Source: Mycobacterium senriense
Lineage (GTDB): Bacteria; Actinomycetota; Actinomycetes; Mycobacteriales; Mycobacteriaceae
NCBI RefSeq assembly: GCF_019668465.1
Contig: NZ_AP024828.1
Coordinates: 434,001-498,000 of the forward strand
DNA: 64,000 nucleotides
Direction: 5' to 3'
Position numbers and translations under genes: made by a program. How positions within the stretch are numbered: position 1 is the first letter of the stretch; every line of letters begins with the position of its first letter. Below the pieces are notes generated by a model, which ran no database searches, was not told the DNA's origin, and worked only from the letters and a program-made list of their open reading frames with translations. Below, piece by piece: positions 1 to 64,000 of the stretch.

Positions 1-44
1 TGAGGCACCCCCAATGGGCCCGTCACAGCACCGCGGCCGGGCAG

Positions 45-50
45 TACTGT
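45..50 (+). promoter_or_regulatory. Probable -10 element of a near-leaderless fbiA promoter
   Basis: The hexamer TACTGT fits the mycobacterial TANNNT -10 pattern and ends 8 bases before the GTG chosen as the fbiA start. There is no ribosome-binding site in front of that GTG. This spacing is what a leaderless or nearly leaderless transcript would show. Inference from pattern only. Confidence 0.35.
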
Positions 51-58
51 CGTGCAAT

Positions 59-1060
59 GTGAAGGTCACCGTTCTGGTCGGTGGGGTTGGCGGCGCCCGC
101 TTCCTGCTGGGGGTTCAACAGCTGTTCGGGCTCGGTCAATTTCAATCGCAGCGGCGTCCGGACGCGGCGGCCGGCAGTCACGAGCTGACGGCGATCGTCA
201 ACATTGGCGATGACGCCTGGATCCACGGACTGCGAGTCTGCCCCGATTTGGACACCTGCATGTACACCTTAGGTGGAGGTGTAGATCCGGTGCGAGGGTG
301 GGGGCACCGCGACGAAACTTGGCACGCCAAAGAGGAATTGGCGCGCTACGGCGTGCAGCCCGATTGGTTCGGACTCGGCGACCGTGACCTGGGCACCCAC
401 CTGGTGCGCACCCAGATGCTCAACGCCGGCTACCCCCTCTCGCAGATCACCACCGCGCTGTGCGACCGCTGGCAACCCGGCGCGCGGCTGCTGCCCGCCA
501 GCGATGATCGGTGCGAGACCCACGTGGTGATAACCGATCCCGACGACGGCGGCCGGCGGGCCATCCACTTCCAGGAGTGGTGGGTCCGCTACCGGGCCCA
601 GGTGCCCACGCACAGCTTCGCCTTCGTCGGCGCCGAAAAGGCGGCCGCCACAACTGATGCCACGGCGGCCATCGCGGACGCCGACGTGATACTGCTGGCG
701 CCGTCGAACCCGGTGGTGAGCGTCGGCGCCATCCTGGCCGTGCCCGGCATTCGCGGCGCGTTGCGCGCGGCGCGCGCACCGATCGTCGGCTACTCGCCGA
801 TCATCGGTGGAAAGCCATTGCGCGGCATGGCCGATGCCTGCCTGTCCGTGATCGGGGTCAAGTCGACCGCCGAGGCGGTCGGCCGGCACTACGGCGCGCG
901 GCGCGACACCGGCATCCTGGACGGCTGGCTGGTGAGCGAGGACGACCGCGCCGACATCGACGGCGTCGAGGTGCGCTCGGTGCCGCTGGTGATGACCGAC
1001 CCGGCAGCGACGGCCGAGATGGTCCGGGCCGGGCTGGACCTGGCGGGGGTAAGCCCATGA
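59..1060 (+). CDS. fbiA: FbiA, phosphoenolpyruvate/lactyl transferase of F420 synthesis
   Basis: FbiA (CofD family, 333 residues from this start) joins the activated three-carbon unit to the deazaflavin Fo, giving (dehydro)F420-0 in the cytoplasm. The N-terminus carries the family glycine-rich loop [10 protein letters not shown], followed by [19 protein letters not shown] and, later, [12 protein letters not shown]. These are near-identical to what I recall of Rv3261. An ATG 45 bases upstream is in frame, but the family begins at the GTG (VKVTVL), so that start is used. The stop overlaps the fbiB start by 4 bases (ATGA), so the two genes are translationally coupled. Confidence 0.95.
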
Positions 1061-2409
1061 CCGCTGTGCCCGGCGAGCACGGCAGCGCCGCCGCCATCGA
1101 AATCCTGCCCGTCGCCGGGCTGCCCGAGTTCCGGCCCGGCGACGATCTGGGCGCGGCCGTCGCCGCGGCCGCGCCGTGGCTGCGCGACGGTGACGTCGTC
1201 GTGGTCACCAGCAAGGCGGTGTCCAAGTGTGAGGGCCGGCTGGTGCCGGCGCCGCGGGATCCCGAGGAGCGCGACGCACTGCGGCGCAAGCTGGTTGACG
1301 ACGAAGCCGTCCGGGTGCTCGCCCGCAAGGGCCGAACCCTGATCACCGAGAACCGGATCGGCCTGGTGCAGGCCGCCGCGGGCGTGGACGGATCCAACGT
1401 CGGCCGTGACGAACTGGCGCTGCTGCCGGTCGACCCGGACGGCAGCGCCGCGGCGTTGCGCGCCGGGCTGGGCGAGCGGCTCGGCGTCGAGGTCGCCGTG
1501 GTCATCACCGACACAATGGGGCGCGCCTGGCGCAACGGCCAGACCGACGCGGCCGTGGGCGCGTCGGGTCTGGCTGTGCTGCACGGCTATTCGGGGGCCG
1601 TCGATCAGCACGGCAACGAGCTGCTGGTCACCGAGGTCGCGATCGCCGACGAGATCGCCGCGGCGGCCGATCTGGTCAAGGGCAAACTGACCGCGATGCC
1701 GGTGGCGGTGCTGCGCGGCCTGTCCGTGACCGACGACGGCTCCACGGCGCGGCAGTTGCTGCGACCCGGCACCGAGGACCTGTTCTGGCTCGGCACCGCC
1801 GAGGCCCTGGAGATGGGCCGCCGCGAGGCGCAGCTGCTGCGCCGATCGGTGCGCCGGTTCAGCGCCGAGCCGGTGCCCGCCGATCTGCTGGAGGCCGCCG
1901 TCGCCGAGGCGCTGACCGCACCGGCGCCGCACCACACCCGCCCGGTGCGGTTCGTCTGGCTGCGTACCCCGGCCACCCGGACCCGGCTGCTGGACCGCAT
2001 GAAGGACAAGTGGCGCGCCGACCTCGCCGGTGACGGCCGGCCCGCCGACTCCATCGACCGCCGGGTAGCGCGCGGCCAGATCCTCTACGACGCACCCGAA
2101 GTCGTCATCCCGTTCCTGGTGCCCGACGGCGCCCACACCTATCCCGACGTGGCCCGCGCCGACGCCGAGCACACCATGTTCACCGTCGCGGTCGGCGCGG
2201 CCGTGCAGGCCCTGCTGGTCGCGCTCGCGGTGCGCGGGCTGGGCAGCTGCTGGATCGGCTCGACGATCTTCGCCGCCGACCTGGTACGCGCCGAGCTCGA
2301 ACTGCCCGCCGACTGGGAACCCTTGGGCGCCATCGCCATCGGCTATGCCGCCGAACCGGCCGGGCCGCGCGATCCGGCAGACCCCGGTGATCTGCTGATC
2401 CGCAAGTGA
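1057..2409 (+). CDS. fbiB: FbiB, bifunctional F420:glutamyl ligase / FMN-dependent dehydro-F420 reductase
   Basis: A 450-residue protein with two domains. Residues about 15-245 are a CofE-type F420-0:gamma-glutamyl ligase (motifs [14 protein letters not shown] and [15 protein letters not shown]). Residues about 255-450 are a nitroreductase-fold FMN domain ([13 protein letters not shown], then [12 protein letters not shown]). The ligase adds the poly-glutamate tail. The C-terminal domain is known in mycobacteria to reduce dehydro-F420-0 and to aid long-tail formation. It overlaps fbiA by 4 bases. The next gene starts 10 bases downstream, so an fbiA-fbiB-mamA transcript is likely. Confidence 0.95.
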
Positions 2410-2419
2410 TACTGAGCCC

Positions 2420-4006
2420 ATGAAGTTCGCGGGCAAGGCGGCGGCCTCGGCCGACAAGGTCCGCGGCGGCTACTACACCCCCGCGCCGGTGGCCCGCTTC
2501 CTGGCCGCCTGGGTCCGCGCGGCGGGACCCAAGATCGTGGAACCGTCCTGCGGCGACGGCGCCATCCTGCGCGAGCTGACCCGCCTCACCGACCAGGTCC
2601 GGGGCGTCGAGCTGATCGCCGACGAGGCGGCCAAGTCCCGCCGGTTCGCGCCCGTGGACGCCGAAAGCCTGTTCGCCTGGCTCGCCACCGCCGAGGTCGG
2701 CGGCTGGGACGGGGTCGCCGGCAACCCGCCCTACATCCGGTTCGGCAACTGGTCGTCGCAGCAGCGCGATCCGGCGCTGGAACTGATGCGACGCGAGGGT
2801 CTGCGCCCCACCCGGCTGACCAATGCCTGGGTCCCGTTCGTGGTGGCGAGCACCGTGCTGGCGCGCGACGGCGGACGGGTGGGACTGGTGCTGCCGGCCG
2901 AGCTGCTACAGGTCGGCTACGCCGCGCAGCTGCGCGACTTCCTGCTGAGCCGGTTCCGCGAGATCACCCTGCTGACCTTCGAACGGCTGGTGTTCGACGG
3001 CATCCTGCAGGAGGTCGTGTTGTTCTGCGGTGTCGTCGGCACCGGCCCCGCGCGCATCCGCACCGTCCACCTCGGGGACGCCGACGCCCTTGCCGGGGCG
3101 GACCTGGATGTCGAATCGGCGCCGGCGCTGCTGCACGAAGACGAGAAGTGGACCAAGTACTTTCTGGACCCCGCGGCGATCCGGCTGCTGCGGGGGCTCA
3201 GAAGCTCGGGCAGCCTGACCCGGCTCGGGTCGGTCGCCGACGTCGACGTCGGCATCGTGACGGGACGCAACGCCTTCTTCACGTTCACCGACGCCCAGGC
3301 CGACGAACTGGGGTTGCGGCAGCACTGCGTCCCGCTCGTCTCGCGCAGCGCCCAGCTGTCCGGGCTGGTCTACGACACCGACTGCCGCGCAAGCGATCTC
3401 GCCGCCGGGCAGCGCAGCTGGCTGCTCAACGCGCCGGCTGAACCGGCCGACCCGGCGTTAGAAGCGCACATCCGCGCGGGTGAAGCCGCGGGGGTGCACC
3501 GCGGCTACAAGTGCTCGCTGCGCAAGCCGTGGTGGGTCACGCCGTCGCTGTGGGTGCCCGACCTGTTCCTGCTGCGCCAGATCCACCGGGCGCCGCGGCT
3601 GACCGTCAACGCCGCCGCGGCCACCAGCACCGACACCGTGCACCGGGTGCGCCTCACCGCCCGCTCCGATGCCCGGGTCGAACCTGCCGCGCTGGCCGCC
3701 GCCTTCCACAACAGCGTGACGTTCGCCTTCGCCGAGATCATGGGCCGCAGCTACGGCGGCGGCGTCCTGGAGCTCGAGCCCCGCGAGGCCGAGCGGCTGC
3801 CCATCCCCCCGCCGGCGCACGCCGATGCCGAACTCGCCCGCGATGTGGACCTGCTGCTGAAGGCCAACGAGATCGAGAAGGCGCTCGACGTCGTCGACCG
3901 CCACGTGCTGATCGACGGCCTGGGCTTGCCCGCCGACGCGGTGGCGGACTGCCGCGCGGCGTGGGCGTCATTGCGGGATCGGCGGAAACGGCGGGGATCA
4001 CGATGA
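2420..4006 (+). CDS. mamA: MamA-type N6-adenine DNA methyltransferase
   Basis: A 528-residue class I methyltransferase. SAM motif I is EPSCGDGAIL (residues 41-50), and the catalytic motif IV is NPPY (residues 102-105), diagnostic of amino-methylating DNA enzymes. The long C-terminal half resembles the target-recognition region of stand-alone type II/IIG-like enzymes. No restriction gene lies nearby, so this is an orphan methylase. Position after fbiB matches Rv3263 (MamA), which methylates CTGGAG and affects transcription where the site overlaps -10 elements. The start ATG follows fbiB by 10 bases. The specificity here is inferred from orthology only. Confidence 0.85.
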   Translation: MKFAGKAAASADKVRGGYYTPAPVARFLAAWVRAAGPKIVEPSCGDGAILRELTRLTDQVRGVELIADEAAKSRRFAPVDAESLFAWLATAEVGGWDGVAGNPPYIRFGNWSSQQRDPALELMRREGLRPTRLTNAWVPFVVASTVLARDGGRVGLVLPAELLQVGYAAQLRDFLLSRFREITLLTFERLVFDGILQEVVLFCGVVGTGPARIRTVHLGDADALAGADLDVESAPALLHEDEKWTKYFLDPAAIRLLRGLRSSGSLTRLGSVADVDVGIVTGRNAFFTFTDAQADELGLRQHCVPLVSRSAQLSGLVYDTDCRASDLAAGQRSWLLNAPAEPADPALEAHIRAGEAAGVHRGYKCSLRKPWWVTPSLWVPDLFLLRQIHRAPRLTVNAAAATSTDTVHRVRLTARSDARVEPAALAAAFHNSVTFAFAEIMGRSYGGGVLELEPREAERLPIPPPAHADAELARDVDLLLKANEIEKALDVVDRHVLIDGLGLPADAVADCRAAWASLRDRRKRRGSR

Positions 4007-4539
4007 GCGTTCGGGAATCGGCGATCGCCGTGCTGTCGGACTGGGAGCCCCCGGACCCGGCCCAGGATTCGCTGCGGCACGCCGTGCTGGCCTTCGTGCA
4101 CGCCCGCGCCGACGCGTGCCTGCGCGAGTGCGTGCCCGGCCACGTCACCGCCTCGGCGCTGGTGCTCGACCACGCCGGGAGCGAGGTGCTGCTGACCCTG
4201 CATCGGCGCCTGGGCCGGTGGGTGCAGCTGGGCGGCCATTGCGACGATGACGATGCCGACGTCCTCGCGGCCGCGCTGCGCGAGGCCACCGAGGAGTCCG
4301 GGATCGACGGGCTGCGCATCGAGCCCCGCTTGACCGCGGTGCACGTGCATCCGGTGACCTGCTCGCTGGGCGTGCCGACCCGCCATCTGGATCTGCAGTT
4401 CGTCGCGCACGCGCCGGCCGGCGCGCAGATCGCGATCAGCGACGAGTCCGACGACCTGCGATGGTGGCCCGCCGACGCCCTGCCGGAGGGGACGGATCAC
4501 GCGCTGGCCTATCTGGTCGCCCAGGCCACGCGCGCCTAG
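4003..4539 (+). CDS. Nudix hydrolase
   Basis: A 178-residue protein starting at an ATG that overlaps the mamA stop as ATGA, so it is translationally coupled to the methylase. The Nudix core REATEESG is intact near residue 92. The upstream glycine-glutamate half is replaced by GGHCDDDD, a variant common in one actinobacterial Nudix subfamily. Such enzymes cleave nucleoside-diphosphate-linked compounds; the substrate cannot be told from sequence. A reading frame continues upstream inside mamA, but that part is only the mamA shadow. I do not recall a Nudix gene at this position in H37Rv, where Rv3263 is followed by manB. Confidence 0.8.
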   Translation: MSVRESAIAVLSDWEPPDPAQDSLRHAVLAFVHARADACLRECVPGHVTASALVLDHAGSEVLLTLHRRLGRWVQLGGHCDDDDADVLAAALREATEESGIDGLRIEPRLTAVHVHPVTCSLGVPTRHLDLQFVAHAPAGAQIAISDESDDLRWWPADALPEGTDHALAYLVAQATRA

Positions 4540-4548
4540 TCACCCGCC

Positions 4549-4603
4549 GAGGGTGCGGCCAGCTTCACATTCGACACCGACTGTGCGGCTGGGTTCACAC
4601 TCG
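4549..4603. repeat. Imperfect direct repeat between convergent genes
   Basis: Two 25-base units, 4549-4573 and 4579-4603, share about 19 of 25 bases: a G/C-rich core GTGCGGC followed by TTCACA and TCG. They sit in the 83-base gap between the convergent Nudix and manB genes. The pattern of GTGCGGC and TTCACA blocks looks like a dispersed mycobacterial intergenic element. No T-tract follows, so it is not a classical terminator. Confidence 0.5.
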
Positions 4604-4622
4604 GCGAAAAAGGGCGGCGCGC

Positions 4623-5702
4623 CTAGACGTCCGACGAGTAGCGGATGCCGCCGTCGGGGATCGACACACCGGGCCACACCCGGGCGCCGCGCAACAACTC
4701 GCAGCGCGCCCCGATGTCCGCGCCGTCGCCGATCACGCCGTCGCGGATCAGCGCCCGCGGGCCGATGCGCGCGCCGAAGCCGATGATCGAGCGCTCGATC
4801 ACGCTGCCGGCCTCGACCTTGACGCCGTCGAAGATCACCGCGCCGTCCAGCCGGACGCCCGGGCCGATCTCGGCGCCCCGCCCGACGACCGTGCCGCCGA
4901 TCAGCACCGCGCCCGGCGACACCGCGGCGCCGTCGTGCACCCACTGCTCCCCGCGGTGGCCGTGCAGCGCCGGCGACGGCGCGATGCCGCGCACCAGATC
5001 CGCCGAGCCGCGGACGAAGTCCTCGGGCGTGCCCATGTCGCGCCAGTAGCTGGCGTCGACATAGCCGCACACCTTCACCCCGGGGTCGGACAGCAGCGCG
5101 GGGAACACCTCACGCTCCACCGAGGCCTCCCGGCCGCGCGGAATCCGGTCGATCACCTGGCGGGCGAAGACGTAGGTGCCCGCGTTGATCTGGTCTGTCG
5201 GCGGGTCCTGCGTCTTCTCCACGAAGGCGGTGACCCGGCCGTCGTCGTCGGTGGTCACGCAGCCGAACGCCCGCGGGTCGCCCACCCGCACCAGGTGCAG
5301 GGTGACGTCGGACTGCTGGGCGGAGTGGAAGTCGAGCATCTGGCCCAGGTCGGCCCCGGAGAGCACGTCGCCGTTGAACACCATCACGGTGTCGTGCCGC
5401 AGGTGCGCGGCGACGTTGGCGATGCCGCCACCGGTGCCCAGCGGGTGCTCCTCGGTGACGTATTCGATCTGCAGGCCCAACTTGGAGCCGTCGCCGAACT
5501 CCGCCTCGAACACCGCGGCCTGATACGACGTGCTGAGGATGACGTGCTCGATGCCGGCCGCGGCGACCCGCGACAGCAGATGCGTGAGGAACGGCAGCCC
5601 CGCGGTGGGCAGCATGGGCTTGGGTGCCGACAGGGTCAGCGGCCGCAGCCGGGTGCCCTTGCCGCCGACCAGGATCACCACATCGACTTCGGGAGTTGCC
5701 AC
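4623..5702 (-). CDS. manB: ManB, mannose-1-phosphate guanylyltransferase
   Basis: A 359-residue sugar nucleotidyltransferase. The N-terminal domain (about residues 5-235) carries the signature GGKGTRLRPLT and a metal-binding GDV (VFNGDVLSG). Residues about 260-355 are hexapeptide repeats of a left-handed beta-helix. It matches Rv3264c, which makes GDP-mannose for PIMs, lipomannan, lipoarabinomannan and glycoproteins; older annotations call it rmlA2. The start is a GTG 1 base past the wbbL1 stop, so manB is the last gene of an rmlD-wbbL1-manB operon. Confidence 0.92.
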   Translation of the reverse strand: MATPEVDVVILVGGKGTRLRPLTLSAPKPMLPTAGLPFLTHLLSRVAAAGIEHVILSTSYQAAVFEAEFGDGSKLGLQIEYVTEEHPLGTGGGIANVAAHLRHDTVMVFNGDVLSGADLGQMLDFHSAQQSDVTLHLVRVGDPRAFGCVTTDDDGRVTAFVEKTQDPPTDQINAGTYVFARQVIDRIPRGREASVEREVFPALLSDPGVKVCGYVDASYWRDMGTPEDFVRGSADLVRGIAPSPALHGHRGEQWVHDGAAVSPGAVLIGGTVVGRGAEIGPGVRLDGAVIFDGVKVEAGSVIERSIIGFGARIGPRALIRDGVIGDGADIGARCELLRGARVWPGVSIPDGGIRYSSDV

Positions 5703-5703
5703 C

Positions 5704-6594
5704 TCAGTGTCGCCCTTCTACCAGTTTCCGCCGTCCGGAGGCGCGCAGCGCGCTGCGCACCATCAGGCGGGACCGCACCGCGAGCGAGGCGCGCAGGGTC
5801 CAGCGCAGCGGGGCGCGCAACCAACCGGAATGCCGGTCGGCCAGGAACATATACGTGCTCTTGTGGTGGGCGGCCAGGTGGTTGGCCGGATCCCCGCCGG
5901 TGGAGTGGCCCTTGTGGTGCAGCACCTCCGCCGACGGCACATAGACGGACAGCCAGCCGGCCTTGCCGAGCCGGTCGCCGAGGTCGACGTCTTCCATGTA
6001 CATGAAGTAGCGCTCGTCGAACCCGCCGATCTGCCCGAACGCCGATCGGCGCACCAGCAGGCAGGACCCGGACAGCCAGCCCACCGGCCGCTCGCTGGGC
6101 TCCAGCCGCTCCTGGCGGTACGCCGCCGACCACGGGTTGCGCTTCCAGAACGGCCCGACGACCGCGTGCATGCCGCCGCGGATCAGGCTGGGCAGGTGCC
6201 GCGCCGACGGATACACCGACCCGTCGGGGTCGCGGACCAGCGGGCCCAGCGCGCCGGCGCGCGGCCAGCGCGACGCGGCGTCCAGCAGCGCGTCGATGCT
6301 GCCCGGGCCCCACTGCACGTCCGGGTTGGCGACGATGACCCAGTCGTCGTCGCGGTCCAGCTGTGCGACGGCGCGATTCACCGCGGTCCCGTAGCCGAGG
6401 TTGGCTCCGGTGCGGAACAGCCGCACGTTGGGATAGCGCTCGACGGCCGCCTCGGGGGTGCCGTCGGTGGAGCCGTTGTCGGCCAGCAGCACGCACACCT
6501 CTCGCTCGGTGGCCAGCGACAGCGAGGCCAGGAAGCGCTCCAGGTGCGGGCCCGGTGAGTAGGTCACCGTCACGACCGGCAGGACGTCAGTCAC
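5704..6594 (-). CDS. wbbL1: WbbL1, dTDP-Rha:GlcNAc-PP-polyprenol rhamnosyltransferase
   Basis: A 296-residue family 2 glycosyltransferase that adds the rhamnose of the arabinogalactan-peptidoglycan linker at the cytoplasmic membrane face. Visible motifs are ADNGSTDGTP, VANPDVQWGPG, GWLSGSCLLVRR and YMEDVDLGDR. The frame extends 21 codons upstream, but the GTG at 6594 gives the family N-terminus VTDVLPVVTV; Rv3265c begins the same way. This start overlaps the end of rmlD by 8 bases, indicating translational coupling. The protein is slightly shorter than H37Rv WbbL1 because an acidic insert after NRAVAQL is missing. Expected to be essential. Confidence 0.93.
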   Translation of the reverse strand: MTDVLPVVTVTYSPGPHLERFLASLSLATEREVCVLLADNGSTDGTPEAAVERYPNVRLFRTGANLGYGTAVNRAVAQLDRDDDWVIVANPDVQWGPGSIDALLDAASRWPRAGALGPLVRDPDGSVYPSARHLPSLIRGGMHAVVGPFWKRNPWSAAYRQERLEPSERPVGWLSGSCLLVRRSAFGQIGGFDERYFMYMEDVDLGDRLGKAGWLSVYVPSAEVLHHKGHSTGGDPANHLAAHHKSTYMFLADRHSGWLRAPLRWTLRASLAVRSRLMVRSALRASGRRKLVEGRH

Positions 6595-7492
6595 GCGTAG
6601 AGGGTAACGGTCGATCGGCCGCCACAGCGCCATCGGCGGCGGCCAGGGCCGCGACAATCGCAGGGCGCCAAGGCCTCAGTGGCCGCATCCCCGCCGCCAC
6701 GGACTGGCCGCTGGACAGCGCGGAGTAGGCCGGCCGGGGCGCGGGGCGGGGGAAGTGGTCGGTGGTGACCGGTCGCACCCGCTCCGGATCGGCGCCGCAC
6801 TCCTCGAAGACGGCGCGGGCCTGTTCGAACCGCGAGCAGGCGCCCTCATTGGCGGCGTGCAGGATCGGACCGGGCACACCGGAGTCGACGATCTGCAGCA
6901 GCGCGGCGGCCAGGTCACCGACGTAGGTCGGGGAGCCGGTCTGGTCGTTCACCACGTCCACCGGACCGTCCCCGGCGGCCAGCCGGCGCATGACGGCGAC
7001 GAAGTCCTTGCCGGTGCCGCCGGTGTAGACCCAGGCGGTGCGGACCACGACCGCCTGCGGCAGCGCCGCGAGCACGGCCCGCTCCCCCGCGACCTTGCTG
7101 CGGGCGTACACACCCTGCGGCGCGGTTTGATCGGTGGGTTCGTACGGCCGGGGCGCCGCGCCGCCGAAGTCCCCGTTGAACACGTAGTCAGTGGAGACGT
7201 GGACCAGCTGCGCGCCGGCCCGCGCGCAGGCGCGGGCGATGTGGCCGGGCCCGGTTTCGTTGACCGCGAACGCGCCGGCCTCGTCGCTCTCGGCGCCGTC
7301 GACGTTGGTGTAGGCCGCGCAGTTGATCACCACGTCGCCGGGCCGCACGATCCGCTCGGCGGCCGCGGGGTCGGTGATGTCCCACTGCGACGACGTGAAC
7401 GACACGGCGTCGCGGCCCTGACTTGCGGTTAGCGAGGTCAAATAGCCGCCCAGCTGCCCACCGGCGCCGGTGATCACGATCCTGCCTGACAT
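6587..7492 (-). CDS. rmlD: RmlD, dTDP-4-dehydrorhamnose reductase
   Basis: A 301-residue extended short-chain dehydrogenase that performs the last step of dTDP-L-rhamnose synthesis. The NADPH-binding loop TGAGGQLG lies at the N-terminus. Further motifs are NCAAYTNVDGAE, STDYVFNG, the catalytic YARSK and RTAWVYTGG. The frame is open for 76 codons upstream, but MSGRIVITGAGG is the family start. It heads the rmlD-wbbL1-manB operon, so donor synthesis and the transferase that uses it are coupled. It diverges from lcp1. Confidence 0.95.
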   Translation of the reverse strand: MSGRIVITGAGGQLGGYLTSLTASQGRDAVSFTSSQWDITDPAAAERIVRPGDVVINCAAYTNVDGAESDEAGAFAVNETGPGHIARACARAGAQLVHVSTDYVFNGDFGGAAPRPYEPTDQTAPQGVYARSKVAGERAVLAALPQAVVVRTAWVYTGGTGKDFVAVMRRLAAGDGPVDVVNDQTGSPTYVGDLAAALLQIVDSGVPGPILHAANEGACSRFEQARAVFEECGADPERVRPVTTDHFPRPAPRPAYSALSSGQSVAAGMRPLRPWRPAIVAALAAADGAVAADRPLPSTRD

Positions 7493-7542
7493 GGTTCGAG
7501 TTTGGCATGGCCCGAAATCCAGGGGCCAAGCCCGGGGCGCGC

Positions 7543-7567
7543 GGGGCTTCGTTACCCGTGAAGCCCC
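7543..7567. promoter_or_regulatory. Perfect 8-bp inverted repeat between rmlD and lcp1
   Basis: GGGGCTTC (7543-7550) and GAAGCCCC (7560-7567) form a perfect inverted repeat with a 9-base spacer. It lies 51 bp upstream of the rmlD start and covers the -35 region of the lcp1 promoter. That is a sensible place for an operator shared by the two divergent cell-wall units. No known regulator is matched. Confidence 0.35.
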
Positions 7568-7578
7568 TGTGTCGCAAG

Positions 7579-7584
7579 TAATGT
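7579..7584 (+). promoter_or_regulatory. -10 element of a leaderless lcp1 promoter
   Basis: TAATGT fits the TANNNT consensus and is followed by 6 bases and then the ATG of lcp1. A transcript starting 7 bases after this -10 would begin at the A of the ATG, the arrangement of mycobacterial leaderless genes. No strong Shine-Dalgarno sequence is present. Confidence 0.5.
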
Positions 7585-7590
7585 AGTGGG

Positions 7591-9063
7591 ATGCCTGTGC
7601 AACGTGTGGTTCGTGTGATTGCCACCGCGCTGACGCTCGCGGTCGTCCTCGGCACTGGGATCGCGTGGAGCAATGTCCGGTCTTTCGAAGACGGAATCTT
7701 TCACATGTCCGCGCCATCACTGGGCAAGGGCGGCGACGACGGCGCGATCGACATCCTGCTCGTCGGGCTGGACAGCCGCACCGACGCGCACGGCAACCCG
7801 TTGTCGCAGGAGGAGCTGGACACGCTGAAGGCCGGGGACGAGGAAGCCACCAACACCGACACGATCATCCTGATCCGCATCCCCAACAACGGGAAGTCGG
7901 CCACCGCGATCTCGATCCCGCGCGACTCCTACGTGGCCGCCCCGGGCCTGGGCAAGACCAAGATCAACGGCGTCTACGGCCAGACCCGGGAGGCCAAGCG
8001 CACCGCCCTGGTCAAGGCCGGCGCGTCGGCTACCGAGGCGGCGGCCCAGGGCACCCAGGCCGGCCGCGAGGCGCTGATCAAGACCGTCGCCGACCTCACC
8101 GGCGTCACCGTCGACCACTACGCCGAGATCGGCCTGCTCGGCTTCTCGCTGATCACCGACGCCCTCGGCGGCGTCGACGTCTGCCTCAAGGAGCCGGTGT
8201 TCGAACCCCTTTCGGGCGCCGACTTCCCGGCCGGCCCGCAGCGACTCAACGGCCCCGAGGCGCTCAGCTTCGTGCGCCAGCGCCATGAGCTGCCGCGCGG
8301 CGACCTGGACCGGGTGGTGCGCCAGCAGGTGGTGATGGCCTCGCTGGCCCACCGGGTGATCTCGGGCCAGACGCTGTCCAGCCCCACCACGGTCAAGCGG
8401 CTGGAGGCCGCCGTTCAGCGCTCGGTGGTGATCTCCGCGGGCTGGGACGTCATGGATTTCGTGCAGCAGATGCAGAAGCTGGCCGGCGGCAACGTCGCCT
8501 TCGCCACCATCCCGGTGCTCGACGGCGCCGGCTGGAGCGACGACGGCATGCAGAGCGTGGTGCGGCTGGATCCGCATCAGGTCGCCGACTGGGTGGGCGG
8601 CCTGCTGCACGACCAGGAGCAGGGCAAGACCGAGGAGATCGCGTACACCCCGGCGAAGACCACCGCCAGCGTGCTCAACGACACCGACATCAACGGCCTG
8701 GCCTCGGCCGTGTCAGACGTGTTGAGCGCCAAGGGCTTTGCCACGGGTACCGTGGGCAACAACGAGAGCGGGCACGTCAAGGCCAGCCAGGTGCGCGCCG
8801 CGAAGAGCGACGACCTGGGGGCAAGGGAGGTCTCCAAGGAATTGGGTGGGCTGCCGGTGATCGCCGACACCTCGCTGGCGCCGGGTGCGGTGCGGGTGGT
8901 GCTGGCAAACGACTACAGCGGTCCGGGCTCGGGCCTGTCCGGCGACGCGACGATCATGCCCGCGAAGGTGTCCACCGCCGGCGCGGTGTCGGCGGACCCC
9001 AAGGTCCCCCCGCCCTCGCCGATCCTGACCGCCGGCTCCGACAAGCCGGAGTGCATCAACTGA
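7591..9063 (+). CDS. lcp1: LytR-CpsA-Psr ligase Lcp1
   Basis: A 490-residue membrane-anchored protein. An N-terminal transmembrane segment (about residues 7-26) precedes an extracytoplasmic LCP domain (about 45-260) with ILLVGLDSR, TDTIILIRIP, ISIPRDSY and FVRQRHELPRGDLDR; these include the Asp/Arg residues that bind the polyprenyl diphosphate. A LytR_C domain follows at about 360-460. The family transfers glycopolymers from a lipid carrier to peptidoglycan. Rv3267 (Lcp1) is reported to ligate arabinogalactan to peptidoglycan, which fits its place opposite the linker genes. Confidence 0.9.
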   Translation: MPVQRVVRVIATALTLAVVLGTGIAWSNVRSFEDGIFHMSAPSLGKGGDDGAIDILLVGLDSRTDAHGNPLSQEELDTLKAGDEEATNTDTIILIRIPNNGKSATAISIPRDSYVAAPGLGKTKINGVYGQTREAKRTALVKAGASATEAAAQGTQAGREALIKTVADLTGVTVDHYAEIGLLGFSLITDALGGVDVCLKEPVFEPLSGADFPAGPQRLNGPEALSFVRQRHELPRGDLDRVVRQQVVMASLAHRVISGQTLSSPTTVKRLEAAVQRSVVISAGWDVMDFVQQMQKLAGGNVAFATIPVLDGAGWSDDGMQSVVRLDPHQVADWVGGLLHDQEQGKTEEIAYTPAKTTASVLNDTDINGLASAVSDVLSAKGFATGTVGNNESGHVKASQVRAAKSDDLGAREVSKELGGLPVIADTSLAPGAVRVVLANDYSGPGSGLSGDATIMPAKVSTAGAVSADPKVPPPSPILTAGSDKPECIN

Positions 9064-9767
9064 TCACGCTGAGCGGGGCCATCCTCGATCCGATGCTGCG
9101 GGCCGATCCGGTGGGCCCGCGCATCACCTACTACGACGACGCGACCGGCGAGCGCATCGAACTGTCCGGTGTGACGCTGGCCAACTGGGCCGCCAAGACG
9201 GGCAACCTGCTGCGCGACGAGCTGGGCGCCGGACCGGGCAGCCGGGTGGCCATCCTGTTGCCCGCGCACTGGCAGACGGCGGCCGTGCTGTTCGGGGTGT
9301 GGTGGATCGGCGCCGAGGCGGTGCTGGCGGGCCCGGCCGACCTGGCGCTGTGCACGGCGCAGCGACTGGACGAGGCCGACGACGCGGTGGCCGGCGGCGA
9401 GGTGGCGGTGCTGTCGCTGGATCCGTTCGGCCGGCCCGCACCCGACCTGCCGATCGGCGTGACGGACTACGCGACCGCGGTGCGGGTGCATGGCGATCAG
9501 ATCGTGCCCGAATCGAACCCGGGGCCGGCGCTGGGCGGGCGATCGGTCGACGAGGTGCTGGCCGACTGCCAAAGCGCGGCGGCCGCAAGGGGTTTGACGT
9601 CGGGCGATCGAGTGCTGTCCGGCGCGTCGTGGTCGGGGCCCGCCGAATTGGTGGACGGGCTGCTGGCGATCATGGCCGTCGGCGGCTCGCTCGTGCAGGT
9701 GGCCAACGCCGACCCGGCCGGCCAAGAGCGCCGCATCGAGACCGAGAAAGTCACCCGGGTGCTGTAA
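9051..9767 (+). CDS. TIGR03089 family protein (Rv3268-like)
   Basis: A 238-residue protein similar to the N-terminal part of AMP-forming ligases (VTLANWAAKTGNLLRDELGA, then AILLPAHWQTAAVLFGVWWIGA). It lacks the adenylate-forming core motifs, so it is probably not a ligase. The GTG start used here overlaps the end of lcp1 by 13 bases; no better start with a clear ribosome-binding site is present. Mycobacteria conserve the gene between lcp1 and pacL1-ctpC. Function unknown. Confidence 0.75.
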   Translation: MHQLITLSGAILDPMLRADPVGPRITYYDDATGERIELSGVTLANWAAKTGNLLRDELGAGPGSRVAILLPAHWQTAAVLFGVWWIGAEAVLAGPADLALCTAQRLDEADDAVAGGEVAVLSLDPFGRPAPDLPIGVTDYATAVRVHGDQIVPESNPGPALGGRSVDEVLADCQSAAAARGLTSGDRVLSGASWSGPAELVDGLLAIMAVGGSLVQVANADPAGQERRIETEKVTRVL

Positions 9768-9799
9768 ACCTTGCCGGCCCGGCACCAGCACGCCGCGAT

Positions 9800-9827
9800 A
9801 CATATTGATATCGCTATATTTCGATGT
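9800..9827. promoter_or_regulatory. AT-rich imperfect palindrome upstream of pacL1-ctpC
   Basis: A 28-base imperfect palindrome: outer ACAT/ATGT arms and an inner ATATCGCTATAT core, with 9 of 14 positions pairing. It stands out from the GC-rich surroundings and lies 52 bases before pacL1. ArsR/SmtB-type metal sensors bind AT-rich imperfect palindromes of this size. The location before zinc-efflux genes makes a metal-responsive operator plausible. Confidence 0.4.
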
Positions 9828-9879
9828 TAACGTCGTGCAAGCATGGGCTTAACGCTGAGACGATAGGAAGGTTGCGGCA

Positions 9880-10161
9880 ATGGCGGTGTACGGGCTCCTG
9901 GCGAAGGCGGCAGGCACGGTGGTCACCGGGTTGGTCGGCGTGACCGCCTACGAGGTGGTGCGCAAGGCCGCGGCCAAGGCGCCGCTGCACGAGACCGCGG
10001 TCAAGGGCGCCGAGCTAGGACTGCGCGGCACCCGCAAGGCCGAGGAGGCCGCCGAGTCGGCGCGCCTCAAGCTGGCCGACGTCATGGCCGAGGCCCGCGA
10101 GCGCATCGGCGAGGAGGCGCCCACCCCCTCGATCGCCGACACCCACGACCACGAGCACTGA
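9880..10161 (+). CDS. pacL1: PacL1-type membrane metallochaperone (DUF1490)
   Basis: A 93-residue protein with a glycine-rich N-terminal transmembrane helix (about residues 6-25), an Ala/Glu/Lys-rich amphipathic segment, and a His/Asp-rich tail ending THDHEH. It matches Rv3269, reported as PacL1, which scaffolds the zinc exporter CtpC in membrane platforms and binds Zn through the acidic/histidine C-terminus. A good Shine-Dalgarno (AGGAAGG) precedes the ATG. ctpC starts 10 bases after the stop, so the two are co-transcribed. Confidence 0.88.
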   Translation: MAVYGLLAKAAGTVVTGLVGVTAYEVVRKAAAKAPLHETAVKGAELGLRGTRKAEEAAESARLKLADVMAEARERIGEEAPTPSIADTHDHEH

Positions 10162-10171
10162 TCGAAGCGAT

Positions 10172-12403
10172 ATGGACCTCGCCCTAGTCCCCGACATCAC
10201 AGACGAGGCGCGAACCGAAGACCCTGCGCTGCAAGTCATTTCGGATGCGGCCGGACGCATCCGAGTCGCCGTCGACTGGGTGCGCGCCAACTCCCGGCGT
10301 GCGGTCGCGGTCGAAGAGGCCGTCGCCAAGTGTGAGGGCGTGCGCGTGGTGCACGCCTACCCGCGCACCGGATCGGTCGTCATCTGGTACTCGCCGCGGC
10401 GCTGCGACCGCTCCGCGGTGCTGGCCGCCATCGGCGAGGCGGCCCACGTCGCCGCCGAGCTGATCCCGGCCCGCGCGCCGCACTCCTCGGAGATCCGCAA
10501 CGCCGACGTGCTGCGCATGGTCATCGGCGGCGCCGCGCTGGCCCTGCTCGGGGTGCGCCGCTACGTCTTCGCGCGCCCACCGCTGCTGGGACCCAGCGGC
10601 CGGGTGTTCGCCACCGGAGTCACCGTGTTCACCGGCTACCCCTTCCTGCGCGGCGCGCTGCGCTCGTTGCGTTCCGGCAAGGCCGGCACCGACGCGCTGG
10701 TCTCGGCGGCGACGGTGGCCAGCCTGGTGCTGCGGGAGAACGTCGTCGCGCTGACCGTGCTGTGGTTGCTCAATATTGGTGAGTACCTTCAGGATCTGAC
10801 ACTGCGCCGGACCCGCCGCGCCATCTCCGAACTGCTACGCGGCAGCCAGGACACCGCCTGGATCCGGCTCGCGGACGGCGCCGAGGCGGGAACCGAGGTC
10901 CAGGTGCCGATCGATACCGTGCAGATCGGCGACGAGGTGGTGGTCCACGACCACGTCGCCATCCCGGTCGACGGCGAGGTGGTCGACGGCGAGGCGATCG
11001 TCAACCAGTCCGCGATCACCGGCGAGAATCTGCCGGTCAGCGTCGTGGTCGGCGCGCACGTGCACGCCGGTTCGGTGGTGGTGCGCGGACGCCTGGTGGT
11101 GCGCGCCCAGGCCGTCGGCAACCAGACCACCATCGGCCGCATCATCACCCGGGTCGAGGAGGCTCAGCACGACCGGGCGCCGATCCAGACGGTCGGCGAA
11201 AACTTCTCCCGCCGTTTCGTTCCCACCTCGTTCATCGTCTCTGCCATCACGCTGGCGATCACCGGGGACGTCCGCCGGGCGATGACCATGCTGCTCATCG
11301 CCTGCCCGTGCGCGGTGGGCCTGGCCACCCCGACCGCGATCAGCGCGGCGATCGGCAACGGCGCGCGCCGCGGCATCCTGATCAAGGGCGGCTCGCACCT
11401 CGAGCAGGCCGGCCGGGTGGACGCGATCGTGTTCGACAAGACCGGCACGCTGACCGTCGGACGCCCGGTGGTCACCAATATCATTGCGTTGCACAAGGAT
11501 TGGCAGCCTGAACAGGTGCTGGCGTATGCGGCCAGCTCGGAGATCCACTCCCGGCACCCGCTGGCCGAGGCGGTGATCCGGTCCACCGAGGAACGCCACA
11601 TCACCATCCCGCCGCACGAGGAGTGCGAGGTCCTGGTGGGCCTGGGAATGCGGACCTGGGCTGATGGCCGGACCCTGCTGCTGGGCAGCCCCGGGCTGCT
11701 GCGCGCCGAAAACGTGCGGGTGTCCAAGAAGGCGTCGCAGTGGGTGGACCGGCTGCGCCGCCAGGCCGAGACCCCGCTGCTGCTCGCCGTCGACGGCAAG
11801 TTGGTCGGCTTGATCAGCCTGCGCGACGAGGTGCGCCCCGAGGCCTCTGACGTGCTGAACAAGCTGCGCGGCAACGGTATTCGCCGCATCGTCATGCTCA
11901 CCGGCGATCACCCGGACATCGCCGAGGTGGTGGCCGGCGAGCTCGGGATCGACGAATGGCGTGCCGAGGTGATGCCGGAGGACAAGCTCGCGGCGGTGCG
12001 CGACCTGCAGGATGAGGGCTACACCGTCGGCATGGTCGGTGACGGCATCAACGACGCGCCAGCGCTGGCCGCCGCCGACATCGGGATCGCGATGGGGCTG
12101 GCGGGAACCGACGTCGCCGTCGAGACCGCTGACGTGGCGCTGGCCAACGACGACCTGCACCGGCTGCTCGACGTGCGCGACCTGGGTGCCCGCGCGGTCG
12201 ACGTCATCCAGGAGAACTACGGCATGTCCATCGCCGTCAACGCCGCCGGGCTGATCATCGGCGCGGGCGGCGCACTGTCCCCCGTGCTGGCCGCGATCCT
12301 GCACAACGCATCGTCGGTGGCGGTGGTGGCCAACAGCTCGCGGCTGATCCGCTACCGGCTGGACGCGCCCCGCGGCGCGGCCAACGGCGAGCGCGCCGGC
12401 TGA
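10172..12403 (+). CDS. ctpC: CtpC, P1B-type zinc/manganese-exporting ATPase
   Basis: A 743-residue heavy-metal ATPase. An HMA-like N-terminal region (about residues 30-105) precedes the membrane helices. The actuator loop has TGENLPV. The transport motif CPC lies at residues 378-380, the phosphorylated Asp in DKTGTLT is residue 422, the HP motif is SRHPLAEA, and the hinge is MVGDGINDAPALAAADIG. H37Rv CtpC confers resistance to zinc poisoning and has also been linked to Mn metallation. This protein starts about 20 residues earlier than Rv3270; a later start is possible. Confidence 0.93.
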   Translation: MDLALVPDITDEARTEDPALQVISDAAGRIRVAVDWVRANSRRAVAVEEAVAKCEGVRVVHAYPRTGSVVIWYSPRRCDRSAVLAAIGEAAHVAAELIPARAPHSSEIRNADVLRMVIGGAALALLGVRRYVFARPPLLGPSGRVFATGVTVFTGYPFLRGALRSLRSGKAGTDALVSAATVASLVLRENVVALTVLWLLNIGEYLQDLTLRRTRRAISELLRGSQDTAWIRLADGAEAGTEVQVPIDTVQIGDEVVVHDHVAIPVDGEVVDGEAIVNQSAITGENLPVSVVVGAHVHAGSVVVRGRLVVRAQAVGNQTTIGRIITRVEEAQHDRAPIQTVGENFSRRFVPTSFIVSAITLAITGDVRRAMTMLLIACPCAVGLATPTAISAAIGNGARRGILIKGGSHLEQAGRVDAIVFDKTGTLTVGRPVVTNIIALHKDWQPEQVLAYAASSEIHSRHPLAEAVIRSTEERHITIPPHEECEVLVGLGMRTWADGRTLLLGSPGLLRAENVRVSKKASQWVDRLRRQAETPLLLAVDGKLVGLISLRDEVRPEASDVLNKLRGNGIRRIVMLTGDHPDIAEVVAGELGIDEWRAEVMPEDKLAAVRDLQDEGYTVGMVGDGINDAPALAAADIGIAMGLAGTDVAVETADVALANDDLHRLLDVRDLGARAVDVIQENYGMSIAVNAAGLIIGAGGALSPVLAAILHNASSVAVVANSSRLIRYRLDAPRGAANGERAG

Positions 12404-12407
12404 AAAG

Positions 12408-13064
12408 TCAGCAGCCGCAATCCTCGCCGCGCCAGGCGCGCACACCCTGCCAGCCCGCGACGCCGGCGATGGCCAGCCCGACGGCCGGGTCGACCCACCA
12501 CGCGCCGGACCACAGCGCCGTCATCGCGAGGCCGACCAGCACCCCGGCCGCCTGGGCGGCGCACAGATAGTTCTGGATCCCCTCGGCCTCGGTGGCTCCC
12601 GACCCCAACCGGGTGCCCAACCGGTGGTTGGCCCGCCCCAGCACCGGCATGAGCACCAGCGCGAGGGCGGTCAGCCCGATGCCGATCACCGACGTCTCGG
12701 CGTGGTGCGCACCCGCCAGGTCGCGCACGGATTCGGCGGCGATGTACGGGGCGGTCAGCCAGAACGACACCGCGACGCCGCGTTGCGCGCGCCGCTCCGC
12801 GGTGGCGGAGGAGGCGCGTGTCCCGCTGAATCGCCACACCACCATGGCGCTGGCCAGCGCCTCCGATGCGCCGCCCAGGGCCCACCCGGTCAGGGCGACC
12901 GAGCCGACCGCGAATCCCTGCCACAGCCCGACGACGCCCTCGACGAGCACCACGGCCAGGCTGACCCAGGCCAGCCGCCGCGCCCACCCGGCGCCGCGCC
13001 GCCAGTCGGCGTCGTGCGCCGCGCCGCCCCGGCACTCGTGCTGGATGGCAACCGAAGTGGTCAT
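12408..13064 (-). CDS. CDF-like integral membrane protein (Rv3271c-like)
   Basis: A 218-residue protein with about six hydrophobic segments and a Cys-rich C-terminal end (GEDCGC). The segment VALTGWALGGASEALAS is reminiscent of the metal-binding second helix of cation diffusion facilitators, but the Asp residues are replaced, and the cytoplasmic C-terminal domain is absent. It ends 4 bases from the convergent ctpC stop. Its position beside a zinc exporter suggests a metal-related role, but transport activity is doubtful. Annotated in H37Rv only as a conserved membrane protein. Confidence 0.75.
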   Translation of the reverse strand: MTTSVAIQHECRGGAAHDADWRRGAGWARRLAWVSLAVVLVEGVVGLWQGFAVGSVALTGWALGGASEALASAMVVWRFSGTRASSATAERRAQRGVAVSFWLTAPYIAAESVRDLAGAHHAETSVIGIGLTALALVLMPVLGRANHRLGTRLGSGATEAEGIQNYLCAAQAAGVLVGLAMTALWSGAWWVDPAVGLAIAGVAGWQGVRAWRGEDCGC

Positions 13065-13202
13065 GGCGCGAGGCTAGCGGCGCCGCGGCGGGGCCCGTGG
13101 CCGCAACGCCCGGCCGTGACCGATCTGTGTCGCACCTCGCGCCGCGACACCCGGCGCTGGTAGTTATGGTGGCTAACCAGTAGACCGGAAGGGATTTCCG
13201 CC

Positions 13203-14120
13203 ATGGCGCGCACCGATGACGACACCTGGGACCTGGCGACCAGCGTGGGAGCGACCGCCACCATGGTGGCCGCCGGGCGGGCCCGGGCCACCCTGGACGG
13301 GCTGATCGACGACCGGTTCGCCGAGCCGCTGGTGCGCGCGGTCGGCGTGGACTTCATGACCCGGTGGGCCGCCGGCGAGCTCGCCTCCGCCGACGTCGAC
13401 GAGCCGGGCGCCCCGTGGGGCATGCAACGCATGACCGACATGATGGCCGCCCGCACCTGTTACATCGACGCGTTCTTCGCCGAGGCGGGTGCCGCGGGCA
13501 TCGACCAGGTCGTCATCCTGGCGTCCGGCCTGGACGCGCGCGCCTACCGGTTGCCGTGGGCGCCGGGCACCACGGTGTTCGAGATCGACCAGCCGCAGGT
13601 TTTGGAGTTCAAGGCGGCGACCATCGCCGAGCTCGGTGCCGAGCCCACCGCCGAGGTGCGCGACGTTCCGATCGACCTGCGCCACGACTGGCCGTCGGCG
13701 CTGCGGCAGGCCGGCTTCGACACCGGGCGGCCCGCCGCCTGGGCGGCCGAGGGCCTGGTCGGCTTCCTGCCGCCCGAGGCTCAGGATCGGTTGCTGGACA
13801 ACGTCACCGCCCTGTCGGCCGACGGCAGCCAGCTGGTGGCCGAGGTCTTCGCGAACACCGGGATCAACGGGGACGCGCTGAATGCCGCGAGCGAGAAGTG
13901 GCGACGCAACGGCCTCGACATCGCGCTGGGCGAGCTGGGCTTCCCCGGCGAGCGCAACGACGTGGCGACCTACCTGCAGCAGCTGGGCTGGCAGCCGGTC
14001 CGCACCCCGCTGAACCAGATGCTGGCCAACAACGGCCTTCCGCTGCAGTCGACCGACCCCGATGCACCCTTCGCCCAGAATTACTACTGCACCGCGGTGC
14101 TGCACCGGTCGGGTTCCTAG
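13203..14120 (+). CDS. Class I SAM-dependent methyltransferase (TIGR00027 / PF04072 family)
   Basis: A 305-residue member of the large mycobacterial family of putative S-adenosylmethionine methyltransferases related to leucine carboxyl methyltransferases. Family signatures are [27 protein letters not shown] (the SAM loop) and [13 protein letters not shown]. The ATG is preceded by a good ribosome-binding site (GGAAGGG). The target is unknown for nearly all members. It stands before the CaiB-like gene with a 15-base gap. I do not recall it at this position in H37Rv. Confidence 0.85.
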
Positions 14121-14135
14121 GGGAAGGCAAACACG

Positions 14136-15329
14136 ATGCCGAACAGCAAGCCCGCCAAGCCACTTGACGGATTCCGGGTGCTCGACTTCACCCAGAACAT
14201 CGCCGGGCCGATGGCCGGCCAGGTGCTGGCCGATCTGGGTGCCGAGGTGATCAAAATCGAGGCGCCCGTCGGCGAGGCGGCCCGGCACATCACCGCGGTC
14301 CTGCCCGGGCGCCCGCCGCTGGCCACGCTGTTCCTCCCCCACAATCGGGGCAAGAAGTCGGTGATGGCAGACCTGCGCAGCGACGACGCCAAACAGCAGA
14401 TCCTGCGGCTGGTCGATACGGCCGACGTTGTGCTGGAAGGGTTTCGGCCCGGGGTGATGGAACGCATGGGCCTGGGCCCCGACGAACTGCAATCCCGCAA
14501 CCCCAGACTCATCTACGCGCGCCTGTCCGCCTACGGCGGCAACGGCCCGGAGGGCAGCCGCCCGGGTGTCGACCTGATGGTCGCCGCCGAATCGGGCATG
14601 ACCACCGGAATGCCCACGCCCACCGGCAAACCCCAGATCATCCCGTTCCAGCTCGTCGACGCCGCCAGCGGTCACGTGCTGGCCCAGGCCGTGCTGGCCG
14701 CGCTGCTCAACCGGGAACGCCACGGGGTGGCCGACGTGGTGCGGGTCGCCATGTATGACGTCGCGGTCAGCCTGCAGGCCAGCCAGCTGACCATCCACCT
14801 GAACAAGCCGAGCGAGGCCCCGAAGCCGGACGCGGCGCCTAAGCCCAAGAAGCGCAAGGGTGTCGGCTTCGCCACCCAACCGTCGGACGCCTTCAAGGCC
14901 GCCGACGGCTACCTGGTGATCAGCGCGTACGTGCCCAAGCACTGGGACAAGCTGTGCGAAATCATCGGCCGGCCCGACATGCGCGACGACGAGCGGTTCG
15001 TCGACCAGCGCGCGCGGGCACTGAACTATCCGGAGCTCACCGAGGAACTCGAGAAGGCCCTGGCCGCCAAGACCGCGGACGAATGGGTGCAGTTGCTCCA
15101 GGAGGGCGGCCTGATGGCCTGCCACGCCTACACCTGGAAGCAGGTGGTCGGCACCGCGCTGTTCGCCGAGAACGAACTCGCCCTGCCGGTCGGCGCCGGC
15201 GCGGACGAGGTCACGGTAATCCGCACTCCGGCACGCTATTCCAGCTTCGACGCCGCGGCCGCCGAACCCCCGCCCGCCCTCGGCCAGCACACCGAGGAAT
15301 ACCTGGGCGCACCGCAGCCCGCGCCGTAG
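14136..15329 (+). CDS. CaiB/BaiF family CoA-transferase (class III)
   Basis: A 397-residue class III CoA-transferase, matching Rv3272. Motifs: VLDFTQNIAGPMAGQVLADLGAEVIKIE, HNRGKKSVMADLRS, VVLEGFRPGVMERMGL and IYARLSAYGGNGP. The family moves CoA between carboxylic acids through an enzyme-bound anhydride on an Asp; the acids used here are unknown. In H37Rv the next gene is Rv3273 (carbonic anhydrase/SulP). Here the neighbour is pknD, whose stop lies 3 bases away on the opposite strand. Confidence 0.88.
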   Translation: MPNSKPAKPLDGFRVLDFTQNIAGPMAGQVLADLGAEVIKIEAPVGEAARHITAVLPGRPPLATLFLPHNRGKKSVMADLRSDDAKQQILRLVDTADVVLEGFRPGVMERMGLGPDELQSRNPRLIYARLSAYGGNGPEGSRPGVDLMVAAESGMTTGMPTPTGKPQIIPFQLVDAASGHVLAQAVLAALLNRERHGVADVVRVAMYDVAVSLQASQLTIHLNKPSEAPKPDAAPKPKKRKGVGFATQPSDAFKAADGYLVISAYVPKHWDKLCEIIGRPDMRDDERFVDQRARALNYPELTEELEKALAAKTADEWVQLLQEGGLMACHAYTWKQVVGTALFAENELALPVGAGADEVTVIRTPARYSSFDAAAAEPPPALGQHTEEYLGAPQPAP

Positions 15330-15332
15330 GCG

Positions 15333-17315
15333 TCACGGCCTCAGCTTGACCACCCGGTCGTTGCCGCGGTCTGCGACGTAGACGTTCCCCGCGTTGTCCA
15401 CCGTTACGTCCAACGGAGTGTTGAGGCCGGTGAAATTCAGCTCCGACGGGGTGTTCGACCCCGCGGCCAACTTCATCACCTTGTTGCTGTCGTGTTCGGT
15501 GACGTAGACGTTGCCCGCACCGTCGACCGCGATACCCCATGGAACCGAGACCCCGGTGAACGGCAGCACGGTCTGGGCGGTCGCCCCGGCCGCCAACTCC
15601 AGCACCCGGTTGTTGTCGGTGTCGGTGACATAAACGTTGCCGGCGGTGTCCACCGCCACCCCATCGGGGTTCTTGAGTCCGGTGAACGGCAGCACGTCCT
15701 GGGTGCTGGACCCGGACGCCAACTTCACCACCCTGCTGTTGCCCCGGTCGGCGACGTAGACGCTGTTCTGGGTGTCCACCGCGACACCTTCGGGGTAGTT
15801 GAGACCCGAAAACGGGAGCACGGTCTGACTGTTCGACCCCGCCGCCAACTTCACCACCCGGTTGTTGAAGTCGGCGACGTACACGGCGCCGGCGCTATCC
15901 ACGGCCAGGCCCTGAGGTTGGTACAGGCCGGTGAACGGCAGCACCGTGGCAGTGCTGGACCCGGACGCCAACTCCACCACCCGCCCGTACATGCCCTGGT
16001 TGGTGACGAACACGTCGCCGGCCTTGTTCAGCGCCACCCCGCCGGGCGACAGGCGGAAGTCGATGCCGTTGAACGGCAGCACCGTTTGTCCCGACGCCGG
16101 CGTCGAGGGCTGCGTGGACAGGTAACCGATGACCGCCACGACGAAGGCGACGAGAGCGACGAGAGCGACGGCGCCGACAATGATCCACTGCCTTCGCTTG
16201 CCGTCGTTCGGCACAACGGGACGCCTGAAGTCCGGTCCGGGCCCCTGAGCGTGCCCGGACCCGGTAGGCGCCGCGCGGATCATCGAGGGCCCCGGGCCGG
16301 ATCGGCCGCTGCTGGCACCGGTTACACCCGCGGGCAGCGGACCCGCCACGGTATCGGCGGCGGGCGACGGGACCGAAGGGTCCGATGCGCGTACCGAACG
16401 ATGATCGTTTGCGTTCGGGTGCATGATCGCGCTTTCCCCGTCGCGCAGAATCGTGTTGGCCTGCAGCTGCTGGGCTCCGGTCAGTGCATCGTTGGCGGCG
16501 GCGGCAAGCTCACCGGCGCTGCGGTAGCGCTCCTCGGGGCTCTTGGCCATGCCCCGGGCGATCACCTCGTCCAGCGCCGCCGGAATGCTCCCCGGTCGTA
16601 GTTGGCTGGGGCGCGGGGCGGGCTCCGTCAAGTGCGCGGCAACCGCCCGTTCGATGCTGGTGGTCCGATACGGCGGCGACCCGGTCAAACATTCGAGCAA
16701 CACGCACGTCAGCGAATAGATATCAGCGCGATAGGTGACCTCGTGGTCGGTGAACCGCTCCGGGGCCATGTAGTGGTAACTGCCCATTGCGACGCCGGTC
16801 TGGGTCAGCTGCGGGTCGGCGGCGGCGCGGGCGATACCGAAATCCACCAGATAAGCGAAATCATCGCGCGTGATGAGGATGTTCTCCGGCTTGACGTCCC
16901 GGTGGGTCACTCCGCTGGAGTGGGCGGCATCCAGTGCGGCGGCGACCTGGCGCACGATGGCCACCGCGCGCGGCGGGCTCAACGCGCCGAACCGTTTCAG
17001 CAGCGTGGACAGGTCGATTCCGTCGATCAGGCGCATGTCCAGATACAGCAGGCCGTCGATCTCGCCGTAGTCGTGGATGGGCACCACGTGTGGCTCGGTC
17101 AGCCGGCCCGCCGCGTCTGCCTCGCGCTGCATCCTCGCCCGAAACATCGGGTCGCCGGAGAATTGCGGCGATATCAGCTTCAACGCCACCACCCGATGTT
17201 TTCGGGTGTCCTCCGCCTCGTAGACCTCACCCATGCCACCGCGGCCCAGCAGCCGCAGCAGCCGGTAAGGCCCGAACTGCGACCCCACCCGCGTATCCGG
17301 CTCGCTTTGCCTCAC
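15333..17315 (-). CDS. pknD: PknD, receptor-type Ser/Thr protein kinase with NHL beta-propeller sensor
   Basis: A 660-residue membrane kinase. Residues about 15-275 are a Hanks-type kinase: glycine loop LGRGGMGEVY, HRDVKPENI, DFGIA, and activation loop TQTGVAMGSYHYMAPERF. A Pro/Ser-rich juxtamembrane linker leads to a transmembrane helix near residue 380. The outside part (about 405-660) holds about six NHL repeats of the type GVAVDxxGNVYVADxxNxRV, a beta-propeller. It matches Rv0931c in domain order and length. It follows pstS2 by 21 bases, so kinase and phosphate-binding lipoprotein are probably co-expressed and may link external phosphate to signalling. Intact here. Confidence 0.93.
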   Translation of the reverse strand: MRQSEPDTRVGSQFGPYRLLRLLGRGGMGEVYEAEDTRKHRVVALKLISPQFSGDPMFRARMQREADAAGRLTEPHVVPIHDYGEIDGLLYLDMRLIDGIDLSTLLKRFGALSPPRAVAIVRQVAAALDAAHSSGVTHRDVKPENILITRDDFAYLVDFGIARAAADPQLTQTGVAMGSYHYMAPERFTDHEVTYRADIYSLTCVLLECLTGSPPYRTTSIERAVAAHLTEPAPRPSQLRPGSIPAALDEVIARGMAKSPEERYRSAGELAAAANDALTGAQQLQANTILRDGESAIMHPNANDHRSVRASDPSVPSPAADTVAGPLPAGVTGASSGRSGPGPSMIRAAPTGSGHAQGPGPDFRRPVVPNDGKRRQWIIVGAVALVALVAFVVAVIGYLSTQPSTPASGQTVLPFNGIDFRLSPGGVALNKAGDVFVTNQGMYGRVVELASGSSTATVLPFTGLYQPQGLAVDSAGAVYVADFNNRVVKLAAGSNSQTVLPFSGLNYPEGVAVDTQNSVYVADRGNSRVVKLASGSSTQDVLPFTGLKNPDGVAVDTAGNVYVTDTDNNRVLELAAGATAQTVLPFTGVSVPWGIAVDGAGNVYVTEHDSNKVMKLAAGSNTPSELNFTGLNTPLDVTVDNAGNVYVADRGNDRVVKLRP

Positions 17316-17336
17316 CGCCGAGCTCCCTTCATCCGA

Positions 17337-18428
17337 TCAAGCAATCGCGTTCACCGCTGTCGCCAGTTTCGATTGGAACGAGCTCGGCAGCGGAATGGAT
17401 CCGTACTGGTCCAGCCCGTCCTGGCCCGGGCCGATCGCGGCCTGCATAAATGCCTTTACGGCCACACCGGTCGCGGCATCCGGGTATTTCGAGCAGACGA
17501 TCTCGTACGTCGGCTCCACGATCGGGTAGGCACCCGATTGCGTCGGCTTATAGAACGACGAAGTGTCCAGCACCAAGTCGTTGCCCTGGCCCTTGAACCG
17601 GGCCCCGCCGATTGTCTTGCCGACCGAGTCGGAGGTGATCGACACCGGATCCGGACCCGCCGAGGTGATGATCTGGGCCATGCTCAGCTGTTTGCCCACC
17701 GCGAACGACCACTCGTTGTAGGTGATCGACCCGTCGGTGCTCTGCACCGCTCCCGACGAGCCCTCGTCCCCGACGGCCCCGTCACCGACGCCGCCGTTGA
17801 ACTTCTCGCCGTCGCCTTTGCCCCAGGCGCCGTTGGACGCGGCGTCGAGATATTGCTGGAAGTTGGCCGAGTTGGCGGACTTGTCGCTGCGGTAGATGAC
17901 GTGAATCGGCACTGATGGCAGGTTGATGCCCCCGTTGAGGCCCTTGATCGCCGGGTCATCCCATTTGGTGATGCCGCCGTTGAAAATCTTTGCCAATGTC
18001 GGCGCATCGAGTTTCAGCGGATTGACGCCGTTGAGGTTGTAGGTGACCGCGATCGGTTCGAACACCGCCGGTAGGTCCCAGGCCGGCGAGCCACAGCGCG
18101 CCGTAGCTCGTTCGGGCTCACCCTTCGACGGGTCCAGCGCCACGCCGGATCCCGCGAGATCCGTCACGTTGCTGACGAAATCATCAACGCCTTTTCCCGA
18201 GCCGTTTGCGTTGTAGTCCAGCGTGTAACCGGGGCAGGCACGGACATACGCATAGACGAATTGCGATATCGCGTTCTCTTGCGCGGTCGCGCCGCTGGCG
18301 TGCAGGACCTTCTTGCCGCCGCACTGCACCGCCGACGCCGAGGTGCCGGAATCGCCGCCGCACCCCGATACCACCAGTGCGCACGCGGTCAGCAGGCTGA
18401 GCGTGCTCACACCTCGGTTGAATCTCAC
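17337..18428 (-). CDS. pstS2: PstS2, phosphate-binding lipoprotein
   Basis: A 363-residue periplasmic-type binding protein of the PstS family. The signal peptide ends in a lipobox (VVSGC), so the mature protein is lipid-anchored outside the membrane. Phosphate-site motifs include [30 protein letters not shown] and [11 protein letters not shown]. The GTG at 18428 is preceded at 6 bases by AGAGGAG; the frame opens 10 codons earlier at a site with no ribosome-binding site. Sequence is closest to Rv0932c (PstS2) rather than PstS1 or PstS3. It diverges from pstB. Confidence 0.92.
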
Positions 18429-18529
18429 GGAACTCCTCTGAAGATTCTCCGGACCCAATACTCACTCTGCCACCGAAGCGGACCGTAGCGGCGCGCTTCG
18501 CTACCCGATGCGTAGCGGTTACCGAACTA

Positions 18530-18551
18530 GTGAACAAACCGTGAATCTACA
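18530..18551. promoter_or_regulatory. 11-bp-period direct repeat, candidate phosphate (RegX3/PhoB-like) box
   Basis: GTGAA occurs at 18530-18534 and again at 18541-18545, exactly 11 bp apart (read on the minus strand, TTCAC repeats). PhoB-family regulators bind direct repeats with an 11-bp period, and RegX3 boxes contain TTCAC-type half sites. The site lies centrally in the 242-bp gap between the divergent pstS2 and pstB genes. A palindrome ACAAAATTTGT follows at about 18572-18582. Confidence 0.45.
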
Positions 18552-18670
18552 AACGTAGCTGTACAAAATTTGTAGAGCTGAGAGCTCGATGAGTAGCACC
18601 TTGGAAGATTGACAGAGTCTGAACTGAGCCCCGGCGTGGGCAGTCCGGACACCAGTACCATCGGCCCTAG

Positions 18671-19519
18671 ATGGACCGTTTACAGCTCAAAGCAGAAACC
18701 GATGCCATGGGTGCCGATGCCGCCGTTCCGGTGATCGAAGCAGTGAATCTCACCCTGGGCTTCGGCGGCAAAACCGTGCTCGAGGACGTGAGCCTGACAT
18801 TTCCCGCGCGCGCGGTCACCTCTCTGCTCGGCCCGACGGGCTCGGGCAAGACGACCTTCTTGCGCACCCTGAACCGGATGAACGACAAGGTCTCCGGGTA
18901 CCGCCACGAGGGCGACGTTCTGCTTGGCGGACGCAGCATCTTCAAAGACCGCGACCTCATGGAGTTTCGCCGCAGGGTCGGCATGCTGTTCCAGCGCCCC
19001 AATCCGTTTCCGATGTCGATCATCGACAACGTGCTCGCCGGCGTGCGTGCCCACAAATTGGTGCCGCGAAAGGAATTCCGGGCGGTCGCCGAGGCCCGGC
19101 TCACCGAGGTCGGCCTCTGGGATGCGGTCAAGGACCGGCTCGGTGATTCGCCGTTCCGGCTCTCCGGCGGTCAGCAGCAGTTGTTGTGCCTGGCCCGCAC
19201 GCTCGCGGTGAACCCAGAGGTGCTGCTGCTCGACGAGCCCACCTCCTCGCTGGACCCGGCCACCACCGAGAACATCGAAGGCCTCATCCGATCGCTCGCC
19301 AGCCACCTGACCGTGGTCATGGTGACCCATGACCTCGCCCAGGCCGCCCGGATCGGTGACCGGACGGCCCTGTTCTTCGACGGCAGGCTGGTCGAGGAGG
19401 GGCCCACCGAACAGCTCTTCCTGTCGCCGAAGCATGCAGAAACCGTCCGCTACGTATCCGGACTGTTCGGCGACCGCAGGCTCCTCGGCGTCGTCGTCGG
19501 GGCGGACAGCGCCACCTGA
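18671..19519 (+). CDS. pstB: PstB, phosphate ABC transporter ATPase
   Basis: A 282-residue ABC ATPase. Walker A is GPTGSGKTT, followed by the PstB hallmark TLNRMND, the Q-loop FQRPNPFPMS, signature LSGGQQQ and Walker B VLLLDEPTSSLDP. It drives import through PstC1-PstA2. Order pstB-pstS1-pstC1-pstA2 is that of Rv0933-Rv0936. The first ATG (18671) is used; a second in-frame ATG 12 codons later is possible, and neither has a clear ribosome-binding site. Confidence 0.93.
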   Translation: MDRLQLKAETDAMGADAAVPVIEAVNLTLGFGGKTVLEDVSLTFPARAVTSLLGPTGSGKTTFLRTLNRMNDKVSGYRHEGDVLLGGRSIFKDRDLMEFRRRVGMLFQRPNPFPMSIIDNVLAGVRAHKLVPRKEFRAVAEARLTEVGLWDAVKDRLGDSPFRLSGGQQQLLCLARTLAVNPEVLLLDEPTSSLDPATTENIEGLIRSLASHLTVVMVTHDLAQAARIGDRTALFFDGRLVEEGPTEQLFLSPKHAETVRYVSGLFGDRRLLGVVVGADSAT

Positions 19520-19550
19520 GGGAGCGACACAAAAGAGAAGGGCAAGGACC

Positions 19551-20675
19551 GTGAAAAATCGTTTGCGAATGTTGTTGGCTCTTTCCGCCACCGTGCCACT
19601 GGTCCTGTCCGCGGCCGCCTGCGGTTCGAACAAAACGGGCGGTCAATCGAGCCCCGGCGCCGGCAACGGTAGCCCCGCGACCACGCCCGCGAGTAACAAC
19701 CTCGCGTTGACGGAGACCGGTGCCACCGAGCTGTATCCGCTGATGAACCAATGGGTTGCGGCCTATCACGCGAAATACCCCAACGTCTCGATCACGACCG
19801 GTGCGACCGGCTCGGGTGCCGGGATCTCGCAGGCCGCTGCCCGCGCCGTCGACATCGGCGCCTCGGGCGCTTACCTGTCCGAGGGCGATATGAAGGCACA
19901 CAAAGGGCTGATGAACATCGCGCTGGCCATTTCGGCCGAGCAGGTCAACTACAACCTGCCGGGTCTCACCGAGCACCTCAAACTGAACGGCAAGGTGCTT
20001 GCGGCCATGTACGAGGGCAAGATCAAGACCTGGAACGACCCGCAGATCGCCGCGCTGAACCCCGGGGTGAACCTGCCGGCCACCCCGGTGGTCCCGCTGC
20101 ACCGTTCCGACGGAGCAGGCGACACCTTCGTGTTCACCCAGTACCTGTCGAAGCAGGACCCCGACGGCTGGGGTAAATCGCCCGGCTTCGGCACCACCGT
20201 CGACTTCCCCGCGGTGCCGGGAGCCCTGGGCGAGAACGGTGCCGGCGGGATGGTGACCGGCTGCGCCGACACCCCCGGCTGCGTCGCGTACATCGGCAGC
20301 AGCTACCTCGACCAGGCCACCCAGAAGGGGCTGGGCGAAGCCCAGTTGGGCAATGCGTCGGGGAACTACCTGCTGCCCGACGCCCAGGGTGTTCAGGCCG
20401 AAGCCAGCGGCTTCGCCGCGCAGACCCCGGCGAACCAGGCCATCTCGCTGATCAACGGCCCGGCCGCGGACGGCTACCCGATCGTCTACTACGAGTACGC
20501 CATCGTCTACAACAACCAGAAGGACGCGGCCACCGCGCAGACGCTGCAATCGTTCCTGCACTGGGCGGTGACCGACGGGAGCAACGCGTCATTCCTGAAC
20601 GCGGTCCACTTCCAGCCGCTGCCGGCTTCGCTGGTGAAGTTGTCCGACGCGCAGATCGCCCAGATCAGCAGCTGA
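19551..20675 (+). CDS. pstS1: PstS1, phosphate-binding lipoprotein (38-kDa antigen homologue)
   Basis: A 374-residue phosphate-binding lipoprotein with signal peptide and lipobox (LSAAAC). Motifs VNYNLPGLTEHLKLNGKVL, PLHRSDGAGDTF and TVDFPAVPGALGENG are very close to those I recall for Rv0934, the 38-kDa antigen. The frame is open far upstream inside pstB, but the GTG at 19551 gives the lipoprotein N-terminus (VKNRLRML) and has purine-rich AGAGAAGGGCAAGGA before it. It lies 31 bases after pstB and 9 bases before pstC1. Surface-exposed and likely antigenic. Confidence 0.95.
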   Translation: MKNRLRMLLALSATVPLVLSAAACGSNKTGGQSSPGAGNGSPATTPASNNLALTETGATELYPLMNQWVAAYHAKYPNVSITTGATGSGAGISQAAARAVDIGASGAYLSEGDMKAHKGLMNIALAISAEQVNYNLPGLTEHLKLNGKVLAAMYEGKIKTWNDPQIAALNPGVNLPATPVVPLHRSDGAGDTFVFTQYLSKQDPDGWGKSPGFGTTVDFPAVPGALGENGAGGMVTGCADTPGCVAYIGSSYLDQATQKGLGEAQLGNASGNYLLPDAQGVQAEASGFAAQTPANQAISLINGPAADGYPIVYYEYAIVYNNQKDAATAQTLQSFLHWAVTDGSNASFLNAVHFQPLPASLVKLSDAQIAQISS

Positions 20676-20684
20676 GCGGCCGCA

Positions 20685-21755
20685 GTGACGACCTCGGTGC
20701 ACCAGCGGGCACCCGACCGTCCGGCCATCCTCGCGCGCATGCGGGGCCGCCTCCGTAGCGTCCACCGCGCGGGCCTCGCCGTGCGGTGGGCCGGTGGGAT
20801 AAGTTCGGTGCTCCCGCTTCTCGCGCTGGTCGCCGTGCTGGCCACGCTCGCCATCGAGGCCGCGGGCGCGATCAGGGTCAACGGGCTGCACTTCTTGACC
20901 GGCACGGAATGGAACCCGGGCAACCTGTACGGCACAAACGCTGTGACCCATGGTGTCTCGCATCCACTCGGCGCCGAATACGGCGCACTGCCGCTCATCG
21001 TCGGCACCCTCGCGAGCTCCGCGATCGCGTTGATCATCGCGGTGCCGGTGTCCGTCGGCGCGGCGTTCGCGATCGTCGAAAGGCTGCCGGGACGCCTCGC
21101 CTCGGCCGTCGGCATGGTGCTTGAATTGCTGGCCGGCATCCCCAGCGTCGTGGTTGGCCTGTGGGGTGCGATGACCTTCGGGCCGTTCGTCGCCCACCAC
21201 ATCGCCCCGGTGATCGCCCGCAACGCTCCGGATGTGCCGGTGCTGAACTACTTTCGCGGCAACACCGGCAACGGCGAGGGCATGCTGGTGTCCGGTCTGG
21301 TTCTGGCGGTGATGATCATCCCGATCATCGCCAGCACCTGTCGCGACCTGTTCCGAGGAGTTCCGTTGCTGCCCCGGGAGGGCGCCGCCGCGCTGGGGAT
21401 GTCCGACTGGGAGTGCGCGCGCCGGGTCACCCTGCCGTGGGTGTCCAGCGGCATCATCGGCTCGGTGGTCCTGGGACTCGGGCGCGCGCTAGGAGAGACG
21501 ATGGCCGTCGCCATGGTGTCGGGTGCGGAGCTGGGTGCGATGCCCAGAAATATCTACTCGACCATGACCACCATTGCTGCCACCGTTGTCTCCCAACTGG
21601 ATTCTGCGATGACCGATTCCACCAACTTCGCGGTGAAAACGCTTGCCGAGGTTTCCCTGGTGCTTCTGGTGATCACGTTGTTGACCAACGTGGCCGCACG
21701 CGCGCTGGTGCGCCGGGCGTCCGGTAGAGCACTGCCGGTGGGACGAGGGGTGTGA
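20685..21755 (+). CDS. pstC1: PstC1, phosphate ABC transporter permease
   Basis: A 356-residue permease with about six transmembrane helices. The cytoplasmic EAA loop, which contacts PstB, reads [21 protein letters not shown] large loop between helices 1 and 2 contains the PstC-type [10 protein letters not shown]. Start GTG is 9 bases after the pstS1 stop. The N-terminal 35 residues are hydrophilic and may be over-long; an internal GTG could be the true start. Pairs with PstA2 to form the channel. Confidence 0.92.
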
Positions 21756-21756
21756 A

Positions 21757-22626
21757 ATGAGTCCACGGCGGTCTGTACGCGTGCGGCGCAAAACCACCAA
21801 CGCGCTGTTCTGGACGGCCTGCTTCTGTTGTTTGGCTGTGGTGGTCGGCCCGACGTTGTGGATGCTGGTCGGAGTCGTCGCCCGCGCGGTGCCGGTGTTT
21901 CACTTCAGCGTGCTGGTGCAGGATACGCAGGGTAACGGCGGCGGGCTGCGCAACGCGATCGTCGGGACCGTTGTCCTTTGCCTCGGGGTCACGCTGGTGG
22001 GCGGGATCGTCAGCGTGTTGACCGGGATCTATCTATCCGAATTCGCAACCGGTAGAAAGCGATCGATCTTGCGCGGCGCCTACGAGGTGCTGTCCGGTAT
22101 CCCATCCATCGTGCTCGGTTACGTCGGCTATCTGGCGCTGGTGGTCAACTTCGACTGGGGGTTTTCGCTGGCGGCCGGGGTGCTGACGCTGTCGGTTCTG
22201 AGCATCCCGTACATCGCTAAGGCCACGGAGTCCGCCCTCGGTCAGGTACCGACGTCGTACCGGGAAGCCGCCGAGGCACTCGGGCTGCCGGTCAGTTGGA
22301 CGCTGCGCAAGATCGTGCTGAAGTCGGCGTTGCCCGGAATCGTCACGGGCTTGCTGCTGGCGATCGCGTTGGTGATCGGTGAGACTGCGCCGATGCTGTA
22401 CACGGCGGGATGGTCGAATTCCCTTCCGACAGGACAGCTCACCCATTCGCAGGTCGGTTACCTGACCTATCCGATCTGGACGTTCTACAACCTGCCGTCG
22501 AAGACGGCGCAAGACCTGTCCTATGACGCGGCCTTCTTGCTGATCGTTTTTTTGCTGCTGCTGATCATCGCTGGGCGGTGGATCACCTGGCTATCGCGGC
22601 GGCATTCCGAATCCGCAAATCACTGA
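21757..22626 (+). CDS. pstA2: PstA2, phosphate ABC transporter permease
   Basis: A 289-residue permease with about six transmembrane helices and the EAA loop [20 protein letters not shown]. The start ATG lies 1 base after the pstC1 stop. The family motif [14 protein letters not shown] is present in the third helix region. It closes the pst operon. Its stop overlaps the end of the response-regulator gene on the other strand by 7 bases, so the two operons converge tail to tail. Confidence 0.92.
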
Positions 22627-23066
22627 GAGCCCGGCAGCCGCACCACTTGAACGAAGAACTCGTCGATCTGCCGGACGGCCTTCATGAACTGGTCCAGGTC
22701 AACGGGTTTGGTGACGTAGGCATTCGCGTGCAGCTTGTAGCTCTTGAGGATGTCTTCCTCCGCCGAGGAGGTGGTGAGCACCACGACCGGGATGCGCGCC
22801 AGGTCGGGGTCGGACTTGACCTTCTCCAGCAGCTGGCGCCCGTCGTATTTGGGCAGGTTCAGGTCGAGCAGGATGAGGTCGGGCCGCGGCGCGTCGGCGA
22901 ACTCACCGCGCCGGTAAAGGTAATTGAGTCCTTCCTCCCCGTCGTGTGCGACATGGAGCCTGTTCTTGAGCTTGTTGTGCTCGAACGCTTCTCGGGTGAT
23001 GAGCTCGTCGCCCGGGTCGTCCTCGACGAGCAGGATGTCGATTGCTCTGCCTTCTGTTGTCGTCAT
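22620..23066 (-). CDS. REC-only response regulator (Rcp1-like)
   Basis: A 148-residue CheY-like protein with no output domain. The acidic pocket is EDD (residues 15-17), the phospho-accepting Asp is residue 68 (LLDLNLP), and the conserved Lys lies in VTKPVD near residue 118. Length and loops ([22 protein letters not shown]) resemble Rcp1, the partner of bacterial phytochrome kinases. The ATG has a strong ribosome-binding site (GGAAGGAG) inside the previous gene and overlaps its stop by 4 bases. Likely a phosphorelay partner of the adjacent kinase. Confidence 0.88.
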
Positions 23067-24664
23067 TGATGCGCTCCTTCCAAAGCGACCGGGTCTGCTT
23101 CGTCGACGGGTCTGGGACCGGGCAGGGTCAATTCGAATCGGGTCCCATCGGTGTAGGACGTGTCGATCCGGACGGTGCCGCCGTGGTGCTCGATGATCTT
23201 CTTGACCAGTGCCAGGCCGACTCCGGTTCCGGCGTACACGTCGCGGCCGTGCAGCCGCTGAAAGATCACGAAGACCTTGTCGGAGAATTCCTCCGGGATA
23301 CCGATGCCGTTGTCCGCCACGCTCAGCAGCCATTCGCCGTCACGGCTTCCGGTGCCGGGCTCGCATTCGATGACGATGCGGGGCCGGCGATCCTTGTGCC
23401 GGAACTTGATCGCGTTGCCGATCAGGTTCTGCCACAGCATCGTCAACAGCATCGGATCCCCGATGATCTGCGGCAGCGGCTGCTGCGGGCGCACGATCTG
23501 CGCCTCGGTCTCCTCGATCGCGGTGGCCAGGTTCGCCAGGCCGGCGTCGAGGGTCGCGTCGAGTTGCACCTCGGTTTCCGTGGTGCCCAGCCGGCCGACC
23601 CGCGAGAAGGTAAGCAGGTCGTTGATCAGCGCCTGCATGCGCTTGGCGCCGTCGACCGCGAATCCGATGTATTCGATGCCGCGCTCGTCGAGCTGGTCGC
23701 CGTAGCGCCTTTCCAGCAGCTGGCAGAAGGACGCGACCTTGCGCAGCGGTTCCTGCAGATCGTGCGATGCGACGTAGGCAAACTGCTCGAGTTCGGTGTT
23801 GGATCGGCGTAATTCGGCGGCCTGTTCATCCAGTTGCGCCTGCGCCGACTGCGACACCTCGAGCTCGTCGACGATGCGCTTGCGCATGTTCTCCACGTCG
23901 ATCGCCATGTTGCGAATGTCCTTGGGCCGCCGCGGAAGTGGGATCGTCTCCTCGAAGCTGCCCTGGGTGATGCGCCGGCAGGCCGCGGCCAGCGCCGCGA
24001 TCGGCCGGGTGATCGCCGCGCGACTGAGCAGCCCCAGCACCAGGGCGGTCCCGATCACGATGAGCGCCGTGGCGCCCAGCACCCAGTCGCGCCAGCCGTT
24101 GATCGCGTTGAGCGAGTCGGTGGCAGCCGCAGTGGCCGCCGTCAGATGCGTGTTCTGCGTATCGAAAAGCTCACGGAGATGGTCGAATTTGCTCTTGCCG
24201 GTGTCGGCAGTGCGGGGGCTGATGTAGCTCGGCGTCTTGGGGGCCACGTTGGAAATCAACGGCTCGGCGTAGTTCGTCCGCCAGTCGGCGGCGGCGGCTT
24301 CCACCGCGTCCAAATCGGCCATCAGCTCCGTGCGCCCGCCCACCAGACGCCGAATCTCGTCGGCCGCAGCCTGTTCGGCGCGCTGTCCGTCGTAATACGG
24401 CGCGAGGAACTGCCGGTCGGCGGACATCAGGTAGCCGCGCATGCCCGTCTCCTGATCGCGCAGCGCCGCCTGCAGGCGCGCCGCGGCGACGCGCGCCGGC
24501 TGGATGTCCTGGGCCATCTGGCGCGTCACCTCGTCGGTGCGATGCAGCAACACGGCGCCGACCAGCGCCCCGACGAGCACGGTCGCGCCCATGATCCACA
24601 GCACCAACGCCAACCATCCCCGCACGGTGAGCTCCGTGAGCCGAAGCGGACGCGATGGGATCAC
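23063..24664 (-). CDS. CHASE3-HAMP sensor histidine kinase
   Basis: A 533-residue membrane kinase. Transmembrane helix 1 (about 17-40), an extracytoplasmic CHASE3 domain (about 41-185; AALRDQETGMRGYLMSADRQF), transmembrane helix 2, HAMP (about 211-265), a coiled coil, HisKA with the phospho-acceptor His301 in ASHDLQEPLRK, and HATPase (DNGIGIPEEF, GTGVGLALVKKI). The kinase core is of the phytochrome-kinase type (ELEQFAYVASHD). The frame is open upstream, but the GTG at 24664 follows GAGAGGAC and overlaps the stop of the phosphatase gene by 4 bases. The signal sensed is unknown. Confidence 0.9.
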   Translation of the reverse strand: MIPSRPLRLTELTVRGWLALVLWIMGATVLVGALVGAVLLHRTDEVTRQMAQDIQPARVAAARLQAALRDQETGMRGYLMSADRQFLAPYYDGQRAEQAAADEIRRLVGGRTELMADLDAVEAAAADWRTNYAEPLISNVAPKTPSYISPRTADTGKSKFDHLRELFDTQNTHLTAATAAATDSLNAINGWRDWVLGATALIVIGTALVLGLLSRAAITRPIAALAAACRRITQGSFEETIPLPRRPKDIRNMAIDVENMRKRIVDELEVSQSAQAQLDEQAAELRRSNTELEQFAYVASHDLQEPLRKVASFCQLLERRYGDQLDERGIEYIGFAVDGAKRMQALINDLLTFSRVGRLGTTETEVQLDATLDAGLANLATAIEETEAQIVRPQQPLPQIIGDPMLLTMLWQNLIGNAIKFRHKDRRPRIVIECEPGTGSRDGEWLLSVADNGIGIPEEFSDKVFVIFQRLHGRDVYAGTGVGLALVKKIIEHHGGTVRIDTSYTDGTRFELTLPGPRPVDEADPVALEGAHQ

Positions 24665-25851
24665 GTGGAAGTCCTCTCGACGCGCAGGACGGCGATGTCG
24701 TCGGTCAAACCGCCGCGGGGCTGGGCGAGTTGCTGGGCGCCGTTGATGAGCGCGTCGACGAACGCGGGGCCGGACCGATCGGCATGCGCGCGGGCCAGGG
24801 CGAGCAGGCCGTCCTCGCCCAGGCGTTGCGTGCCCTCGCCCGAATAACCCTCGAAGAGTCCGTCGGTCAGCAACAGTAGGGCGTGCCCGGCGGGCAGCTC
24901 CAGCTCCTCGGACGGCCAGTCGCCGGTGTGCAGGCCCAGCGCCGGACCACCCGCCGGCTCGAGCCACTGCACGGTTCCGCCGGCCTGCACCAACATCGGC
25001 GGGTGCCCGGCGCGGATGACGCTGACGCGCGGGCTGTCGGGCGAAATCTCCAGGCTGAGCACGGTCGCGAAGATTCCGGTGTCGGTTCGTTCCGAATACA
25101 GGACCCGTTCGAGTTGCCGCATCAGTTCGACGCCGTGCACACCGGCAAAGGTGAGCGCGCGGAACGCGATCCGTAATGCCGCACCCAGCGCGGCCTCGTG
25201 CGGGCCGTGTCCGGCGACGTCGCCGATCAGCACGTGCACCACCCGGTCGGGCGTCTGGACGACGTCGTAGAAGTCACCGCACAGCAGCGCGTCCTCGCGG
25301 CTCGGCCGGTACCGGGCGACGATGTCGACGCCCGGGTTGTCCAGCAGCAGCGGCGAGGGCAGCAGGCCGCGTTCCAGCAGCGCGTTCTCCCGGGCCCGCA
25401 GCTTGGTGGCGTGCAGGTCGGCGGCGATGAGCTCGGCGCGCTTGCGCTCGATTGCGTACAGCAGTGCGCGGCGCAGCATTTCGGGCTCGACCCGGCCCTT
25501 GACCAGATAGTCCTGGGCACCGGCGGCCACGGCCGACGCCCCGAAGAACTCGTCGTTCAGTCCTGTCAGCACCACGATCGGCACGGTGGCGTCGAGGTTG
25601 GCGATGCGGTTCAGCGCGTCGATTCCACTTGCGTCGGGCAGGTGCAGGTCCAGCAGCACGCAGTCGGGGCGGGCGGACTCCAGCTCGCGTTCGGCGTGCG
25701 CCATCGACTGCGCCCACACCACCCGGATGTCGGTGACCGCGTCGGTGATCAGGTCTTCCACCAGCACCGCGTCGGCGCGATCGTCCTCGACCAACAGCAA
25801 CGACATTGACTGCCAACTCGCCGCCGGGGTGACTGGAGCGCGCACGGGCAT
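24661..25851 (-). CDS. REC-PP2C (RsbU/SpoIIE-type) phosphatase
   Basis: A 396-residue protein with an N-terminal receiver domain (about 16-130; DCVLLDLHLPD holds the acceptor Asp), a linker helix, and a PP2C-like SpoIIE domain (about 195-395). The metal-binding motifs CGDFYDV, IGDVAGHG, LLTDGLFEGY and GGLTDDIAVL are all intact, so it should be active. Such proteins dephosphorylate STAS anti-anti-sigma factors when their receiver is phosphorylated. First gene of the phosphatase-kinase-REC operon, with 4-base overlaps at each junction. An alternative ATG lies 15 codons on (MSLLLVEDD). Confidence 0.88.
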   Translation of the reverse strand: MPVRAPVTPAASWQSMSLLLVEDDRADAVLVEDLITDAVTDIRVVWAQSMAHAERELESARPDCVLLDLHLPDASGIDALNRIANLDATVPIVVLTGLNDEFFGASAVAAGAQDYLVKGRVEPEMLRRALLYAIERKRAELIAADLHATKLRARENALLERGLLPSPLLLDNPGVDIVARYRPSREDALLCGDFYDVVQTPDRVVHVLIGDVAGHGPHEAALGAALRIAFRALTFAGVHGVELMRQLERVLYSERTDTGIFATVLSLEISPDSPRVSVIRAGHPPMLVQAGGTVQWLEPAGGPALGLHTGDWPSEELELPAGHALLLLTDGLFEGYSGEGTQRLGEDGLLALARAHADRSGPAFVDALINGAQQLAQPRGGLTDDIAVLRVERTST

Positions 25852-26070
25852 CAAATCCCGGTCGCCGCGCGCCGGGCAGGGGAATCCGCGTTCTCCACTG
25901 TGACCCCCTGGCCGTCGGTAAGACCCTGCGCTGGCGTGGCGACGTTCCGACTCGGTTAGCTCCGGCGCGTCAACGCCGACTCTACGTGTGACGTTAGGGC
26001 ACCGAATGATTGCCGTGGGACATCTTATTCGTTGCCGCTTAGCTTTTCTAAACGAACCGCCGGAAAACGA
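25852..26070. other. Intergenic region between fadE25 end and the signalling operon
   Basis: This 219-base gap separates the fadE25 stop from the phosphatase start; both genes are on the minus strand. It is AT-richer near 26025-26055. The minus strand there holds TAAGAT, a possible -10 for the signalling operon. I looked for a GTTT/GGTT-N16-GGGTAT SigF match and found none. No convincing gene. Confidence 0.5.
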
Positions 26071-27240
26071 TCAGCGCAGCAGCGCCCGCGACATCACCAC
26101 GCGCTGAATCTGATTGGTGCCCTCGTAGATCTGAGTGATCTTGGCGTCCCGCATCATCCGCTCGACCGGGAAGTCGATGGTGTAGCCGGCGCCGCCGAAG
26201 AGCTGCACCGCGTCGGTGGTCACTTCCATCGCGACGTCGGAGGCCAGGCACTTGGACGCCGCGGAGATGAAGCCCAGGTGGGATTCGCCGCGCTCGGCGC
26301 GGGCGGCGGCGTGGTACACCATCAGCCGGGCGGACTCGACCTTCATGGCCATGTCGGCGAGCATGAACTGCACGCCCTGGTTGTCGCTGACCGGACGGCC
26401 GAACTGCTTGCGGTCCTTGGTGTATGCGATGGCCGCATCCAATGCGCCCTGCGCGATGCCGACGGCCTGGGCGCCGATGGTGGGCCGGGTGTGGTCGAGG
26501 GTCGCCAGCGCGGTCTTGAAGCCGGTGCCGGGGTCGCCGATGATCCGGTCGCCCGGGATGCGGCAGTTCTCGAAGTAGAGCTCGGTGGTCGGTGAGCCCT
26601 TGATGCCGAGCTTCTTTTCCTTGGGCCCCACGGTGAAGCCCTCGTCGTCGTTGTGCACCATGAATGCCGAGATGCCGTTGGCGCCCTTGTCCGGATCGGT
26701 CACGGCCATCACCGTGTACCAGCTCGACTTGCCGCCGTTGGTGATCCAGCACTTGGCGCCGTTGAGGATCCAGTCGTCCCCGTCGGCCTTCGCCCGGGTC
26801 CGCATGGACGCCGCGTCGCTGCCGGCCTCGCGCTCGCTCAGCGCGTAGGACGCCATCGCGGTGCCGTCCGCGATCGCGGGCAGCACCTGCTTCTTCAGCT
26901 CGTCGGAGCCGCGCAGGATCAGCCCCATGGTGCCCAGCTTGTTCACCGCGGGAATCAGCGACGCCGAGGTGTCGACGCGGGCGACCTCCTCGATCACGAT
27001 GCACGCCGCCACCGAGTCGGCACCCTGCCCGCCGTACTCCTCGGGCACGTGCACGGCGTTGAACCCGGACGAGTTCAGCGCCTCCAGCGCTTCCTCGGGG
27101 AAGCGGGAGTTCTCGTCCACCTCGGCGGCGTGCGGAGCGATCTCCTTCTCCGCCAGCGCACGGATCGCGGCGCGCAACTCCTGGTGTTCTTCGGGCAGTT
27201 GGAACAGATCGAAGTCGGGGTTTCCGGCCCATCCAGCCAT
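26071..27240 (-). CDS. fadE25: FadE25, acyl-CoA dehydrogenase
   Basis: A 389-residue acyl-CoA dehydrogenase, matching Rv3274c. Family signatures: YALSEREAGSDAASMRTRA (FAD/substrate side), WITNGGKSSWYTV, and the C-terminal catalytic-base region QIYEGTNQIQRVVMSRALL, with the Glu of YEGTNQ as the expected base. It oxidises an acyl-CoA to the 2,3-enoyl-CoA; chain specificity is not clear. The ATG has a strong ribosome-binding site (AGAGGAGG). It lies 15 bases after purE, making a purK-purE-fadE25 operon. Confidence 0.93.
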   Translation of the reverse strand: MAGWAGNPDFDLFQLPEEHQELRAAIRALAEKEIAPHAAEVDENSRFPEEALEALNSSGFNAVHVPEEYGGQGADSVAACIVIEEVARVDTSASLIPAVNKLGTMGLILRGSDELKKQVLPAIADGTAMASYALSEREAGSDAASMRTRAKADGDDWILNGAKCWITNGGKSSWYTVMAVTDPDKGANGISAFMVHNDDEGFTVGPKEKKLGIKGSPTTELYFENCRIPGDRIIGDPGTGFKTALATLDHTRPTIGAQAVGIAQGALDAAIAYTKDRKQFGRPVSDNQGVQFMLADMAMKVESARLMVYHAAARAERGESHLGFISAASKCLASDVAMEVTTDAVQLFGGAGYTIDFPVERMMRDAKITQIYEGTNQIQRVVMSRALLR

Positions 27241-27255
27241 CTCGGCCTCCTCTTA

Positions 27256-27771
27256 CTACTCGCCGGTAACTTTACCTTGACGCTTTTGCAGCGCCTCATC
27301 CTTGGCCCGCACGCTGCGCGCCAGCTCCTCCTGGAACGCGACGATCCGCGCGCGCAACGCCGGGTCGGACGAGCCGAGGATGCGCACCGCGAGCAGCCCG
27401 GCGTTGCGGGCTCCCCCGATGGAGACCGTGGCCACCGGGACGCCGGCGGGCATCTGCACGATCGACAACAGCGAGTCCAGGCCGTCCAGGCGCGCCAGCG
27501 GCACCGGCACACCGATCACCGGCAGCGGCGTCGCGGACGCGACCATCCCGGGCAGGTGCGCGGCTCCCCCGGCCCCGGCGATGATCACCTCGATGCCGCG
27601 CCCCGCCGCGTCGCGCGCATAGTCGAACATCACCTGCGGGGTGCGGTGCGCGGAGACGACCCGGACCTCGGTCGGCACATCGAACTCGGCCAGCGCCGCC
27701 GCGGCGTCCTGCATCACCGACCAGTCGCTGTCGCTGCCCATGATCACCCCGACGCGAGGCTGCTGGGTCAT
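27256..27771 (-). CDS. purE: PurE, N5-carboxyaminoimidazole ribonucleotide mutase
   Basis: A 171-residue class I PurE. It shows the phosphate-binding [23 protein letters not shown] with the catalytic His, [14 protein letters not shown] and the [16 protein letters not shown] region. It converts N5-CAIR to CAIR in purine synthesis, using the product of PurK. The start overlaps the purK stop by 4 bases (ATGA). Confidence 0.95.
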
Positions 27772-29075
27772 ATGCGCCGCTCCTCCTCACTTCGTTCTGC
27801 ATCGTCGCCGGCGGAGTCATGTGGATCCCATCCGTCCGTCCACTGCCCGTGTGACAACCAGTGTGCCGCCAGCTCGGCGCGTTCCCGCAGCTTCGCCACG
27901 TTTTCCCGATCGGCCGGCGCGAAGCCGGCGAAGTTGATGTGCCCGACCTTGCGGCCGGGACGTTCTTCCTTGCCGTAGAGGTGGACGCGGGCGTCGGGCA
28001 TCCGCGCGAACAGGTGGTGCAGCCGCTCGTCGACGCTCATCTGCGGGACTTCGGGTGCGCCCAGCACGTTGGCCATCACCGTCACCGGCGCGATGGCGTC
28101 GGTGTCGCCGAGCGGGTAGTCCAGCACCGCGCGCACGTGCTGCTCGAACTGACTGGTCCGCGACCCGTCCATGGTCCAGTGCCCCGAGTTGTGCGGCCGC
28201 ATCGCGAGCTCGTTGACCAGCAGCGCGCCGTCGACCGTCTCGAAGAGCTCGACCGCGAGCACCCCGACCACGCCGAGCTCGGCGGCCAGCCGCAACGCCA
28301 GCTGCTGCGCGGCGGCGGCCCGTTCGCCGGGCAGCTCCGGCGCGGGCGCGATCACGTGCACGCAGATCCCGTCGCGTTGCACGGTCTCGACCACCGGCCA
28401 CGCCGCGCCCTGACCGAACGGCGACCGGGCCACCAGGGCCGACAGTTCGCGGCGCAGGTTCACCTGCTCCTCGGCCATCACCGGCACGCCGTCGGCCAGG
28501 AAGGCTGTCGCGATCTCGCGGGCGTGCAAGGGATCGCGCGCCATCCGCACCCCGCGCCCGTCATAACCGCCGCGGACCGCTTTGACCACCACGGGCCCGG
28601 CGATGCGCCGCGCGAAGTCGTCGAGTTCGTCGACGCTGCGGATCTCGGCATAGCGGGGCACCGGGACGCCGAGGGCCTCCAGTCGGCGGCGCATGACGAG
28701 CTTGTCCTGCGCGTGCACCAGGGCCTGTGGCGGCGGCGCCACGTTGACACCCTCGGCGACCAGCTTCTCCAGCAGTTCGTTCGGCACGTGTTCGTGGTCG
28801 AAGGTCAGCACGTCGGCGCCCGCGGCCACCCGGCGCAGCGCGTCGAGATCGGTGTGCGACCCGATGACGACGTCGGACGCGACCAACGCGGCCGGCTCGT
28901 CGGCCGCGGTCGCCAGCACCCGCAGCGACTGCCCCAGCGCGATCGCCGCCTGGTGGGTCATCCGGGCCAGCTGACCGCCACCGACCATTGCGACGACGGG
29001 GACGACGCGGGGGACGGCTCGGGGCGCTGCGACGGGGGCTGCGCCCGGCGGGCGTGTACTCGGCACGGCCATCAT
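27768..29075 (-). CDS. purK: PurK, N5-carboxyaminoimidazole ribonucleotide synthase
   Basis: An ATP-grasp enzyme of 435 residues. Motifs: [50 protein letters not shown] (ATP loop) and [14 protein letters not shown]. It makes N5-CAIR from AIR, bicarbonate and ATP. The start at the ATG-ATG pair (MMAVPS) matches my recollection of Rv3276c; the frame also opens 6 codons earlier. The Ala/Pro-rich segment after the start and the acidic tail (after HDSAGDD) look poorly conserved. Coupled to purE by a 4-base overlap. Confidence 0.93.
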
Positions 29076-29147
29076 GGTGTCACGACGAAACAAACCGGCG
29101 CCAAAGGCGTGTTGACCGGGGCCGACACCGAGTTGTTATGTACGATT

Positions 29148-29177
29148 TTGCGTCGAATTTGTGTGCATCCGTAGACT
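29148..29177 (+). promoter_or_regulatory. Near-leaderless promoter of the gtrA-like gene
   Basis: TTGCGT (29148-29153) and TAGACT (29172-29177) stand 18 bases apart as -35 and -10 elements. The GTG of the next gene begins 9 bases after the -10, and there is no ribosome-binding site. Together they suggest a SigA-type promoter giving a leaderless or very short-leader transcript. Confidence 0.5.
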
Positions 29178-29185
29178 GACGTGTT

Positions 29186-29845
29186 GTGTCCTTCGCCGAA
29201 GCCACGATCGCGCGTCTGCCTAGGGTTATGCAGCCCTATTTGCTACGCCACCACGAACTGATCAAATTCGCCATCGTCGGCGGAACCACATTCGTCATCG
29301 ACTCGGCGATTTTCTACACGCTGAAGCTGACAATTCTCGAACCCAAACCGGTGACCGCGAAGGTGATCGCCGGCATTGTGGCGGTCATCGCGTCCTACGT
29401 GCTGAACCGGGAATGGAGCTTCCGCAATCGCGGCGGGCGCGAGCGCCACCACGAGGCGCTGCTGTTCTTCGCGTTCAGCGGCGTGGGGGTTTTGCTCTCG
29501 ATGGCGCCGCTGTGGTTCTCCAGCTACGTGTTGCAGTTGCGCGAGCCGATGGTGTCGCTGGCAGTGGAAAACGTCGCCGATTTCATCTCCGCCTACCTCA
29601 TCGGCAACCTGCTGCAGATGGCGTTCCGGTTCTGGGCGTTTCGGCGCTGGGTGTTCCCCGACCAGTTCGCGCGCGACCCCGAGAAGGCGCTGGAATCCGC
29701 GCTCACCGCCGGCGGTATCGCCGAGATCTTCGAGGACGAGATCGAGGGCGGCAACGTCACGCTGCTGCGCGCCTGGCGCAACCGGGCCAGCCGGCTGACT
29801 CAGCTGGGCGATTCCTCGGAACCGAGGGTGTCGAAGACTTCGTGA
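29186..29845 (+). CDS. GtrA family membrane protein (Rv3277-like)
   Basis: A 219-residue protein with four predicted transmembrane helices between about residues 27 and 155. The GtrA signature is seen in LIKFAIVGGTTFVIDSAIFY and VASYVLNREWSFRNRG, and FWAFRRWVFP follows the last helix. GtrA proteins are thought to flip or support polyprenyl-linked sugars for wall polysaccharides. The cytoplasmic tail of about 60 residues is shorter than in Rv3277. The last 46 bases overlap the 3' end of the PH-domain gene on the opposite strand. Confidence 0.85.
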   Translation: MSFAEATIARLPRVMQPYLLRHHELIKFAIVGGTTFVIDSAIFYTLKLTILEPKPVTAKVIAGIVAVIASYVLNREWSFRNRGGRERHHEALLFFAFSGVGVLLSMAPLWFSSYVLQLREPMVSLAVENVADFISAYLIGNLLQMAFRFWAFRRWVFPDQFARDPEKALESALTAGGIAEIFEDEIEGGNVTLLRAWRNRASRLTQLGDSSEPRVSKTS

Positions 29846-30330
29846 TACAGCAGCGCGTGCACCTCGCGCAGCCGCGGAATGTCATAGAACTCCAACGGAT
29901 CTTGTGACGCCGACTCGATGATCAGCGTCCCGGTGCGGAACATGCGCTCGGTGATGCGATCCCGGAATTCCACGCTGTTGATCCGGGCCAGCGGGATGTC
30001 GATGCCGGTGCGGGTCAGCACCCCGTGCCGGAACATCACCCGCCGGTTGGTGACCACGAAGTGGGTGGTCAGCCAGCTCAAAAACGGCCACAGCGTCAGC
30101 CAGCCCACGATCACCAGCCAGATCCCCCAGATGACGCCGTAGATGATGTTCTTGGCGAGCTGCTCCCAGTGCGTCGAGTTGAGATATCCGGAGCCGAACG
30201 CGGCCAGTCCGGTCACCAGGATGAGGACGAGCACCGGCCAGATCAATCGCTTCCAGTGCGGGTGGCGATGCACGATGACGTGTTCGCCGGCGGCCAGAAC
30301 GTTATCCGGGTAGCCCATGCCCGCCGACAT
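29800..30330 (-). CDS. PH domain (YdbS-like) membrane protein (Rv3278c-like)
   Basis: A 176-residue protein: a short N-terminal stretch with HVIVHRHPHWKRLIWP, two transmembrane helices (about residues 30-50 and 65-88), then a bacterial PH domain (HFVVTNRRVMFRHGVLTRTGIDIPLARINSVEF). The fold is used in membrane-associated scaffolds; function unknown. An in-frame ATG 4 codons later (MGYPDN) corresponds to the start I recall for Rv3278c; no ribosome-binding site decides between them. Its 3' end overlaps the GtrA gene by 46 bases. Confidence 0.82.
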   Translation of the reverse strand: MSAGMGYPDNVLAAGEHVIVHRHPHWKRLIWPVLVLILVTGLAAFGSGYLNSTHWEQLAKNIIYGVIWGIWLVIVGWLTLWPFLSWLTTHFVVTNRRVMFRHGVLTRTGIDIPLARINSVEFRDRITERMFRTGTLIIESASQDPLEFYDIPRLREVHALLYHEVFDTLGSEESPS

Positions 30331-30356
30331 TAGCTGTGCAACGCGGCAATCCGCGG

Positions 30357-30482
30357 GCCACTAGCCCAAATGGTGGCGACCCGCTTCGCCCGGCTTCGCC
30401 GCGCTCGCGATCGCCACTTGGCCGATGGTGGCGACCCGCTGCGCCCGGCTCGTGCCGCGCTTGCGATCGCCACTAGCGCAAA
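30357..30482. repeat. Two-copy ~55-bp hairpin repeat (MIRU-like) at the birA 3' end
   Basis: Two tandem units begin with ATGGTGGCGACCCGCT at 30370 and 30425 (period 55) and end with CGATCGCCACT. The flank GCCACTAGC(C/G)CAAA occurs at 30357-30370 and 30469-30482. Each unit carries complementary ends (GTGGCGA / TCGCCAC) around a GC-rich middle, so it can fold into a hairpin. The right-hand unit supplies the TAG stop of birA. A third copy lies at 52658-52706. Mycobacterial interspersed repeats often overlap stop codons like this. Confidence 0.8.
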
Positions 30483-31297
30483 TGCACGACATCGCCGGCC
30501 GCGACGACGACGGTCTGCCCGCCGCTGTCCAGGCAGAGCCGGCCCTGATCATCGATGGCGGTGGCCGTCCCGTCGACCTGCTTGCCGCCGGGCAGGTGCG
30601 CGCGGACCCGGGTGCCGATGGTCAGGCTGCGCGCCCGGTAATCGGCGGCCAGCGCCCAGTCGGCCCCGCGCGCTGCGCGCCAGGCCACGATCCGCCGGCC
30701 CAGCTCCCGCAGCAACGCCGACACCAGTTGGGTGCGGTCGGGCGCGGCCACGCCCAGGTCGAGCAGCGACGTCGCGCCGGGGCCGTCGATCTCGTCGGCG
30801 GACTGAGTCACGTTGAGCCCCAGGCCGATCACCACGACGGGCTTGGCCACCTCGGCGAGGATGCCGGCCAGCTTGCCCGGCGAATCCGGCGGGCCTGCCA
30901 GCACGTCGTTGGGCCATTTCAGACCCGCCTGCGCTCCGGTCCCCGCCAGCAGCGGTGTCACGGTGTCCACCACCGCCACCCCGGTGGCCAGCGGCAGCCA
31001 GCCCCATCCGGTGGTGGGGACGTCGACGACGCTCACGCCGACGGACATGGTGATCTGGGCCCGCGGCGTGGCCGACCAGCCGCGGCCGTGCCGGCCTCGC
31101 CCGGCGGTCTGGTGCTCGGCGATCAACACGGCACCGGCGACGTCGTCGCCCGACGCCGCGCGCGCCAGCAGGTCGGCGTTGGTGGAGCCGGTCTGCTTGA
31201 CGACGTCGAGCTTGCGCCAGCCCAGCCCGGTGCCGATCAACTCGGCGCGCAATGCGCTGTCGTCCAACGGTGCTCGAAGCTGATCTCGTTCTGTCAC
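30473..31297 (-). CDS. birA: BirA, biotin-protein ligase
   Basis: A 274-residue class I biotin ligase without a DNA-binding domain. The biotinyl-AMP loop is GRGRHGRGW. Other motifs are TGSTNADLLARA, LKWPNDVL and GLGLNVTQSADE, with a C-terminal SH3-like domain (about 225-274). It biotinylates carrier proteins such as AccA3, encoded 6 kb away in this window. It matches Rv3279c. The stop codon is contributed by the neighbouring hairpin repeat. Confidence 0.93.
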   Translation of the reverse strand: MTERDQLRAPLDDSALRAELIGTGLGWRKLDVVKQTGSTNADLLARAASGDDVAGAVLIAEHQTAGRGRHGRGWSATPRAQITMSVGVSVVDVPTTGWGWLPLATGVAVVDTVTPLLAGTGAQAGLKWPNDVLAGPPDSPGKLAGILAEVAKPVVVIGLGLNVTQSADEIDGPGATSLLDLGVAAPDRTQLVSALLRELGRRIVAWRAARGADWALAADYRARSLTIGTRVRAHLPGGKQVDGTATAIDDQGRLCLDSGGQTVVVAAGDVVHLR

Positions 31298-31314
31298 CGC
31301 ACCCAGCCTAGAAC

Positions 31315-32886
31315 TCAGGGCCGGCGGTCACGCATGTCCAGCACGGCCAGATGACTGAACAGCATGCTGGTTCCGATCGGGTTGCCGCCGCCGGGATAGG
31401 CGGTGCCGCTCGGCGCGGCCATCGTGTTGCCCGCCGCGTACAGGCCGGGAATGGGATTGCCGGCCGCGTCGAGCACCCGGGCCGCGGCGTCGGTGCGCAG
31501 GCCGCCCTTGGTGCCCAGATCGGAGATGCCGAACGCGGCGGCGTGGTACGGCGGCGAGTCGATGGGCACCAGCGGCGATGCGCCCGCCGAGAAGGCGCGG
31601 TCGAAGGCCTCGTCGCCGCGGCCGAAGTCCTCGTCGACGCCGGCAGCGGCGAAGCCGTTGAACCGCGCCACCGTCGCCGCCAACCGCTCCCCCGGCACGC
31701 CGATCTTGGCGGCGAGTTCCTCGAGGGTGTCCGCGGTGTGCCACAGGCCGGCGGCGACGTACTTCCCGGTCTCCACGATGGAGACGTTGGCCGCCTTCAC
31801 CGGCGGAACCTCGCCCTCCTTGTCGTCGTAGATCATCCAGTACGGCAACGTCATCGACCCGTCGGCCAGCTGCGCGATGATCTCGCGGCCGGCCCGGTCG
31901 TAGGCCCGGGACTCGTTGACGAACCGGTTGCCGGACTGGTTGACGAAGATGCCGCCGGTGAACCACAGCGCGAACGCGGACCCGCCGTCGGGATGGGTCA
32001 TGCCCGGCGACCACCAGGCCTGGTCCAGGAGGTCGGTGTCGGCGCCTGCGGCGATGCCGGCCTGCAGCGCCAGGCCGCGACTTCCCGGGCCGCCCATGGT
32101 GTCTCGCGACGTTCCGGGCACGCCGTAGCGCCGGCGCAGTTCCTCGTTGGCCTCGAAGCCCCCGGCGGCCAGCAGCACCCCCCTGCGCGTGCGGATGCCG
32201 CGGCGCCCGCCGGCGGTCTCGACGATCGCTCCGGTCACCCGCCCGTCCGACACCACCAGCTCGACCAAAGCGGTGTCGAGCCGCAGCGACGCCGTCGGGT
32301 ACTGCCCGATGGCCTTGAGGAATCGCGCGATCAGGGCGCGACCCCCGAGGTAGTAGTCGGACGGCGGTTCGGCGCCGAGCCGGTCGGTGTCCAGGGGCCC
32401 GCGAATCGCCTCGCGGAATTCGGGGGCGGCGGCCACCTTCAGCGGCTTGGCCGCGATGTGGCGCTGACCGTCCAGGCGAGCCTTGGGCGCCGTGCCGTAG
32501 TAGTCGGGCCAGGGCAACGGCACGAACTTCAGGTTGGGGTCGGCGTCCAGGTACTCGATCAGCGGCGCGCCGCCGCGGACGAAGGTTTCCTGCAGTTCGC
32601 TTGGGGTGCGGTCGCCGACCACGGCGTGGTAATAGGTGAGCGCGTCCTCGATGGTGTCGTCATCCATGCCGGCGCGGACCAGGACGGGGTTGCACGGGAA
32701 CCAAACGCCGCCCCCACCGGAGTACGCGGTGGTGCCACCGAATTTCGACGTCGCCTCGACCAGCACGACGTCGAGGCCCTCGCGCGCCGCGGTGTACGCG
32801 CCGGTCATGCCGCCACCGCCGGACCCCGCCACCAGCACGTCGCATTCCTGCGCCCAGTCCGCGGTTCCCAACGGGCGGGCGTCCAT
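31315..32886 (-). CDS. FAD-binding 3-ketosteroid-delta1-dehydrogenase-like protein
   Basis: A flavoprotein of 523 residues from the ATG at 32886 (the frame opens 11 codons earlier at a GTG). The N-terminal dinucleotide fold reads [18 protein letters not shown], then [18 protein letters not shown]. The C-terminal [18 protein letters not shown] keeps the Tyr and Gly spaced as in KstD active sites (YPGxG). Related FAD fumarate-reductase-like enzymes share the fold, so the substrate is not certain; a steroid or similar ring ketone is likely. It is divergent from accD5 with about 35 bases between. I do not recall it between birA and accD5 in H37Rv. Confidence 0.75.
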
Positions 32887-32907
32887 CAGCGGAGAGTACC
32901 GCGCCGC

Positions 32908-32913
32908 TAAGCT
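32908..32913 (+). promoter_or_regulatory. Possible -10 of a near-leaderless accD5 promoter
   Basis: TAAGCT fits TANNNT and ends 8 bases before the accD5 ATG, with no Shine-Dalgarno sequence between. A start near the ATG would give a leaderless mRNA. It lies in the short divergent gap with the KstD-like gene. Confidence 0.35.
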
Positions 32914-32921
32914 CGACACCC

Positions 32922-34562
32922 ATGACGAGCGTTACCGACCACACCGCGGAACCGGCCGCCGAACACTCCATCGACATCCACACCACCGCCGGCAAGCTGG
33001 CCGAGCTGCACAAGCGTCGCGAAGAGTCGCTGCACCCGGTGGGCGAAGAGGCCGTGGAGAAGGTGCACGCCAAGGGCAAGCTGACCGCCCGTGAACGCAT
33101 CCTCGCCCTGCTCGACGAGGACTCGTTCGTGGAGCTCGACGCGCTGGCCCGGCACCGCAGCAAGAACTTCGGCCTGGAGAACAACCGCCCGCTGGGCGAC
33201 GGCGTGATCACCGGCTACGGCACCATCGACGGCCGCGACGTGTGCATCTTCAGCCAGGACGCCACGGTGTTCGGCGGCAGCCTCGGCGAGGTGTACGGCG
33301 AGAAGATCGTCAAGATCCAGGAGCTGGCGATCAAGACCGGCCGCCCCTTGATCGGCATCAACGACGGCGCCGGCGCGCGGATCCAGGAGGGCGTCGTCTC
33401 CCTGGGTCTGTACAGCAAGATCTTCCGCAACAACATCCTGGCGTCCGGCGTCATCCCTCAGATCTCGCTGATCATGGGCGCCGCCGCCGGCGGGCACGTC
33501 TACTCCCCCGCCCTGACCGACTTCGTGGTGATGGTCGACCAGACCAGCCAGATGTTCATCACCGGGCCCGACGTCATCAAGACCGTCACCGGCGAGGACG
33601 TCACCATGGAGGAGCTGGGCGGCGCCCACACCCACATGGCCAAGTCGGGCACGCTGCACTACGTCGCCTCCGGCGAGCAGGACGCCTTCGACTGGGTTCG
33701 CGACCTGCTCAGCTACTTGCCGCCCAACAACGCCACGGACGCGCCGCGTTACGCCGGGCCGCATCCCCCGGGCGCCATCGAGGACAACCTCACCGAGGAG
33801 GACCTCGAGCTGGACACGCTGATCCCGGACTCGCCCAACCAGCCCTACGACATGCACGAGGTGATCACCCGCATCCTCGACGACGACGAGTTTTTGGAAG
33901 TGCAGGGCGGTTACGCGCAGAACATCGTCATCGGGTTCGGCCGCGTGGAGGGCCGGCCGGTCGGGATCGTCGCCAACCAGCCGACCCAGTTCGCCGGCTG
34001 CCTGGACATCAACGCCTCGGAGAAGGCGGCGCGGTTCGTCCGGACCTGCGACTGCTTCAACATCCCGATCATCATGCTGGTGGACGTCCCGGGCTTCCTG
34101 CCGGGCACCGGCCAGGAGTACAACGGCATCATCCGCCGCGGCGCCAAGCTGCTGTTCGCCTACGGCGAGGCCACGGTCCCGAAGATCACCGTCATCACCC
34201 GCAAGGCCTACGGCGGCGCCTACTGCGTCATGGGGTCCAAGGACATGGGTTGCGACGTTAACCTGGCGTGGCCGTCGGCGCAGATCGCGGTGATGGGCGC
34301 CTCCGGTGCCGTCGGGTTCGTCTACCGCAAGCAGCTGAGCGAGGCCGCCAAGGACGGCAAGGACGTCGACGCGCTGCGCCTGCAGCTGCAGCAGGAGTAC
34401 GAGGACACGCTGGTCAACCCGTACGTCGCCGCCGAGCGCGGCTACGTCGACGCGGTCATCCCGCCGTCGCACACCCGCGGCTACATCGGCACGGCGCTGC
34501 GGCTGCTGGAACGCAAGATCTCCCACCTGCCCCCCAAGAAGCACGGGAACATTCCCCTATGA
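32922..34562 (+). CDS. accD5: AccD5, acyl-CoA carboxylase carboxyltransferase beta subunit
   Basis: A 546-residue carboxyltransferase (propionyl-CoA carboxylase type) with two crotonase-like halves. Visible: [35 protein letters not shown], the oxyanion-hole [13 protein letters not shown], and the second-half [20 protein letters not shown]. With AccA3 and AccE5 it makes methylmalonyl-CoA for methyl-branched lipids. It matches Rv3280. The accE5 start overlaps its stop by 4 bases. Confidence 0.96.
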
Positions 34563-34831
34563 CCGAGACGACCGACGTGCAGGCCGACGACGCGGTGGCC
34601 GACGGGGCCGCGCAGCCGCAGGCGCACGAGCCGCACATCCAGATCCTCAAGGGTGAGCCCACCCTCGAGGAGGTGGCCGCGCTGGTCGCGGTGCTGGGCT
34701 GCGCCGGCGGTGTGCCGGAGCCCGAACAGCCCGAGCGGACCCGCTGGGGCCTGCCGGTGGACCGGCTGCGTTTCGCGATGACCAACTATCAGCGGCTCAC
34801 GTTCCAGCAGATGACCCACATGAGGCATTGA
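34559..34831 (+). CDS. accE5: AccE5, acyl-CoA carboxylase epsilon subunit
   Basis: A 90-residue epsilon subunit that stabilises the AccA3-AccD5 complex. The conserved part starts near residue 24: [21 protein letters not shown], then [11 protein letters not shown] and the end [11 protein letters not shown]. In H37Rv the protein (Rv3281) is about twice as long because of an N-terminal repeat-rich extension. That extension is absent here; the ATG overlaps the accD5 stop (ATGA), so the short form is the natural product. Coupled to maf by a 4-base overlap. Confidence 0.9.
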
Positions 34832-35460
34832 CCCGCCTGGTGCTGGCGTCGGCGTCGGCCGGCCGGCTCAAGGTGTTGCGCCAGGCCGGCGTCGATCCGC
34901 TGGTCGTGGTCTCCGGCGTCGACGAGGACCTCGTCGCCGCCGCGCTGGGCCCGGACGCGTCCCCGGGCGACGTGGTGTGCGCCCTGGCCCGTGCCAAGGC
35001 CGACCGGGTGGCCGGCGAGCTCGACGCCGGCCTGACGTCCGATTGCGTTGTCATCGGCTGTGATTCGATGCTTTCCATCGACGGCCGGCTGTGCGGGAAG
35101 CCCGGATCGGCCGAGGCCGCCATCAGCCAGTGGCGTCTGATGGGTGGCCGCGCCGGCGAGTTGCACACCGGACACTGCCTGCTGCGGCTCACCGACGGCC
35201 GCTTTACCCATCGTGAAGTCGAATCGCTAAGCACCACAGTGCATTTCGCTACACCGTCGGAGGCGGACCTGCGGGCGTATGTCGATCACGGGGAGCCGTG
35301 GCACGTGGCAGGCGGCTTCACCCTGGACGGCCTGGGCGGCTGGTTCGTCGACGGCATCGACGGCGACCCGTCGAACGTGATCGGCGTCAGCCTGCCGCTG
35401 CTGCGGTCCCTACTGGGCCGGGTCGGGCTGTCCGTGTCCGCGCTGTGGGCCGCCAACTGA
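34828..35460 (+). CDS. Maf family nucleotide pyrophosphatase
   Basis: A 210-residue Maf protein. Motifs: [36 protein letters not shown] with the catalytic Asp, and [38 protein letters not shown]. Maf proteins hydrolyse canonical or modified nucleoside triphosphates and have been tied to septum inhibition. The start is a TTG overlapping the accE5 stop (TTGA). It matches Rv3282. Confidence 0.9.
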
Positions 35461-35482
35461 CCCTGACGGTAGGCTCGGTGGT

Positions 35483-36373
35483 GTGGCATTACCACCCGAT
35501 CCAAGCCCGACATTGTCGGCCTACGCCCACCCCGAGCGCCTGGTCACCGCCGACTGGCTGTCGGCCAACCAAGGCACCCCCGGCCTGGCGATCGTCGAAT
35601 CCGACGAGGACGTTCTGCTCTACGACGTCGGTCACATCCCCGGCGCGGTGAAGGTCGACTGGCACACCGACCTCAACGATCCCCGCGTCCGCGATTACAT
35701 CAACGGCGAACAGTTCGCGCAGCTGATGGACCGCAAGGGCATCGCCCGCGACGACACCGTGGTGATCTACGGCGACAAGAGCAACTGGTGGGCGGCCTAC
35801 GCGCTGTGGGTGTTCACGCTGTTCGGCCACCCCGACGTGCGGCTGCTCAACGGCGGCCGTGACCTGTGGCTGGCCGAACGCCGGGAGACCACCCTGGACG
35901 TGCCCACCAAGACGTCCAGCGGCTACCCCGTCGTCACCCGCAACGACGCGCCCATCCGAGCCTTCAAGGACGAGGTGCTGGGCATTCTGGGCAGCCAGCC
36001 GCTGATCGACGTGCGCTCGCCGGACGAGTACACCGGCAAGCGCACGCATATGCCGGACTACCCCGAGGAAGGCGTGCTGCGCGGCGGACACATCCCCACC
36101 GCCCGGTCGATTCCGTGGGCCAAGGCCGCCGACGAGAACGGCCGGTTCCGCAGCCGCGAGGAGCTCGAGGAGCTCTACGGCTTCCTGCAACCGGACGACA
36201 AGACCGTCGTGTACTGCCGCATCGGCGAGCGGTCCAGCCACACCTGGTTCGTGCTGACGCATCTGCTGGGCAAGCCCGGGGTGCGCAACTACGACGGTTC
36301 GTGGACCGAGTGGGGCAACACCGTGCGCACGCCGATCGTGGCGGGTGAAGAGCCGGGCACCGTCGAAGTCTGA
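35483..36373 (+). CDS. sseA: SseA, thiosulfate sulfurtransferase (rhodanese)
   Basis: A 296-residue two-domain rhodanese. The N-terminal domain (about 15-135) is inactive; the C-terminal domain (about 160-285) has the active-site loop [11 protein letters not shown] with the catalytic Cys. It transfers sulfane sulfur to cyanide or other thiophiles. The start is a GTG. The SufE-like gene follows after 10 bases, suggesting a sulfur-transfer pair. It matches Rv3283. Confidence 0.92.
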
Positions 36374-36383
36374 TGGCGTCGCG

Positions 36384-36803
36384 ATGAGCATGCCCGCGCC
36401 GCTGGCCGAAGTGGTGTCCGACTTCGCCGAGGTCGAGGGCCAGGACAAGCTGGCGCTGCTGCTGGAGTTCGCCAACGAACTCCCGGCGCTGCCGCCCGGC
36501 CTCGAACAGGCGGCGATGGAACCGGTGCCCGAATGCCAGACCCCGCTGTTCCTGCATGTCGACGCCAGCGACCCCGAGCGGGTGCGGCTGCACTTCAGCG
36601 CGCCCGCCGAATCGCCCACCACGCGTGGGTTCGCGTCGATTCTGGCCACCGGTCTCGACGAACAGCCGGCCGCCGACATTCTGGCGGTGCCCGAGGATTT
36701 CTACGCCGACCTCGGGCTGGCCGCTCTGATCAGCCCGCTGCGGCTGCGCGGCCTGTCGGCGATGCTCGCCCGCATCAAGCGCAGGCTGCGCGAGGCGTCC
36801 TGA
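36384..36803 (+). CDS. SufE-like sulfur acceptor protein
   Basis: A 139-residue protein of the SufE/YgdK fold. The segment [14 protein letters not shown] holds the Cys expected to accept persulfide sulfur, and [21 protein letters not shown] follows as in SufE. The C-terminal [13 protein letters not shown] helix is typical. SufE proteins take sulfur from cysteine desulfurases; here the partner may be SseA, immediately upstream. The ATG at 36384 is 10 bases after the sseA stop. It corresponds to Rv3284. Confidence 0.87.
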
Positions 36804-36873
36804 AAAAAGGTGGACCGCCTCGTCGGGCCGAACGGCGTGGCGCTTAGACTTCCCGAGAACTCGTTGTAAGAAA

Positions 36874-36886
36874 TTCTCTTAGAGAA
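36874..36886. promoter_or_regulatory. Palindrome upstream of accA3
   Basis: TTCTC-TTA-GAGAA is a perfect 5-bp palindrome with a 3-base centre, 43 bases before the accA3 GTG. A further GAGAA lies upstream at 36855-36859. The area is AT-rich compared with its surroundings. A lipid-metabolism regulator could bind here; no known consensus is matched with confidence. Confidence 0.35.
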
Positions 36887-36929
36887 GCCCGCAGAAATGC
36901 GTCTGCGGATATGCCAAACAGGAGGCGCA

Positions 36930-38726
<1,797 letters not shown>

Positions 38727-38792
38727 AGCTCCCTGAGAGTTTTGTCAGACAGCGTTGTCGGCCCTGGCCATCGCGAGTAGGGTTTCGGTCAA

Positions 38793-38818
38793 GGTTGAGT
38801 TCACAGCCGCCCGGGATA
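38793..38818 (+). promoter_or_regulatory. Weak SigF-like promoter for the STAS gene
   Basis: GGTT (38793-38796), 16 bases, then GGGATA (38813-38818). The mycobacterial SigF consensus is GGTT/GTTT-N15-17-GGGTA, so the -35 and spacing fit and the -10 is one step off. The implied 5' leader of about 95 bases contains the stem-loop described next. Confidence 0.35.
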
Positions 38819-38903
38819 CGTCAGTGACGTGGGGGTAGGCGGAATTCCCTCCTTCTCCGAACGTTGTGCGCGTGGCTGACGTATCCACAGGAGGAATCCT
38901 CCT
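38814..38903 (+). other. Structured leader upstream of the STAS gene
   Basis: GGATACGTCAG (38814-38824) is complementary to CTGACGTATCC (38876-38886): an 11-bp perfect inverted repeat, extendable with mismatches, enclosing about 50 bases. The left arm is itself part of the palindrome ACGTCAGTGACGT, so two alternative pairings exist. Right after the right arm lies AGGAGGAATCCTCCT (38889-38903), another near-perfect palindrome. The region could form a switching RNA leader or bind protein as DNA. Confidence 0.5.
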
Positions 38904-38921
38904 CGATGGATGGAGTCAGCG

Positions 38922-39338
38922 ATGTCTGTGGCGCAATCTTGGCAGCAAAGCCGCACAGCACAATTCACCGCCCGCTGGGGCCCGACGGGCACCTTGATCA
39001 CGGTGGACGGCGAGCTCGACGCGGCCAACACCGATCAGCTCGTGGCGTACGTGGCGCAGAGCACCAACCGCTCCCGGCGGATGGTCCTCGACCTGCGCGG
39101 CCTGAAATTCATTGGTACCGCGGGCTTTTCGGCGCTGCACCGAATCAACGTGAAATGCTCGGCCGCCCAGGTGTCCTGGGCCATGGCGCCGAGCCCGGCG
39201 GTGGCCAGGTTACTGCGGGTCTGCGACCCGGACGGCACCCTGCCGGTGACGACGCAGCAGGCCGAGCCGCTGCTGGAACCGCTGTGGGTTGAGGAAGAGC
39301 CCCGGCCGCTACTGCAGCTGGTCACGGAGCCGCGTTAG
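38922..39338 (+). CDS. STAS-domain anti-sigma factor antagonist
   Basis: A 138-residue single-domain STAS protein: LITVDGELDAANTDQLVAYV, then MVLDLRGLKFIGTAGFSALH, where the Thr after FIG is the expected phosphorylation site in place of the usual Ser. Such proteins bind the anti-sigma factor kinase and free the sigma factor when unphosphorylated. It lies next to and convergent with sigF, overlapping its 3' end by 30 bases. ATG 38922 has GGAG 6 bases upstream and is preferred; ATG 38910 is in frame but spaced badly from any ribosome-binding site. I recall no STAS gene here in H37Rv, where accA3 is followed directly by sigF. Confidence 0.85.
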   Translation: MSVAQSWQQSRTAQFTARWGPTGTLITVDGELDAANTDQLVAYVAQSTNRSRRMVLDLRGLKFIGTAGFSALHRINVKCSAAQVSWAMAPSPAVARLLRVCDPDGTLPVTTQQAEPLLEPLWVEEEPRPLLQLVTEPR

Positions 39339-40097
39339 CGACTTCGCCAGCAACCGCGACACGTGCATCTGGGAGATGCCGACCCGCTCGGCGATCTGCG
39401 TCTGCGTCATCGACTCGAAGAATCGCAGCACCAACACGGTTCGCTCGCGCTCGGGCAGCGCCTCGAGCAGCGGACGCAGCGCTTCCTGATCCTCGATGCG
39501 GTCCAGGCCGGTGTCGACGTCGCCGAGGGTGTCCGCGATCGCGCGGGCTTCCTCCTCCTCGCCGCCGCCACCGCTGTCGATGGACAGGGTGTTGTACGAG
39601 CTGCCGGCCACCAGGCCCTCGACGACCTCTTCGCGGTCCATGTCGAGTTCCGCGGCGAGTTCGGTCGCGGTGGGCGCGCGGCCAAGCCGCTGCGACAGGT
39701 CGGCGGTGGCGGTGCCCAGCCGCAGGTGCAGTTCCTTCAGCCGCCGCGGGACCTTGACCGACCAGCTGTTGTCGCGGAAGTGGCGGCGGACCTCGCCCAT
39801 GATCGTGGGCACCGCGAAGGAGACGAAGTCCGAGCCGGCGTCGACGTCGAAGCGGACCACCGCGTTGACCAACCCGACGCGGGCCACCTGAACCAGGTCG
39901 TCACGCGGTTCGCCGCGGCCCTCGAAGCGACGCGCGATGTGATCGGCGAGCGGTAGGCACCGCTCGACGATCTTGTCCCGTTGACGTTGAAATTCCATCG
40001 AGTCCGGCGTGACGGTCGCCAACTCACGGAACATGTCCGGAACATCGGCGTATTCGTTCGGACGCGATACCGAACCGCCGGCAGCTCGCGCTGTCAC
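39309..40097 (-). CDS. sigF: SigF, stress/stationary-phase sigma factor
   Basis: A 262-residue sigma-70 group 3 factor. Region 2 reads CLPLADHIARRFEGRGEPRDDLVQVARVGLVNAVVRFD; region 3 has GEVRRHFRDNSWSVKVPRRLKEL; region 4 has TVLVLRFFESMTQTQIAERVG and ISQMHVSRLLAKSL. Nearly identical to my recollection of Rv3286c. It recognises GGTT/GTTT-N16-GGGTA promoters, several of which lie within 2.5 kb. GTG start overlaps the usfX stop by 4 bases, giving coupled synthesis of sigma and anti-sigma. Confidence 0.96.
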   Translation of the reverse strand: MTARAAGGSVSRPNEYADVPDMFRELATVTPDSMEFQRQRDKIVERCLPLADHIARRFEGRGEPRDDLVQVARVGLVNAVVRFDVDAGSDFVSFAVPTIMGEVRRHFRDNSWSVKVPRRLKELHLRLGTATADLSQRLGRAPTATELAAELDMDREEVVEGLVAGSSYNTLSIDSGGGGEEEEARAIADTLGDVDTGLDRIEDQEALRPLLEALPERERTVLVLRFFESMTQTQIAERVGISQMHVSRLLAKSLTRLRDQLQ

Positions 40098-40531
40098 CTG
40101 CTGGAGGCCGCCCGTCGCGCCGTCAGTGTGATGCCGAACACACTGCCGGTTTCATTGGGTTCGCGACCGTCATGGAAAGTCTGGACGTCGTCGGCGAGCG
40201 ACGTCAGCACGTGCCAACTGAAGCTTCCGGGCGCCACTACATCGTGGGTGTCGCAGGCCGCGGAAGCTTCCACCACCAATTGGTCATCCTGCGGATCGAC
40301 CACGACGATCAGGGTCGCGTCGGGAGTGGCCGAACGAATCAACCGGGTGCACACTTCGTCGACCGCGAGCCGCAGGTCCGCCACCGCATCGAAATCCAGG
40401 TCCTCGAAGGTGCCGATGGCACCGACCAGGGTGCGCAGCATTGCCAGGTTCTCCAGTCGCGCAGCAACGTGAAGCTCGACGGCGCGATGGCCGCGCGGAC
40501 GCTCAGTAGCGTGCAATCCAGCATCCTTCAT
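40094..40531 (-). CDS. usfX: UsfX (RsbW), anti-SigF factor
   Basis: A 145-residue GHKL-type anti-sigma factor. Conserved RAVELHVAARLENLAMLRTLVGAIGTFED, then AVADLRLAVDEVCTRLIRSA (helix with the N-box Glu/Asp region). It binds SigF and is released by STAS antagonists. ATG 40531 is chosen because GGGAG lies 6 bases upstream and it gives the exact 145-residue length of Rv3287c; the frame opens 27 codons earlier with an unrelated sequence. First gene of usfX-sigF. Confidence 0.94.
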   Translation of the reverse strand: MKDAGLHATERPRGHRAVELHVAARLENLAMLRTLVGAIGTFEDLDFDAVADLRLAVDEVCTRLIRSATPDATLIVVVDPQDDQLVVEASAACDTHDVVAPGSFSWHVLTSLADDVQTFHDGREPNETGSVFGITLTARRAASSR

Positions 40532-40602
40532 ATGGTCTCCCGGCAATGTTCGACTGACACTACTACTGCTTCGCAGTCCGCCGTGGACCTCGCGATCGAG
40601 CC

Positions 40603-40628
40603 GGTTAGTCATGATCGCCGCCGGGTAT
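40603..40628 (+). promoter_or_regulatory. SigF promoter reading rightward, away from usfX
   Basis: GGTT (40603-40606), a 16-base spacer and GGGTAT (40623-40628) match the SigF consensus exactly. It points to the plus strand, opposite to usfX. Transcription would start near 40635 and run through the small membrane ORF at 40696, into the antisense of the usfX-sigF leader. Confidence 0.65.
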
Positions 40629-40630
40629 TC

Positions 40631-40649
40631 GGCCCGCCGCGGGCGGGCC
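40631..40649 (+). other. Strong GC hairpin at the predicted 5' end of the rightward SigF transcript
   Basis: GGCCCGCC-GCG-GGCGGGCC is a perfect 8-bp stem with a 3-base loop, located 3-21 bases after the -10. If the transcript starts near 40631-40635, its 5' end would be locked in this stem, which can protect RNA from decay. No T-tract follows, so it is not a standard terminator. Confidence 0.55.
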
Positions 40650-40695
40650 TGACACCACCGACACAGTCGCGACGCGCCGGTGAAGGCGCGTCGCG

Positions 40696-40803
40696 GTGAT
40701 CGCCGGGGACACGGTGGTCATATCGATAGTCGTTGCAGTAGGCATAGTTGGAGTAGGCATATATGTCGGTGTGCTCGCAATCTTGTTCCCCACGATGGGG
40801 TGA
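40696..40803 (+). CDS. Candidate 35-residue SigF-driven membrane peptide
   Basis: A GTG-started ORF (MIAGDTVVIS...) encoding 35 residues, almost all Val, Ile, Gly, Ala and Leu in the middle: a single transmembrane helix ending FPTMG. GAAGG lies about 9 bases upstream, and an in-frame TGA at 40681 fixes the start. It follows an exact SigF promoter by about 60 bases. Codon use is unlike the neighbours: four ATA codons in 36, rare in mycobacteria. A 9-base word GTAGGCATA occurs twice 15 bases apart. The leader of usfX-sigF would be antisense to it. Resembles type I toxin-like peptides in size and layout; function unknown. Confidence 0.45.
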   Translation: MIAGDTVVISIVVAVGIVGVGIYVGVLAILFPTMG

Positions 40804-40848
40804 CCACGCTAACGCAACCGTTCCGGCACTCATCATGGTGCAAACCTG

Positions 40849-40874
40849 ATACCCACAAGTCAGCGCCCGTAACC
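40849..40874 (-). promoter_or_regulatory. SigF promoter of usfX-sigF
   Basis: On the minus strand GGTT (40874-40871), a 16-base spacer and GGGTAT (40854-40849) match the SigF consensus exactly. Transcription would begin near 40842 and read a leader of about 310 bases before usfX. This is the autoregulatory promoter expected for the locus. It faces the rightward promoter at 40603, so the transcripts overlap for about 200 bases. Confidence 0.7.
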
Positions 40875-40978
40875 TCGGAATTACCTTTCAAGCAAAATTT
40901 CACACCGCCCCGCGTCGTGGCAGGTCACCGCCGAAAAAGCCGCGAGAAAGCGCGCACTACGCTAGTCGGCGGCGGGTG

Positions 40979-41290
40979 TCAGCTGGCCGGCCACTGCCGG
41001 TGCACCTCGGGATGCTCGGCGTACCAGCGATCGGCGATCCGGCGAATCCTGCGGTGCTCCACCGCGAGCCACGCCAGCCCGAGCACAGCGGCGATGACCG
41101 CGACGATCCCCGCCGTCACGCCCACGTGGTGATGTCCGCTGCCGAAGGCCGCAAGACTGCCGCAGGCCCCGATCACGCCCGCGACGACCAAGAGATACCC
41201 GGGCCAGTGCAGGACGTCGATCAGCGACTCGCCGGCCAGCGGCCGCGTGGTCCTCAGATGGTCGACGGGGTCGTGGTAGGTGTCTCCCAT
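40979..41290 (-). CDS. usfY: UsfY, small membrane protein of the SigF operon
   Basis: A 103-residue protein starting MGDTYHDPVDHLRTTRPLAG, as I recall for Rv3288c. Two transmembrane helices (about residues 30-48 and 54-75) are followed by a basic cytoplasmic tail (EHRRIRRIADRWYAEHPEV). The ATG has GAGGAG 5 bases upstream. Known to be SigF-dependent in mycobacteria; molecular role unknown. It lies between the Rv3289c-like gene and the usfX promoter. Confidence 0.9.
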   Translation of the reverse strand: MGDTYHDPVDHLRTTRPLAGESLIDVLHWPGYLLVVAGVIGACGSLAAFGSGHHHVGVTAGIVAVIAAVLGLAWLAVEHRRIRRIADRWYAEHPEVHRQWPAS

Positions 41291-41337
41291 GGCTGCTCCT
41301 CACCGCACCATCAACGTTAGATCGCGGGAGAACAAAC

Positions 41338-41721
41338 CTAAAGAGCCAGCACCAGCCCGGCGATCGGAGCGACACCCATCGCGACCATCAGCGCCATCGC
41401 GGTCAGCAGGAACCAGCCCGCGCCGTGCCATCCCCACCACGTGCCCCGGGCCTTCCACACCAGATAGGTGCGCACAAACGCCCAGATCCCGGCGGCGAGC
41501 GCGATCAGCGGGCCCCCCAACGCCAGCAGGGTGCGCTGCGGCGCGCCACACGCCACCGTGTCCACGCTGACCCCCGGGCAGGTGCTCACCCACACCGCGG
41601 CGATCAAGAGGAAGCCGACCGCGGCCAGCGTGGACAGCACGGCAAACCGGATGGCGGCATGCACCTCGCCGTCCTCCTGACCCAAGCGGTCACCGCCGGA
41701 TCGAGCATCCGCTTTCTGCAT
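41338..41721 (-). CDS. Small integral membrane protein (Rv3289c-like)
   Basis: A 127-residue protein with a short charged N-terminus and three or four transmembrane helices (about 25-45, 65-85, 100-125). The motifs STCPGVSVDTVACGAP (two Cys, likely external loop) and WKARGTWWGWHGAGW are visible. The start has a strong ribosome-binding site (GGGAGG). It is preceded by an exact SigF promoter and followed after 47 bases by usfY, so both form a SigF-driven unit. Function unknown. Confidence 0.85.
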   Translation of the reverse strand: MQKADARSGGDRLGQEDGEVHAAIRFAVLSTLAAVGFLLIAAVWVSTCPGVSVDTVACGAPQRTLLALGGPLIALAAGIWAFVRTYLVWKARGTWWGWHGAGWFLLTAMALMVAMGVAPIAGLVLAL

Positions 41722-41829
41722 CGTTGGTCACCTCCCTCAGGGGCCCGCGCTTGGTACATCGCTCGCTACGTCGCATTAGTTACCGGGCATCATCACCGCG
41801 CTGGTAGCAGCGGAAGGCGCACGGAACAA

Positions 41830-41855
41830 ATACCCCGCAGCAAACCGGGGTAAAC
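41830..41855 (-). promoter_or_regulatory. SigF promoter of the Rv3289c-like/usfY unit
   Basis: On the minus strand GTTT (41855-41852), a 16-base spacer and GGGTAT (41835-41830) match the SigF consensus. It lies 109 bases before the ATG of the Rv3289c-like gene, in the gap downstream of lat. Confidence 0.7.
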
Positions 41856-41874
41856 GCGCTCGATGTGAGGTCAA

Positions 41875-41891
41875 GGCCCTAGCGCAGGGCC
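41875..41891 (-). terminator. Possible hairpin at the lat 3' end
   Basis: GGCCCT-AGCGC-AGGGCC forms a 6-bp GC stem with a 5-base loop, overlapping the lat stop codon. There is no T-tract. It may terminate or punctuate lat transcription before the SigF promoter of the next unit. Confidence 0.35.
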
Positions 41892-43216
41892 CGCAGCGCG
41901 GCGCGCACGGCGCGCAGGGCTGCGTCGATCTCCGCGCGCGAGACGGTCAGCGCCGGACGGAACCGGACACCGTCGTGTCCCGAGGGCAGCACGATCACCG
42001 CTTGGCGCCACAGCAGGCGGATCAGCGCGTCGCGGTCGGCGTTGGTCGGCACGCTGAACGCACACATCAGGCCACGGCCGCGGGGGTCGAGCACCAGGCC
42101 GGGAAATTCGCCGGCGAGCTCGTCGAGGCGCGCATGCAGGTAGGCCCCTCGTTCGGCGGCCCGGTCGAACAGTCCGTCGGCCTCGACCACCTCCAAGATT
42201 CGGCGGGCGCGCACCATGTCGGCCAGGTTGCCGCCCCACGTCGAGTTCACCCGGGAGGACACCGCGAACACGTTGTCGCGGACCTCGTCGACCCGGCGGC
42301 CGGCCATGACCCCGCACACCTGGGTCTTCTTGCCGAACGCCACCACGTCGGGTTGCACGCCCAATTGCTGGTAAGCCCAAGGCGTTCCGGTCAGGCCGCA
42401 GCCGGTCTGCACCTCGTCGAAGATCAGCAAGGCGTGGTACTCGTCGCACAGCTCGCGCATGGCCGCGAAGAACTCGGGCCGGAAGTGACGGTCGCCGCCC
42501 TCGCCCTGGATGGGTTCGGCCACGAAGCAGGCGATGTCGTGCGGGTGGGACTCGAAGGCCGCGCGGGCCTGGCGCAGCGACTCGGCCTCCAGCGCCGCGA
42601 TGGCCGCGTCGTCCAGGCCGGGCCGGAGGAACGGGGCGTCGATGCGGGGCCAGTCGAACTTGGGGAAGCGGGCCACCGTGACCTGCTTGGTGTTGGTCAG
42701 CGACAGCGTGTATCCGCTGCGGCCGTGGAACGCGCCGCGCAGGTGCAGCACCCGGGTGCCCAGCGCGGGGTCGATCCCGCGCGCTTCGTTGAACCGGCTC
42801 TTCCAGTCGAACGCCACCTTGAGCGCGTTCTCCACCGCGAGCGCGCCACCGTCGACGAAGAACAGGTGCGGCAGCGCCGGGTCACCCAGTACCCGGGCGA
42901 ACGTCTGCACGAAGCGGGCCATCGCCACCGAGTAGACGTCGGAGTTGCTGGGCTTGTTCAGGGCGGCCTGCGCCAGCTCGGCGCGAAATTCCTGGTCATC
43001 GGCCAGCGCGGGGTGATTCATGCCCAGCGGCGACGAGGCGAAGAAGGTGAACATGTCCAGGTAGCGCCGGCCGTCACGGGCGTCGTACAGGTAGGAGCCG
43101 GCCGAGCGGACCAGGTCGAGCACGAAGTCGAAGCCGTCGACCAAAATGCTGCGCGCCAGCACCTCGTGGACCCGGTCCGGCTCGGTGCAGGTGAAGCGTT
43201 CCAGGGTGGCGGTCAT
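41879..43216 (-). CDS. lat: Lat, L-lysine 6-aminotransferase
   Basis: A 445-residue class III PLP aminotransferase. Motifs: LDMFTFFASSPLGMNHPAL, VDGGALAVENALKVAFDWK, RGAFHGRSGYTLSLTNTK, IFDEVQTGCGLTG and FGKKTQVCG with the PLP lysine. It converts lysine plus 2-oxoglutarate to aminoadipate semialdehyde (cyclising to piperideine-6-carboxylate), the substrate of Pcd. It matches Rv3290c, strongly induced in starved or persistent M. tuberculosis. It lies 51 bases downstream of lrpA. Confidence 0.94.
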   Translation of the reverse strand: MTATLERFTCTEPDRVHEVLARSILVDGFDFVLDLVRSAGSYLYDARDGRRYLDMFTFFASSPLGMNHPALADDQEFRAELAQAALNKPSNSDVYSVAMARFVQTFARVLGDPALPHLFFVDGGALAVENALKVAFDWKSRFNEARGIDPALGTRVLHLRGAFHGRSGYTLSLTNTKQVTVARFPKFDWPRIDAPFLRPGLDDAAIAALEAESLRQARAAFESHPHDIACFVAEPIQGEGGDRHFRPEFFAAMRELCDEYHALLIFDEVQTGCGLTGTPWAYQQLGVQPDVVAFGKKTQVCGVMAGRRVDEVRDNVFAVSSRVNSTWGGNLADMVRARRILEVVEADGLFDRAAERGAYLHARLDELAGEFPGLVLDPRGRGLMCAFSVPTNADRDALIRLLWRQAVIVLPSGHDGVRFRPALTVSRAEIDAALRAVRAALRALR

Positions 43217-43255
43217 GGCGCCATGGTAGCCGATTTTTACGGAATTATGAGGGCT

Positions 43256-43276
43256 ATACCGTATATTTTATGGTAT
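43256..43276. promoter_or_regulatory. AT-rich palindrome between lrpA and lat, candidate LrpA operator
   Basis: ATACC (43256-43260) and GGTAT (43272-43276) flank GTATATTTTAT, giving an imperfect palindrome in a strongly AT-rich stretch (about 43235-43310). Lrp/AsnC regulators bind AT-rich imperfect palindromes. It sits 40 bases before the lat start and overlaps the lrpA stop. Confidence 0.45.
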
Positions 43277-43720
43277 TCGTTGCCTATCAGCGTAAAAAGT
43301 ATTCAATATGATGGTGCTTCGCGTCCTGACGTTCGCCGTGGTCCGGATCCGCTGCAGCAGGTCCTCCAGCGCCCGGGCGGACGGAACGCGCACCAGCAGG
43401 ACGTAGCTTTCCTCGCCGGCCACCGAGTGACACGATTCGATCTCCTCGATGTGCTCGAGGCGGGCGGGCGCATCATCGGGTTGAGAGGGATCCAAGGGAG
43501 TGATGGCCACGAACGCCGACAGCAGGTGTCCGACCGCCTCCGGGTCGATGCGCGCCGCGTATCCCGCGATGACGCCGCGCGCCTCGAGCCTGCGCACCCG
43601 CGACTGCACCGCCGAGACCGACAGCCGGGCGCTGGCGGCCAGCTCCGCCAGCGTCGCACGGCCGTCGGCGACCAGCTCGCGCACCAGAATCCGGTCGACC
43701 TCGTCGAGCGTCTCACTCAT
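43268..43720 (-). CDS. lrpA: LrpA, Lrp/AsnC family regulator
   Basis: A 150-residue feast/famine regulator, equal in length to Rv3291c. An N-terminal winged HTH (about 5-60; LDEVDRILVRELVADGRATLAELA, SVSAVQSRVRRLEARGVIAGY) precedes the RAM ligand domain with VAGEESYVLLVRVPS. It likely responds to amino acids and controls lat. The last codons are AT-rich and merge with the candidate operator. It diverges from the DUF1338 gene with 30 bases between. Confidence 0.93.
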   Translation of the reverse strand: MSETLDEVDRILVRELVADGRATLAELAASARLSVSAVQSRVRRLEARGVIAGYAARIDPEAVGHLLSAFVAITPLDPSQPDDAPARLEHIEEIESCHSVAGEESYVLLVRVPSARALEDLLQRIRTTANVRTRSTIILNTFYADRQRIP

Positions 43721-43726
43721 GGCCGG

Positions 43727-43732
43727 AGACTA
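43727..43732 (-). promoter_or_regulatory. -10 element of leaderless lrpA promoter
   Basis: TAGTCT on the minus strand fits TANNNT and is followed by 6 bases and the ATG of lrpA. The transcript would start at the ATG. No ribosome-binding site is present. Confidence 0.45.
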
Positions 43733-43750
43733 TCGCAGGAACGGCCCGTC

Positions 43751-45004
43751 GTGACCCGCACGAAATGGCTGGAAACCTGGCAGCTTCGGGCACAGTTCGC
43801 CGCGGGCCTGTCGGCCATGTATGCGGCCGAGGTGCCCGCCTACGGCACCCTGGTCGAGGTCAGCGAGCGGGTCAACGCCGATTACGCGGCGCGTCATGCC
43901 GATGCCGAACGGTTGGGCTCGCTGCGGCGGGTCACGGCCGAGCGGCACGGCGCCATCCGGGTGGGCAGCCCGGCCGAACTGGCCGACGTGGCAGACCTTT
44001 TCGCCGCGTTCGGCATGCTGCCGGTGGGCTACTACGACCTGCGTTGTGCGGCGTCACCCGTCCCGGTGGTCTCGACCGCCTTCCGGCCCATCGACGCAAC
44101 CGAGTTGTCGCGCAACCCGTTCCGGGTGTTCACCTCGATGCTGGCCACCCGCGACCCGCGCTACTTCGACCGCGACCTGCGCCGCCGCGTCGACACCTTC
44201 CTGGCGCGGCGCCGGCTGTTCGACCCCACCGTGGTGGCGCGGGCGCGAGTCATCGCCGGCCAGGGCGGCTGCGATGCCGACGCGGCGCGGCCGTTCGTCA
44301 CGGCGGCGGTGGCGGCCTTCGCGTTGTCCGGCGAGCCCATCGAGCGGTCCTGGTACGCCGAATTGGCGCGGGTCTCCGCGGTGGCCGCCGACATCGCGGG
44401 CGTCGGCTCCACCCACATCAACCACCTGACGCCCCGGGTGCTCGACATCGACGACCTGTACCGGCGGATGACCCGGCGCGGCATCACCATGATCGACGCC
44501 ATCCAGGGGCCGCCGCGCACCGACGGACCGGCGGTCCTGTTGCGCCAGACGTCCTTTCGTGCTCTGGCCGAACCGCGCCGCTTCCGCGGCGAGGATGGCC
44601 GCATCATCGATGCAACGCTGCGGGTGCGGTTCGGCGAGGTGGAGGCGCGCGGCGTCGCACTGACGCCCAAGGGCCGCGAACACTACGACGCCGCGATGGC
44701 CGCCGCCGATCCGGCCGCGGTGTGGGCGGACTACTTCCCACGCACCGACGCGGAGATGGCCGCCGCGGGACTGGCCTACTACCGCGGCGGCGACCCGTCG
44801 GCGCCGATCGTCTACGAGGACTTCCTGCCCGCCTCGGCGGCGGGCATCTTCCGGTCGAACCTGGACTCGTCCGCCGGTTTCGGGAACCGTTGTGCCGTCG
44901 ACGATTCCGGCTACGACGCCCAGTGGCTGGCCGGGTCCATGGGCCGCGAGATCTACGACCCCTACCCGATATACGAAGCGCTCTCCCAGGAGGCAACGCG
45001 ATGA
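43751..45004 (+). CDS. DUF1338 protein, probable 2-oxoadipate dioxygenase/decarboxylase (HglS family)
   Basis: A 417-residue DUF1338/YdcJ protein. Likely iron ligands are in ERHGAIRVGS near the N-terminus and GSTHINHLTPRVLDIDDLY in the middle, matching the His positions described for Pseudomonas HglS, which turns 2-oxoadipate into D-2-hydroxyglutarate and CO2. It sits in a lysine operon: its stop overlaps pcd by 4 bases and it faces lrpA-lat. Lat and Pcd lead to 2-aminoadipate, whose deamination gives 2-oxoadipate. It corresponds to Rv3292, usually called hypothetical. The GTG start has AGGA about 11 bases upstream. Confidence 0.8.
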   Translation: MTRTKWLETWQLRAQFAAGLSAMYAAEVPAYGTLVEVSERVNADYAARHADAERLGSLRRVTAERHGAIRVGSPAELADVADLFAAFGMLPVGYYDLRCAASPVPVVSTAFRPIDATELSRNPFRVFTSMLATRDPRYFDRDLRRRVDTFLARRRLFDPTVVARARVIAGQGGCDADAARPFVTAAVAAFALSGEPIERSWYAELARVSAVAADIAGVGSTHINHLTPRVLDIDDLYRRMTRRGITMIDAIQGPPRTDGPAVLLRQTSFRALAEPRRFRGEDGRIIDATLRVRFGEVEARGVALTPKGREHYDAAMAAADPAAVWADYFPRTDAEMAAAGLAYYRGGDPSAPIVYEDFLPASAAGIFRSNLDSSAGFGNRCAVDDSGYDAQWLAGSMGREIYDPYPIYEALSQEATR

Positions 45005-46530
45005 CCATGCCGACAGCCGACGACCTGCGCGCCCGGGCGCGTGACGCCCTGCGGGCGATGGGGGCCGACGTCGCCCTCGGCGAGCCGGACGCCCACGGGA
45101 TGCCGGCCAGCACACCGATCACCGGCGAGGTCCTGTTCACCGTCGCGCCGACCACCCCCGAGCAGTCCGAGCAGGCGATATCGGATGCTGCGCAAGCGTT
45201 TTCGGTGTGGCGCGCCACCCCGGCCCCGGTTCGCGGCGCGCTGGTCTTGCGGCTCGGCGAGCTGCTGACCGAGCACAAGGACGAGCTGGCCACCCTGGTG
45301 ACGATCGAGGTCGGCAAGATCACCTCCGAGGCCGCCGGCGAGGTGCAGGAGATGATCGACATCTGCCAGTTCGCCGTCGGCCTGTCGCGTCAGCTCTACG
45401 GCCGCACCATCGCCTCGGAGCGCCCCGGCCATCGACTGCTGGAGACGTGGCATCCGCTCGGTGTCGTCGGGGTGATCACCGCGTTCAACTTCCCGGTCGC
45501 GGTCTGGGCCTGGAACGCCGCGCTGGCACTGGTGTGCGGGGACCCGGTGGTGTGGAAGCCCTCGGAGCTGACGCCGTTGACGGCGCTGGCCACCCAGTGG
45601 CTGATCGCACGGGCCGCGGCCGACGTGGGCGCACCACCCGCGGTGAGCTCCCTGGTGCTGGGTGACCGCGACCTGGGCGAGCTGCTGGTGGACGACCCGC
45701 GCATCGCGCTGGTGTCTGCGACCGGTTCGGTCCGGATGGGCCGGGCCGTCGGCCCCCGCGTCGCCGCCCGGTTCGGCCGGGTGCTGCTGGAACTGGGTGG
45801 CAACAACGCCGCCATCGTGACGCCGTCGGCCGACCTGGACCTCGCGGTGCGCGCGGTGGTGTTCGCCGCGGCCGGCACCGCCGGTCAACGCTGCACCAGC
45901 CTGCGTCGGCTGATCGTGCACCGCTCGGTCGCCGACGAGGTCGTCGCGCGCGTCGCGTCCGCCTTCGCGCAGCTGCGGATCGGCGACCCGGCCGCACCGG
46001 GCACCCTGGTCGGGCCGCTGATCCACGAGACCGCCTACCGCGACATGGTGGGCGCGCTGGAGCAGGCGCGCGCCGACGGCGGTGAGGTAATCGGCGGCGC
46101 GCGCACCCACCCCGGTGCCGCCGAACACCCGAGTTCCTACTACGTCGCGCCGGCCCTGGTGCGGATGCCCGCGCAGACCGCCATCGTGGCGGCCGAGACG
46201 TTCGCGCCCATCCTCTACGTGCTGACCTACGACGAACTGGATGACGCGATTGCGCTCAATAATGCCGTGCCGCAAGGTCTTTCGTCGGCCATTTTCACCA
46301 CCGACCTGCGGGAGGCCGAGCGGTTCCTGGCCGAATCCGACTGCGGAATCGCCAATGTCAACATCGGCACGTCAGGCGCGGAGATCGGCGGCGCGTTCGG
46401 CGGCGAGAAGGAGACCGGCGGCGGCCGCGAATCCGGCACCGACTCGTGGAAGGCTTACATGCGCCAAAGTACCAATACCGTCAATTATTCCGGCGAGTTG
46501 CCGCTGGCCCAGGGTGTGAAGTTCGGATGA
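45001..46530 (+). CDS. pcd: Pcd, piperideine-6-carboxylate (aminoadipate semialdehyde) dehydrogenase
   Basis: A 509-residue aldehyde dehydrogenase of the ALDH7 type. Key parts: GVVGVITAFNFPVAVWAWNAALAL, WKPSELTPLT, the general-base Glu in LLELGGNNAAIV, and the catalytic Cys in AGQRCTSLRRL. It oxidises aminoadipate semialdehyde to 2-aminoadipate with NAD. It begins at an ATG overlapping the previous stop (ATGA). It matches Rv3293, which I recall as slightly shorter at the N-terminus. Confidence 0.94.
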   Translation: MTMPTADDLRARARDALRAMGADVALGEPDAHGMPASTPITGEVLFTVAPTTPEQSEQAISDAAQAFSVWRATPAPVRGALVLRLGELLTEHKDELATLVTIEVGKITSEAAGEVQEMIDICQFAVGLSRQLYGRTIASERPGHRLLETWHPLGVVGVITAFNFPVAVWAWNAALALVCGDPVVWKPSELTPLTALATQWLIARAAADVGAPPAVSSLVLGDRDLGELLVDDPRIALVSATGSVRMGRAVGPRVAARFGRVLLELGGNNAAIVTPSADLDLAVRAVVFAAAGTAGQRCTSLRRLIVHRSVADEVVARVASAFAQLRIGDPAAPGTLVGPLIHETAYRDMVGALEQARADGGEVIGGARTHPGAAEHPSSYYVAPALVRMPAQTAIVAAETFAPILYVLTYDELDDAIALNNAVPQGLSSAIFTTDLREAERFLAESDCGIANVNIGTSGAEIGGAFGGEKETGGGRESGTDSWKAYMRQSTNTVNYSGELPLAQGVKFG

Positions 46531-46548
46531 ATCGAATGTGGTTGGCGT

Positions 46549-46569
46549 CTCATGTCGTATGAGTACTAT
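46549..46569 (+). promoter_or_regulatory. Operator palindrome and leaderless -10 of the tetR gene
   Basis: CTCAT-GTCGT-ATGAG (46549-46563) is a perfect 5-bp inverted repeat. It directly abuts TACTAT (46564-46569), a TANNNT -10 that is followed by exactly 7 bases and the ATG of the regulator. This gives a leaderless transcript controlled from an operator touching the -10, the usual design of autorepressed TetR genes. Confidence 0.5.
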
Positions 46570-46576
46570 CTGACAC

Positions 46577-47248
46577 ATGCCGACAGCCCGCAGGCGCTTG
46601 TCCCCCGAGGACCGACGCGCTGAGCTGCTCGCTTTAGGGGCAGAGGTGTTTGGGAAGCGACCCTACGACGAGGTCCGCATCGACGAGATTGCGGAACGCG
46701 CCGGGGTATCGCGCGCCCTGATGTACCACTATTTCCCGGACAAGCGGGCATTCTTCGCGGCGGTGGTGAAAGACGAGGCCGACCGCCTGTACGAGAACAC
46801 CAACATGGACGACGCCACCGGCTTGACCATGTATGAAGAGGTCAGAACCGGTGTGATGGCCTACATGGCCTACCACGAGCAGAATCCCGAGGCCGCGTGG
46901 GCCGCGTACGTCGGTTTGGGCCGTTCCGACCCGGTCCTGTTGGGCGTCGACGACGAAGCCAAGAACCGTCAGCTCGAACACATCATGACCCGCATCACCG
47001 ACCTCGTGGCCAAGACGCCCGCCCGCAAGCTCGAGCCCGACGTCGAGCGCGACCTGCGGGTGATCTGCCACGGCTGGCTGGCGTTCACCTTCGAGCTGTG
47101 CCGGCAGCGCATCATCGACCCCACGACCGACGCCGATCGCCTCGCCGACGCGTGCGCACACTCACTGTTCGACGCCATCGCCCGGGTGCCCGAGATTCCC
47201 GGGGAGCTGTCCCACGCGATGTCGACCGCTCGCCTCGAGCCGCGCTAG
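46577..47248 (+). CDS. TetR family transcriptional regulator (Rv3295-like)
   Basis: A 223-residue TetR protein. HTH at about residues 12-58: ELLALGAEVFGKRPYDEVRI, DEIAERAGVSRALMYHYFPDK. The ligand domain is not close to a characterised family member. It is preceded by a candidate operator and a leaderless promoter and is followed by lhr after 37 bases. In H37Rv, Rv3294c lies between pcd and this gene; here only 46 bases separate them, so that gene is missing. Confidence 0.88.
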   Translation: MPTARRRLSPEDRRAELLALGAEVFGKRPYDEVRIDEIAERAGVSRALMYHYFPDKRAFFAAVVKDEADRLYENTNMDDATGLTMYEEVRTGVMAYMAYHEQNPEAAWAAYVGLGRSDPVLLGVDDEAKNRQLEHIMTRITDLVAKTPARKLEPDVERDLRVICHGWLAFTFELCRQRIIDPTTDADRLADACAHSLFDAIARVPEIPGELSHAMSTARLEPR

Positions 47249-47285
47249 CCGGTGCCTTGTCGGTGCCCGTTGGCACCATGGATAG

Positions 47286-50200
47286 GTGAGCACTCGCGCT
47301 GATTCCGGGCCGCCCGGCCGTTCCGACCCATTGGGCCGGTTCAGCGCCATCACCCGCGAGTGGTTCACCAGCACCTTCGACTCCCCCACCACCGCCCAGG
47401 CCGAGGCCTGGAACGCGATCGCCGACGGCCACAACACCCTGGTGATCGCCCCGACCGGCTCAGGTAAGACGCTGGCGGCGTTCCTGTGGGCGCTGGACAG
47501 CCTGGCCGGCTCGACGGAGCGCCCGCCCGGCACCCGCGTGCTCTACGTCTCCCCGCTCAAGGCGCTGGCCGTCGACGTCGAACGCAACCTGCGCACCCCC
47601 CTGGCCGGCCTCACCCGCATCGCCGAGCGTCAGGGCCTGCCTGCCCCGGACATCAGCGTCGGGGTCCGCTCCGGCGACACCCCGCCCGCCGCCCGTCGTC
47701 AGCTGATCAACCGCCCGCCCGACGTGCTGATCACCACACCCGAGTCGCTGTTTCTGATGCTCACCTCGGCCGCGCGCGAGACGTTGGCCGGTGTGCAGAC
47801 CGTGATCGTGGACGAGATCCACGCCATCGCCGCCGGCAAGCGCGGTGCGCACCTGGCCGTGTCGCTGGAGCGCCTCGACGCGCTGCGGGAGGACAAGCCG
47901 GCCCAGCGCATCGGGTTGTCGGCCACGGTGCGCCCGCCCGAGGAACTCGCCCGATTCCTGTCCGGGCAGGCGCCGACGACCATCGTGGCCCCGCCGTCGG
48001 CCAAGACAGTCGAGCTCACCGTTCAGGTGCCGGTGCCCGACATGGCCAACCTGGCCAACAACACCATCTGGCCCGACGTGGAGAACCGCCTGGTCGACCT
48101 GATCGAATCGCACAATTCCACCATCGTCTTCGCCAACTCCCGCCGGCTGGCCGAGCGGCTCACCGCCCGGCTCAACGAGATTCACGCCGAACGCTGCGGC
48201 GTCGAACTGTCCACCGACGCCAATCCGAAGGTGGCCGGGGGAGCCCCGGCGCACATCATGGGCAGCGGCCAGACCTACGGCGCGGACCCGATTCTGGCCC
48301 GCGCCCACCACGGTTCGGTCAGCAAGGAACAGCGCGCCCTGGTCGAAGAGGACCTCAAACGCGGAACGCTCAAGGCGGTGGTGGCGACCTCGAGCCTGGA
48401 GCTGGGTATCGACATGGGTGCGGTCGATCTGGTGATCCAGGTGGAGGCGCCGCCGTCGGTGGCCAGCGGCCTGCAGCGCATCGGCCGGGCCGGCCACCAG
48501 GTGGGCGAGGTTTCGCGGGGCGTGCTGTTCCCCAAGCACCGCACCGACCTGATCGGCTGCGCGGTCAGCGTCCAGCGCATGCTGACCGGCCAGATCGAAA
48601 CCATGCGGGTGCCCGCCAATCCGCTCGACATCCTGGCGCAGCAGACCGTGGCGGCGGCCGCGCTGGAACCGTTGGACGCCGACCGGTGGTTCGACACGGT
48701 CCGGCGGTCCGCCCCGTTCGCGACGCTGCCGCGCAGCGTGTACGAGGCCACCCTGGACCTGTTGAGCGGCAAGTACCCGTCCACCGAATTCGCCGAGCTG
48801 CGACCGCGGTTGGTCTACGATCGCGACACCGGCACGCTGACCGCGCGGCCCGGCGCGCAGCGGCTGGCCGTGACCTCCGGCGGCGCCATCCCCGATCGCG
48901 GGCTGTTCACCGTCTACCTCGCCTCCGAGGCCGAAAAGCCTTCGCGGGTAGGTGAACTCGAAGAGGAGATGGTTTACGAGTCGCGCCCTGGCGACGTCAT
49001 CTCGCTGGGCGCCACCAGCTGGCGCATCACCGAGATCACCCACGACCGGGTACTCGTCGTCCCCGCACCCGGCCAGCCGGCCCGGTTGCCGTTCTGGCGC
49101 GGCGACGGGCTGGGCCGCCCGGCCGAGCTGGGCGCCGCGCTCGGCGCGTTCACCGGCGAGCTGGCCGGGCTGAAGCGTGAGGCGTTCGACACCCGTTGCG
49201 CCGAACTGGGTTTCGACGCATACGCCACCGACAACCTGTGGGGTCTGCTCGACGAGCAGCGCAGCGCCGCCGGGGTGGTGCCCACCGACACCACCCTGCT
49301 GGTCGAGCGGTTCCGCGACGAACTGGGTGACTGGCGGGTGATCCTGCACTCGCCGTACGGGCTTCCCGTGAACGGGCCGCTGGCGCTGGCGGTGGCCCGC
49401 CGGCTGCGCGAGCGCTACGGCATCGACGAGAAGCCCACCGCGTCCGACGACGGCGTCGTGGTGCGACTGCCCGACACCGGTGATGGCCCGCCCGGCGCCG
49501 ACCTTTTCGTCTTCGACGCCGAGGAGATCGACCCGATCGTCACCGCCGAGGTGGGTGGCTCGGCGCTGTTCGCGTCGCGGTTCCGCGAGTGCGCGGCGCG
49601 CGCCCTGCTGCTGCCGCGCCGGCACCCGGGCCGCCGCTCGCCTTTGTGGCAGCAGCGCCAGCGCGCCGCCCAGCTGCTGGAGGTGGCCCGCAAATACCCC
49701 GACTTCCCGGTGGTGCTGGAGACCATCCGCGAATGCCTGCAGGACGTCTACGACGTCCCGGCCCTGACCCTGCTGATGACCGGCATCGCGCACCGGCGGG
49801 TGCGGGTGCTCGAGGTCGAGACGCAGCGGCCGTCACCGTTCGCGGCGTCGCTGCTGTTCGGCTACGTCGGCGCCTTCATGTACGAAGGCGACAGCCCGCT
49901 GGCGGAGCGCCGGGCCGCGGCGCTGTCGCTGGACAGCACGCTGTTGGCCGAGCTGCTGGGTCGGGTGGAGCTGCGCGACCTGCTCGATCCCGACATCATC
50001 GCCGCCACCGGCCGCCAGCTTCAGCACCTCGCACCGGACCGGGCCGCCCGCGACGCCGAGGGCGTCGCGGACCTGCTGCGGCTGCTGGGCCCGCTGACCG
50101 AGGAGGAGGTGGCCGCCCGCGCCGGCGGCGCCGACGTGGGCGGCTGGCTGGAAGGGCTGCGCGCGGCCCGGCGCGCGCTGACGGTGTCGTTCGCCGGCCG

Positions 50201-51884
50201 CAGCTGGTGGGTGGCCATCGAGGACATCGGCCGCCTGCGCGACGGCATCGGCATCGCGGTTCCGTTGGGCGTGCCGGCCGCCTTCACCGAGGAGGTGGCC
50301 GACCCGCTGGGCGAGTTGCTGGGCCGCTACGCGCGCACCCATACCCCGTTCACCACCGGCGAGGCCGCCGCCCGGTTCGGGCTGGGGCTGCGGGTGACCG
50401 CCGACATCTTGGGCCGGCTGGCCGGTGACGGCCGGCTGGTGCGCGGCGACTTCGTCGCCGCGGCGGAAATGCCCGGGGCCCCGGTGGCCGGGGGTGAGCA
50501 GTGGTGTGACGCCGACGTGCTGCGCATCCTGCGGCGACGGTCGCTGGCGGCGCTGCGGGCCCAGGTCGAGCCGGTCAGCACGGCCGCCTACGGCCGGTTC
50601 CTGCCGGCCTGGCATCGGGTGGCGGCGGCCGAATCGTCGCGCTCCCCAAGCCATTCCGGGCTGGACGGCCTTATGACGGTGATCGATCAGCTTGCCGGGG
50701 TGAAGATGCCCGCTTCGGCGATCGAGCCGCTGGTGCTCTCCCCTCGGATCCGCGACTACTCCCCCGCGCTGCTCGACGAGTTGCTCGCCACCGGCGAGGT
50801 CACCTGGTCAGGGGCCGGGTCGATCTCCAGTGGCGACGGCTGGATCGCGTTGCACCCCAGCGAATCCGCGCCGCTGACGCTGCCCGGGCCGGCCGACATC
50901 GAACTGGGCGACGCCCACCGCGCCGTCCTGGACACGCTGGCGCCGGGGGGAGCCTACTTCTTCCGCCAGCTCACGCAGGACGGGATACCTGAGTCCGAGC
51001 TCAAATCCGCGCTGTGGGAACTGATCTGGGCCGGCTGGATCACCGGCGATACCTTCGCCCCGGTGCGCGCCCTGCTCGGGGGCGCCGGCACCCGCAAGCG
51101 CTCCGCGCCCGCGCACCGGTCGCACCGCCCGCCGCGACTGAGCCGACACAGCATCGCGCACCCGCAGTCGCGGCCCGCCGACCCGACGGTGGCCGGCCGG
51201 TGGTCGATTCTGCCCGCCCCGGAACCGGACTCCACGCTGCGCGCCCACTACCAGGCCGAGCTCCTGCTGGGCCGCCACGGCGTGCTGACCCGGGGCGCGG
51301 TGACCGCCGAGGGCGTGCCCGGCGGGTTCGCCACCCTGTACAAGGTGCTGAGCACCTTCGAGGACGCCGGCCGATGCCAGCGCGGCTACTTCATCGAGTC
51401 GTTGGGCGGCGCGCAGTTCGCGGTCGCGTCGACGGTTGACCGGCTGCGCGCCTACTCCGACGGAATCGACCCGGAACGGCCCGAGTACCGGGCGATCGCG
51501 CTGGCCGCCGCGGACCCGGCCAACCCCTACGGCGCCGCGCTGCCCTGGCCCGGCCCCCGCGGCGAGGACTCGGGGTCCGGGGGGACGGGGGCACGCCCGG
51601 GCCGCAAGGCCGGTGCGCTGGTGGTGCTGGTGGACGGCGAGCTGGCCTGGTTCCTCGAGCGGGGCGGGCGGTCACTGCTCACCTTCACCGACGACCCGGC
51701 CGCCAATCACGCCGCGGCGACGGCGCTGGCGGACCTGGTCGCGTCGCGGCGCGTCGCGTCGATCCTGGTCGAACGCATCGACGGGGTACCGGCCCTGCAG
51801 CCCCGCGCGGACGGGCCCGGCCCGGCCGACGCGCTCTCCGACGCCGGGTTCGCCCGCACCCCGCGCGGAATGCGGCTGCGCTGA
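47286..51884 (+). CDS. lhr: Lhr, large DNA helicase-related protein
   Basis: A 1532-residue superfamily 2 helicase. The core (about 1-860) has Walker [17 protein letters not shown] box [18 protein letters not shown], motif [17 protein letters not shown] and motif [13 protein letters not shown] winged-helix and Lhr-specific domain follow, then a C-terminal domain of about 600 residues found in the long Lhr forms. It is an ATP-driven 3'-5' translocase that unwinds RNA:DNA hybrids, and in mycobacteria is DNA-damage induced. The start GTG is the first of the frame; nei1 begins 1 base after the stop, so repair functions are linked. Confidence 0.95.
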
Positions 51885-51885
51885 C

Positions 51886-52641
51886 ATGCCCGAAGGCGAC
51901 ACCGTCTGGCACACCGCCGCCGTGCTGCGCGAGCACCTGGTCGGCGGCACCCTGACCCGCTGTGACATCCGGGTGCCGCGGTTCGCCACCGTCGATCTCA
52001 CCGGGCAGGTGGTCGACGAGGTGCTCAGCCGCGGGAAGCACCTGTTCATCCGGGTCGGAGCCGCCAGCATTCACTCGCACCTGAAGATGGACGGCAGCTG
52101 GCGGGTCGGCAAGCGCCCGGCACGGGTCGACCACCGTGCGCGCATCATCCTGGAAACCGACAGCGTCCGCGCCGTCGGCGTGGACCTCGGCGTGCTGGAG
52201 GTCCTGGAGCGCGAGCGTGACGGTGACGCCGTGGCGCATCTGGGCCCCGATCTGCTGGGCGAGGATTGGGATCCCGCGCTCGCCGCCGCCAACCTGACGG
52301 CCGACCCGGACCGGCCGATCGCCGAGGCGCTGCTGGACCAGCGGGTGCTGGCCGGGGTCGGCAACGTCTACTGCAACGAATTGTGTTTCCTTTCCGGGCA
52401 TCTGCCCACCGCGCCGGTGCGCGACATCGCCGACCCCCGTCGGCTGGTCTCGCGCGCGCGGGACATGTTGTGGCTCAATCGCTTCCGCTGGAACCGGTGC
52501 ACCACCGGCGACACCCGAACCGGACGCCAGCTGTGGGTCTACGGGCGATCCGGGCAGCCCTGCCGCCGCTGCGGCACCCGGATCAACTTCGACGACTCCG
52601 GCGAACGGGTGACGTACTGGTGCCCGTCCTGCCAGCGCTGA
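51886..52641 (+). CDS. nei1: Nei1, endonuclease VIII-type DNA glycosylase
   Basis: A 251-residue Fpg/Nei glycosylase. The catalytic N-terminus is [12 protein letters not shown] (Pro after Met, then Glu). A helix-two-turn-helix region ([19 protein letters not shown]) and a zinc finger [10 protein letters not shown]...YWCPSC are complete, so it should be active on oxidised pyrimidines and ring-opened bases. It corresponds to Rv3297. The frame stays open upstream inside lhr, but the true start is this ATG. Confidence 0.93.
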
Positions 52642-52643
52642 GG

Positions 52644-52713
52644 CGCCGCTAGTCCCGATGGCGGCGACCCGCAGCGCCCGGCTTCGCCGCGCTTGCGATC
52701 GCCGCTAGTCCCG
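52644..52713. repeat. Third copy of the hairpin repeat, at the lpqC 3' end
   Basis: A unit at 52658-52706 (ATGGCGGCGACCCGCAGC ... CGATCGCCGCT) is about 85-90 percent like the two units at 30370-30474, including compensating changes in the stem (GGCGGCGA with TCGCCGC). The 14-base word CGCCGCTAGTCCCG flanks it exactly at 52644-52657 and 52700-52713, giving a 56-bp period. It lies between the convergent nei1 and lpqC and supplies the TAG stop of lpqC. Confidence 0.8.
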
Positions 52714-53622
52714 GGCGTGCGCGAGGAAGAACTGGGCGATGGCCTCGGACCCGTCGAGCGCGCGGGTGGTGGGGCCGATGACGGCCGCGGGCAGATATTG
52801 CTTTCCGCCCGGCCAGGTGTGGCCGCCGCTGTCGATCTTGTAGAACACCACCTCGGTGTTCGCCGCGCATCCCGTGGACTCGTAGCGGCGCACGACGGTG
52901 CCGTCGCGGACGTCGGGCAGCGCCTCCATGGCCGGCTCGCCCTGGCACCCGTCGGCCGAGCGCCACTTGGCGACCATGGTGTCCACCGAGATGGAGTGGC
53001 TGACCCCGCCGCGCCCGCGCACCGCCCCACCCTTGAACGGCACCAGCGGGTCGGCGGTGCCGTGGGCTTCCCAGACCGAAACCGGCTGTGAAGGTTTGCA
53101 GGCCACCCCCACGCCCAGGGTGCCGGCCACCGGGGCGACCGCGGCGAACAGGTCGGCGCGGTCGCACGCCAGCCGGTTGGTCATGAAGCCGCCGTTGGAC
53201 ATCCCGGTGACGAACACGTGCCCGGGCGCGATGCCGTAGTCGTTCTGCAGCTTGTTCACCAGTCCGGCCAGAAAGGCCACATCGTCGATGTGGCGGCGAT
53301 CGGCGGGCGAGGCACCGCGCCCGTCTGCCCAGCTCTTGTCGTAGCCGTCGGGGTAGGCCACCAACAGGTTGTGGGCATCAGCAACGCTGTCGAAGCCCGT
53401 CAGGCCGCGCTGCGAGATCCCGGTGCCGCCGCCCCCGTGCAAACTGAGCACCAGCCCGACGGGGTCGCCCGCCGGCACGTGCACCCTGTAGGTTCGGTCC
53501 ATGCCGCCGGATCGAAAGGTGCCGGAAATGTCTCGAGCGCTGGCCGCCGACACGTGCCGCACACCGCAGCCGACCACGCATATCGCCACCACAGCGAGCC
53601 ACAGCCACCGCGCGTATGCCAT
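52705..53622 (-). CDS. lpqC: LpqC, lipoprotein esterase (PHB depolymerase/feruloyl esterase family)
   Basis: A 305-residue lipoprotein. The signal peptide ends in a lipobox (VVGC, Cys19). The alpha/beta-hydrolase shows LVLSLHGGGGTG (oxyanion region), the nucleophile elbow GMSNGGFMTN, HGTADPLVPF with the likely acid, and SGGHTWPGG with the catalytic His. Secreted, surface-anchored esterase; substrate unknown. It corresponds to Rv3298c. In H37Rv it is followed by atsB, which is absent here. Confidence 0.9.
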   Translation of the reverse strand: MAYARWLWLAVVAICVVGCGVRHVSAASARDISGTFRSGGMDRTYRVHVPAGDPVGLVLSLHGGGGTGISQRGLTGFDSVADAHNLLVAYPDGYDKSWADGRGASPADRRHIDDVAFLAGLVNKLQNDYGIAPGHVFVTGMSNGGFMTNRLACDRADLFAAVAPVAGTLGVGVACKPSQPVSVWEAHGTADPLVPFKGGAVRGRGGVSHSISVDTMVAKWRSADGCQGEPAMEALPDVRDGTVVRRYESTGCAANTEVVFYKIDSGGHTWPGGKQYLPAAVIGPTTRALDGSEAIAQFFLAHARD

Positions 53623-53813
53623 GCCGTCAGATCACCGACGGCGCGTCGACGAGGGCTCGCCGGTAACGCGTGTCCGACGCCGGAGCAAACCCTTGTGTGG
53701 CACACACCGCATTATCGGCGATCCGGCACCTGGCGCCTCCGCGACATGCAAACATTCGAACTAGCCCCGCCTTCAGCAAGCAACGGCACTTCTGTTCCAC
53801 GGGAGTATCAGAA

Positions 53814-54179
53814 ATGACGACCACCCAGATGCGCAAGCCCACCCGGGCGCTGTCGCTCCTGGCGATCGGCGTGGTGCCGGTGGCCGCGTTGCTCGGCGTG
53901 CTGGCCGCGTCCGCCACCGCGCACGCCACCAATCCCGACGATGCCTTCCTGGCCGCCCTGAAAGCCAAGGGCATCAATTACGAGTCACCCGACGCCGCGG
54001 TCAATTCCGGGCACACCGTGTGTCACGAACTCGATATGGGCCAGACACCCGAACAGGTCGCCAACAGCGTGTTGTCCAGCAGCACCCTGGACAGCTATCA
54101 CGCCGGCTATTTCGTCGGGGTCAGCATCAAGGCGTACTGCCCGAAGTACGCGGATGCGGCGGCATCGTCCGGGTCCTGA
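53814..54179 (+). CDS. Small secreted DUF732 protein
   Basis: A 121-residue protein. The signal peptide (about 38 residues) ends ATAHA before TNPDDAFLAALKAKGINY, the DUF732 start. Two Cys (HTVCHEL and AYCPKYA) could form a disulfide. The fold is a small helical bundle; DUF732 proteins are abundant and secreted in mycobacteria, with no settled function. The ATG at 53814 has GGGAG upstream; the frame runs upstream without a sensible sequence. It lies divergent from lpqC. Confidence 0.85.
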   Translation: MTTTQMRKPTRALSLLAIGVVPVAALLGVLAASATAHATNPDDAFLAALKAKGINYESPDAAVNSGHTVCHELDMGQTPEQVANSVLSSSTLDSYHAGYFVGVSIKAYCPKYADAAASSGS

Positions 54180-54192
54180 AAGTTACCGCCGG

Positions 54193-54225
54193 TTGACAGA
54201 CTCGTGATGCAATCGCGGATAGAAT
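54193..54225 (+). promoter_or_regulatory. Possible promoter of the small secreted protein gene
   Basis: TTGACA (54193-54198) is a perfect -35 sequence, and TAGAAT (54220-54225) a -10 of TANNNT type. The 21-base spacer is longer than normal, so only one of the two may be used. The gene start is 36 bases further on. Confidence 0.35.
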
Positions 54226-54261
54226 TTCAGGTATCCGAAACGAAGAAGTTCAAGGCCGAAA

Positions 54262-54474
54262 ATGATTTTGAAACTTTTGGTCGGTGTTGCGGGTATCGCG
54301 ATCGCTCTCGGCGTTTCCAGCGCGGCCACGGCATCGGCCACCACCGACCCCAATCCGTTCAGCCATCTCGGCTGCGCCTGTAAGGATTCCGATTCACCGG
54401 GCAGCCCCGCCGTGCGGGACAAGATCAATCGGGGCATCCAGCAAGGCATTTCGGCCCCGCCCATCGGGCGGTAA
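54262..54474 (+). CDS. Small secreted protein with a CxC pair
   Basis: A 70-residue protein with a signal peptide of about 27 residues (MILKLLVGVAGIAIALGVSS, ending ASA before TTDPNPF). The mature part of about 43 residues has a CAC pair (HLGCACKDSDSPG) and a Pro/Gly-rich end. Similar short secreted proteins are widespread in mycobacteria without a known role. AAGG lies 7-10 bases before the ATG. It is convergent with the corA-like gene. Confidence 0.75.
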   Translation: MILKLLVGVAGIAIALGVSSAATASATTDPNPFSHLGCACKDSDSPGSPAVRDKINRGIQQGISAPPIGR

Positions 54475-54481
54475 TCGCGGC

Positions 54482-55480
54482 CTACAGCCAGTCGCGACGC
54501 TTGAACATCACGTAGAGCACCACCATCAAGACGGCTATCACGCCGGTACTGGCCGCGAATCCGGCGTGCGTGCCGAAGCCCGGGTAGGGCACGTTCTGCC
54601 CGTAGAAACCCGTGATCGCCGTCGGCACTGCGATGATCGCGGCCCATCCCGTCAGCTTCTTCATGACGATGTTCAACCGGGCGTCCTGCAACGACAGGTT
54701 GGTCTCGAAAATGGTTGTGATCATGTCGCGCAAGGATTCCGTCCATTCGGACACCCGCAGCACGTGGTCGTACAGGTCGGCGTACAGCGGGTCCAGCCGG
54801 CGATCGGAGCCGTCCGAAACACGATGATGCACAATCGCGTTGACGACTTCGCGCATCGGCAGGGCGACGCGGCGCAGGTTCACCAGGTCCCTGCGCAGCC
54901 GGAAGGTGTGGCGCTGAAAGATTCCCTTGCGCGGCCCGCCGTCGAACAGCTCGTCCTCGATGGCTTCGATGCAGTCATCGAGGGCCTCCACGGCGGTGAA
55001 ATGGCTGTCCACCACCACGTCGAGCAGGCCGTGCACCAGTGCACCGACGCCGTAGCTCTGGCCGCCGATCTCCTGCCACCGCCGGGTCACCTGCGTCATG
55101 TCGAAGTCGGGCGTCAGGCGCACGGTGATCAGCCCCTGCGGCAGCACGAATCCCGAAATGCGTTGCATCGACAGCATCCGCTCGCCGGTATCGGCGGTGT
55201 CCGTGGCGACGTGCACGGCGTAGACGGTGAAGAAGGTGTGGCTTTCGTAGGCGGTGGCCTTGACCCGCTCGGCGGCCGCCACGGCGTCTTCGACCGCCCA
55301 GCGGTTCAGGCCGAGTTCGTCAGCCAGCCCGCACAGCGTGTCGTGGTCCGGTTCGCACAGGTCGGCCCACACCAGGGTGTCGGGTTCGGTGAGGTAGTCC
55401 GAGATCTTGTCGAACTCGAAGTCGTCCTGCGCCTTGCCACCGCGCCACACCCGGCCCTGGATACTCGATGCGATCTGCAT
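54482..55480 (-). CDS. CorA family divalent cation transporter (GQN variant)
   Basis: A 332-residue protein with a long cytoplasmic N-terminal domain, a long helix, and two C-terminal transmembrane helices (about residues 270-290 and 308-326). The pore-loop signature, normally GMN, reads YGQN here (GFYGQNVPYPGF). CorA-type channels carry Mg or Co, ZntB-type export Zn; the Met-to-Gln change makes ion choice uncertain. ATG 55480 is preceded by GAGAAG; a GTG one codon earlier is also possible. It diverges from the DUF5994 gene. Confidence 0.85.
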   Translation of the reverse strand: MQIASSIQGRVWRGGKAQDDFEFDKISDYLTEPDTLVWADLCEPDHDTLCGLADELGLNRWAVEDAVAAAERVKATAYESHTFFTVYAVHVATDTADTGERMLSMQRISGFVLPQGLITVRLTPDFDMTQVTRRWQEIGGQSYGVGALVHGLLDVVVDSHFTAVEALDDCIEAIEDELFDGGPRKGIFQRHTFRLRRDLVNLRRVALPMREVVNAIVHHRVSDGSDRRLDPLYADLYDHVLRVSEWTESLRDMITTIFETNLSLQDARLNIVMKKLTGWAAIIAVPTAITGFYGQNVPYPGFGTHAGFAASTGVIAVLMVVLYVMFKRRDWL

Positions 55481-55624
55481 CACGCCATCTTCTCAATCGA
55501 TATTCACGATCGGTAAACCCGCCAGCCACTCGCTGGCGCCGCGGTCGCCGACTATCCGTGGTGGTCTTGATGTTGCGGGGGGCCGTCAGGCCGATCCGGG
55601 AGATTCGGTGAGCAGGTGGGTGAC

Positions 55625-56284
55625 ATGGAGCAATCAAACCGGTTGCAGCTCAAGACATATCGGGCTGTATCCGAGCACATCGACGGCGCCTGGTGGCCAC
55701 GGTCGACAAACCTGGCCGGCGAGTTGCCGGGCCTGGTGGCGTCGTTGTCCGACCGGCTGGGGCAGATCGTCATGGTGGGCTACCGCCGCAACGCCTGGCA
55801 CGAGACACCGCCGCTGGTTGAAATCGACGGGCACCCAATCGAATTACTGGGCTTTATCAATGGCGAGGAGGCCAGCGTCATCGTGATGGGCGAGAACGGC
55901 CGCCACATCACCCTGCACGTCATCCGGCCGGACACCGACGAGGACGTCGCCCGCCGGGCACTCGACGCGGTGCGGGCGCCCGCCGACGCCGTGGTGTCCC
56001 CGGCCGTCCGGGTCACCGTGGGGAGGTCGGTCGCCGACGTGGCCGACAAGCTGGCCCGTCACGAGGGGCTCGGTGACGAGCGGCGCACGGCTCAGATCAG
56101 GCGCTGGTGCGAGGAGACTGCGCAACGATTCATCGACGCACCGGTGCAGACCTTCGTCCCCATCCTCGTCGAACACATCGTCCGCAACCGCATGATGGAG
56201 TCGCCCAACCAGCGCTATCCCGCCGACGGCGGCCTGTGCATCACAGTGCCGGGCAGCTCCGCGCCGTACTCAATATCGTCGTAG
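55625..56284 (+). CDS. DUF5994-type protein with C-terminal three-helix bundle domain
   Basis: A 219-residue cytoplasmic protein. The N-terminal part (LKTYRAVSEHIDGAWWPRSTNLAGELPGLV, MVGYRRNAWHETPP, IELLGFINGEEAS) is typical of DUF5994, an actinobacterial family of unknown function. Residues about 125-200 (VADVADKLARHEGLGDERRT ... RRWCEETAQRFIDAPVQTFV) look like the three-helix-bundle dimerisation domain in mycobacterial proteins. The ATG has AGGTGG 6 bases upstream. The last 70 bases overlap the end of the PPE gene on the opposite strand. Confidence 0.75.
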   Translation: MEQSNRLQLKTYRAVSEHIDGAWWPRSTNLAGELPGLVASLSDRLGQIVMVGYRRNAWHETPPLVEIDGHPIELLGFINGEEASVIVMGENGRHITLHVIRPDTDEDVARRALDAVRAPADAVVSPAVRVTVGRSVADVADKLARHEGLGDERRTAQIRRWCEETAQRFIDAPVQTFVPILVEHIVRNRMMESPNQRYPADGGLCITVPGSSAPYSISS

Positions 56285-57384
56285 TCACGTCCCCCCTTAC
56301 GCCGGCGACCGTCCGCCGAGCCGCCCCCCGGGCGCATCGGGACCATCGGCAGCATCGGCGTCTGGCCGGCCCCTGCGGGCAGCGCGGAGGCCGCTGACAC
56401 CAGTTGCACCGGCGCCGACGAGCCCAGCATTCCCACCGTCGCGGGCGGCATGGTCAGGTTCCCGAGTGAAATGCCGACGCCCAGCGCCGCGCGGGGCGCC
56501 CACGATCCGGCCGCGCTGACCGCGTTGATCAGCTGCGTCTCGGACGACGCAAGCGCGGCCGTGCCCTCGGCCAGGCCGGTCCCAACGTCGGCGCCCAGCG
56601 ACTGAAACGCGTTCGCGGTGCTCAATTGGGCCCACACGCCGAGAAGGTTGATCGGGAACCCGGCCGCGGCGATGCCCTGCCACCCCCACGTGCTCCAGTA
56701 TTTGAACCAGCCCGAGTTGGGATCGAAGAAGGCGAGGGAGGCGGCCTGGAGGGTGCCGCCGATGCCGGTGCTCTGGCTGGTGCCGGCGGCTGCGGCCTGC
56801 ACACCGGAATTGGTCGTGGTCACGGCCGGCACCAGGGCGGCCTGCGTCGTCCCGCCAGTGGGATTGGCGACCTGCGGCGGCGGCACGAACGAGGGCGGTT
56901 GCACGGTGCTCGCCGAGGTCGCGGCGTAGCGGACCATCGCCGCCGAGTTGTTCACCCACATGGTGTTGTACTCGGCCTCGGTTTCGGCGATCGCCGGGTA
57001 GTTGATCCCGAAGAAGTTGGTGGCCAGCAACATCGCCAGCCGCGCGCGGTTGGCGGCCACCAGCGAGGGATGCACCACCGTCCAGTGCGTCAACTCGAAC
57101 GCCGCGCTCATCACCTGCACCGAGGTGGCGACCTCCTGGCACTGCTGCGCGGTGACGCGCAGCCAGTCCAGATAGGGTTCCAGCGCTTGGGCCATCGCCA
57201 AGGCGGACGGGCCGTGCCACGTCGTCATCAGCCACGACAGCTCCGCGCTGTAGCCGGCCGCGGATTGCTCGAGCTCCATGCTGAGCTCCTGCCAGGCGCC
57301 GGCGGCCGCGATCCATGACCAGGCGCCGGGCCCAGAGTGGATCAGCGCCGAAGTGACCTCCGGCGGCAGCATCCCGAAATCCAT
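56215..57384 (-). CDS. PPE family protein 1 of a tandem pair
   Basis: A 389-residue PPE protein, secreted by a type VII (ESX) system with a PE partner. The N-terminal 180 residues form the PPE fold: MDFGMLPPEVTSALIHSGPG and the WxG turn in TTWHGPSALAM. The C-terminal part has GVWAQLSTANAFQSLGADVG and GNLTMPPATVG, a degenerate SVP-type motif, and ends YDDIEYGAELPGTVMHRPPSAG-like (key residues IEYG, VMHR, PSAG). No PE gene adjoins it. Its upstream neighbour is a paralogue ending the same way. Confidence 0.9.
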   Translation of the reverse strand: MDFGMLPPEVTSALIHSGPGAWSWIAAAGAWQELSMELEQSAAGYSAELSWLMTTWHGPSALAMAQALEPYLDWLRVTAQQCQEVATSVQVMSAAFELTHWTVVHPSLVAANRARLAMLLATNFFGINYPAIAETEAEYNTMWVNNSAAMVRYAATSASTVQPPSFVPPPQVANPTGGTTQAALVPAVTTTNSGVQAAAAGTSQSTGIGGTLQAASLAFFDPNSGWFKYWSTWGWQGIAAAGFPINLLGVWAQLSTANAFQSLGADVGTGLAEGTAALASSETQLINAVSAAGSWAPRAALGVGISLGNLTMPPATVGMLGSSAPVQLVSAASALPAGAGQTPMLPMVPMRPGGGSADGRRRKGGRDYDDIEYGAELPGTVMHRPPSAG

Positions 57385-57544
57385 GAACCTTTACCTCGGG
57401 GAAGAACGTGGGTGGAGCCAACGCCGCGCGTTGGCCCGTCCGGCAATTCGCGGGTGGGCGGCGATGGGACATCGCGGTGTCCTGCTGCCGGTCGCCGTTG
57501 ACCGCAAGGTTCGGCGTCCGCAGTCGTGGGGCACCATCGCGATG

Positions 57545-58690
57545 TCACCCCGCCGATGGATTTCGAGGCATCACTTTGCCCTTGACCTGCTGGCCGTAGT
57601 CGACGTCCTCGTACTTCTGTTGTTTGCGCTTGCGCCAGCCGGTGCCGGCCGACGCCGTCGCCGGCGGCACCATCATCGGCATCAGGGGCAGCCCCGATTC
57701 CGCTGCGGGAAGGGGCGACGCCGCGGAGGCGAGCTGCACCCCGGTCTGGGTGCCTGGCAACAGCCCCACCACGGCGGGAGGGGCGGTGAGCTTGCCCACC
57801 GTCACCCCGACGCCCATCGCGCCCGTCGGCGCCATTCCCGCGCCAAGGCCTTTGACCGCATTGGACAGGCTCGCCGTGGCCGCTCCCAGGCCTTCGGACA
57901 GGCCGCTGCCGATGTCACCGCCCACGGACTGAACCCCCTGGGCGGTAGCCAGCTGCGCCCACACGCCGAGCAGGTTGATGGGGAAGCCGGACGATATGAA
58001 CTGGTTGCCCCAGGTGCTGAAGTAGTTGAACCAGCCGGCGTTGGGGTCGAACCCACCCGGCATGTTGAGAGAGTTCAGCAGCGACCCCACCGACGAGCCC
58101 GAATTGCCCGCGCCCAGAAGGCCGGCGTTGTTCACCGCGACCTGCTGGTTGACCGTGCCGGATGGATTGGTGATCGCCAGCGGCGAATTGAACTGGGACA
58201 GCTGCGTGGTCGACTGCGACGAGGTCGCCTGGTAGCGGGTCATCGCCGCCGCGTTGTTCGCCCACATGGTCTGGTATTCGTTTTCGGTCTCGGCGATGGC
58301 CGCCGTGTTGGTGCCGAACCCGTTGGTGGCCAGCAGCTGCGCCAGGCGCGTCCGGTTGGCGGTGACCACGGAGGGATGAACCACCGTGGCCCGTGTCGTG
58401 CTGAACGCCGTCGCGGCGGTCTCGGCCGAGGTGGCCAGCTGGGCGGATTGCTGCGCGGTCTCACGCAGCCACAGCAGATACGGCTGGACCGACTGCAGCA
58501 TCGCCATCGCCGACGGCCCGTCCCAGGACTCGATGAGCGACGACAGGGTCGAGGCATAGGTGGAGACCGAATTCTCCAGCTCGACGGCCAGCCGCTGCCA
58601 GGCACCGGCGGCCTCGATCAGCGAGCCCGCTCCGGGCCCGGTGTGGATGAGCGTCGAGGTGACCTCGGGGGGTGCAAAAAGATCCATCAC
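57545..58690 (-). CDS. PPE family protein 2 of a tandem pair
   Basis: A 381-residue PPE protein, paralogous to the one downstream. It begins LFAPPEVTSTLIHTGPGAGS, has the WxG turn ESWDGPSAMAM, then FPINLLGVWAQLATAQGVQS and the SVP-like VGKLTAPPAVVG. It shares the C-terminal tail pattern (VDYG, VMPR, PSAG) with its paralogue, preceded by a basic WRKRKQQK stretch. The 160-base gap to the second PPE gene suggests one transcript. A possible zinc-repressor-like box lies about 150 bases upstream. Confidence 0.9.
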   Translation of the reverse strand: MMDLFAPPEVTSTLIHTGPGAGSLIEAAGAWQRLAVELENSVSTYASTLSSLIESWDGPSAMAMLQSVQPYLLWLRETAQQSAQLATSAETAATAFSTTRATVVHPSVVTANRTRLAQLLATNGFGTNTAAIAETENEYQTMWANNAAAMTRYQATSSQSTTQLSQFNSPLAITNPSGTVNQQVAVNNAGLLGAGNSGSSVGSLLNSLNMPGGFDPNAGWFNYFSTWGNQFISSGFPINLLGVWAQLATAQGVQSVGGDIGSGLSEGLGAATASLSNAVKGLGAGMAPTGAMGVGVTVGKLTAPPAVVGLLPGTQTGVQLASAASPLPAAESGLPLMPMMVPPATASAGTGWRKRKQQKYEDVDYGQQVKGKVMPRNPSAG

Positions 58691-58840
58691 ATCTCACAAT
58701 GCCCACGCTGAGAACGTCCTCAGCAAACTTGTGTTAACCAGGCAACGAAGAACCCTGAAACTCTGTACCCCGGTGCCCGTCACTGCAGTCGGTACCTCCC
58801 AGTTCGACCGCCACATGTTAGGACACCCTATACCCATACT

Positions 58841-58857
58841 AGAAATCGTTTTCACAT
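58841..58857. promoter_or_regulatory. Possible Zur (FurB)-like half-palindrome upstream of the PPE pair
   Basis: The minus strand reads TGTGAAAACGATTTCT. Mycobacterial Zur boxes centre on TGAAAA-N-ATTTTCA; here the left half is perfect and the right half is off by two bases. It lies 151 bases upstream of the first PPE gene of the pair, in an AT-rich gap that also holds GGGTATAGGG. Zur controls ESX-3 and some PPE genes in H37Rv. Confidence 0.3.
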
Positions 58858-58895
58858 TTGCTGGCCAGGGCCCTTTACCCGACACCCGCCGTCCA

Positions 58896-59702
58896 CTAAA
58901 CGGTCACCGATTCGCCGCGGTCCACGGCGATGATCCGGTCCCCCAGCCCCCGCCGCTGCATCTCCCGGGTGAAGTCGGCCAGGGGGGACGCGAAGGCCGC
59001 GTAGTCGTCGAAGTGCACCGGGATGGCCTTCGGGAGGGCCAGCATCGCGACCAGTTCGGCGCCCTGGCGGCCGTCCATGGTCACCGTCAGCCCGAAGGGA
59101 AGCCGGTTTCCGGCCGGCAGCCGGGTGCCGCCGAGGTGCAGCATGCCCGCGTCGATCGGGTCGAACCGCGCGGGGATCTCCTTGAGCTCCTCGATCAGCA
59201 GGGTGTCCCCGGAGATGTACAGCCGGCGCCGGGGCGAGCCGTCGTCGGCGGCGACCTCCACCATCGTGCCCATCACCGGCGGGAGCAGGCGCTGACTCCA
59301 TCCCGGCGCGTGGCGCCCCGGCAGCGACGTGAGGGTCAGCGTGGTGCCGGCCTTCGTGGTCGTGTGCTGCTGCCACGTCCGCAGGCCGCGCGCCCGCGCG
59401 AAGCCGCGCCGGTGCAGCCGTTTGGCGGCGTGCGGGGTGGTGACGACGGGCAGTTCGTGGTCGAGGCCCCGCTGCGCCACCCTGTCCCAGTGATCGCCAT
59501 GCATGTGTGACAGCACGATCGCATCGACCGGCGGCAGTTCGCTGAGGCTCAACGCCGGCTCCTTGAGCCGCTTGGACACCAGCCCGTGGCCGAGGTAGGC
59601 GCGTTGCCCCCGATGGAGGAAGTTGGGGTCGGTCAGCAGCGTCAGCCCGCCCGCCGAGATCAGCGTGGTGGCGTTGCCGACGAACGTGACGGTGATGTCC
59701 AT
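58896..59702 (-). CDS. Metallo-beta-lactamase-fold hydrolase (UlaG-like)
   Basis: A 268-residue MBL-fold protein. The metal site HxHxDH is complete (SHMHGDHWD), and further ligands are visible in GRHAPGW, ISGDTLL and VHFDDYAAF. It is closest to the UlaG/N-acyl-phosphatidylethanolamine phospholipase D-like group, which hydrolyse lactones or phosphodiesters. No partner gene indicates a substrate. It stands alone between the PPE pair and the 7TM cassette. Confidence 0.85.
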   Translation of the reverse strand: MDITVTFVGNATTLISAGGLTLLTDPNFLHRGQRAYLGHGLVSKRLKEPALSLSELPPVDAIVLSHMHGDHWDRVAQRGLDHELPVVTTPHAAKRLHRRGFARARGLRTWQQHTTTKAGTTLTLTSLPGRHAPGWSQRLLPPVMGTMVEVAADDGSPRRRLYISGDTLLIEELKEIPARFDPIDAGMLHLGGTRLPAGNRLPFGLTVTMDGRQGAELVAMLALPKAIPVHFDDYAAFASPLADFTREMQRRGLGDRIIAVDRGESVTV

Positions 59703-59748
59703 AGCCGCGGGCTACCCGGTCTCGCGTCGTCCATACCAGCCGGCGGGG

Positions 59749-60972
59749 TCATGGTGTCGAGGTCGCTTTCGTCTCGGCCGCGGATTCGATGACCTTCTCT
59801 GCAGCGGCGTAAGCGGCGGGCCACCACTTCGCCAGCATCGTCAGTTCGGCTGCTTCCTGTCGAAGTGTCGCCGCCCGGGACGCGACGATCCGTGTCGAGT
59901 CGACGTCGGGGGGTTGTGGCGCGACGCCGGCAGCTTTGGCTCTGGCGGCGTAGGCCAGGCGCAGGGCTGAGATGGCCGCGTCGTGGTCGTGCGCCGGCAC
60001 CTTATGGGGCTCGGTGAGAAAATGCATCAGATCATCGTCGGGTATTGCACGCAGATATGGGCGCAGTCCCAAGATGGCGTCGCGGATCTCAACGACGGTC
60101 TGGTGCAGCTGCAACTCCGTCTTTTGGCGCCCGGGCTCGTCGTCGTCGGGTTTGAAGACACATTCTGGGACAACAACTCTCATGGCCTGTCGCAGCGGCT
60201 GCAACTGGCGCCAGCTGCGGCTGATCTGATCGAGTCCGAGGGAACGACGCAGCTTTATCGCGAGCGGGACGGGGGCGATCACGAACAGGCTGAAGATCAT
60301 GTAGAAAAAGTAGGACGCGTGGTATTGCTGCCGGAAGCCGTCGGTATTCGTCCAGCCAAGTAGGTCGGAAATTTGCAGGGCGGCTTCCTGGAGCGCGGTC
60401 ACAACCGCGGTGAGACCCATCGCCAGTGTGCTGATCGCGATCAAGTGCTCCCGCCGGCTGGCGGCAATCCGTAACTCGCGCAGGGAATTCCAGATCACGC
60501 GCGTCACCAGGGCCATCGGCATGGCAATAAAGCAAGTCAAGGTCGTCACGGAGTCCCAGCCACTCGCGAACTCCAGGGACTGCGCCGCCATTCGGGCACG
60601 AGTGCCGAAGACGAGCAACCCGACCGCGAGCAGCACACCCGCCAGGCGATAATACCTGTGCTTGCGGCGGGTTTCGGCTTCAGACAGCCCCGACCACAAC
60701 AGGGTGAACCCGATGAATTCGCTGTAGCTGTAGCTCAGCACCGCGGTGCCCAATTGCCACGTGCCGGGCATCGTCATGAAGGCCGATCGAACGAGCAAGC
60801 CTTGCACAACGTGCTCGCGCAACAACTGAGCGAGCAACATGAGCGCCAATGTGCAGTTGAAGTACTTCTCATAGAGATTGCTGTTGCACCAGCGATAGCG
60901 CCCCAGCAGCACCAGCATCATGAAGGCGATCAAAGGCCAGGCGATGATGCCCGGCACAGTGGAGGCGCTCAC
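59749..60972 (-). CDS. Seven-transmembrane protein with DUF6545-like cytoplasmic domain
   Basis: A 407-residue protein. Seven hydrophobic helices fill about residues 5-240; the remaining 165 residues are soluble and largely helical (ELQLHQTVVEIRDAILGLRPY, then ISALRLAYAARAKAAG). This looks like the MAB_1171c/DUF6545 family, called putative transporters, and usually found next to ImmA-type proteases and XRE regulators in actinobacteria. No transporter motif is evident; a membrane sensor is at least as likely. Its ATG overlaps the stop of the protease gene by 4 bases. Confidence 0.7.
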   Translation of the reverse strand: MSASTVPGIIAWPLIAFMMLVLLGRYRWCNSNLYEKYFNCTLALMLLAQLLREHVVQGLLVRSAFMTMPGTWQLGTAVLSYSYSEFIGFTLLWSGLSEAETRRKHRYYRLAGVLLAVGLLVFGTRARMAAQSLEFASGWDSVTTLTCFIAMPMALVTRVIWNSLRELRIAASRREHLIAISTLAMGLTAVVTALQEAALQISDLLGWTNTDGFRQQYHASYFFYMIFSLFVIAPVPLAIKLRRSLGLDQISRSWRQLQPLRQAMRVVVPECVFKPDDDEPGRQKTELQLHQTVVEIRDAILGLRPYLRAIPDDDLMHFLTEPHKVPAHDHDAAISALRLAYAARAKAAGVAPQPPDVDSTRIVASRAATLRQEAAELTMLAKWWPAAYAAAEKVIESAAETKATSTP

Positions 60973-61460
60973 CGGCGGAAGAACACGCTGCTCATCATCG
61001 ACTGTGGCGCACCGGCTTCGGCCGCGGCAAGCATCACCAACGACGCGAACATCTCAGCATCGCGTTCGCGGTTGTCATCGAAGCTGGTGCGGCCCAATAT
61101 CACCCCGGTGCCGGGGTCGAATCCAGCCAGGGCGCTCGCGAAGATCATCTTGGGCAAATACTCCGCGTTCGTGTCCCCTCGCGACCCGCCGTCGTGTTCC
61201 AACACCATGTGCCCGATTTCGTGGCACACGATTTGGTCGATGTGATATTCCGAGGTGCCCGCCTCGTGGATGATGATGTCGTCGTCGTCGCGCTTCAGCC
61301 ACACCCCGCAGGGGCCCAGCGCGAGCTCGTCTACCGTTGGCACCAGGCGAATCGGCCGGCCCCGCAAGCGGGCGACACCGTCGATGAACGCCGCGCGATC
61401 CCAGGGCACGGGAACGGGCAGGGCGCGAACCAACGCGAGCATGTCGTTCTTGGATGCCAT
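60969..61460 (-). CDS. ImmA/IrrE family metallopeptidase
   Basis: A 163-residue zinc protease. The gluzincin motif HEIGH is in IVCHEIGHMVLEH, and the third ligand is probably the Glu of ERDAEMFASLVML, spaced as in ImmA. Relatives such as ImmA and IrrE cleave XRE-type repressors and so turn on their targets. It lies 7 bases after the EspR-like gene and is coupled to the 7TM gene, so the regulator upstream is the obvious substrate. Confidence 0.85.
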   Translation of the reverse strand: MASKNDMLALVRALPVPVPWDRAAFIDGVARLRGRPIRLVPTVDELALGPCGVWLKRDDDDIIIHEAGTSEYHIDQIVCHEIGHMVLEHDGGSRGDTNAEYLPKMIFASALAGFDPGTGVILGRTSFDDNRERDAEMFASLVMLAAAEAGAPQSMMSSVFFRR

Positions 61461-61467
61461 CTATGCC

Positions 61468-61938
61468 TCACCGCCCTTCGCGAGGTATCGCCGGCAGGTC
61501 TTGGAGTTTACGGACCTCGTCGACCATGGCCGCCAAACTCGTTATGGCCTCCGGAGTAAGTCCGGACGTGCGCACCGCCAAATCCCGCACGCCGACGTCG
61601 CGCAGCGCTTGGATCAAGGTCAGCTGTGCGTCGATCTTCTGGTCTGGGTCTCGATCGATCAGGTAGGACGCCGGCACCCCGAAAAACTCTGCGATCGCCC
61701 GCAAATGCGCGACCGTCGGGTTTCTTTTAATGCCGCTTCTCAGCTGCCACAGATACGCCGGACTGATTGATACGCCGGTTTTCTCGGTGATCGCGGCCGC
61801 GGCGGCGGCGTTGGACAGCGGGGCCGTACCGGCCTTCCGCATTACCTCGAAAAGCTTGGTCAGCTTGAGCGCGAGATCAGAGTCGTTGTCGGCACCACCA
61901 CCGGCTGCCGCTTCGTCTGGTCCGCTACCGCGATCCAC
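61468..61938 (-). CDS. EspR-like XRE regulator (copy 1)
   Basis: A 156-residue protein. After an acidic, Ala/Gly-rich N-terminus come a helix (LALKLTKLFEVM) and an HTH (ISPAYLWQLRSGIKRNP, then LRAIAEFFGVPASYL), with a C-terminal helical segment (LRDVGVRDLAVRTSGLTPEA). The arrangement parallels EspR (Rv3849) of ESX-1 control, including a C-terminal dimer part, but the N-terminal extension differs. A perfect palindrome lies 21 bases upstream. It heads an operon with the ImmA-type protease and the 7TM protein. Bases 61648-61857 are repeated, inverted, in copy 2. Confidence 0.85.
   Translation of the reverse strand: MDRGSGPDEAAAGGGADNDSDLALKLTKLFEVMRKAGTAPLSNAAAAAAITEKTGVSISPAYLWQLRSGIKRNPTVAHLRAIAEFFGVPASYLIDRDPDQKIDAQLTLIQALRDVGVRDLAVRTSGLTPEAITSLAAMVDEVRKLQDLPAIPREGR
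61648..61857. repeat. Left arm of a 210-bp inverted repeat (EspR-like core, copy 1)
   Basis: This stretch matches 62441-62650 in inverted orientation with 5 differences in 210 bases. A block of more than 130 bases (GGCCGGTACGG to CGCATTT) is identical. It encodes the HTH core of copy 1. Flanking coding parts on both sides are clearly diverged. Confidence 0.9.
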
Positions 61939-61958
61939 TGCACTCTCATTTCATCCAA

Positions 61959-61973
61959 ACACGATCATCGTGT
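61959..61973. promoter_or_regulatory. Perfect 7-bp palindrome upstream of the EspR-like operon
   Basis: ACACGAT-C-ATCGTGT is a perfect inverted repeat with one central base, 21 bases before the start of copy 1. Its place fits an operator for autorepression by the HTH protein. I see no identical copy upstream of copy 2. Confidence 0.55.
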
Positions 61974-62377
61974 ACTGACGTTACCAGCCGCCCAGCGTTG
62001 AATCCACCACCGAGGACCCGGCCTGACCTCGGCCGTTTGCCACCAGAAGGCGCGGCGCCGCGACTCGGCGCGCGCCTTGACCGCCGACGAGCCTCGGCCG
62101 CGCGATGAAGCTCGCGGGCGGTTGTCGCAACTCGGCGATGCGGCGTTCCAGCTGACCTGATCGTCCGGCCCGCCACGCAGATCGTCTAAACGTAGTTCCT
62201 TCTGCGCGGATGAGTTTCGGCTTAGGACGCAAATGCGGACAGGGCGGATATCGGCTCTGAGGAACACGTCCTTACCCTGCAGTCACCGCCCGGGGCAAAG
62301 ATTCGGCAGGCCATCACCAAAAGGCCGGGCTGTACCATGACCCGAAGCTGTTACCGTGCGCACGAAACGGGAGACCA
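61974..62377. other. 404-bp non-coding region between the two EspR-like genes
   Basis: This divergent spacer has several reading frames of 75-100 codons, but they are Arg/Ser-rich, lack ribosome-binding sites and resemble no family. It includes CGCGCCTTGACC-type GC-rich DNA and no evident repeat or mobile-element border. It probably carries the promoters of both regulators; none could be placed with confidence. Confidence 0.5.
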
Positions 62378-62842
62378 GTGGGAGTCGACGATACCCAGGC
62401 CGACGGGCCGGATAACGGTGAGTTGGCATCGCGTTTGACGAAGCTTTTCGAGGTGATGCGCACGGCCGGTACGGCCCCGCTGTCCAACGCCGCCGCCGCG
62501 GCCGCGATCACCGAGAAAACCGGCGTATCAATCAGTCCGGCGTATCTGTGGCAGCTGAGAAGCGGCATTAAAAGAAACCCGACGGTCGCGCATTTACGGG
62601 CGATCGCAGAGTTTTTCGGGGTGCCGGCGTCCTATCTGATCGATCGAGACACGGACCCGGCCATCGACGCGCAACTCAACCTCCTGCAAGCATTACGCGA
62701 CAACGGCGTGCGCGACCTGGCAGCGCGTGCATCTGGGCTGACTCCCCAGGCACTCAAGAGCGTGGCAGCGATCATCGATCACCTTCGCGAACTCGAGCGA
62801 CTGCCCCCGATCGCCTCTCCTCGAGCGGACCAATCCGAATAG
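62378..62842 (+). CDS. EspR-like XRE regulator (copy 2)
   Basis: A 154-residue paralogue of the regulator 440 bases away on the other strand. The HTH core (TEKTGVSISPAYLWQLRSGI and the following helices to FFGVPASYLIDRD) is nearly identical in protein and DNA. The N-terminal 22 residues and the C-terminal 70 residues differ at many positions. The GTG start has GGGAG 5 bases upstream. Unlike copy 1 it has no protease or 7TM partner and stands alone. With the same DNA-reading helix, both should see the same operators. Confidence 0.85.
   Translation: MGVDDTQADGPDNGELASRLTKLFEVMRTAGTAPLSNAAAAAAITEKTGVSISPAYLWQLRSGIKRNPTVAHLRAIAEFFGVPASYLIDRDTDPAIDAQLNLLQALRDNGVRDLAARASGLTPQALKSVAAIIDHLRELERLPPIASPRADQSE
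62441..62650. repeat. Right arm of the 210-bp inverted repeat (EspR-like core, copy 2)
   Basis: Inverted match to 61648-61857 with 5 of 210 bases different. Identity drops sharply at the AAGCTT on one end and after ATCGATCGAGAC on the other, as expected after gene conversion or strong constraint on the core only. Confidence 0.9.
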
Positions 62843-62851
62843 CGGAATCGG

Positions 62852-63718
62852 TCAGGGGCCAACCCGGCGGCTGACGAACTCACGCCGATCGCCGGTCAGC
62901 GGATCGGTGAACTCGATGCGCTGCGCCAACAGCCGCAGCGGGGCACTGAAGTCATCGCGCGCGACGTCAATAACGTTGGGATACAACGGATCACCTTCGA
63001 TAGGTATTCCCAGCGAGGCCATGTGCAGGCGCAGCTGGTGGGTGCGCCCGGTGCGCGGCGTGAGCCGGTACAGCCCGTCCGGGGCCACCAGCTCCACGCG
63101 GGTCTCCGCGTTGGGCACACCGGGTTCGCAGACGGCCTGTAAGTGGCCGCGGCGCTTGATGATTCGGTTCTTCACCACGCGGGGCAGCTCCAGCTCCGGG
63201 TCGACGCCGGCCCGGGCCAGATACGTCTTGGTGACCAACCCGCGGGAGAACAGCGTCTGGTAGGCGCCGCGCACCTCGCGCCGCGTGGTGAACAGCAGTA
63301 CCCCGGCGGTCAGCCGGTCGAGCCGGTGCGCCGGGCTCAGCTCGGGCAACCCCAGTTCCCGCCGCAGCCGCACCTGCGCGGTCTGCGCGACGTGGCGTCC
63401 GCGCGGCATGGTGGCCAGGAAGTGCGGTTTGTCGACGACCACGATGTCGGCGTCACGATGCAGCACCGGGATGCCGAACGGGACGGGCACCTCGTCCGGC
63501 AGCTCGCGGTACAGGTAGACACTCGCGCCGGCGGGAAGCACTGTGCTGGCGTCGATTACCGCGCCGTCGGCGCCGACGACCTCACCGGCCAGCACCTTGG
63601 CGCGGGCCTGCGCGCCGAACCGGGCGGCGAGTTCGGCCAGCACCGGCCCGCCGCGCAGCCGCACCCGCGCCGGGCCGAGCCCGTCCCGCACGGGCAGCGG
63701 CGCCGGCCGCACTGCCAT
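62852..63718 (-). CDS. RluA-type RNA pseudouridine synthase (Rv3300c-like)
   Basis: A 288-residue pseudouridine synthase. The catalytic Asp is in AHRLDRLTAG. Other motifs are VVDKPHFLATMPRG, TKTYLARAG and TPRTGRTHQLRLHMASLGIPI. It isomerises specific uridines in rRNA or tRNA; the target is unknown. The N-terminal part is a short S4-like segment. In H37Rv Rv3301c (phoY1) lies between this gene and glpD2; here only 12 bases separate them. Confidence 0.92.
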   Translation of the reverse strand: MAVRPAPLPVRDGLGPARVRLRGGPVLAELAARFGAQARAKVLAGEVVGADGAVIDASTVLPAGASVYLYRELPDEVPVPFGIPVLHRDADIVVVDKPHFLATMPRGRHVAQTAQVRLRRELGLPELSPAHRLDRLTAGVLLFTTRREVRGAYQTLFSRGLVTKTYLARAGVDPELELPRVVKNRIIKRRGHLQAVCEPGVPNAETRVELVAPDGLYRLTPRTGRTHQLRLHMASLGIPIEGDPLYPNVIDVARDDFSAPLRLLAQRIEFTDPLTGDRREFVSRRVGP

Positions 63719-63730
63719 CTCAGGACCTGC

Positions 63731-64000
63731 TCAACTGAGCGGGACCGGCTCAAGGATCTCGGCGCGCGCCTCGGGCGCGCTGGCCCGCAACTCGTCGGCG
63801 GACACGTCGTCGGGCTGGGCCTGGGACAGGATCTCGGCCTCCACCCGGGCGGTGTAGTTCGCGACCTCACGCTCGATGTCCTCGGCCGTCCAGCCCAGCA
63901 CCGGCGCGACCACGTCGGCGACCTCGCGCGCGCAGTCGACGCCGCGATGCGAGTATTCGATGGAGATGCGCATCCGGCGGGCCAGAATGTCCTCCAAATG
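63731..64000 (-). CDS. glpD2: GlpD2, glycerol-3-phosphate dehydrogenase (3' part only)
   Basis: The C-terminal 89 residues of GlpD2; the gene runs off the right edge of the window. It reads HLEDILARRMRISIEYSHRG, VAPVLGWTAEDIEREVANY and QPDDVSADELRASAPEAR, matching my memory of the end of Rv3302c. GlpD2 oxidises glycerol-3-phosphate at the membrane with FAD. The TTG near 63997 is an internal Leu codon, not a start. It is followed directly by the RluA-type gene. Confidence 0.88.
   Translation of the reverse strand, partial: HLEDILARRMRISIEYSHRGVDCAREVADVVAPVLGWTAEDIEREVANYTARVEAEILSQAQPDDVSADELRASAPEARAEILEPVPLS

What the first reader, a model, noticed from the sequence alone, without database searches (positions are those of the whole stretch)
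40603..40874. Face-to-face SigF promoters make a SigF-driven membrane peptide transcript antisense to the usfX-sigF leader
Two exact SigF promoters (GGTT-N16-GGGTAT) lie 220 bp apart and point at each other: 40603-40628 rightward, 40874-40849 leftward into usfX-sigF. Their transcripts would overlap by about 200 bases. The rightward one starts in a strong hairpin (40631-40649) and encodes a 35-residue transmembrane peptide (40696-40803) with rare ATA codons. SigF would thus drive both its own operon and an antisense RNA to its leader: a possible self-limiting loop, or a type I toxin-like pair in which the sigF leader is the antitoxin.
Basis: partly seen in the sequence, partly recalled or inferred. 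Interest (0 to 1): 0.78.

Follow-up and report, generated by a model that had tools for sequence, protein, structure and literature searches.

The report
Decayed SigF-driven small membrane protein gene
Facing the promoter of a mycobacterial stress regulator's own operon is a second promoter of the same type, which in many related species drives a tiny unstudied membrane-protein gene on the opposite strand; in this genome that gene looks like a decayed remnant.

Summary
Both exact SigF promoters are there, and they are the only closely facing pair among 17 such sites in this genome. The 35-residue ORF is not a new toxin-like gene. It is the membrane half of a small protein found widely in Mycobacterium: 42-55 residues, single helix, start codon 9-10 nt after a SigF-type -10 box, on the strand opposite the usfX-sigF leader. 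Of 117 strong HMM hits, 81 lie in genomes whose usfX place was listed, and 81 of 81 are adjacent and opposite. Open copies are under purifying selection (omega about 0.4, and 0.2 in the APMMQ type). No Pfam or NCBIfam family covers it. In the window and 7 near relatives an in-frame stop cuts off the basic N-terminus, and the remaining frame shows no clear constraint (omega 1.0; 0.70 by counting). The rightward promoter still matches in the window and 6 of those 7, so an antisense RNA against the usfX leader remains possible but unproven. A SigF-driven antisense RNA has a published precedent (AscarD). The type I toxin-antitoxin reading is not supported. Main result: an unnamed, genus-wide SigF-type gene nested antisense in the leader of its own sigma factor's operon.

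The parts
40603..40628 (+). Rightward SigF-type promoter GGTT-N16-GGGTAT; in many relatives the start codon of the small gene follows 9-10 nt after the -10 box
40849..40874 (-). Leftward SigF-type promoter of usfX-sigF
   Evidence: 74 of 81 regions (window plus 80 named loci) have such a site
40639..40683 (+). Remnant of the N-terminal part of the small gene: no start codon at the ancestral start position, in-frame stop TGA at 40681-40683
   Evidence: alignment to relatives
40696..40803 (+). 35-codon GTG frame: remnant of the membrane segment
   Evidence: HMM match in own genome with 1 TGA inside; omega 1.0 over 8 truncated copies
40737..40751 (+). 15 bp present in the window and absent from the aligned relatives shown; keeps the frame
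40631..40649 (.). Inverted repeat across the expected rightward start point; folds in the leftward leader
40834..40836 (-). ATG 12 nt after the leftward -10 box, the first codon of a 75-codon frame (40609-40836) that ends in ATGA at 40612-40609; the body of the frame is not constrained
   Evidence: ATG at exactly this offset in 73 of 74 regions with a leftward site; omega 1.0 for the leftward in-register frame
40094..40531 (-). usfX (anti-SigF), with a Shine-Dalgarno-like GGGAG upstream; a longer in-frame start exists at 40612
39309..40097 (-). sigF
   Evidence: NCBIfam NF005514, 495 bits against a cut-off of 372

Best explanation
The rightward SigF-type promoter is the ancestral promoter of an uncharacterised gene, widespread in Mycobacterium, for a 42-55-residue single-pass membrane protein with a basic N-terminus, read from a near-leaderless mRNA. 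The gene lies wholly opposite the 5' leader of usfX-sigF, so SigF would activate its own operon and this gene from facing promoters. In the window's lineage the gene has decayed: no start codon at the start site, a stop after codon 14, and a membrane-segment frame (the 35-residue ORF) without clear constraint. Shown by sequence: the promoters, synteny, spacing, selection and decay. Inferred: SigF dependence, translation, a role of the protein as a stress-induced membrane effector where intact, and, in the window, at most a short RNA without a working peptide that may mildly dampen usfX-sigF.
For: 81 of 81 strong hits with a listed usfX place are adjacent and on the opposite strand. In 49 of 117 unique regions the frame's start codon lies exactly 9 nt (20) or 10 nt (29) after GGGTAN, 45 ATG and 4 GTG. 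Codon-position differences 0.256/0.143/0.386 in 21 open frames; omega 0.37-0.39 free with 2dlnL 58 against omega 1, 0.2 in 16 APMMQ-type copies (p 1.9e-26), 1.0 in 8 truncated copies. In-frame stop at the same codon in the window, L031-L034, L036, L037 and L168. Published SigF-dependent M. smegmatis genes with the motif 9-10 from the start codon (PMC4694148, passages). One predicted helix.
Against: All 8 truncated copies keep an open membrane-segment frame and the window's extra 15 bp are a multiple of three; counting gives 0.70 rather than 1.0 for six of them, so weak constraint is not excluded. Only 20 of the 80 named loci, which were chosen by UsfX alone, have the near-leaderless arrangement; 34 have a homologue without it and 26 score as none. 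69 of 150 listed usfX places have no strong neighbour. No transcript or peptide was seen; SigF dependence rests on promoter match.
Confidence: 0.8

Rival explanations
1. The facing pair is mainly an RNA device: the SigF-driven rightward RNA pairs with, or its polymerase collides with, the usfX-sigF leader transcript and limits SigF's positive autoregulation; the peptide is secondary and can be lost.
For: A strict rightward SigF-type site persists in 22 of 44 regions with a decayed homologue and 11 of 40 scored as having none, against 1.1% of resampled regions. In ten gordonae-asiaticum regions with decayed frames the 26-bp promoter has 1 change while most flanking stretches have 0.5-1.0 per site. 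AscarD is a SigF-driven antisense RNA that lowers CarD synthesis (PMC8820732, abstract and passages).
Against: At least two of the 11 (L073, L098) hold decayed traces of the frame, so loss may be recent. The conserved spacer is not needed by SigF and coincides with the start region of a longer UsfX. In the window's clade the -10 has 2 changes in 6 sites, not clearly better than its surroundings, and L168 has lost it. PMC6448022 (passages) cites work that most antisense transcripts are noise.
Confidence: 0.25
2. The 35-residue ORF is a functional shortened membrane peptide in the window's clade, started at the GTG.
For: Frame open in all 8 truncated copies, start codon GTG or ATG kept in all 8; in-frame 15-bp extra; GAAGG 9 nt upstream.
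Against: Omega 1.0; the basic N-terminus is lost, leaving no positive residue.
Confidence: 0.08
3. The rightward match is a by-product of the translation start of a longer UsfX (ATG 40612, MTNRL), not a promoter.
For: The -35 and spacer overlap that start and its upstream region; the extension gives omega 0.5 in 50 sequences.
Against: The -10 lies outside the extension. In APMMQ-type species the -10 keeps its 9-nt distance to the start codon without this overlap. Without the promoter part the extension gives 0.7, p 0.12.
Confidence: 0.08
4. Type I toxin-antitoxin-like pair with the sigF leader as antitoxin RNA.
For: Short hydrophobic peptide with a fully overlapping opposite transcript.
Against: Both RNAs would depend on the same sigma factor; the gene sits at one conserved chromosomal place under purifying selection; the partner is a long operon mRNA; no match in PADLOC above noise, Pfam or NCBIfam.
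Confidence: 0.03

Closest known systems
SigF-dependent genes with the promoter motif 9-10 nt from the start codon in M. smegmatis, e.g. MSMEG_0521, 0670, 6211, 6768 (PMC4694148, passages)
   Same: SigF-type -35/-10 and start codon 9-10 nt after the motif (the paper's column is read here as distance to the start codon)
   Different: The present gene is opposite the leader of usfX-sigF, very short, and no paper found in my searches describes it; SigF dependence not tested
AscarD, SigF-dependent antisense RNA to carD in M. smegmatis (PMC8820732, abstract and passages)
   Same: SigF-type promoter on the antisense strand of a regulatory gene
   Different: AscarD covers the carD coding region; here the overlap is the usfX-sigF leader, both strands carry SigF-type promoters, and the antisense strand encodes a protein in other species
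Type I toxin-antitoxin loci (general knowledge, no call)
   Same: Short hydrophobic peptide with an opposite overlapping transcript
   Different: Same sigma factor on both strands, partner is an operon mRNA, conserved synteny, purifying selection

Membership tests
SigF-type near-leaderless gene (open relatives) | SigF-type -10 close before the start codon | tested here: met
   49 of 117 unique regions, all at 9 or 10 nt; part of the loci were chosen for having hits
SigF-type near-leaderless gene (window copy) | Start codon 9-10 nt after the -10 | tested here: not met
   No start codon at 40639-40641
SigF regulon | Transcription lost without SigF | not testable with these tools
   Promoter match only
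Conserved protein-coding gene | Purifying selection on the frame | tested here: met
   For open relatives: omega 0.4 and 0.2. Not met for the truncated clade: 1.0, 0.70 by counting
Regulatory cis-antisense RNA of the AscarD kind | RNA made on the antisense strand that changes expression of the sense gene | not testable with these tools
   Facing promoters only
Type I toxin-antitoxin | Short hydrophobic peptide | tested here: met
   Best 19-mer mean hydropathy 2.73 in the window ORF, 3.1-3.3 in four relatives
Type I toxin-antitoxin | Separately controlled small antitoxin RNA | tested here: not met
   The opposite transcript is the usfX-sigF mRNA, from the same promoter type
Type I toxin-antitoxin | Toxicity of the free peptide | not testable with these tools
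   No experiment
Known protein family (Pfam, NCBIfam) | Score above the curated cut-off | tested here: not met
   Three open homologues and the window ORF: best 16.6 bits against 25 in Pfam, none in NCBIfam

The most novel reading that the evidence does not exclude
Mycobacterium has a widespread self-opposing SigF module: SigF transcribes, from inside the leader of its own anti-sigma/sigma operon, a near-leaderless mRNA for a membrane microprotein that is also antisense to that leader. Microprotein and head-on transcription together tune SigF autoregulation, and in lineages such as the window's only the RNA half survives.
Probability: 0.25. Interest if true: 0.75.

Novelty: new variant of a known kind. 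Interest (0 to 1): 0.5.

Why it matters
SigF is a stress sigma factor of mycobacteria controlled by partner switching, and its operon is autoregulated (PMC7693655, PMC4694148, passages). A conserved membrane microprotein gene embedded opposite that operon's leader would be an unnamed member of the SigF circuit, and easy to delete and test. It is also a case of a promoter that can outlive its gene and leave an antisense transcript. The window shows the decayed state, so a lack of product in colombiense-like strains would not speak against the gene elsewhere.

Tried and rejected
The 35-residue ORF as a new working gene: rejected as most likely a remnant, with the reservations given under evidence against. 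Type I toxin-antitoxin: see membership test. The leftward in-register frame as a protein: omega 1.0. The hairpin 40671-40695 as a conserved RNA element: 9 predicted pairs, 1 with a both-sided change, covariation term +0.24, that is, unfavourable. Rfam: no match up to E 1 in 38500-42500. Terminator for the rightward RNA: the two terminator-like sites in 40500-41400 are both on the - strand. Relatives outside the genus: 10 of 151 family genomes matched at E 0.001, 4 in the own genus and 6 elsewhere, the 6 being partial matches inside open frames of 261-789 aa. Solved structures by sequence: 0. M. tuberculosis was sought among 12 handles by an insertion-sequence end, 0 of 12, so its state is not tested here.

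Print: no paper on this small gene or on facing SigF promoters at usfX was seen in the listings (open-access library, supplements not available), and only passages of seven papers were read (PMC8022548, PMC3898074, PMC8820732, PMC6448022, PMC4694148, PMC7693655; of PMC8820732 the abstract too). That is six papers with passages; none was read whole.

Full report
What was checked. The two exact SigF-type promoters are present and face each other across 220 bp. The genome has 17 exact GGTT-N15-17-GGGTAT sites against 9 for the reversed control, and by the listed coordinates only this pair faces at close range. The published consensus is GGWWT-N16-17-GGGTAY (PMC7693655, passages); both sites carry GGTTA, so the fifth base of the -35 differs. 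Family models name sigF (NF005514) and usfY (NF041247) above cut-off; the usfX product passes only a general Pfam ATPase model (PF13581), so usfX is named from synteny and general knowledge. UsfX of the nearest named relatives (M. colombiense strains and M. vulneris) is 98-99% identical.

The 35-residue ORF is half of something. Eighty named loci were fetched by UsfX. In more distant ones the same frame is longer: typically 49 residues, with a basic stretch (RTRRLKR) before the membrane segment and a start codon 10 nt after GGGTAT. In the window the corresponding position is not a start codon, and an in-frame stop ends the N-terminal part, with four codons between it and the GTG of the finding. 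L031-L034, L036, L037 and L168 share a stop at the same codon, TAA in two and TAG in five, TGA in the window. Other members of the complex lack the stop but several (L035, L038, L039, L046) lack a start codon at position 1. The window also carries 15 extra bp in frame.

Reach of the family. A 13-row profile matched 252 of 396 genus genomes at E up to 0.1, many weakly. Of 117 places with E up to 8.6e-6, 81 lie in genomes whose usfX place was listed, and 81 of 81 are on the opposite strand, 64-165 nt from the usfX match start; 69 of the 150 listed usfX places have no such neighbour. Of 20 further loci, 19 have usfX adjacent on the opposite strand and one (L158) does not. Of 49 near-leaderless frames, 47 are 42-55 residues long and two are longer. 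Outside the genus nothing convincing was found in 151 family genomes. Protein searches gave 59 proteins with one sequence and 679 with a profile (best 120 listed, 7990 candidates scored), mostly named hypothetical or membrane protein. No Pfam or NCBIfam model reaches its cut-off and no PDB chain matches. The model is one helix, mean pLDDT 84.

Promoter and start codon are coupled. Of 150 regions upstream of usfX, 117 unique, 49 have the homologous frame with a start codon exactly 9 nt (20) or 10 nt (29) after GGGTAN, 41 have a homologue without that arrangement and 27 score as none. Of 2438 ATG/GTG on that strand, 62 have GGGTA 8-10 nt upstream, the 49 presumably among them. Many loci were chosen for having hits; in the 80 named loci, chosen by UsfX alone, the numbers are 20, 34 and 26. 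Published SigF-dependent M. smegmatis genes show a value of 9-10 in the column I read as distance to the start codon (PMC4694148, passages), and leaders of 0-3 nt are translated in M. marinum (PMC8022548, passages).

Selection. For 21 open, gap-free 49-codon frames (two without a start codon at position 1; frames with gaps were left out) codon-position differences are 0.256/0.143/0.386 and the JC-corrected ratio is 0.40. Codon models give omega 0.37-0.39 free with 2dlnL 58 against omega 1, 0.4 on a grid for each half (p 6.6e-6 and 1.8e-10) and 0.2 for 16 APMMQ-type copies (p 1.9e-26). Eight truncated copies including the window give 1.0; their N part 0.7 (p 0.61); seven untruncated frames of the window's complex 0.7 (p 0.15 and 0.25); the opposite strand in register 1.0. 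Counting gave 0.70 for codons 18-49 and 0.98 for codons 1-14 of six truncated copies. Kappa was fixed on the grid, trees are from short alignments and p values are approximate. So the gene is constrained in the genus, weakly if at all in the window's complex, and not detectably in the window's clade.

Does the promoter have a life of its own? Over 134 regions (classes of the last 20 set by hand), a strict rightward site is present in 35 of 50 with the near-leaderless gene, 22 of 44 with a decayed one and 11 of 40 scored as none; first-order resampled regions show one in 1.1%. Two of the 11 (L073, L098) hold decayed traces. In ten gordonae-asiaticum regions the 26-bp promoter has 1 change while most flanking stretches have 0.5-1.0 per site, but the spacer is conserved too, which SigF does not need, and the site lies on the start region of a longer UsfX. 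In the window's clade the -10 has 2 changes in 6 sites (0.33 per site, surroundings 0.19-0.52) and L168 has lost it. An RNA-only role is open, not shown.

Mechanism committed to. Shown by sequence: facing SigF-type promoters, a conserved near-leaderless membrane microprotein gene opposite the usfX leader in many species, and its decay here. Inferred: SigF dependence, translation, a membrane role in the stress response, and any dampening of usfX-sigF by the opposing RNA (precedent AscarD, PMC8820732, abstract and passages). The window most likely makes a short SigF-dependent RNA without a useful peptide.

Noticed in passing
window 40834-40836 (- strand) and the 80 named loci: The usfX leader transcript has an ATG exactly 12 nt after the SigF -10 box in 73 of 74 regions with a site (60 have a second ATG right after it), although the frame that follows is not constrained; 57 of 73 such frames end in ATGA or GTGA, in the window on the longer UsfX start. 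Function unexplained.
   Followed up: partly
window 40532-40612 (- strand): In slow-grower-type loci UsfX has an in-frame N-terminal extension (MTNRLE...PGD) starting on the rightward promoter; omega 0.5 in 50 sequences, 0.7 (p 0.12) without the promoter part. A Shine-Dalgarno-like GGAGGTG precedes that ATG in L172.
   Followed up: partly
window 38910-39338 (+): A STAS-domain protein (Pfam PF01740, 44 bits), a possible anti-sigma antagonist, lies between accA3-like 36897-38726 and sigF.
   Followed up: no
L193, L200, L207, L208 upstream of usfX: Rightward SigF-type sites remain with no recognisable small gene, only 34-70 bp from the nearest facing -10-like hexamer.
   Followed up: partly
window 40671-40695: A perfect hairpin has the in-frame stop codon in its loop; near relatives carry other stop codons in the same loop. 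No covariation support.
   Followed up: partly
window 40979-43216 (- strand): usfY, a second short frame (41338-41721) and a lat-like gene lie upstream; their M. tuberculosis counterparts are published as one starvation-induced leaderless operon (PMC3898074, passages), so read-through into the usfX leader is possible.
   Followed up: no
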